Positions 1 to 26,052 of a stretch of DNA of 26,052 nt are shown piece after piece (position 1 is the first letter of the stretch; every line of letters begins with the position of its first letter). Source of the DNA: a virus; the IMG/VR virus record IMGVR_UViG_3300049734_000370, positions 1 through 26,052 of that record, one strand, 5' to 3'. The position numbers and the translations under genes were made by a program. The notes under the pieces are model-generated. The model ran no database searches. It had not been told where the DNA came from and was given only the letters and a program-made list of their open reading frames with translations.

Positions 1-12
1 AAATATAGTCAT
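1..12 (-). CDS. 5' end of a leftward gene, cut by the window edge
   Basis: Only the first four codons (M-T-I-F) of a leftward gene are present, so its function cannot be told. The start is well supported: an AGGAGG ribosome site lies at 23-18, six bases or so before the ATG at 12-10, and a sigma70-type promoter lies just upstream. The promoter overlaps a perfect palindrome, so the gene is probably tightly controlled. A phage repressor or another autoregulated DNA-binding protein would fit, but that is inference from the promoter alone. Confidence 0.7.
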
Positions 13-35
13 AATTCCCTCCTAATCTGTAAGAT

Positions 36-63
36 ATTATACCACATTTATTTACACTGTAAA
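36..63 (-). promoter_or_regulatory. sigma70-type promoter of the leftward edge gene
   Basis: Read leftward there is TTTACA (63-58), a 16-base spacer and a perfect TATAAT (41-36). The predicted start near base 29 gives a leader of about 17 bases before the ATG. The -35 box and spacer lie inside the 44-70 palindrome. Confidence 0.7.
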
Positions 64-70
64 TAAATGT
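44..70. promoter_or_regulatory. 27-bp perfect palindromic operator
   Basis: Two 13-base arms (ACATTTATTTACA and its exact reverse complement) flank a single central base. The site covers the -35 box and spacer of the leftward promoter, where a bound dimer would block RNA polymerase. The natural inference is an operator for a dimeric repressor, possibly the product of the gene that starts at 12. Confidence 0.7.
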
Positions 71-71
71 T

Positions 72-373
72 TAAAATTCAATTTATTACAGTCCAATATG
101 TCGCCTTTTTGAGCGTGTAAATTAAGGCACACCTTACCTATACCACTCCTGCTCTAAAGCGGTACTTCAGATTTTTCACTGCAACTGCGGTGACATTCTT
201 TGTCGGATATGTTAGGGCCATACAGAGATAGCTCTACGTGGAACATTTTAAGTCGGTGAAAAATAACACCATGAGTGAAATTCACTTTTTTATTTCGTTG
301 GCGCCCTTTATGCGTCTAACCCCATCTGGCGTAGGGTAGGCACTGCCAAAACTGACAAATCATTCGACGAGTC
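72..373. other. non-coding stretch between divergent promoters
   Basis: I see no convincing gene here on either strand; all frames are broken by stops and no start has a good ribosome site. Composition looks less AT-rich than the flanking promoters. A short imperfect hairpin at 274-286 (AGTGA, 3-base loop, TCACT) is followed by Ts and could be a weak rightward terminator, but the stem is too short to rely on. The stretch may hold a decayed gene or a small RNA; nothing decides this. Confidence 0.4.
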
Positions 374-403
374 ATCTGTCGTACGACAGATAATGTGACA
401 GAT
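374..403. promoter_or_regulatory. 18-bp palindrome plus extra half-site (operator)
   Basis: Bases 374-391 form a perfect palindrome (ATCTGTCGTACGACAGAT). Its half-site GACAGAT (385-391) recurs at 397-403, 12 bases on, overlapping the -35 region of the rightward promoter. A palindrome plus a third half-site beside a promoter is typical of a repressor or activator binding region. The regulator is not identified. Confidence 0.6.
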
Positions 404-421
404 TTTAATATATGGTATAAT
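395..421 (+). promoter_or_regulatory. extended -10 promoter for the nuclease-methyltransferase operon
   Basis: TATAAT at 416-421 is preceded by TGG, giving an extended -10 element. GTGACA at 395-400 is a -35 candidate with a short 15-base spacer, and ATGTGA (393-398) would give 17. The predicted start is near 428, about 33 bases before the TTG start at 461. Confidence 0.6.
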
Positions 422-460
422 CCAAACGGAGACTTATTATTTGATTAAAGGACGTTCACA

Positions 461-868
461 TTGGTCGCACATAAGGTTAAGCGGCAGAAAGTTTTAAAGT
501 CTGGTGACTTAAGTGAAGAATCAATACACTCGACTGTTATTGATTGGGTTCGAAAGCACCCTTTCTTTAGAATCAATAATAGGTTCAGACTCATTCTTCA
601 TTTTGCTAATGAAGGAAAGCGGACTCTCAGGTATGGGAAGCTAATGAAAGACTTAGGCATGAGAAAGGGTGTTGCTGACCTATTCATCGCCATGCCACAT
701 CATGGGTACTGCGGGGCGTGGATTGAGCTTAAAAGCGAATCGGGCCGGCTGAGTGTGGAGCAAAAAGAATTCCTTGAGGATATGAAATCACAGAATTACT
801 TCACGGCCGTATGTCGGTCAATTGAATCGACAATCTATATGATAAGTTGGTATTGTGAGATTAATTGA
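461..868 (+). CDS. VRR-NUC domain nuclease
   Basis: A 135-residue protein that is almost wholly a VRR-NUC domain, a PD-(D/E)XK-fold nuclease family common in phages and related to Holliday-junction or flap-cutting enzymes. Visible features are HFANEGKR (47-54), GVADLF (70-75) with Asp73, IELK (88-91) with Glu89 and Lys91, and Gln101 in the following helix. This is the expected D...ExK...Q catalytic set. The start is a TTG; AAGGA at 448-452 is well spaced for it, and an in-frame stop at 446 rules out anything upstream. Stand-alone copies usually sit in phage replication or recombination regions. Here it is the first gene of an operon with the secreted peptide and the methyltransferase. Whether it cuts branched DNA or acts with the methyltransferase as a restriction-like pair is not known. 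Confidence 0.85.
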   Translation: MVAHKVKRQKVLKSGDLSEESIHSTVIDWVRKHPFFRINNRFRLILHFANEGKRTLRYGKLMKDLGMRKGVADLFIAMPHHGYCGAWIELKSESGRLSVEQKEFLEDMKSQNYFTAVCRSIESTIYMISWYCEIN

Positions 869-894
869 ATTAAATATATTGGAGAATCTTTTAT

Positions 895-1026
895 ATGAAA
901 TACATAGCCAAAATTGTTGGCGGCTCATTATTGTTAACTGCGATAAGCGCACACGCTGGTTTCAATGGTAACACGGCCCATAGTCGAGCAAATTGTGCTG
1001 GGTTTGAGGTATTGGAAATTGGATGA
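895..1026 (+). CDS. small secreted peptide (43 aa) with signal sequence
   Basis: A 43-codon ORF lies between the nuclease and the methyltransferase. A ribosome site (GGAG, 881-884) lies 10 bases before the ATG. The protein begins with a classic Sec signal peptide: MKYIAK, a hydrophobic core (IVGGSLLLTAISA) and a signal peptidase I site after Ala-His-Ala (19-21). A mature peptide of about 22 residues is left, starting GFNGNTAHSRANCAGF. Its TGA stop overlaps the methyltransferase ATG in the ATGA arrangement at 1023-1026, so translation of the two is probably coupled. The polar tail with a single Cys looks like the beginning of a longer secreted protein, and the last residues (EVLEIG) may come from a fusion junction. 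I do not recognise a function. Confidence 0.6.
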   Translation: MKYIAKIVGGSLLLTAISAHAGFNGNTAHSRANCAGFEVLEIG

Positions 1027-2135
1027 AAAAGAAACAAATGAAGGACTCTAAAGTTAAGCCAAAAGTAATTTCGTTATTTGCGGGTTGCGGTGGATTAGAT
1101 TTGGGTTTCCATTGGAAAGGTTATGAGACTGTTTGGGCAAATGATTTCAATGAGTGGGCTGCTGAAACATATGAAAAGAATTTCGGTGATTTAATTGTTT
1201 GTAAAGATATAGAAATAATTGATCCTATCAAAGATAAATCAATTCCTGATTGCGATTTAATTCTAGGCGGATTTCCTTGCCAAGATTTTTCTATGATTTG
1301 GAAGAGGCCCGGATTAAATGGTGAGAGAGGAAATCTATATAAAAGCTTTTTACGATTTGTAGCTGCAAAAAAACCAAAAGCGTTTGTTGCAGAAAATGTA
1401 AAAGGTTTGCTTACAGCAAATAATAACAAAGCAGTTGAACAAATAATTAAAGATTTTGAAAAGATAATGCCAGGCTATATTGTTAAACCTAAACTCTATA
1501 ATTTTGTAGATTATGGTGTTCCGCAATTTAGAGAAAGAGTATTAATTGTTGGTATCAGAGTTGATACAGGCTTCAATTTTCAACATCCAAAACCTACTCA
1601 CGGTCCTAAAGCTAAAAAACCTTATCTCACTGCCGGTGAGGCTCTAAAGGGAGCAAGCAGGGTTAAATTCAATAACGAAAAAATGAAAATTGCCCCCAAA
1701 ACTATTGAGATACTAAAATTAATTTCTGAAGGAGGAAATTTTACTGATATACCCCAGGATCATCCTTATTATGTAAAAGGCATGATTAGTCATGTATATA
1801 GACGCATCCATAGAAATGAACCGTCAAAAACAATTATAGCTGCTGGTGGTGGCGGAACTTGGGGATATCATTATCCTGAACCGAGGCCGTTAACTAATAG
1901 AGAACGAGCAAGACTCCAATCTTTTCCTGACGACTTTATATTTGTTGGATCAAATGCAGAAATAAGAAGGCAAATTGGAAATGCAGTTCCGCCACAGGGT
2001 GTTGTTGAACTTGCCGGCGCATTGATGCCTTTATTTACTGGAGAATATGATAAATTGAATTTGATGGATGAATATAAAAACGCTAAAAAAATCCCAATTA
2101 AAAATAGAATAGAACAAGACTTGAAGAGGCCATAG
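1023..2135 (+). CDS. DNA cytosine-5 methyltransferase
   Basis: A complete C5-cytosine methyltransferase of 370 residues. It transfers a methyl group from S-adenosylmethionine to cytosine in a specific DNA sequence. Motif I is FAGCGGLDLGF (19-29). Motif IV is GGFPCQDFS (82-90) with catalytic Cys86. ENV (124-126) is motif VI, QFRERV (168-173) motif VIII, RERARLQSFPDDF (293-305) motif IX and QIGNAVPP (317-324) motif X. The target recognition region, about 190-290, is variable, so the target sequence cannot be read. No restriction enzyme of a familiar type lies beside it, so it looks like an orphan or anti-restriction methylase. The ATG overlaps the stop of the secreted peptide and has only a weak ribosome site, which supports coupling. 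Met6 (1038) is an alternative start. The gene looks more AT-rich than its neighbours, suggesting separate acquisition. Confidence 0.95.
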   Translation: MKKKQMKDSKVKPKVISLFAGCGGLDLGFHWKGYETVWANDFNEWAAETYEKNFGDLIVCKDIEIIDPIKDKSIPDCDLILGGFPCQDFSMIWKRPGLNGERGNLYKSFLRFVAAKKPKAFVAENVKGLLTANNNKAVEQIIKDFEKIMPGYIVKPKLYNFVDYGVPQFRERVLIVGIRVDTGFNFQHPKPTHGPKAKKPYLTAGEALKGASRVKFNNEKMKIAPKTIEILKLISEGGNFTDIPQDHPYYVKGMISHVYRRIHRNEPSKTIIAAGGGGTWGYHYPEPRPLTNRERARLQSFPDDFIFVGSNAEIRRQIGNAVPPQGVVELAGALMPLFTGEYDKLNLMDEYKNAKKIPIKNRIEQDLKRP

Positions 2136-2143
2136 AAATTTAG

Positions 2144-2326
2144 AATGAAGTTATTACTATCAAATACACCGCTAATGTGGTTGGAACGAAAGAGACAGGA
2201 TTTGTCTACAATGTTGAGTGGTGGGATAAAGAGTTTAAGCGTAGCCTCGATTGTGCATTTGAACAATATTCTCCTAAAATTCTACAAAATACAATTGATC
2301 TCGCCAGGAAAATAGATAAGACATAG
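2144..2326 (+). pseudogene. possible remnant or small gene downstream of the methyltransferase
   Basis: A stop-to-stop open frame of 60 codons, with protein-like composition (Trp pair, mixed charged residues; for example TGFVYNVEWWDKEF), lies just after the methyltransferase. It has no ATG. The only common start is GTG at 2177, with no clear ribosome site. It could be the 3' part of a gene broken when the methyltransferase was inserted, or a 49-residue small gene. No family is recognised and the call is tentative. Confidence 0.3.
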
Positions 2327-2352
2327 GTATTATACTATTTATCAATTTTAAA

Positions 2353-2416
2353 GAAGATTGATTGCAATATGATAGCATATTGATATAAATATGATTGCAT
2401 CATGCAATCAATCTTC
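2353..2416. repeat. nested inverted repeats at the end of the partition operon
   Basis: A perfect 14-bp inverted repeat (GAAGATTGATTGCA at 2353-2366, complement at 2403-2416) encloses two smaller perfect ones. These are CAATATG/CATATTG (2365-2371 and 2376-2382) and TGATTGCA/TGCAATCA (2392-2399 and 2403-2410, 3-base loop). The right arm overlaps the end of the ribbon-helix-helix gene. Read leftward, the outer arm is followed by TTTAAAATT, so this may be the terminator of the partition operon. The density of arms also fits a protein-binding site such as a second centromere element. Confidence 0.6.
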
Positions 2417-2692
2417 CCTAATCTCCCTTAGCTTTCTTTTCATCTCTAGGCGAAGAGAATCAATACAAATCGCATTCATTGATAGCCCCGTTCTTGCCAT
2501 AATTTCATGGATATCGTTCCACAGGCTTTCGGGCGCTCTTAGATAAAGAGCCTTTGCTTTTTCTTTTTTATAATTCACAACACCCGCATCTTTTTTATTG
2601 ATACCCGCATCAGAAAGAGAAATAAAAGCCTGTATTTTTTCCTCTTTTTCTAAAGAATTTAAGGGCGCCTTTGTAAATTTAGAATTTTTCAT
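2408..2692 (-). CDS. ribbon-helix-helix DNA-binding protein, likely ParB-like partition partner
   Basis: A small basic protein of 94 residues from the chosen start. Its second half has a ribbon-helix-helix pattern: a beta strand (KALYLRAP), helix A (ESLWNDIHEIMART), the turn GLSMN and helix B (AICIDSLRLEMKRKL). The N-terminal part is lysine-rich and probably disordered, as in partner proteins that stimulate ParA through a flexible tail. I prefer the ATG at 2692, which follows a GAAGAG ribosome site; an ATG at 2707 lacks one. The gene overlaps the 3' end of parA by 14 bases, so the pair is one operon. In type Ib partition systems such proteins bind the centromere and repress the operon. Candidate sites are the GATATC array at 3343-3424 and the nested repeats at 2353-2416. 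A plain CopG-type repressor is the alternative. Confidence 0.7.
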   Translation of the reverse strand: MKNSKFTKAPLNSLEKEEKIQAFISLSDAGINKKDAGVVNYKKEKAKALYLRAPESLWNDIHEIMARTGLSMNAICIDSLRLEMKRKLREIRED

Positions 2693-3329
2693 TAAATATC
2701 TCTTCATATAAATGTGTCATTTCTTCTATAGCCTTTGTGTATGCTGGATTATATTCAATGACAGATGCCCCCTGAATAGCGGCCCTTCGATAAACAATTC
2801 GCTCACAAATATGTGTTTTAAGTATATTTAGATTAGAGAACTCTTGTATCAATTCCGCGGCTTCCTGTGTCTCTTTAACGCCAGGGTTCGTTGAAGACTG
2901 ATTGATTACAATAAATGCTTGCAAGTCCTCGTTAAACTCCTTGGCTGTCTCAACTAATGAGCTCATGCGTCCTAATGTCCATAAATCAAATTGAGAAGGT
3001 CTTAACGGAAAAATTGCCTTTTCGGCAACAAGTAGTGCGCTTCTTAATTCAGAAGAATCCCGACCGCCCGCATCAATAATAATGTCCTTGTATCGTTTCT
3101 TAAGTTCTATTGCCTCTGTTCGAACAGCCTTATCAAATTTTTGAATACTGGCCACCCTTGGCTCAACCCGATTATCTTCTCGTAAGGAGCACCAATAGCT
3201 GGCCGTCTGTTGGCGGTCTGTATCTATTAAAAGAAAGTCATTATATTTTGTTGTTCTCATAGCCGCCAAATTGGTAGCCAGTGTTGTTTTTCCTGTGCCA
3301 CCTTTCTCGCCGCCTATTAAAATTATCAT
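2679..3329 (-). CDS. parA: ParA-family partition ATPase (short type)
   Basis: A 216-residue ParA/MinD-superfamily ATPase that would drive segregation of the replicon. The deviant Walker A motif is GEKGGTGKTT (7-16) with signature Lys9 and catalytic-loop Lys14. Walker A' is LLIDTDRQ (33-40), and the Walker B strand is DIIIDAGG (82-89) with Asp86. The motif begins almost at the N-terminus, so there is no DNA-binding extension. This length and layout match the type Ib (ParF-like) group, whose partner is a ribbon-helix-helix protein encoded just downstream, as here. AGGGG lies 5 bases before the ATG. The upstream region is an 11-bp-phased GATATC array that probably serves as operator and centromere. 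A ParA gene in a phage element points to maintenance as a plasmid, though a chromosomal prophage can carry one too. Confidence 0.9.
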   Translation of the reverse strand: MIILIGGEKGGTGKTTLATNLAAMRTTKYNDFLLIDTDRQQTASYWCSLREDNRVEPRVASIQKFDKAVRTEAIELKKRYKDIIIDAGGRDSSELRSALLVAEKAIFPLRPSQFDLWTLGRMSSLVETAKEFNEDLQAFIVINQSSTNPGVKETQEAAELIQEFSNLNILKTHICERIVYRRAAIQGASVIEYNPAYTKAIEEMTHLYEEIFNEKF

Positions 3330-3342
3330 GTTTTCCCCTAAG

Positions 3343-3424
3343 CATAGTGATATCTTTGTGATATCACTATGATATCATCATGCTATAAATTAGCAATCAT
3401 TTAGATATCTTTTTGATATCATTA
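3343..3424. repeat. GATATC iteron array in 11-bp register (operator/centromere)
   Basis: GATATC starts at 3349, 3360, 3371, 3404 and 3415. The intervals are 11, 11, 33 and 11 bases. Two degenerate units (GCTATA, GCAATC) fill the gap, giving seven units on about one face of the helix. The first two are part of a perfect 12-bp inverted repeat (3343-3354 and 3360-3371), and 3369-3378 is a 10-bp palindrome. The array lies directly upstream of parA. This is the usual position of a type Ib centromere and autoregulatory operator. That the ribbon-helix-helix protein binds it is inference. Confidence 0.75.
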
Positions 3425-3473
3425 TTCTTGATTTGGCTTACAAACATAAAGCTTGCTAATGTAAAGGCCGTTC

Positions 3474-3509
3474 CTTGACCGAATTCGGTTATGGCTTGAC
3501 CGAATTCGG
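3474..3509. repeat. two 15-bp direct repeats with CCGAATTCGG palindromes, 21 bp apart
   Basis: CTTGACCGAATTCGG occurs at 3474-3488 and again at 3495-3509. Each copy contains the 10-bp palindrome CCGAATTCGG, and the first extends to 12 bp. The 21-bp period is two helical turns, as expected for two dimers binding side by side. The TTGACC at 3496-3501 could be a rightward -35 box with AATAAT (3520-3525) as -10, spacing 18. The regulator and target gene are unknown. Confidence 0.6.
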
Positions 3510-3711
3510 CTAGAGTCACAATAATTTATTATAAAATTGAGGTTTCATCGGTTTTATCGATTTCCAACAACCCTATTAACAAAAATGTCAGGGTGAAAAA
3601 ATATCGATGCGCAACTTAAGTGGAATAAATAGTGACAGTGATATCGGAATAGGAGCCAGTGCGTGACATATGCATTACATTTTTAACGGCTATAAAGTCG
3701 TGTTGAATAAT
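3510..3711. other. intergenic stretch between partition control region and virion operon
   Basis: No gene is supported. Two rightward short frames exist (a 20-codon ORF starting at 3606 and a roughly 30-codon ORF starting at 3671), without good ribosome sites. One further GATATC occurs at 3640, out of the 11-bp register of the main array. No clear hairpin-plus-T terminator is visible for the leftward virion transcript that ends here. Confidence 0.4.
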
Positions 3712-3954
3712 TCATGGCCATCTACACTTGGTGTCGGACAACTCTTCTCTAGTGCTGGCTAGCTCCTGCTGGGCATCGGCTAATTCCTGCTTAGTAAAAA
3801 ATAGCTCTTTCCTAGTATTGTATAATTCGCCAATAACGTCGGATAGCTCTTGCTGAAGAAAGGTGATTTTTCTGTTAGCAAGAGCTAAGTCGATTTTAGC
3901 GTTTGTAAGCTGTTTCTTAGTATCAAAAAGCTCTTTATTGCCAAATGGCGACAT
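3712..3954 (-). CDS. small coiled-coil protein, last gene of the virion operon
   Basis: An 80-residue protein that is almost entirely predicted coiled coil. From about residue 8 to 76 it has Leu/Ile-rich heptads with repeated Gln-Glu-Leu and Arg-Glu-Leu units (for example KQELADAQQELASTREEL). Its ATG follows the stop of the preceding fibre gene by only three bases and has no ribosome site of its own, so it probably depends on translational coupling. A rod-forming or trimerising accessory to the fibre, or an assembly chaperone, would fit the position. No family is recognised. Confidence 0.6.
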   Translation of the reverse strand: MSPFGNKELFDTKKQLTNAKIDLALANRKITFLQQELSDVIGELYNTRKELFFTKQELADAQQELASTREELSDTKCRWP

Positions 3955-3957
3955 TTC

Positions 3958-4965
3958 TTATGCAGCCGCACGGATTATCTGATAATTGAATATCGCATCA
4001 TTTCCTGGATTTAAACTAAATGTAACAGTTAAGGTATCGTCTGTAACAACGGCCTCTAATATGCTGACATTTAATGTGCCATTGTCTACCATTTGAACAA
4101 ATGCCCTATCAGTAGCTCCAACTGCACCCGTTACAGTGAATGCCTCGGTTGCGCTGCCCCCTACAGTTGTCAATTGACCAAAGAATTTAATTACCGCGGC
4201 TGGAGTAATTCCAGATGAGAGCATTGCCAAATCAACAGCGCCTGCACCAATTGTGGTTGCCCCAGCATTATCAATAGTCACATCGCCTGTCATAGCAACT
4301 GAAGTTGCGACATTTCCAGCATTTCCAACTAATATATTTGCGGAAGTTAAAGCAGCTAATTTCGAGAAATCAATCGCCGCTGCTGTATTGATATCGGCAT
4401 TGACTATGCTATCTGCCGCTATCGCTGTAACACCCGTATTACTTATTGTCACATCGCCCGTAACAGCCGTTGCGGTTGCCACGTTTCCAGCAGAGCCTAC
4501 GAGCAATTGTGCACTTGGGAGCGCTGCTAATTTGCTAAATGCAATCGCAGCAGCAGCATTCACATCCGCATTCACGATGACGCCTGCTTGGATAGATGTA
4601 ACGCCAGTATTTGTAATGCCTATGTCTCCAGACATAGCCACGGCTGTTGCAACGTTGCCTGCATTACCTACAAATATTTGTCCATTCGGTAGAACTAGTG
4701 AACCTGAGTTTGCTACAAGTGACCAATTACCGCCAGAATAGGTTACGTCAAACAAATCAACCTGGACGCTTGTTGCACTTGGGGATGTCTTTGTAGACAC
4801 GAGTGCCATATTGTATTCTGATAAAAGAATATTTTGCGCCACTAAACCATTTAAGTATCCCGCTGTAGTCACTTCGGCAACGGTATCATTTGTTGCGATA
4901 TAGATAAAATTAGGAACTTGACCAGATTGACCAATAGAGCCTACCTGTACGTTTAAAATTGGCAT
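3958..4965 (-). CDS. repeat-containing tail fibre protein
   Basis: A 335-residue fibre-like protein. The N-terminal part, about 1-95, resembles a conserved module of phage virion proteins (containing FIYIATNDTVAEVTTAGYLN). It is followed by two full and one partial copy of a 57-residue repeat with the core VGNAGNVATxVAMTGDVTI. The repeat is rich in Ala, Thr, Gly, Asn and Val, as in trimeric beta-structured fibre shafts. The last 75 residues are non-repetitive and probably form a knob. GGAGA lies 7 bases before the ATG. It follows the 143-residue tail accessory gene and precedes the coiled-coil gene, so it belongs to the tail-tip and host-recognition end of the operon. A role as a second adhesin or a fibre extension is inference. 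Confidence 0.7.
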   Translation of the reverse strand: MPILNVQVGSIGQSGQVPNFIYIATNDTVAEVTTAGYLNGLVAQNILLSEYNMALVSTKTSPSATSVQVDLFDVTYSGGNWSLVANSGSLVLPNGQIFVGNAGNVATAVAMSGDIGITNTGVTSIQAGVIVNADVNAAAAIAFSKLAALPSAQLLVGSAGNVATATAVTGDVTISNTGVTAIAADSIVNADINTAAAIDFSKLAALTSANILVGNAGNVATSVAMTGDVTIDNAGATTIGAGAVDLAMLSSGITPAAVIKFFGQLTTVGGSATEAFTVTGAVGATDRAFVQMVDNGTLNVSILEAVVTDDTLTVTFSLNPGNDAIFNYQIIRAAA

Positions 4966-5019
4966 GATAATTTCTCCATAAATTAATTTTTAATCAAAAT
5001 ATACTGTATTCTTTAACCC

Positions 5020-5451
5020 TTAAGGCCAACCAATGGTTGGAAATTCTTTTGAGAAGTCATCAAAAGATATAACCTCTCGCTGCCCATTTCTAAGCTTTTC
5101 GATCTCACCTAGTATGTATGACCACACAGAATCGCGCCATGATAAAAAGGCTTTTGCCTCAGAGGCCCATAAATCAACCGAGCTATTCAAATAGCTTATA
5201 CAAGATAACGCAGTTTGATATCCCCTTTCATAAGCAACCGAATTCATAAAGGATTCAATTTCACCTCTATATTCATTCAAAATGTCTTCTATAGATTTTT
5301 GAGGAATAATAGGTGCATGAACGGCTCCATTTTCATATATCCAACCTGGAACACAATCATTTGGGCAATCCACCCACACCAAGTCTTTTGCGACTGGAAA
5401 CTCAATTTCCTCAACCTGCACCACTTTTTCTTTAAAGATTAATGCCTTCAT
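5020..5451 (-). CDS. probable tail fibre accessory or assembly protein
   Basis: A 143-residue protein that lies between two fibre genes. The N-terminal half carries LVWVDCPNDC and GWIYENGAV, and the C-terminal half a GYQTALSCISY...LSWRDSVW segment. This pairing is familiar from small phage proteins encoded next to tail fibres, such as fibre assembly or attachment proteins. An AGGG ribosome site lies just before the ATG, and only seven bases separate it from the stop of the giant fibre gene. It may act as a chaperone for the fibre or as a virion component. The sequence does not tell which. Confidence 0.6.
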   Translation of the reverse strand: MKALIFKEKVVQVEEIEFPVAKDLVWVDCPNDCVPGWIYENGAVHAPIIPQKSIEDILNEYRGEIESFMNSVAYERGYQTALSCISYLNSSVDLWASEAKAFLSWRDSVWSYILGEIEKLRNGQREVISFDDFSKEFPTIGWP

Positions 5452-5458
5452 AATTACC

Positions 5459-8400
5459 CTATATTATAAATTCGGTTACTATCACTAAGCCTGCAAATCC
5501 TGCTCCGCCAGTAGCGCCCGATGTTGTACCAAGGCCACCACTGCCGCCGCCACCATATGCCCCTCCTGCAACACCATTCTCAGCCGTTGTTCCAAAAGCT
5601 GAAGCGCCACCACCTCCTAAAACTGAACTGCCACCTTTACCAGATGCGCCAGGGCGAGTATCACTATTTGACCATGACCACCCTCCTGCATCTCCAGTCA
5701 TGTTAACAGCCCCTCCAGAGCCAGCGCCCCCAGCCCCGCCTTCGACCAGACGAATCGCGGCGGTGGCAGTTGTGCCGGAGCCACCTACGCCCCCCGTCGC
5801 AGAAATTAACGCGCCAACACTTGTAGTTCCTCCGGTTCCACCTGAACCGCTGCCACTACCAGCAGTGCCGGCGGCACCTATGGTTACGGTTTGGCTTGCG
5901 CCAATTGTGGCTGAATCGAATACTTCTCGTGCATACCCACCGCTTCCGCCTCCTCCGGCCCCAGCAAGGTTACCAGCGGCACCCGCCGCACAACCTCCAC
6001 CTCCACCACCCCCACCGATGACTTCAACAATGCAATATTCCATGCCAGAGGTTGGTGTGTATGTACCGCTGGCTGTAAACACTTGCATGACAACGCTTGT
6101 AAATCCGGAGCCGCCCCCTGCTGGAGTTGCCCATGTTGCATCGCCGCGCCAGAAGGTGCTAGAGCTAGCGCCCGTTCCGCTGTTTAAGTTTGTAACTGGT
6201 AAATTTCCTGTCACGCCAGTTGTTAGAGGTAATCCCGTACAGTTTGTTAATGTACCACTCGTTGGCGTCCCTAAAATTGGAGTCACTAATGTTGGTGTAT
6301 TTGCAAATACAAGTGCACCTGTTCCCGTCTCATCTGTCACGGCCGCGGCTAAATTGGCAGAACTAGGTGTTGCCAAAAATGTGGCAACATTAGCACCAAG
6401 ACCGCTAACGCCCGAACTAATCGGAAGGCCAATACAATTCGTCAATGTTCCACTTGTTGGCGTGCCTAGTGCGGGCGTCACCAGTGTAGGTGATGTGGCA
6501 AAAACTAAAGAGCCTGAACCCGTCTCATCTGTCACTGCCGCGGCTAAGTTGCCACTTGACGGAGTTGCTAGGAATGTTGCAATGCCTGCTCCCAATCCAC
6601 TAACGCCAGTTGATATAGGTAATCCTGTGCAATTAGTGAGTGTGCCACTGCTTGGAGTTCCTAAAACGGGCGTAATGAACGAGGGCGTATTATTAAATAC
6701 AAGAGAGCCACTTCCCGTCTCATCTGTCACGGCTGCGGCAAGGTTTGCACTACTTGGCGTTGCAAGAAATGTCGCAACGTTAGCGCCTAGCCCTGAAACG
6801 CCCGTACTGATGGGTAGACCCGTACAGTTTGTTAATGTACCGCTGCTGGGTGTTCCTAGTGCTGGTGTGACAAAGGTAGGAGATGTATTAAAAACAAGTG
6901 AACCAGAGCCTGTTTCATCGGTGACGGCTGCCGCAAGGTTTGCGCTGGTTGGTGTCGCCAAGAAGGTAGCAACGTTCGCTCCTAGCCCGCTGACACCCGT
7001 TGAAATTGGAAGCCCTGTGCAATTGGTGAGAGTTCCGCTTGTTGGCGTTCCCAAAATAGGTGTTACAAGCGTTGGGCTCGTAGCGCGCACAGGGGCACCA
7101 CTGCCCGTGAATGCAACCATGGAAGGCAAATTTGAGCCATCCGTCACAAGCATTGAATTTGCAGCAGGAGCAAGAATAGAAAATGTTGTCGCATTGGAGT
7201 AAACAATACCACCGTTGGCGGCTGTAAGATTGGCGCCGGTTCCCCCATGCTCAAGGTCTAAAGGAAACTGCGCTGTAAACTGTATAAAATCTATCGGGTC
7301 TGTTCCAACTGTTACAACAGTTGATGTCTGAAGCCAGCTTGTACCGGCATTTTCAGTACCACCCAAAAGAACGGGAACAACAACGCCAGGTATAATTTCA
7401 GTATTTTCATCAAAGTCGGTTGCGCGCGTTACAACCCAATCGGTTGCGCCTGAGCCCTGATCTGTTACTGTATATACGCCATTATAGGCCGCTGTTGATT
7501 GGTTCTTAAATAGTACGCGCTGACCAACAGTTGGATTTAGGCCGTCAATTTCAAAAGCCACTTGCGTATCTGCATTTGTTAATGTATCGCCTATTCCACC
7601 TGCGCCATTATCAAAATAGGTTGCCACATAGTTGGTTGTTGATGCTGCAACTACTGCGTCTAGGAATGAAATACCACTAGCCATCGTATCTACATAGGTC
7701 TTTATTGCTAATGATGTAGAGAGGTTGTCGGCTGTTGCTGTAGCCATAGTGCCGTCATTAATTATTTCGTCCACACCCGTTGTTGAATTTATTGTAAATA
7801 CACCCGCTCCATTTAAAGCAACATTTATACCCCCGTTCAAATTCTGTGAAGAAATATTGTTGCTCTCAATACGAATATTACCCACATCCAATTGTGTGAT
7901 ACCGCTTACAGCGTCTAAATCTGAAATTACAACTCCTGAATCCTCTATGGCGCCTGAAACGCCATTAAATCGAGCTATAGTCATATCAACGGTGGGTGTT
8001 GTCACAGTTGGAACGCTTGCAAATGAAAGTTGCAATAAGCCATCTGTGACAATAGCTTGGCCTGATAATCCATCAGATTGAGGCCATTTCAGTAAATCTA
8101 GAATCAGATTACCGGTACCATTTGGAACTAGGCTTAAATCGCCATTGCTATTCGTGCTTGAAATGGTATTACCATCAACGCGAACATTGTCTACATCAAG
8201 ACGAGTAACCCCTGATATTTCATTGGAGTCATTTAATATCACTCCTGAATTTTGAAGCTCACCGTTTGTGCCATCAAATCGTGCAATCGCCTCATCCGTT
8301 GACGGAAAAATGGCCCCTGGAATAGTGATAAAACTTAGGTTGTTGGCGCCGTCTGTTGCCATAACTTGGCTAGGAGTTCCGTCTGAAGTAGGCCAATTCA

Positions 8401-8707
8401 GGCCATCTATCACAATATTTCCGCTACCTTTTGGTATCAACTCCAAATCAATATCTACATCAGAGCCTTGTGCACTTAATTTTACGGAATTGCCCGTTAT
8501 AGAATTTGTTAACTGAGGATAGTTAACGGCAGCAGCACCCGCACTGGTATACCTTAGAAGATAATTGCCGTCCTCATCTTTTATTCCAGTGCCTGGGAAA
8601 TCAAATTGAAAGTTTTGTGCTAAGTCACTAGAGCGCAAGCCGACTGGAATATCGCCTACTTGCATTTCACCGCCTAGGGTGAAATCTGAAAATTTTATGT
8701 CGGCCAT
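5459..8707 (-). CDS. giant tail fibre with 65-residue repeats and glycine-rich tip
   Basis: A 1082-residue fibre. Residues about 1-310 hold two or three diverged copies of a module with the pattern [23 protein letters not shown] followed by ARFxGxxGxxxxSGV. About 330-480 is a domain with [13 protein letters not shown]. From about residue 551 come four full copies and one partial copy of a 65-residue repeat containing [19 protein letters not shown] and [12 protein letters not shown]. The C-terminal 200 or so residues are extremely rich in glycine (runs of up to eight Gly), as in phage adhesin tips built of packed polyglycine helices. It starts with MADIKFSDF after an AGGAG site. The layout, shaft repeats then a Gly-rich tip, suggests receptor binding by the tip, with the shaft able to vary in length by recombination. 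Confidence 0.8.
6230..7090 (-). repeat. 195-bp tandem repeats in the fibre gene
   Basis: Four complete 195-bp units and part of a fifth encode the 65-residue fibre repeat. The sequence CCCGTCTCATCTGTCAC recurs exactly at 6324, 6519 and 6714, with a diverged copy at about 6909, confirming the 195-base period. Copies differ mainly at silent positions, so this is an old array rather than a recent duplication. Confidence 0.85.
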
Positions 8708-8722
8708 TCCCTTGTGCTCCTA

Positions 8723-9091
8723 TTAATTATTTGTTCCATAGGCATACAGAACTATGCCGATAGTAGTATTTGCATTGGGTGCAAATGCATGTATCACGTC
8801 ACCGGCCTTAACTTCTCGGCAAATGGGAACGTTTTCTGTGACTAATTCAGACGTTGTTGCTGCAAATCCGGCACCAGCAGGCGCCGCCGCCGTTTCATTT
8901 AAGGCAATCCAGCAAACAGCTTGATCCGATGCCGTGTTGGCAATCTTAATTAATGCTTTATATCTCGGCGCAACCCCTGGAACAGTCAATGAGGTATCAG
9001 TAGTAGCCGCTAGATTCGCACTGTATTTTAAATCAGCAAATCGCAAGCTAAAATCCGTGGCTGGTTGCTGCGATGTATAAGGTGTAATCAT
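8723..9091 (-). CDS. small virion protein of unknown role
   Basis: A 122-residue protein, rich in Ala and Thr and mostly beta-predicted, with no signal peptide or membrane segment. The conserved-looking middle runs YKALIKIANTASDQAVCWIALNE. A strong AGGAG site lies eight bases before the ATG, and the next gene starts 15 bases after its stop. Its place between two tail genes suggests a tail or fibre-base component, or a small decoration protein. I do not recognise a family with confidence. Confidence 0.6.
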   Translation of the reverse strand: MITPYTSQQPATDFSLRFADLKYSANLAATTDTSLTVPGVAPRYKALIKIANTASDQAVCWIALNETAAAPAGAGFAATTSELVTENVPICREVKAGDVIHAFAPNANTTIGIVLYAYGTNN

Positions 9092-9105
9092 TTATTTTTC
9101 TCCTA

Positions 9106-11274
9106 TTAAACAATTCCTAGTCGCGCATCTGCGGTATAATTGAAAAACACTTGACTGAAAGGCTTTGTAGCTGAGGATGCCGGTGCCGTCACTAAATCAC
9201 TCCCTGTAGCGGCAACAGCATTTATATTTGTGCGCCCTGCTGTGACAGTCCAACTTGATGAGGCAACATCCCCAGTTCCATCTAATGTTGCATTGGTATA
9301 GACATTCATAGTGATAAGTGCCGAGGCGTTTAATGTTCCTGGAGCGTAAAATTCAATAACTGGGTCTGTTCTTTTTGGAGTATTAAATATTATTCCAAAT
9401 ACACTCGCCCCTCCGTGTACGTTACCTCCAGATGTCAAAGCAATCTGCTCAAAAACAACCCCAGTGCCCGTAACTGTTCCAGCGGCTATACGTGGAGGGT
9501 AGGATGATTCATAAAAAGCCTGGCAACTCTTCAATACTTCTTCCTGAGATTGCTCACCAGGACGGCAAGGTAAGTCGCCAGGAACCAATGAAATTGAATT
9601 TAAGGTAATCACAGTGCTTGCACTTATATACGCAAATGTCACTACCATGCAGATTTTATCGGTATCACCTAGCTGTGTTGAGTCCGTTATTTCCCATCCA
9701 GAGAACCCATAATCGTTGCCTTCATTAATATCTGAATTCACAGTGACTGTGTTTAATGTCGCCGTTGCAGTATCTAAACCACTTCTAGGTATCGCTGTCC
9801 AATTAGCTTCGGTTAACGTAAATACTCCAGCAGTTGATAATGTACCAATATCCGCCGGAAGGGCCGGTATGTTTGCCGCGGCTGAGCCCCTGAATAAATA
9901 AATCTTCATTTCCACGTCATCGCCAACACTGCCTTTATAGGCAAATACATTAGCCGAAAGACGGGCACCGATGACTTTTTTAGCCTGTGCACCGGTTAAA
10001 TATTGCAATACATAAAATGCAGTATTTGTTCCGACCGTTGTGAATTGCAGCCCTCCTGTAACACTACTAATCGCATAAGCATCAGCACTTCCACCCGCAG
10101 AAATGGTTTGGTCACATATATAGGCAGCCGACCCAGCGATATTGCCAGATGTTCCAAATTGATATGGATTTACCGTAAAATCCCAGCCTATCATGATGCT
10201 AGGTATCTGTTTGGCCACCAATCGCGGTATAAAATAATCTCCCATCATGGCCTGTTCACGATTGGAAGATTGGGTATCGTATTCAACTATATTCGTACTG
10301 GCGTTACTTAATGTGGGAACAACCTGAATGCTGCTTATCCGAATATGATCGCTCGGTAAAATTGATAAATAAATATCAACATATCCGTCTATTCCAGAGT
10401 CCGTATTATTCGATAAAGGAATTGGATCGGCCGTTGTGCCCATCAATTCAACATAATTTGAACTATCAAATGATTCGCTCAATATAGTGATGGGAGAGCC
10501 CCCACTGGATTCAACGTAAAACATTTCAATTCCAGTGGTTCCGGCTACCTCATTTCTGGCAACAACATTTCCAGCCAAAAATATATCTTCATTTGCTGTA
10601 CTTGCCCAAAGACCGGAGTTTACATTCAATCTCTGTCTTAGAAGGCATTCGGTAATTCCGTTGGAGACATTGATATCAAGAACATAAGGAGGGCTAGTGA
10701 CAACATTATCATTGCCAGGGATTGCGATACGCTCCACAACAACAGTGCCAGTGCCGCTTATGACAAAATCCCAATTTGGGCCAAGCTCAAATACTTGGCT
10801 TACGGCCGCTGACACAGTAAATGTTGTGGATAATCCCTCATTGATAAAGACTTTTGTAAATTGAGGGTTTGATAATTGATTAGGTACAGCGATAGCGTCA
10901 CGGGTAGGGTCATTTGCAGCCGTAATATTCGGCCACGCTTCACGGGTAAACTGTTCAATCCCGTTTTCGTCTCGAATAACGGCATAATATAAATCAAGAT
11001 TTCCTTCATCATCGAAAGGAAAATAGTAAATGACCTCATTATCTCCGCCTGAGTTTTGAACGGTTCCAACACCGCTTAATGTGATGATGGAGCCCATAGA
11101 GGTGTATGTATAGTTTGGAGGCGCGCCCGACAGTTGAAAAACAGGCTTTGGCACATTTCGCGCTAAATCACGAAAAAAACTTATGGTACCATTCGCTAAC
11201 GGTAAGCCAGAATCCTTATCAACAAAGTATTGCTCTAAATCCGATGCAACTATATAACGCTCGTCCAATGCCAT
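9106..11274 (-). CDS. large tail protein, probable fibre or receptor-binding component
   Basis: A 722-residue, beta-rich protein. The N-terminal about 115 residues (YFVDKDSGLPLANGTISFF, later LYYAVIRDENG) resemble a domain found at the start of many phage tail or fibre proteins, where it anchors to the tail. The middle is a series of Thr/Ser/Gly/Val-rich strands. The C-terminal part, near CQAFYESSYPP, resembles fibre domains. No P22 tailspike head-binding or beta-helix pattern is evident, so the host-recognition apparatus differs from P22. An AGG-type ribosome site lies seven bases before the ATG. The gene lies between the ejection proteins and the small virion protein. Assignment as a tail protein rests on the N-terminal domain and context. 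Confidence 0.65.
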   Translation of the reverse strand: MALDERYIVASDLEQYFVDKDSGLPLANGTISFFRDLARNVPKPVFQLSGAPPNYTYTSMGSIITLSGVGTVQNSGGDNEVIYYFPFDDEGNLDLYYAVIRDENGIEQFTREAWPNITAANDPTRDAIAVPNQLSNPQFTKVFINEGLSTTFTVSAAVSQVFELGPNWDFVISGTGTVVVERIAIPGNDNVVTSPPYVLDINVSNGITECLLRQRLNVNSGLWASTANEDIFLAGNVVARNEVAGTTGIEMFYVESSGGSPITILSESFDSSNYVELMGTTADPIPLSNNTDSGIDGYVDIYLSILPSDHIRISSIQVVPTLSNASTNIVEYDTQSSNREQAMMGDYFIPRLVAKQIPSIMIGWDFTVNPYQFGTSGNIAGSAAYICDQTISAGGSADAYAISSVTGGLQFTTVGTNTAFYVLQYLTGAQAKKVIGARLSANVFAYKGSVGDDVEMKIYLFRGSAAANIPALPADIGTLSTAGVFTLTEANWTAIPRSGLDTATATLNTVTVNSDINEGNDYGFSGWEITDSTQLGDTDKICMVVTFAYISASTVITLNSISLVPGDLPCRPGEQSQEEVLKSCQAFYESSYPPRIAAGTVTGTGVVFEQIALTSGGNVHGGASVFGIIFNTPKRTDPVIEFYAPGTLNASALITMNVYTNATLDGTGDVASSSWTVTAGRTNINAVAATGSDLVTAPASSATKPFSQVFFNYTADARLGIV

Positions 11275-11357
11275 AAATTAGCCTTTTTCCTTATATACTT
11301 CCTGTTGTTTTTCAGTATATTTTATTTTTAATTATTAAACCATGAGCCATTTTTATG

Positions 11358-11386
11358 TTTACTTTTTGTCCATATGTTTGTATAAT
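11358..11386 (+). promoter_or_regulatory. rightward promoter inside the leftward virion operon
   Basis: TTTACT (11358-11363), a 17-base spacer and a perfect TATAAT (11381-11386) point rightward, against the virion genes. The predicted start near 11393 lies 18 bases before the ATG of a small ORF that has its own ribosome site. Confidence 0.55.
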
Positions 11387-11410
11387 AACGGTTTTACATA
11401 GGAGAGAATC

Positions 11411-11491
11411 ATGAAACCTTTAATATTGACCCCTTTAGAATGGGCGCTTATTTATGGCGGCCTAGCATACGTTCTTTACGGAAATAATTAA
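11411..11491 (+). CDS. 26-aa membrane microprotein, opposite strand (moron candidate)
   Basis: A 26-codon ORF lies in the 247-base gap between two leftward virion genes and is read in the opposite direction. It encodes a peptide beginning MKPLILTPLEWALIYGG. Residues about 8-24 are hydrophobic with aromatic ends, as expected for one membrane span. An AGGAGA ribosome site lies just before the ATG and a TATAAT promoter just before that, so all the signals needed for independent expression line up in under 60 bases. Phage morons, genes expressed from the silent prophage, have this arrangement, and small membrane peptides of this kind can cause superinfection exclusion. The function here is unknown. 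Coincidence remains possible because the ORF is so short. Confidence 0.5.
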   Translation: MKPLILTPLEWALIYGGLAYVLYGNN

Positions 11492-11521
11492 TTCCACACC
11501 CTTGATGTTCTATAAAAATAA

Positions 11522-13669
11522 CTAATCCTCATATCGAGTTCCTTGGCCTGGCGTTAACACGAGCTCCAGTGGCGGACGCGACCTTTGTTGAGCCGCTAAT
11601 AAAGCTTGTGTTAACGATTCTGGCAGCCCCTCTGGTAATCTTCCTACGACATTCTTTACAATCTCAGGAACATACTTTTCAAATACCGGTTCTTTTTTTG
11701 TCCTATTGCTTTTATCAATCATCCTTTTTATTAATTTTTCACGAATAAGAGGAGATGTTAGGGCCCGATTGGTTACGTTCGCTGCAACCGATGGAATTAA
11801 TGCCATAAATGGGTCTCCTGATGTGCCGGCCAATAACCCTTGAAGACCTGCTATAATAGTCTGCGTGTTACGTGCGCCAGTTTTTGGGTTATATAATACA
11901 TTCAACGCTTCTTCGTTCATTCCCCGCAATTTCCCATAATCCAATATATATTGACGGACTGATTCATTAGGAAATAGCGCTTTAAATTGCCTTTTTCCAA
12001 GTGACTTAACAAGAGATGCCAACTCCTTGGGCTCCAATTCCCCGTACTTATTTTCAGCACCTTTTAAATAAGTGAACCCTAATAGGTTTTTTTGTGATTC
12101 TGGCAATAAATTATTTATTTTCTGAATGTCTCTGAATCTATCTTGTTTAGCGCCTGGCTTAATAATCTCATGGACTATTTTCTGAGGGTCTTTATCTGCA
12201 GATAAAAGTTTATATACATCCTTATCAAGGAACGGAGTGAAGTTCTTTTTGTAGTTCTCTTTTGCTGTTTTATGGGCTTTTTTAAGCGCATCTGAGCCTG
12301 TTTCTTCAATGCTTCGCTCAATATCATTATGAAGAGCTTCTGACATTCTCTTATAAAGACCTCCAAGTGAGCGGTCTTTTGCGTTTGGTGATGCTAACAT
12401 CCCTTGACCTTCCTTATATAAAGTGTCAGCGGTCATTGTTGCCTCACTAATGGATGGCTTTATATTTTTAGATACAATGGTCTTTCCTTTTTCATTTAAT
12501 ATAGGGCTTTTGATTTTAGTGTCTGCATCTTCATATCCTAAAAGTTGTTTATACATTTTTCTAAAATCAGGATCGTTTTGGTAAAGCGGGGATTCTTCAA
12601 TAGAACGCGCTGTATCACTGACAAGTTTATTGAAATTGGATAAATCAAGCGCATGCCCTTCTTTTTCTGCAATTTTATTTCGTTCTGTATAAAGCTCATT
12701 CTTTCTTAGTCTATGTTCCTTAAATGCAGTATCAAGAAGGCTTTTAACCATGTCATTTGTGTCGCCTATGATACCTTCTGGCTCTAGGTTTCTCATAACA
12801 TGCTCGCCGCGCTCTTCAACTTGAGACTTAATTTGATCAAGGATACCTTTAGCGCCACTAAATGGAACTTGTGAAGATAAATTCTCAAATAGGAATTTAA
12901 GTTTTGGCTCTTCAAGGACGCTACCTAGCGGTGTTCTTGTACCTTCTGCTGCCCTTAAATTACGTTCTAGTTGTTCTGGTGTGAGTTCACCGCGAAACAT
13001 CCGTGCCGGATCTAAATTTTTAATGTTAGAAATAGATTTTATTGCGCCCTTTAGTCCTGCTTCACCCGTCATGCCCAATAATGTGCTCAATAACGGGTCT
13101 TGGTTTTGCCCCGCCCCATAGAGTGCCGCTGCGCCCCCGCGTCTTGCGGCCCCACCTAATCCTCTCGCAAGTCCACCAAGTCTTGCGTATGGTGCGAAAC
13201 TTCCTATTCCTCGCAAAAGCTCATCACCTTCTTGGGCGTCGCCAAGAATAGCTTTTTCAAGTCCTGTATCACCAATATGAAGTCTCTTGATGAAATCCTC
13301 TATTCCGCCCTTTCCAATGTCTCTTTCTCCTAAGTAGCTTGCAACATTAGACGGAATATTAACGGCGCCTTTAATTCCTTCCAGCAATCCTGCACCTACG
13401 TTCTCGGCAGCACGAATGGGATGTGTGGCAAGCTGTTTAGCGGATTTATAAGCTTCTCCTGGCAATTGAGTGACGAAATCATACAAAGCACCAGGAACAC
13501 CAGAAACGCTTTCGCCTATGTCTTCCATGACACCGCTAAAGCCGGTTCGCTTCTCTGGTTGCTTTGGCGCAAATTCTGGGAAGTTCTTTAAAATGGCGGT
13601 GCGCATAACGTCTTGCGATGTTCCATCAGGAAATTCTAGCTCTTGTCCATTCGGGAGTTCTACTATCAC
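11522..13669 (-). CDS. large DNA-ejection (internal virion) protein
   Basis: A 715-residue protein at the position of the P22 ejection proteins (gp20/gp16). It begins with a small conserved module seen in phage internal proteins (ELPNGQELEFPDGTSQDVM). This is followed by a Gly/Ala-rich, possibly membrane-active region, about 150-220, and long charged helices. Such proteins leave the virion with the DNA and help form a channel across the cell envelope. The start is a GTG at 13669 in a GTGA overlap with the stop of the previous gene, with AGGAG at good spacing. Family assignment rests on context, length and the N-terminal module. Catalytic motifs are not evident. Confidence 0.65.
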   Translation of the reverse strand: MIVELPNGQELEFPDGTSQDVMRTAILKNFPEFAPKQPEKRTGFSGVMEDIGESVSGVPGALYDFVTQLPGEAYKSAKQLATHPIRAAENVGAGLLEGIKGAVNIPSNVASYLGERDIGKGGIEDFIKRLHIGDTGLEKAILGDAQEGDELLRGIGSFAPYARLGGLARGLGGAARRGGAAALYGAGQNQDPLLSTLLGMTGEAGLKGAIKSISNIKNLDPARMFRGELTPEQLERNLRAAEGTRTPLGSVLEEPKLKFLFENLSSQVPFSGAKGILDQIKSQVEERGEHVMRNLEPEGIIGDTNDMVKSLLDTAFKEHRLRKNELYTERNKIAEKEGHALDLSNFNKLVSDTARSIEESPLYQNDPDFRKMYKQLLGYEDADTKIKSPILNEKGKTIVSKNIKPSISEATMTADTLYKEGQGMLASPNAKDRSLGGLYKRMSEALHNDIERSIEETGSDALKKAHKTAKENYKKNFTPFLDKDVYKLLSADKDPQKIVHEIIKPGAKQDRFRDIQKINNLLPESQKNLLGFTYLKGAENKYGELEPKELASLVKSLGKRQFKALFPNESVRQYILDYGKLRGMNEEALNVLYNPKTGARNTQTIIAGLQGLLAGTSGDPFMALIPSVAANVTNRALTSPLIREKLIKRMIDKSNRTKKEPVFEKYVPEIVKNVVGRLPEGLPESLTQALLAAQQRSRPPLELVLTPGQGTRYED

Positions 13670-14688
13670 TCGAAAGCTCCTGTTTTAGGGTTGTAGCGCA
13701 ATCTTTTATTTGCATCTGAATTACCAGCTCCAGTAAGACGTTTTCTACGGTCTAATAAGTCAGATGTTAAATTGTCTAGTCGTTTATTATAATTTTCTCG
13801 CGACTCCCAGGGTTGCCTTCCTGATATATCCTCAACAATGTGTAAGCTTTCTTTTATACCAGGAAGCTTCAGGGCAGCAATCAAAGTATCAATACTTTCT
13901 CCTACTTTTCCTTTATAAGATGCCTGTTTATTTCTAGAAAAATATTTCCCTAACACTTGATCTGGCACTTGCATTTCTTTTAGTTCTTTAATTATTGGTA
14001 ATACATTATCAATTGCAGCAATTGTCTTTTGATTGGCCGTTACTGTAGCTGACGTTGGTATTTCCATAGACCCCTCTAGTTGTTTTTTACGTCGGTATAT
14101 TTCCAATTCCTGGGCAATCTTTTCTTCAGACGTTTGTGCCGGTAGACCTAAGTTTTTACGAATTAATGCGCGACGTATGTCATCTGATGCACCAGCTGTT
14201 GAAGCACTGCCGCCTGGAGAATTAAAAAAATTCGCCAATTCATTTACATAGGCTGCCTTCTTTTTAGGGTCTACCTCCATTTCAGCAGCGCGCACCTGCA
14301 ATCTAGTAAGTGCATTGGCAAGAGCAGATGTACCCTGTTCTGTTCTAAAACGTTGTGGTTGTTGTTTAAGCAACAGTCTGGCCATTTCATTATCAATGGC
14401 TGATTTTTCTTGCGATGTTTTAAAAAGTTCTGGTTGTTCTTGAAGCAGTAGTTTCGCCATTTCAGCGTCGGCTCTCGCCTTTTCTTGTGCCGTCTTAAAA
14501 CGCTGCGGCTCTTCTTCGAATAATAACCGGCTCATGGCGTTTTCAATTTCTTCTTTTTGCCTCTGACGTTCTAATTGAGCAGGAACTTGCCCTGATTTAT
14601 AGCCTGAAATCAAACTATCTACCAAATCACGAAAAAATGGGTTCCCTTGTGGCGCAATATTAGCAAAATTAATCGGTTGAAAAGGCAT
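13666..14688 (-). CDS. probable ejection protein with three 25-residue repeats
   Basis: A 340-residue, largely helical protein. Residues 52-126 consist of three consecutive 25-residue repeats beginning MSRLLFEEEPQRFKT, MAKLLLQEQPELFKT and MARLLLKQQPQRFRT. These would form a regular amphipathic coil. The rest is helical and charged, with no signal peptide. AAGGAG precedes the ATG by nine bases. Its stop overlaps the GTG start of the 715-residue gene. Together with the 209-residue gene upstream this makes a three-gene set matching the gp7-gp20-gp16 order of P22. I infer a role in the internal ejection complex; sequence alone does not prove it. Confidence 0.6.
   Translation of the reverse strand: MPFQPINFANIAPQGNPFFRDLVDSLISGYKSGQVPAQLERQRQKEEIENAMSRLLFEEEPQRFKTAQEKARADAEMAKLLLQEQPELFKTSQEKSAIDNEMARLLLKQQPQRFRTEQGTSALANALTRLQVRAAEMEVDPKKKAAYVNELANFFNSPGGSASTAGASDDIRRALIRKNLGLPAQTSEEKIAQELEIYRRKKQLEGSMEIPTSATVTANQKTIAAIDNVLPIIKELKEMQVPDQVLGKYFSRNKQASYKGKVGESIDTLIAALKLPGIKESLHIVEDISGRQPWESRENYNKRLDNLTSDLLDRRKRLTGAGNSDANKRLRYNPKTGAFE
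14311..14535 (-). repeat. three 75-bp coding repeats in the ejection gene
   Basis: The DNA encoding residues 52-126 of the 340-residue protein is a threefold 75-base tandem repeat. The units share the coding pattern M-x-[RK]-L-L-x-x-x-x-P-x-x-F-[KR]-T. The units have diverged at many positions. Confidence 0.75.
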
Positions 14689-14700
14689 CTACATAACTCC

Positions 14701-15330
14701 TTAAATAAACCTACCGGCTATGGCTCCGCCAAGTGTTCCGCCGCCTGGAAGACCAAGGCCCGCAATACCACCGAATGCTTTCATAAGGCCACTAAACAAA
14801 TCACTTTGTCTTTGATTTTTATCGGCTTGACCCTGAAATGCGAGCCCTGCTTTTGTTCCTAAAATATTTGATAGGTCACCCGTTAAATTCCGAGTAGCAT
14901 CGTAACCCGTGTCATAAAAGTGCTGCTCGCCTTCGAGTCCTCGTCCTTGTAGGCCAAATACATTACTTAGCCATTGCTGCATATCATCGCCTAAAAGGCT
15001 GTCTGCAAGCCTAGATTCTCGCTCAATGTCTTGAAGGCTGCCCCTCATGCCACCCGCTGCCGCTGTATTACCCGCCGCTCTCAAAGCCTCATCACGCTTT
15101 AGCTGATATCCACTAGACGGCTGGTAATTCTTCATTAATTGGTCAAGAAATCCGGCAGGGTCTTGTGCCATTTGCTCATAGGGTTTTTGCATGGCTTGAT
15201 AAGCCGCATCCCCACGCTGAATATAGGGGTTATAGCCCTGCCGTACTATATCTGGAATTTGATCCAAAAATGGGATTGCTGCATCAGCAGGATTTCTGCC
15301 GCCTCTTAAAAAATCGCCTAAACTTGCCAT
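14701..15330 (-). CDS. gp7-like DNA transfer protein
   Basis: A 209-residue protein rich in Gly, Ala and Gln, with the pattern SGYQLKRDEALRAAGNTAAAGG at about 93-114. This pattern is common in small internal proteins of podovirus-type phages. The C-terminus has a Gly-rich hydrophobic tail (GGIAGLGLPGGGTLGGAIAG), which could insert into membrane. By position, just after the gp4/gp10-like genes and before two larger ejection proteins, it corresponds to P22 gp7. An AAGGA site lies seven bases before the ATG. It would be packaged in the head and ejected with the DNA. Confidence 0.65.
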   Translation of the reverse strand: MASLGDFLRGGRNPADAAIPFLDQIPDIVRQGYNPYIQRGDAAYQAMQKPYEQMAQDPAGFLDQLMKNYQPSSGYQLKRDEALRAAGNTAAAGGMRGSLQDIERESRLADSLLGDDMQQWLSNVFGLQGRGLEGEQHFYDTGYDATRNLTGDLSNILGTKAGLAFQGQADKNQRQSDLFSGLMKAFGGIAGLGLPGGGTLGGAIAGRFI

Positions 15331-15339
15331 ATTTATTCC

Positions 15340-15678
15340 TTAAACACTGGTAATTGTTTCTACAACGCCAGCCGCTGTTTTGACCTGAAGCTTGGCTAAT
15401 GTTGTGTTAAACCACATTGTGCCATCTGCTGCATTTGGCTCTAAGGCAGTTATTTCCGCTGTCGTCTTACTTGGGATTATCAGACCATTATTTACAACAG
15501 TTCCGCCATTCACGGTTCCATCGTTAATAATTAAGCTATCCACTATGCTATTTAATAGAATGACAGCGACGTTCAAAGATTGGAACATCTGGTCGTTATA
15601 TAAATAGCCATCTGGCGCAAGACGCCCGTCTTTTTCGGTATATTTCATGTCAAAGAAAGCGGGCAATGCAGGAATCAT
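15340..15678 (-). CDS. small tail-associated structural protein
   Basis: A 112-residue protein from the preferred start, the ATG at 15678. This ATG overlaps the gp10-like gene's TGA as ATGA and has a near-perfect GGAGGTGATT ribosome site; a longer frame starting at 15750 is unlikely. The N-terminus (IPALPAFFDMKYTEKDGRLAPD) and the C-terminal segment (TTAEITALEPNAADGTMWFN, then KLQVKTAAGVVET) resemble short phage structural proteins. The C-terminal motif also occurs in tail fibres. The hydrophobic middle (AVILLNSIVDSLI) could form a trimeric coil. It occupies roughly the place of the P22 tail needle gene but shows no similarity to it that I can see. Confidence 0.6.
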   Translation of the reverse strand: MIPALPAFFDMKYTEKDGRLAPDGYLYNDQMFQSLNVAVILLNSIVDSLIINDGTVNGGTVVNNGLIIPSKTTAEITALEPNAADGTMWFNTTLAKLQVKTAAGVVETITSV

Positions 15679-17258
15679 ACAATCACCTCCGCAACCCCAT
15701 TTTGAGCTACAAATCTTTGAAACCCCCAGAACCTTAGCTGGGGTGTCCACTCATTTGCTTGGCCCATTCGCCACCATCGTATTTGATTACGATAATGTCC
15801 GTTTATATTCAGTTCACGGCTTACTATATTGCTAAAAGATTGATTTCCATTCTTTGAAAAAGACAAATCTACACGGGGAGGATTTTGTTCCGGAGCGCAC
15901 TCACCAACTTGCCCTAGTATATTTTCACCCTGCTGGCTTACTATGAAATTACCGCCCGTTTCCGTTATTAAAAGTCCATTGCAAAATTCATTGTCTGGGT
16001 CAATGAAATAGAAATCATTGACGCCTTGTTCAATCCAAAAAGTAAATTGACCAACCCTAAATCTTTCTGAATCTTCAAGACGAATGCTTTTGCAGATTCG
16101 AATACGCGGTATAACATCACCCTGTTCAGTAGGGTCTATATTGTAGTTGTAGGTTATAAATTCTGTGCCCATCTGATAGATGGATGCATCTCTTATCGAT
16201 ACAAAAAGCGTCTTTTCATTAAAGTAGACGACCCTTCTTGCCGGATGAAAGTTTAAATCTTCATTAGATACATGGAAAAATAAATTCGTATTAAAGTCAT
16301 AAATTAAAGACAAATTGTCCTGACTATCGAAAAAAGTCACCTGCCAAAATAGATGGCCGTCTTGTCTAAAGAAAAAGGCGGTCGACTTATCGGGCCTTTT
16401 CAATGTTTGTAATAAATAGTCTATCCCGTCTGTTGAAATTCTTCTTGATGATGCACCATCGGTCACCATGATGGAGGGCGAATTATTCTCGTTCTGAGCG
16501 AGCCAGCAAACCAGTTCTTCGCTGGCTGCAATAGTTGAAGCAGCCACAACACCATTGTCGATATTGAATGACTGAACGCGCCTGTAGTTTTCATCTCCGC
16601 CGACTTGTGTCCATACTTCAGCAACAGTTGATCCAAATACTATGACATTATTACCACGCCCAGGAAGTCGTTTGACTGCCAGTGCGCTATCTGGCTTTGT
16701 CTGCAAACTAAACTGTGTGTTTAATTGTATAGTGCTGTCTGTCGCATACTCAAATGCATACCAATTTTGTGGGTTATCATCAAAGGGAGAGGATGCAATC
16801 AGAAAAAAAGTATTATGGTAGCAAACATAGTTAGGGATGATTGGGTTACCTAAAAACGTCAATGTTTGCTGCGTCAATGTATTATCGGGATAATGAAAGA
16901 TATACGCATCTTGACCATCTACTATGCAGATTTGTTGAGACAAATTCTCATCCATGAATACATCGCCCGTATTGGTTGAAATATTACCAATGAAATGGGG
17001 CGCAAGATTGAGTCCAACTCGATAGACGCTTGATGACACCACAACTAATAAAAAATTCCCTCTAACGGAATGGAATATCCCGCGTCCTTCTCCAGTCGGT
17101 ACGATTTCAGACACGCGCTGATAGCCTGCATAATTAACGAGCCACTCATCAGAAATGAACATATTGTAGGTCTTTTCGAGTGATATCTTTGGGTATCGGC
17201 CGAAGCTTGAGCTTCCGACAACATTTACAGGCACTTTCTGCGCTTTAGAGACACCCAT
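15675..17258 (-). CDS. P22 gp10-like packaged DNA stabilisation / tail hub protein
   Basis: A 527-residue, beta-strand-rich protein matching the P22 gp10 family (472 residues in P22). That protein joins the gp4 ring at the portal vertex, keeps packaged DNA in and carries the tail fittings. The N-terminal pattern (VPVNVVGSSSFGRYPKIS, then EKTYNMFISDEWLVNYAGY) and later WLAQNENNSP and GAS-S-RRIST segments are typical of the family. The following gp4-then-gp10 gene order also matches. AAGGA lies nine bases before the ATG. Its stop overlaps the start of the next gene by four bases. Confidence 0.8.
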   Translation of the reverse strand: MGVSKAQKVPVNVVGSSSFGRYPKISLEKTYNMFISDEWLVNYAGYQRVSEIVPTGEGRGIFHSVRGNFLLVVVSSSVYRVGLNLAPHFIGNISTNTGDVFMDENLSQQICIVDGQDAYIFHYPDNTLTQQTLTFLGNPIIPNYVCYHNTFFLIASSPFDDNPQNWYAFEYATDSTIQLNTQFSLQTKPDSALAVKRLPGRGNNVIVFGSTVAEVWTQVGGDENYRRVQSFNIDNGVVAASTIAASEELVCWLAQNENNSPSIMVTDGASSRRISTDGIDYLLQTLKRPDKSTAFFFRQDGHLFWQVTFFDSQDNLSLIYDFNTNLFFHVSNEDLNFHPARRVVYFNEKTLFVSIRDASIYQMGTEFITYNYNIDPTEQGDVIPRIRICKSIRLEDSERFRVGQFTFWIEQGVNDFYFIDPDNEFCNGLLITETGGNFIVSQQGENILGQVGECAPEQNPPRVDLSFSKNGNQSFSNIVSRELNINGHYRNQIRWWRMGQANEWTPQLRFWGFQRFVAQNGVAEVIV

Positions 17259-17270
17259 ATATCATTATCC

Positions 17271-17981
17271 TTAGCTTGGTACTACCCATCCTTTGCCCAG
17301 GTTTATGAAGCCATAATTAAGGCTACCGCGCTGCTGTAGCGTTGAGGTTTTTTCAAGTCTTAAATCCAATAAACGTGATTTCTTGTCTATAAAAGCTTCA
17401 TATTTAGCCAGTTGCTTAATTACATTGGCAGGTGTCTCATATGCATATTCTGCGCATATTCTATCTGCCAGCGCGTAATGTAGATATGTTGTATAGAATT
17501 CGTCCAGTGTAAGACTTAAATCCTGAAACAATGTAACGGGGGGCAGCCTGAAAATGCCGTGTATTTCCATTGGGTAATCTCGGTCAGGCTTGAAGTAAAT
17601 ATAAAGAGTGCCACCCCCAAAACCACGCTCAAAGTACCATTCAAATGGCAACGTTTGAACATTTTCAACCCGACTTGACCCGAAGTATGCATTACGTTTC
17701 TCATACTTCATGGCATATCGAACGGCATCTAAATAAAAAACCAATGTGTCTATCTGGATAAGATTTGGTATTGAGTAGGCTTCTTGTCCTGTGACAGCGA
17801 CAAGCGAACTTGTCGTTTCATAAGGAACCATGCCTTCATCAACGACTTTTTCTGTAATGATATTATTTAGCCAAGTAAGGCCATCGGCAATCTGACCACC
17901 ACTGACAGTTTCAAACTCTCTCGATACAACGCCCGCTGCATAATATGAGCTCGTTATAAGCTGATTTGTAGTGTAAGGCAT
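17271..17981 (-). CDS. P22 gp4-like head completion / tail accessory protein
   Basis: A 236-residue protein. The beginning (YYAAGVVSREFETVSGGQIADGLTWLNNII, residues about 13-42) has the helical pattern of gp4-like tail accessory factors that close the portal after packaging. The C-terminal half includes TYLHYALADRICAEYA and a charged helix. It is longer than P22 gp4 (166 residues). No peptidoglycan hydrolase motif is evident. A strong AAGGAGG site precedes the ATG. The position directly before the gp10-like gene supports the assignment. Confidence 0.7.
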   Translation of the reverse strand: MPYTTNQLITSSYYAAGVVSREFETVSGGQIADGLTWLNNIITEKVVDEGMVPYETTSSLVAVTGQEAYSIPNLIQIDTLVFYLDAVRYAMKYEKRNAYFGSSRVENVQTLPFEWYFERGFGGGTLYIYFKPDRDYPMEIHGIFRLPPVTLFQDLSLTLDEFYTTYLHYALADRICAEYAYETPANVIKQLAKYEAFIDKKSRLLDLRLEKTSTLQQRGSLNYGFINLGKGWVVPS

Positions 17982-18006
17982 GTCAATGGCCTCCTTAGAC
18001 TAAGTA

Positions 18007-18750
18007 TTAAGACATATAGTCTTTAAACCCTGCCGTCGATAAATCCAGAGTATCGCCGGTTGCAACTTTGTATAGTATTTTCGGAACGCCTGCGTCTAGT
18101 CTGCAAGGAACAGTCACCATTCCTTGTTGAGCAGCAGCAACGCCCGTTCCAAAAACTACTATGCCATCTGTGGCCGATGACCCAAATGGCAAGAATTCAG
18201 CAATTTCAGTGGCGCCATCTGGCGTAAATAACGCCTTAAATAATACCTCTGTTGCGATGGGTGGAACCGACGTTGCCAGATCAACTTCAGCAAAAGTCGT
18301 CGAAGCGCCAGCCGACAATTCAGAAATCGCTACGTCATAGTAGTACATTCTTTCTTGTCCTTCGCCAAATTGCCAAAATTGAAGCAAATTAGCTGAGCCA
18401 TCGGTGAGAGCCCATCCAATACGACGATACATATCGTAGCCTCCTGGCATACTTGGGGCTGTCGTATTAAGCGATAAGATTGTTGCCGTAGCATTGTATT
18501 GAGTTGAGTCACCTATCAAGTAAACAGCATACATGCTGTCTAATACGATAGCGGCCAAATCAACACCGTTAGCGCCCACTTGAAGCCCATTGATAGTAAC
18601 CGTGCTCGACAATACGATATCGTTTACATTCGTACTATTACGCGCAGCACCAGCCGCAACAGTCATTGTTTTATTGCCTGTTCTAGCTAGCTCCAAGCCA
18701 TTAACATACTTGACGCCTGCATTTACTATAGGTGTATTGGGTATAGTCAT
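18007..18750 (-). CDS. conserved virion protein after the coat gene
   Basis: A 247-residue protein of a type I recognise from many phage structural operons but cannot assign to a function. Marker segments are SSTVTINGLQVGANGVDL, MYAVYLIGDSTQYN, GYDMYRRIGWALTDGSANLL and YYDVAISELSAGASTTF. It is mostly beta-predicted, without signal or membrane segments. AAGGAG precedes the ATG by nine bases. A hairpin terminator-like element separates it from the coat gene upstream. Its place between coat and head-completion genes suggests a head decoration or neck component. Confidence 0.6.
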   Translation of the reverse strand: MTIPNTPIVNAGVKYVNGLELARTGNKTMTVAAGAARNSTNVNDIVLSSTVTINGLQVGANGVDLAAIVLDSMYAVYLIGDSTQYNATATILSLNTTAPSMPGGYDMYRRIGWALTDGSANLLQFWQFGEGQERMYYYDVAISELSAGASTTFAEVDLATSVPPIATEVLFKALFTPDGATEIAEFLPFGSSATDGIVVFGTGVAAAQQGMVTVPCRLDAGVPKILYKVATGDTLDLSTAGFKDYMS

Positions 18751-18775
18751 TATTTTAACTCCTTTTCGTTAAATT

Positions 18776-18795
18776 AGGAGCGCATTCGCGCTCCC
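18776..18795 (-). terminator. hairpin after the coat gene (terminator or attenuator)
   Basis: A perfect 7-bp GC-rich stem (GGAGCGC at 18777-18783, GCGCTCC at 18788-18794) with a 4-base loop lies just past the coat stop. It can be extended by TTA/TAA with one bulged base. The leftward transcript continues TAATTTAACG, only moderately T-rich. Partial termination after the abundant coat message, or 3'-end protection, is likely. Confidence 0.5.
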
Positions 18796-18799
18796 TAAA

Positions 18800-20044
18800 T
18801 TAGACAGGCAGCGCAACCATCATTGCGTAATCATCACATAATGTGCGGCCCCAAATTGTGTCATGCACCATTCCGCGCTGGTTCTGTCCGAAGAGAGAGC
18901 CGAAATATTGACGGATTGAGCACCCACTATCTGGGTCTGTCAGAGAAGAGGTTGGGTATGGCACTTCTTCTGGTAACTTAGGCATCGCTAAGTAAAGAGG
19001 ATTTCCAGACATTATGAGGCCACAACGATGGTCAGGCAGTACGGTAACCTGCATACCTGCGACAATCTCAGTGTTGATATTCTGATTTTTACCCGCCGCA
19101 GCTTGGAGCGCTGGGAAGATATTAACAGTCACTTGAGAGCCAGCAGTACTAGCAGCATCCGCAGTTGCCCTGAACTGAACAGGAGATTGAGAGACTATAT
19201 GACCAATAAATGTTCTAAATCTCAGATCGATTTGCCCAGAAACTCCATCTGAAAATTGGAATTTGTCGTAAGCCTTAATTGAATTCGGATCGCTTGCAGC
19301 ACTTGTTCCACTAAATGTGATAGAGGTGACACCGCCATCAGCATTGGTTGTGGTACTTACGACTGTCAGCGTTGTTCCCGCATTCCCTTCTGTTCCAGCC
19401 AAGTGTGTTTTCAGAAGATTAGATTGATACCATTTGCAATTTGAGAAATCACCAATTTCCCATGACATGGCTTCTCTATTTCCCCTGTCAAGAGTGAATT
19501 GATTGAGTCCTGAATTTACGATTTGTGGGAATGTCAAATCAGACAAATATCCCATGGTATTGCTCTTTGCTGCACCAAAGTTTCTAAAGAATGCCAAGGC
19601 ATTTGCTAATTGAAGGTAAGTTGCAATTGGTGTAACGCCATCGCCATAAAAACGATATGTATTTGTTTCACACAATTCTGCAACGTCTGCCTCAACCTTA
19701 GACCCAATTTCTGATACAGCGGAACGTCCGAACTTGTCCATATAATCGCGCACATTGAAAATGAATTGCTGTGCACTGAATTCGTACGCTGTAGAGGCTT
19801 GCTTGTTAACGGTCAACTGTTGAACACGTTGTTCTGCGGATTGAAAGTTGACTACTAGGCTGTTTGTAGTTGTAAAACGAGGAGGAAGGTCAAATGACAC
19901 GGTATCGCCTAAGTTTTTAGGGATGTCGTCATTGAACCCTTTAAATTTCATATTGGCTGTACTAATAAACGCAAAACTGTTTAATAGTAAAGCAAGGTTA
20001 GACTCATTATATGTAATAACTTGTTGTAGGATATTGTTTGGCAT
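18800..20044 (-). CDS. P22-type major capsid (coat) protein
   Basis: A 414-residue coat protein of the P22 gp5 family: an HK97 fold with an inserted I-domain (P22 gp5 is 430 residues). Supporting features are the N-terminal MPNNILQQVITYNESNLALL, the FKGFNDDIPKNLGDTVSFDLPPRF segment, a long spine-like helix region and an inserted beta-rich stretch at about 220-300. The C-terminal pattern is DPDSGCSIRQYFG...DTIWGRTLCDDYAMMVALP. GGGAG lies eight bases before the ATG, inside a predicted hairpin. It follows the scaffold gene, as in P22, and would assemble with it into a procapsid. Confidence 0.85.
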   Translation of the reverse strand: MPNNILQQVITYNESNLALLLNSFAFISTANMKFKGFNDDIPKNLGDTVSFDLPPRFTTTNSLVVNFQSAEQRVQQLTVNKQASTAYEFSAQQFIFNVRDYMDKFGRSAVSEIGSKVEADVAELCETNTYRFYGDGVTPIATYLQLANALAFFRNFGAAKSNTMGYLSDLTFPQIVNSGLNQFTLDRGNREAMSWEIGDFSNCKWYQSNLLKTHLAGTEGNAGTTLTVVSTTTNADGGVTSITFSGTSAASDPNSIKAYDKFQFSDGVSGQIDLRFRTFIGHIVSQSPVQFRATADAASTAGSQVTVNIFPALQAAAGKNQNINTEIVAGMQVTVLPDHRCGLIMSGNPLYLAMPKLPEEVPYPTSSLTDPDSGCSIRQYFGSLFGQNQRGMVHDTIWGRTLCDDYAMMVALPV

Positions 20045-20079
20045 TGCAAAACTCCCTTTGGGTAAGAAATATTTTGCAA
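20044..20079 (-). promoter_or_regulatory. hairpin enclosing the coat ribosome site
   Basis: An 8-base inverted repeat (TTGCAAAA at 20044-20051, TTTTGCAA at 20072-20079) encloses the GGGAG ribosome site and touches the ATG. An inner CCC-AAA-GGG hairpin can also form. Such a leader could mask the site until ribosomes finish the upstream scaffold gene, whose stop lies only 53 bases away. This is inference from base pairing. Confidence 0.4.
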
Positions 20080-20097
20080 CTGCAAGGAGGGCTTATT

Positions 20098-20796
20098 TTA
20101 TCCTCTAAGCCAAGGCTGAGTTCTTAAATCTCTTACGCCCATCTTACCGTTGCTTCCAGAAACTCTTGAAGCTTGTAATCGGTCGAGAGGGGCCGCCACG
20201 TCCTGTGATTGTGCATCGGCTTTTGCTTGCTTATTGTCTGCTATAGAGCGAGACAGTTCGAGCAACTGCGAATGCGCATATCGAGGATTTTTCATAGCTA
20301 AGCCATCAAGGGCATTGAGTTTGACGGGGTTTTTGGCAAGTTCGTACATCACATCGGCCGCATTATCTATGCCTGCTACCAGGTAGACCAACTGCGGGAA
20401 TGCTGTTGGGTCGAACTCCTTCATGACCTCATCAAAATCTGAATAAGAATTGGCGCCTTCTTGCATCTTAGATTGGTAGCTATTTGCAACTCTAGTCATT
20501 TCTGCTTCGAGTTGTTTTTGCTGCATCTCTTGATTGAATCGCTCTTGTACCTGTTGGAAGATGGCGTCTGCGTCAACTTCCCTAGAAACATTTTCGTTTC
20601 GTTGGCTTTGTTGATTTATTTGAGAATTGATTCTTTCAATTTCACGCTGATACCGTTCTTCAACTTCGCGTCGAGCTTTTTGGGCCGCCTGTTCTTTTTC
20701 ACGCTGCACAATCTTGTTGACCTGAGATTGGGGCAACAATTTTTCCTGTTCAATTTCTTCAACAGGAGCAACATCTTGCACTTGATTCTCTTCCAT
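20098..20796 (-). CDS. scaffolding protein
   Basis: A 232-residue, highly charged and helical protein directly upstream of the coat gene, the usual place for a scaffold. The N-terminal half is Gln/Glu/Arg-rich coiled coil (from about residue 20 to 110). The middle includes YLVAGIDNAADVMYELAKNP, and the C-terminus is basic and ends KMGVRDLRTQPWLRG. P22 scaffold is longer (303 residues) but has the same character, with a basic C-terminal coat-binding end. AAAGG lies six bases before the ATG. It would guide coat assembly and then leave the procapsid. Confidence 0.7.
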   Translation of the reverse strand: MEENQVQDVAPVEEIEQEKLLPQSQVNKIVQREKEQAAQKARREVEERYQREIERINSQINQQSQRNENVSREVDADAIFQQVQERFNQEMQQKQLEAEMTRVANSYQSKMQEGANSYSDFDEVMKEFDPTAFPQLVYLVAGIDNAADVMYELAKNPVKLNALDGLAMKNPRYAHSQLLELSRSIADNKQAKADAQSQDVAAPLDRLQASRVSGSNGKMGVRDLRTQPWLRG

Positions 20797-20922
20797 TTAC
20801 AACCTTTCTTGTCGTTTTTTACCCGCTTCGTTGCGGTGAGTTCCTCGGTACGATGAGTGTCGCCCATTTTTCCGCATGAGTGCGTTCTTTACACAGGTTA
20901 ACGCCTGGTCGATTTGTCGGAC

Positions 20923-20982
20923 ACAATTTAAACAAAATTGTCGACTAAATTATTAGTATGCCTATTTTTATATAATAATCAA
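20923..20982 (-). promoter_or_regulatory. internal promoter for the scaffold-coat segment, with inverted repeat at the start
   Basis: Read leftward there is TTGATT (20982-20977), a 16-base spacer and CATACT (20960-20955), with a predicted start near 20948. Immediately downstream lies an inverted repeat, AAATTGT/ACAATTT (20935-20941 and 20923-20929), with GTCG/CGAC extensions. This repeat could be an operator or a 5' hairpin. The leader to the scaffold ATG is about 150 bases. The promoter follows directly after a strong terminator, which supports it. Confidence 0.5.
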
Positions 20983-20995
20983 TACAAATTAAAAT

Positions 20996-21042
20996 TCGCC
21001 GCCGGAGATATAAGGCGGCGAGAGCATGTTAGGAGACATGCT
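20996..21042 (-). terminator. tandem hairpin terminator after the packaging genes
   Basis: Two hairpins lie in a row. The first is AGCATGT/ACATGCT (21023-21029 and 21036-21042) with a 6-base loop. The second is a GC-rich 8-bp stem (TCGCCGCC at 20996-21003, GGCGGCGA at 21014-21021) with a 10-base loop. Leftward it is followed by AATTTTAATTT. The second has the form of a rho-independent terminator and lies just after the last of the small basic genes. Confidence 0.7.
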
Positions 21043-21047
21043 TAGTC

Positions 21048-21155
21048 TTAGGAACATTTTTTCATCATTTTCTTAATGAGTTTTTTATCTTGTTTTTCAT
21101 CTGTATGCTTATTATTTTTATTTTGTTTTTGTTTTCCATATTTCTTGTCTTTCAT
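21048..21155 (-). CDS. 35-aa lysine-rich small protein
   Basis: A 35-residue peptide with about 40% lysine, ending [12 protein letters not shown]. Its ATG overlaps the stop of the 46-residue gene in an ATGA arrangement, so translation is probably coupled. It is the last gene before the tandem hairpin terminator. Similar tiny Lys-rich ORFs occur in phage structural operons beside the small protein encoded upstream. Nucleic-acid binding is a guess from its charge; the function is unknown. Confidence 0.5.
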
Positions 21156-21292
21156 TTCTTTTTCCCTTTATTTTTTTTCCCAGCTTCTTTGTAGGCTATG
21201 GCAACGGCCTGTTTTGCAGGTCGCCCAGAGTGTATCAGTTCAGATATATTTTCAGATACAATCTTCTTAGACTTTCCTTTCTTGAGCGGCAT
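21152..21292 (-). CDS. 46-aa conserved small basic phage protein (DUF6496-like)
   Basis: A 46-residue protein starting [20 protein letters not shown] and followed by [18 protein letters not shown] and a lysine-rich tail. This is the pattern of a small conserved phage family, which I recall as DUF6496. AAGGG lies seven bases before the ATG. It lies between two other small basic genes, downstream of the portal. The family's function is not known to me; its position suggests a link to packaging or head assembly. Confidence 0.7.
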
Positions 21293-21323
21293 ATTATATC
21301 CCTTTTAGTCTTTTATAAGTAGA

Positions 21324-21515
21324 TTATTTATTTTTCAGTTTTCTTAAGGTAATTGCAAGTTTTGTCTGCATTCTAGTTTTTTTATTATTGCTATTTTCGG
21401 CTTTCTTAAGAGTCTTTAAAGGTATAACTTCGCCCTTTTTTACTCCTAATTTTTTCCTTAAGGCGCCCTTATTTTTTGGGTTAACCGCTTTCTGAATCCA
21501 TTTATTATCCTTCAT
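21324..21515 (-). CDS. 63-aa small basic protein after the portal gene
   Basis: A 63-residue basic protein (KWIQKAVNPKNKGALRKKLG at the start, then GEVIPLKTLKKAE, ending LAITLRKLKNK). The ATG at 21515 follows a GAGGG ribosome site by eight bases. A longer frame begins at a TTG (21530) without a ribosome site, so I use the ATG. It overlaps the portal stop by 11 bases. Small proteins with the GALRKKLGV-like core occur widely near phage head genes; the role is unknown. Confidence 0.65.
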   Translation of the reverse strand: MKDNKWIQKAVNPKNKGALRKKLGVKKGEVIPLKTLKKAENSNNKKTRMQTKLAITLRKLKNK

Positions 21516-23643
21516 TACGAATTCCCTCAAACTGCTGATTGATATGTTTACTAAGATTGATAGCAGCCTCTACTTGGCTTCTTGTATTCTCGGCATCCAC
21601 CTGCGCGTATTTTAGTTCATTTTCAATATCTTCATTTCTTATCTTGCTCATCACTTCCAAGAACTTAGTTTCAGCCTCTCTCTCTTTAATAGTGATGTTT
21701 GCCGCATCTACCTGGGCCTTCTCTTCAATGGCCATTTGTGCAATTTGTCCGCTTGTAGGAGATTGTAGCTCTTTTTGTGCCTGCTGCATGGCGATCATCG
21801 TTTGTTGCTGTGAAACAGCCATTTGTTGCTTCTGCTGCTCCATAGTCATTTGTTGGAGCTCTTGTTGCTGTCTCTCGAATTCAACCGCCTTTTCTTTCAA
21901 CTCTTCAATGCCGCGTATTTCGATATTATCAAGCAGTGTTTGGAGCCCATAATCATTGAAGAATTGCGCGAACTTAGGTGATGCTTGAGAAAGTCCAATA
22001 ATCGTCTGTATGGCTATTTCTTTTTGCATAGCAAAATTAACGCCCGTCTCTACCTTCACTTGAAGTGAGTTTGGGTCATAATTCATAAACAAGGAACCTT
22101 TCTTGTTTATCTCAACATACTCTCGTTTACCATTGGGCAATAGAACAGGAAGACTTCTAGGCGTCCTATAATATTTTGGTATAAGGTCAACAATTATCTG
22201 AGCGACCCGATTGAGCCCCTTAATATACCCAACGATGTACGGAACAGAAGCATTATTGCTTTGTATAGCGCTCCTCGCAAAAGCAATCCCTGACATTGGG
22301 TTGTTCATCTGTCCAGCCGCGCCATCATAGCTACCTAGTATTGCCTGTGTCATTTCATCAGACATCCTGAAAGTTTCAGCAATTTGGGGCGGTATGGGTG
22401 TTCGCATGACCTCTCTTGGAGGAGGGAGAACTACCTCTAGATTCGGTCCGTTATCGGTTGGCAAGAAATGATTATACATAAGCGTGTCTGCTTTCTGCAC
22501 ATTCTTATACGCTTCTTGATATCGAACAGGAACTGATTCAACAGGAACTATAAATTTATGTTGGACAGTATTTTCTAGCTCGTTTCCAAGCGCTTGCCCT
22601 GCGAAGTTTTTAAGCCTCTGTATGCCCTTTGCATGGTATACATAGGGCCTTGTCATTTGTGTATAGGAGCCAGATTCTTTAATGTTGACGCTGTTACCGT
22701 CAACAAATACAAGTGGCAGGTATTTATAATTTGTCTCTACGTATCCAAGGACACGAGCCTCGCAAAACCTGTAGCGAACTATCTTTTGTATAGTTGAAAA
22801 TCTCGGCTTTCCAACGGGCTCAGGTGGCACCAGTATGATGCCTGAAGCCTCCCACTCTTTAATAAATTTGTCATACTCTTTTTGAGTTACCGTATGCCCA
22901 TTTGTTAGTTTAACTATTTTTTCTCTTTTATTAACTTTTTCATAAAAGTCACATACTAAAATTATTTCTTCGGATTCGTTTTGAAATGACCATGAGAACC
23001 CCGAAAGATTCTTTGTGAACTTGCAGTCTCTCAATGCCTCTTCACCAAATTCCTGTACAAAATCTTCTTTTGTCATGGGGTAAAGTTCAGCACAATAGCG
23101 CCCATCCCCTTTATGGCTATCTCTTGCTAACGGATCGAAAACGCATAGCGTTGGGTCAAAGGCCCTTTCTACATATATGTTTTGTTCAAATGACATCTCG
23201 TTTACATAATCTGTGAAGACGCGCAATACGGAGAAGCCGCCTGCTAGGAGGTCGGAATAAATGTTGTATTCCATCATGTCATTTGAGCCATCAAAAAAGA
23301 TAGCGCGCAAATGCGCCTCAATGACCTTCAATGTTCCATTGAATTGATTATTTAACATTGATAATGGAACACCGTCTGCGGCCCTTACATTTAGGGAAGG
23401 CTGTTGTTTGGCGAATTCCCCTCTAAGACGAGAGATGTAGGCTTCGAGCACATTAAATTCTATCGTGGGCATTCCACGCTCTTGCAGCGTTGCGCTCTCA
23501 TTATCAGTAAGAGATGACTTAAATACAAAGCGCATATAATCTTCGTAGCGCCTTACATTTTCATTAAAGTATTGCTGAGATTCTTCTATGGTCTTTTTTA
23601 AATAGGCCAATCTGTCCAGATGTTTACTAGCTATATCCGCCAT
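21505..23643 (-). CDS. P22-type portal protein
   Basis: A 712-residue portal of the P22 gp1 family (725 residues in P22). It forms the dodecameric ring through which DNA is packaged and ejected. The N-terminal region (QYFNENVRRYEDYMRFV) and the core containing NELENTVQHKFIVPVESVP and GAAGQMNNPMSGIAFARSAI fit the family. The last 135 or so residues are a Gln- and Glu-rich coiled coil, comparable to the long C-terminal barrel of P22 portal that reaches into the head. The start overlaps the 3' end of the large terminase by 17 bases. Gene order (terminase, portal, scaffold, coat) matches P22. Confidence 0.8.
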   Translation of the reverse strand: MADIASKHLDRLAYLKKTIEESQQYFNENVRRYEDYMRFVFKSSLTDNESATLQERGMPTIEFNVLEAYISRLRGEFAKQQPSLNVRAADGVPLSMLNNQFNGTLKVIEAHLRAIFFDGSNDMMEYNIYSDLLAGGFSVLRVFTDYVNEMSFEQNIYVERAFDPTLCVFDPLARDSHKGDGRYCAELYPMTKEDFVQEFGEEALRDCKFTKNLSGFSWSFQNESEEIILVCDFYEKVNKREKIVKLTNGHTVTQKEYDKFIKEWEASGIILVPPEPVGKPRFSTIQKIVRYRFCEARVLGYVETNYKYLPLVFVDGNSVNIKESGSYTQMTRPYVYHAKGIQRLKNFAGQALGNELENTVQHKFIVPVESVPVRYQEAYKNVQKADTLMYNHFLPTDNGPNLEVVLPPPREVMRTPIPPQIAETFRMSDEMTQAILGSYDGAAGQMNNPMSGIAFARSAIQSNNASVPYIVGYIKGLNRVAQIIVDLIPKYYRTPRSLPVLLPNGKREYVEINKKGSLFMNYDPNSLQVKVETGVNFAMQKEIAIQTIIGLSQASPKFAQFFNDYGLQTLLDNIEIRGIEELKEKAVEFERQQQELQQMTMEQQKQQMAVSQQQTMIAMQQAQKELQSPTSGQIAQMAIEEKAQVDAANITIKEREAETKFLEVMSKIRNEDIENELKYAQVDAENTRSQVEAAINLSKHINQQFEGIRNEG

Positions 23644-25168
23644 TGTGCGCCGCTCCTGCGTTAATTTTGCGCATTAATGCTCTATTCATGTCATTTAATA
23701 GTTTGTTTCTCTCATCTTGCCATGAGTCAATAGAATATAGGTTTTTTTCGATTAAAGCGATACGGATAGCATCGGCGAGTGTATCGGCAATATCATCATG
23801 CCTGTGTGTATTATTTGCCGTAATTTTACACATGTGTTTTATACAGTTTTCAGCATGCATAGCATTTCTTGTAAATGAAACTCTTTTTGAGGCTATAAAT
23901 GGCTGCATTTCTAGGAATCTTTGAGTTTTGCTTCCAGATGCTTTTGTTCTTTCAATCTGCCTTATCTGTATGCCCTGAATATTTTCGAGCGTGCTTAACA
24001 ACGTAACACCTGTAGACTTCTTCTCGATGGCCGCCATATTGGGAGGCTTTTTGTTGAACATACACTGAGAATAAAAATCTATGAACGTTGCCTGCAAGTC
24101 TTTCGGCTCTATACGAATTTCCAGGCAATCTATCCAGTGAATGGCCTTTTCGCCCGTTTTTTTGTTCATCACTTTAATATCGTAGAGGCCAAAAAACGAG
24201 AATACGGTTGCATCGTTCCATGATTTATCAGTTTCTGCCGTGTCAGCCGTGATAAATGTCGTTATAAATTCGGGCTCTTCATCCAAAAAAATGAACCAAT
24301 CTTTTTTGAACAATCCACCACCTGACGGCAAAGGGTCTTGTTGATATTGAGAGGAAAAGACATAAGGCGACTTATCTTGTAATGCAATCAATTTTTCTTT
24401 TGGCATCATCTCGGGGTATAGCGCGTTCCCTGCTTCATCAAGGCCCTTCATGATGGTTGCATGCCACGTATCAACGTCTTTTCCGTTTATCAGGTAATCT
24501 GTCAAATCTGCCTCATGCACTCTCTGACCGATGGAAATTATGGGAACATTAACTCCCCTTACGCGCTGCCTAATTGTTTGGTCATAGTTGTCTATTACCG
24601 ATTGTCTTATCGTGTCAGAATGAACCTCATCTGGCTTGTGAGCATCATCTATGATAACGCCCCCTGTAAATCTATCAGACTGAGGTAAGCCACCGTCTTG
24701 ACCAGTAACAGCACCCGATGAACCAAATGCCTTTATAGCGCCCCCTTTAGTCGTCCTGAATGAATCTTTTGCTCGACTGTCGGGGTCTAGTTCTACATCA
24801 AATAGAAATCTATACATAGGAGATGAAACGATGGAGCGTATGAAGGTCGTATGCTTGGTCGCTAGCTCGTGTGAATAAGATATATAGAGGAAGTTAGAGT
24901 CTGGATAATGTGCCCAACACCAAGCTACCCACATACTCACCATGGTTGATTTTCCGCTTCCAGGAGGGAGATTGATTATTTCGCGCAATATTTCTAGCCG
25001 AAATACCTTTGTCAGCGCCCTACAGGTTGTAATGTGATGAGATTCTCGTCCAATGGGCTGAGATACAATAAATTGTCTGCCCGTCGTGTATTCATAGAAA
25101 TATTTTATAAACTCAAGAAGGGAGCCTTTTAGTCGTGATGATTCCTCCTCCTTTTCATACTGTATCAT
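23627..25168 (-). CDS. terL: large terminase subunit (packaging ATPase-nuclease)
   Basis: A protein of about 513 residues that pumps DNA into the procapsid and cuts it to length. Numbering from the ATG at 25177, Walker A is PPGSGKST (71-78) and Walker B with its acidic pair is GGVIIDDAH (172-180). The nuclease domain begins with FITADTAETD (Asp312), has Glu384 in MAAIEKKSTG and ends with the metal-site motif HDDIADTLADA (460-470). Both catalytic sets look intact. AAGGA touches the ATG at 25177 directly but lies nine bases before an in-frame ATG at 25168, so I use the latter. The gene overlaps the portal start. Confidence 0.9.
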   Translation of the reverse strand: MIQYEKEEESSRLKGSLLEFIKYFYEYTTGRQFIVSQPIGRESHHITTCRALTKVFRLEILREIINLPPGSGKSTMVSMWVAWCWAHYPDSNFLYISYSHELATKHTTFIRSIVSSPMYRFLFDVELDPDSRAKDSFRTTKGGAIKAFGSSGAVTGQDGGLPQSDRFTGGVIIDDAHKPDEVHSDTIRQSVIDNYDQTIRQRVRGVNVPIISIGQRVHEADLTDYLINGKDVDTWHATIMKGLDEAGNALYPEMMPKEKLIALQDKSPYVFSSQYQQDPLPSGGGLFKKDWFIFLDEEPEFITTFITADTAETDKSWNDATVFSFFGLYDIKVMNKKTGEKAIHWIDCLEIRIEPKDLQATFIDFYSQCMFNKKPPNMAAIEKKSTGVTLLSTLENIQGIQIRQIERTKASGSKTQRFLEMQPFIASKRVSFTRNAMHAENCIKHMCKITANNTHRHDDIADTLADAIRIALIEKNLYSIDSWQDERNKLLNDMNRALMRKINAGAAHNGGYS

Positions 25169-25193
25169 CCTATCCATTCCTTTCTACACATTC

Positions 25194-25373
25194 TTAATAG
25201 AATTGTGAAATTTTATTAATATCCTCAGATAAGGAAGCTAGTTGCTTGGATAAATTCAGAAGCTCGTTTTTATCCATAGTTCTTGAAACAATAGTTTGTC
25301 CGTCTAGTTCCACCTTTATATCTCTTATACCTGGAAAGCCCCGACAATAGTTTGAGTGAATATAAATACGCAT
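25194..25373 (-). CDS. 59-aa conserved small protein between the terminase genes
   Basis: A 59-residue protein with two parts: a short beta-rich beginning (MRIYIHSNYCRGFPGIRDIK) and a helical end (NELLNLSKQLASLSEDINK). The ATG at 25373 has an excellent AGGAGGAGG ribosome site; the longer frame starting at 25427 lacks support. The gene lies between small and large terminase, with a 20-base gap or so to the latter. It might modulate packaging or be a carried-along small gene. I do not recognise the family. Confidence 0.6.
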   Translation of the reverse strand: MRIYIHSNYCRGFPGIRDIKVELDGQTIVSRTMDKNELLNLSKQLASLSEDINKISQFY

Positions 25374-25472
25374 AATGCCTCCTCCTGATCTCGAATATTT
25401 TCCGTAATGTATAACGTTCGCATGCATTGTTACTTCTGCCTCAGTTATATTTTCTATCGCATTATTATTTAA

Positions 25473-26003
25473 TCAGTAATCCTTTCTATTTTGTTCGTCT
25501 AGCTTCTTTCTTAACTCCCTAAGTTCCTCCAGCAACCTCTCATTTTCTTCTGTTTTTTTCTCAACCAATAACCTATCGCCGTATTGCCTTGGTAACAGTT
25601 TGGCCGCTATCCATTTTCTTGTGTCAATCCTAATACGTGAGCGTTGTGCAAATTCATTGTTAAATGTTTCTTTCCCGTCTTCGCTATGTATAGAATCTCT
25701 GCTGTTATCATCAGCAATATCAATGCAATCTTCCGCTAAATTATCCGCCTGGTGCATTTTTGCTCGTGCGTAAAGTGCAGAAAACTCCTCGTTATAAAGC
25801 CTCCACGTTCTTATCGTCTCTGGTGTTGGGAAATCATCATGCATGGCGCACAATTTTTTTAATCCGTGCGTTGTTGTTGAGACTTCATGACATATTTTTT
25901 TGGCAAGTTCCATAGTATATTTGGTAGGTCTCCCTCCTGGATGGCGTCCATTATTTTTTTTAATTTCATCATTGTCGATTTTTTCTTTTTTATTCCTTTT
26001 CAT
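25473..26003 (-). CDS. terS: small terminase subunit (DNA recognition)
   Basis: A 176-residue protein resembling Sf6/P22-group small terminases, which recognise the packaging site and recruit the large subunit. After a basic N-terminus comes GGRPTKYTMELAKKIC, then a helix-turn-helix-like region (LKKLCAMHDDFPTPETIRTW) and a core helix (FSALYARAKMHQADNLAEDCIDIADD). RIRIDTRKWIAAKLLPRQYGDR follows; the RxDTRKW...P..YGD pattern is characteristic. It ends in a charged coil. The ATG at 26003 has AAGGA at eight bases and is preferred to an upstream ATG at 26027. The promoter for the operon must lie beyond the right edge. Confidence 0.85.
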   Translation of the reverse strand: MKRNKKEKIDNDEIKKNNGRHPGGRPTKYTMELAKKICHEVSTTTHGLKKLCAMHDDFPTPETIRTWRLYNEEFSALYARAKMHQADNLAEDCIDIADDNSRDSIHSEDGKETFNNEFAQRSRIRIDTRKWIAAKLLPRQYGDRLLVEKKTEENERLLEELRELRKKLDEQNRKDY

Positions 26004-26052
26004 AATCAAAATCCTTGTTCCTTTCATAAAGGGATTTTTTCTTACTATTTAT

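Follow-up and report, generated by a model that had tools for sequence, protein, structure and literature searches.

A 26-codon mini-gene, preceded by a predicted promoter and a ribosome-binding site, runs antisense to the late operon of an uncultivated virus (IMGVR_UViG_3300049734_000370, a partial record of 26,052 b, analysed over its whole length and referred to here as the window), in the gap that separates its last ejection-protein gene from the tailspike-like gene. It is very probably a real gene, and in the reading favoured here, to which a probability of about 0.5 is attached, it is a moron whose SieA-like peptide would be made in the lysogen and block DNA ejection by related phages. 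A wider proposal, put forward tentatively and at just short of even odds, is that P22-like phages share an antisense slot carrying fast-turnover one-span microproteins of 18–27 aa that block the ejection conduit, and that STnc6030, a published antisense RNA of Salmonella phage BTP1, acts through the 23-aa peptide encoded within it.

The mini-gene and its surroundings

The virion operon of the window runs leftward through the terminase small and large subunits, portal, scaffold, coat, head closure, a DNA-ejection protein, two large proteins and the tail proteins (features relevant to the mini-gene are collected in Table 1). The last protein of the ejection group, holding the place of P22 gp16 and proposed here as the target of the peptide, had no Pfam or PHROG match, and a comparison with phage records returned zero matches both for window DNA 9000–14000 and for the tail and ejection proteins. 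Outside the virion operon, at the left end of the window, genes for a VRR-NUC protein and a DNA methyltransferase (461–2135, plus strand) face the gene for the ParA-like ATPase. A 500-aa open frame (5700–7202, plus strand) runs antisense within the 1082-aa tail-fibre gene (5459–8707, minus strand); it has neither a Pfam match nor tandem repeats, and is probably a by-product of base composition.

Table 1. Positions of the mini-gene, its neighbours and comparable features (window coordinates unless another record is named)
Feature	Position	Strand	Basis and remarks
ParA-like ATPase	2679..3329	-	PF13614, E 1.1e-12
Tailspike-like protein, 722 aa	9106..11274	-	Assigned by position, without family match; conserved N-terminal (head-binding-like) part by alignments
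Cargo slot, 247 b long, separating the last ejection-protein gene from the tailspike-like gene; place of the P22 sieA region	11275..11521	.	ORF map, P22 annotation, 93-junction survey
Predicted promoter TTTACT-17-TATAAT, 10/12	11358..11386	+	Consensus match only
Shine-Dalgarno AGGAG, 6 bases 5' of the ATG at 11411	11400..11404	+	Sequence
26-aa ORF MKPLILTPLEWALIYGGLAYVLYGNN, predicted single-span membrane peptide, putative moron mini-gene	11411..11491	+	Sequence, triple test; hydrophobicity marginal (KD17 1.29, KD19 1.55)
Last ejection-group protein, 715 aa, place of P22 gp16; proposed target	11522..13669	-	Assigned by gene order after the ejection genes; relatives found
Weakly hydrophobic Gly/Ala-rich segment of that protein, residues 612-630; putative contact region	11780..11836	-	Hydropathy
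Second large ejection-group protein, 340 aa, place of P22 gp20	13666..14688	-	Gene order only
DNA-ejection protein, 209 aa, place of P22 gp7	14701..15330	-	phrog_598 'DNA ejection', E 2.9e-7
Endonuclease VII in the slot of two relatives	L148 3287-3961; L149 3319-3948	-	
23-aa membrane ORF MERDLLNFVFLIFGLVVGKLLFA inside STnc6030; gene unannotated	BTP1 NC_042346 (L164) 14011-14082	-	

An earlier note had pointed to a promoter, a ribosome site and a 26-aa ORF lined up within 11358–11491 on the strand opposite to the neighbouring genes, and both its coordinates and its sequence proved exact, the ORF lying entirely inside the gap between the two leftward genes. The predicted −35 box (TTTACT, 11358–11363) agrees with the consensus at 4 of 6 positions and the −10 box (TATAAT, 11381–11386) at all six, with a spacer of 17. 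The number of promoter-like sites in 9000–14000 is unremarkable (12 observed, 12.4 expected), and this is the sole 10/12 match among them. Taken as a triple (a promoter of at least 10/12, a Shine-Dalgarno sequence and an ATG ORF of at least 20 aa, counted on both strands), the arrangement occurs once in the 26-kb window as against a mean of 0.05 per window in 60 dinucleotide shuffles, and was reproduced in 0 of 3000 shuffles of the gap, a rarity that argues against a chance origin. The product had also been described as a one-span membrane peptide. A membrane peptide with at most one span is indeed predicted, but the span itself is marginal, with a best 17-residue Kyte-Doolittle mean of 1.29 and a Glu at position 10, within the span, and every other slot peptide compared is more hydrophobic. 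No homologue of it was found by tblastn over 50,697 phage records, or by degenerate DNA patterns for LEWALIYGG and GGLAYVLYG in IMG/VR contigs.

Slot contents among relatives

Relatives were gathered via their tail and ejection proteins, and 93 distinct junctions between the two genes were compared. In 71 of them the junction is closed, with a gap of at most 69 b and often an ATGA overlap. The remaining 22 are open (101–1134 b), and every open gap holds one or more antisense genes, which in 20 cases encode one-span membrane peptides or small membrane proteins and in two (L148 and L149) recombination endonuclease VII; such mobile endonuclease genes may help move slot cargo in and out. The mini-peptides include MTFIVNLVVFVLGWWLLGLIIPSSDD (L031), MVLFILYVGIAYGLFCIIASILLGEL (L136), MDILFLGFVVVICGAVYGLCQD (L081) and a 19-mer in L058 with a GTG start behind AAGGAG, and larger proteins combining a span and a helix are found in L002, L006, L109, L091 and L039. 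Many slot ORFs are preceded by a clear Shine-Dalgarno sequence, and in L003, L018, L024 and L029 a −10 box lies 6–7 b 5' of the ATG, as in leaderless genes. Upstream DNA is near-identical in L003 and L018, in front of different peptides, and L053 and L055 likewise have a promoter region in common and different ORFs. Signals of selection in the L003/L018/L024/L029 and L006/L109 groups were weak, or the sequences too diverged for use.

The earlier note's reading of the mini-gene as a moron is well supported by this survey, the slot being mostly empty in relatives, filled with different antisense genes in the rest, and placed where P22 carries sieA. With its own predicted promoter, its location between lytic genes and the variable content of its slot (71 of 93 closed, 22 differing), the mini-gene fits the layout of a prophage moron.

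Because AT-rich DNA easily yields hydrophobic ORFs, the chance explanation called for a control, and 23 slots, the window included, were set against 76 other codirectional gaps of the same contigs. At a strict threshold of KD 1.9, antisense membrane ORFs were present in 17 of 23 slots, where shuffling predicts 2.4, and in 13 of 76 control gaps (Fisher P = 8e-7), and sense-strand membrane ORFs in slots were near expectation (2 versus 1.2). The window peptide falls below this threshold; at its own hydrophobicity the count becomes 20 of 23 slots, with 7.7 expected from shuffles and 27 of 76 among control gaps (P = 2e-5).

Other cargo was also observed. Sense-strand toxin-antitoxin pairs sit beside the antisense membrane ORF in the slots of L039 (2360–3912; an antitoxin and a YoeB-like toxin) and L081 (3023–3548; Phd/YefM and a weakly ParE-like protein). 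A CCDC90-like coiled-coil membrane family (PF07798) occurs in either orientation (L024 3635–3976, plus; L091 3078–3635, minus; L039 2360–3137, minus), its likeness being clear only in L024 and weak in the other slot proteins. Searches of Pfam and PHROGs with slot-protein families returned only CCDC90-like, YoeB, Phd, weak ParE and Ldr, endonuclease VII and the PHROG of HkcB itself. A [GA]xxxG helix-packing motif appeared enriched in slot peptides (6 of 17 versus 2.2 in shuffles, P = 0.004), a pattern picked post hoc and given no weight.

A peptide inside STnc6030

STnc6030 was published as a superinfection-excluding antisense RNA conferring total exclusion of BTP1 (Owen et al. 2020, PMC7067206), was classed as non-coding, its lack of any ORF longer than 60 aa being counted in favour of this (PMC7067206), and has been treated as an RNA both in that paper (PMC7067206) and in a 2025 review. 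Its constitutive expression is tolerated, the yield of induced phage is unaffected, the authors leaving the escape of induced BTP1 unexplained, and four changes conferring escape from it are all non-synonymous in the injection protein (PMC7067206). On the antisense strand of the corresponding BTP1 gap (14023–14177 of NC_042346) are a TATAAT, a GGAGG and the ORF for MERDLLNFVFLIFGLVVGKLLFA, which ends 12 b inside the injection gene. The peptide is present in 29 phage records, including L, ST64T, ST104, MG40, SPN9CC, a Klebsiella phage and E. coli HF4s, and no gene for a peptide of this type is annotated across nine regions inspected.

Between BTP1 and L, 40 of 60 upstream bases differ, and changes in the ORF are mostly synonymous (dN 0.14 versus dS 1.1, dN/dS about 0.13). 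When the same number of changes was placed at random, so few amino-acid differences arose at P ≤ 0.0012 in each of five comparisons, which are not independent of one another. Judged by these substitution patterns, the BTP1-type peptide is under strong purifying selection. Sf6 carries MQRDLLNIAFYIVGFCTFLVFAKLF in the same place, and members of this family are also found in E. coli prophages, the ORF being lost or altered in two of the E. coli genomes inspected, E21845 and F070 (in the latter the prophage itself is decayed). In many E. coli genomes similarity to Sf6 starts at or next to the start codon of the peptide and runs on into the ejection gene, which looks as though the peptide and this end of the gene move as a unit. 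To regard the BTP1 peptide as the exclusion agent would be a re-reading of the published data, in which a block at entry would explain the phage specificity, the mapping of escape to an ejection protein and the unimpaired production from induced prophages, the last of which an RNA destroying late mRNA does not explain.

Escape regions and proposed mechanism

The changes conferring escape from STnc6030 lie at 404041–404078 of the D23580 chromosome (PMC7067206), in which the BTP1 prophage occupies 368797–409321 (PMC5322425). With the attachment site put, from gene order, between 18992 and 19143 of the phage record, they fall at about codons 553–616 of 655 in the injection protein, outside the peptide ORF, in a stretch that borders or includes the most hydrophobic segment of that protein (580–598). 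Escape of P22 from SieA similarly maps to the C-terminal parts of gp16 and gp20, the gp16 changes being G532W and P546S of 609 residues (PMC10883804), and hydropathy places these beside or in a weakly hydrophobic segment (544–562). The ejection protein of the window has a comparable segment at residues 612–630 of 715, corresponding in place to where escape from SieA maps in P22 and escape from STnc6030 in BTP1. A similar segment is found in the ejection proteins of L002, L005, L006, L009 and CUS-3, and is not clear in those of L003, L018 and L019.

These observations suggest a mechanism in which the mini-gene, sitting in a cargo slot beside the ejection gene and antisense to the late operon, would be expressed from its own promoter in the lysogen, where late transcription is off. 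We infer that the 26-aa product would be translated, insert into the host inner membrane and there meet the ejection proteins of an incoming related phage, spoiling the conduit as with SieA; contact would most likely involve the C-terminal segment of the gp16-like protein that is rich in glycine and weakly hydrophobic. The earlier note had added that such peptides can block superinfecting phages, an idea to which P22 SieA and the BTP1 slot peptide lend support by analogy, indirect but specific. An exclusion function for the window peptide is put at about an even chance.

Lifestyle of the phage

Expression from a silent prophage, as the earlier note had phrased it, was not borne out as written, the window carrying ParA and no tyrosine integrase, so that a plasmid-prophage is likelier. 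Neither an integrase nor a repressor could be recognised in the window, itself a partial record. A search for tyrosine integrase over the other virus records, many of them 36–44 kb long, was equally negative, the only matches falling in the bacterial assembly containing L019. Six virus records, one of them the window, encode ParA; five have a serine resolvase, and in ten a P22-type Cro scored above cut-off. Searches of the relatives for a telomere resolvase and a Peptidase_S24 repressor found neither. Among plasmids, the major capsid protein had no match and the portal only distant ones. The phage is probably temperate and P22-like, and because ParA occurs in the window and five other virus records without tyrosine integrase, its lysogenic form is likely to be a plasmid-prophage. 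Encoded on the contig of L018 are a protein resembling the Legionella major outer membrane protein, one with ankyrin repeats and a hybrid histidine kinase/response regulator (L096 10857–11693, minus; L097 13116–13904, minus; L097 15724–17340, plus), which hint at a Legionellales-like host and at cargo unusual for a 39-kb podophage-type genome. That of L009 encodes an RtcB-type RNA ligase (L103 5801–7060, minus).

Alternative explanations

Small one-span regulatory proteins are common in bacteria, and the peptide might serve the lysogen otherwise, by altering the envelope, guarding against unrelated phages or stress, or tuning a host membrane protein. Unrelated cargo in the slots (Phd/YoeB and Phd/ParE-like toxin-antitoxin pairs, CCDC90-like proteins, endonuclease VII) would be in keeping with such a role, which is nevertheless rather unlikely given that a place beside the ejection gene is common to SieA and the BTP1 peptide, and that E. 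coli prophages conserve, from the start codon onward, the peptide jointly with the final part of the ejection gene. The rightward transcript may instead be the active species, pairing with ejection-gene mRNA in exclusion or regulation, with the ORF incidental or secondary. Since no terminator was found in the 247-b gap, the transcript would run on past the ORF and antisense RNA into the ejection gene would also be made; such an RNA is, moreover, how the authors explain STnc6030, which occupies the same position (PMC7067206). This explanation is unlikely, however, as the BTP1-family peptide is conserved by synonymous change despite replaced upstream DNA, the published escape changes are all non-synonymous, and induced phage is unaffected, contrary to what destruction of late mRNA would bring about. 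What recurs in open slots is also an ORF and not an RNA structure, and positions 11200–11700 gave no Rfam match up to E = 1, to known toxin or antitoxin RNA families included.

That same Rfam result weighs against a type I toxin or addiction peptide, a hydrophobic toxin checked by antisense RNA and maintaining a plasmid-prophage, as do the lack of an antitoxin promoter on the opposite strand of the gap and the fact that STnc6030, which holds the analogous peptide, is tolerated when constitutive (PMC7067206). The size and hydrophobicity of the peptide would fit a toxin, ParA suggests a plasmid-like prophage, and toxin-antitoxin genes do occur in the L039 and L081 slots, but overall this is a very improbable origin. 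Chance, by which a promoter-like site and a short open frame would have come together by accident in an AT-rich gap, draws some strength from the ease with which AT-rich, T-rich gaps give hydrophobic ORFs, as seen in the shuffles and control gaps at the hydrophobicity of the window peptide, and from the fact that no homologue of this peptide was found by which to show its conservation. It is made improbable by the rarity of the triple and by the relatives, in which the junction is closed unless it carries an antisense gene and slots exceed control gaps in antisense membrane ORFs.

Implications and relation to known systems

If the favoured reading, a lysogen-expressed peptide blocking ejection, and its extension to other P22-like phages are true, annotation has missed a class of microproteins even in the classic phages L, ST64T, Sf6 and BTP1, and the slot microproteins would be among the smallest superinfection-exclusion proteins known. 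There would then be a simple protein account of an exclusion effect now credited to antisense RNA, and the puzzling insensitivity of induced BTP1 to its own exclusion RNA would be resolved, an entry block sparing phage made within the cell. The action of SieA on ejection proteins would also become approachable with a 23-residue helix in place of a three-span protein.

Several known systems offer partial parallels. Small prophage membrane proteins that block DNA entry by related phages include HK97 gp15, Ltp of TP-J34 and the exclusion protein of Tuc2009, with escape mapping to the tape-measure protein in TP-J34 and to tail tube/tape-measure genes in HK97 (PMC10883804); these differ in belonging to long-tailed phages, in their larger size and in the position of their genes. 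HkcB of HK620, CUS-3 and epsilon34 is antisense in the same slot, abuts the ejection gene and has an N-terminal membrane span, much like the slot proteins of L002, L006 and L109, but has 107 aa with a long coiled coil and a sequence unrelated to the window peptide.

SieA of P22 shares with the window mini-gene the slot itself (between gene 16 and tailspike gene 9), the antisense orientation and, as far as predicted for the window, a promoter of its own and a membrane product, and the sieA ORF ends 22 b beyond gene 16 where that of the window ends 30 b from the ejection gene. However, SieA has 162–164 aa, three predicted spans and an FxRYPxEAxxFNK motif (PMC10883804), whereas the window peptide has 26 aa and at most one span, and lacks both the motif and sequence similarity. 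The peptides of BTP1, L, ST64T and Sf6 agree with the window in slot, strand, layout of promoter and Shine-Dalgarno sequence and ORF end at the ejection gene, and are of similar size (23–25 aa versus 26 aa); a single span is predicted for them as for the window peptide, in which it is marginal. Their motif M-x-R-D-x-x-N-x-A-F (MxRDxxNxAFxI) is absent from the window peptide, sequence similarity is lacking, and the BTP1 peptide is clearly hydrophobic (KD17 2.36) compared with 1.29 for that of the window. Because these sequence tests fail, the window peptide is, as far as sequence can assign it, a member of neither the SieA nor the BTP1-type family, but by analogy of position and layout it may well work like them.
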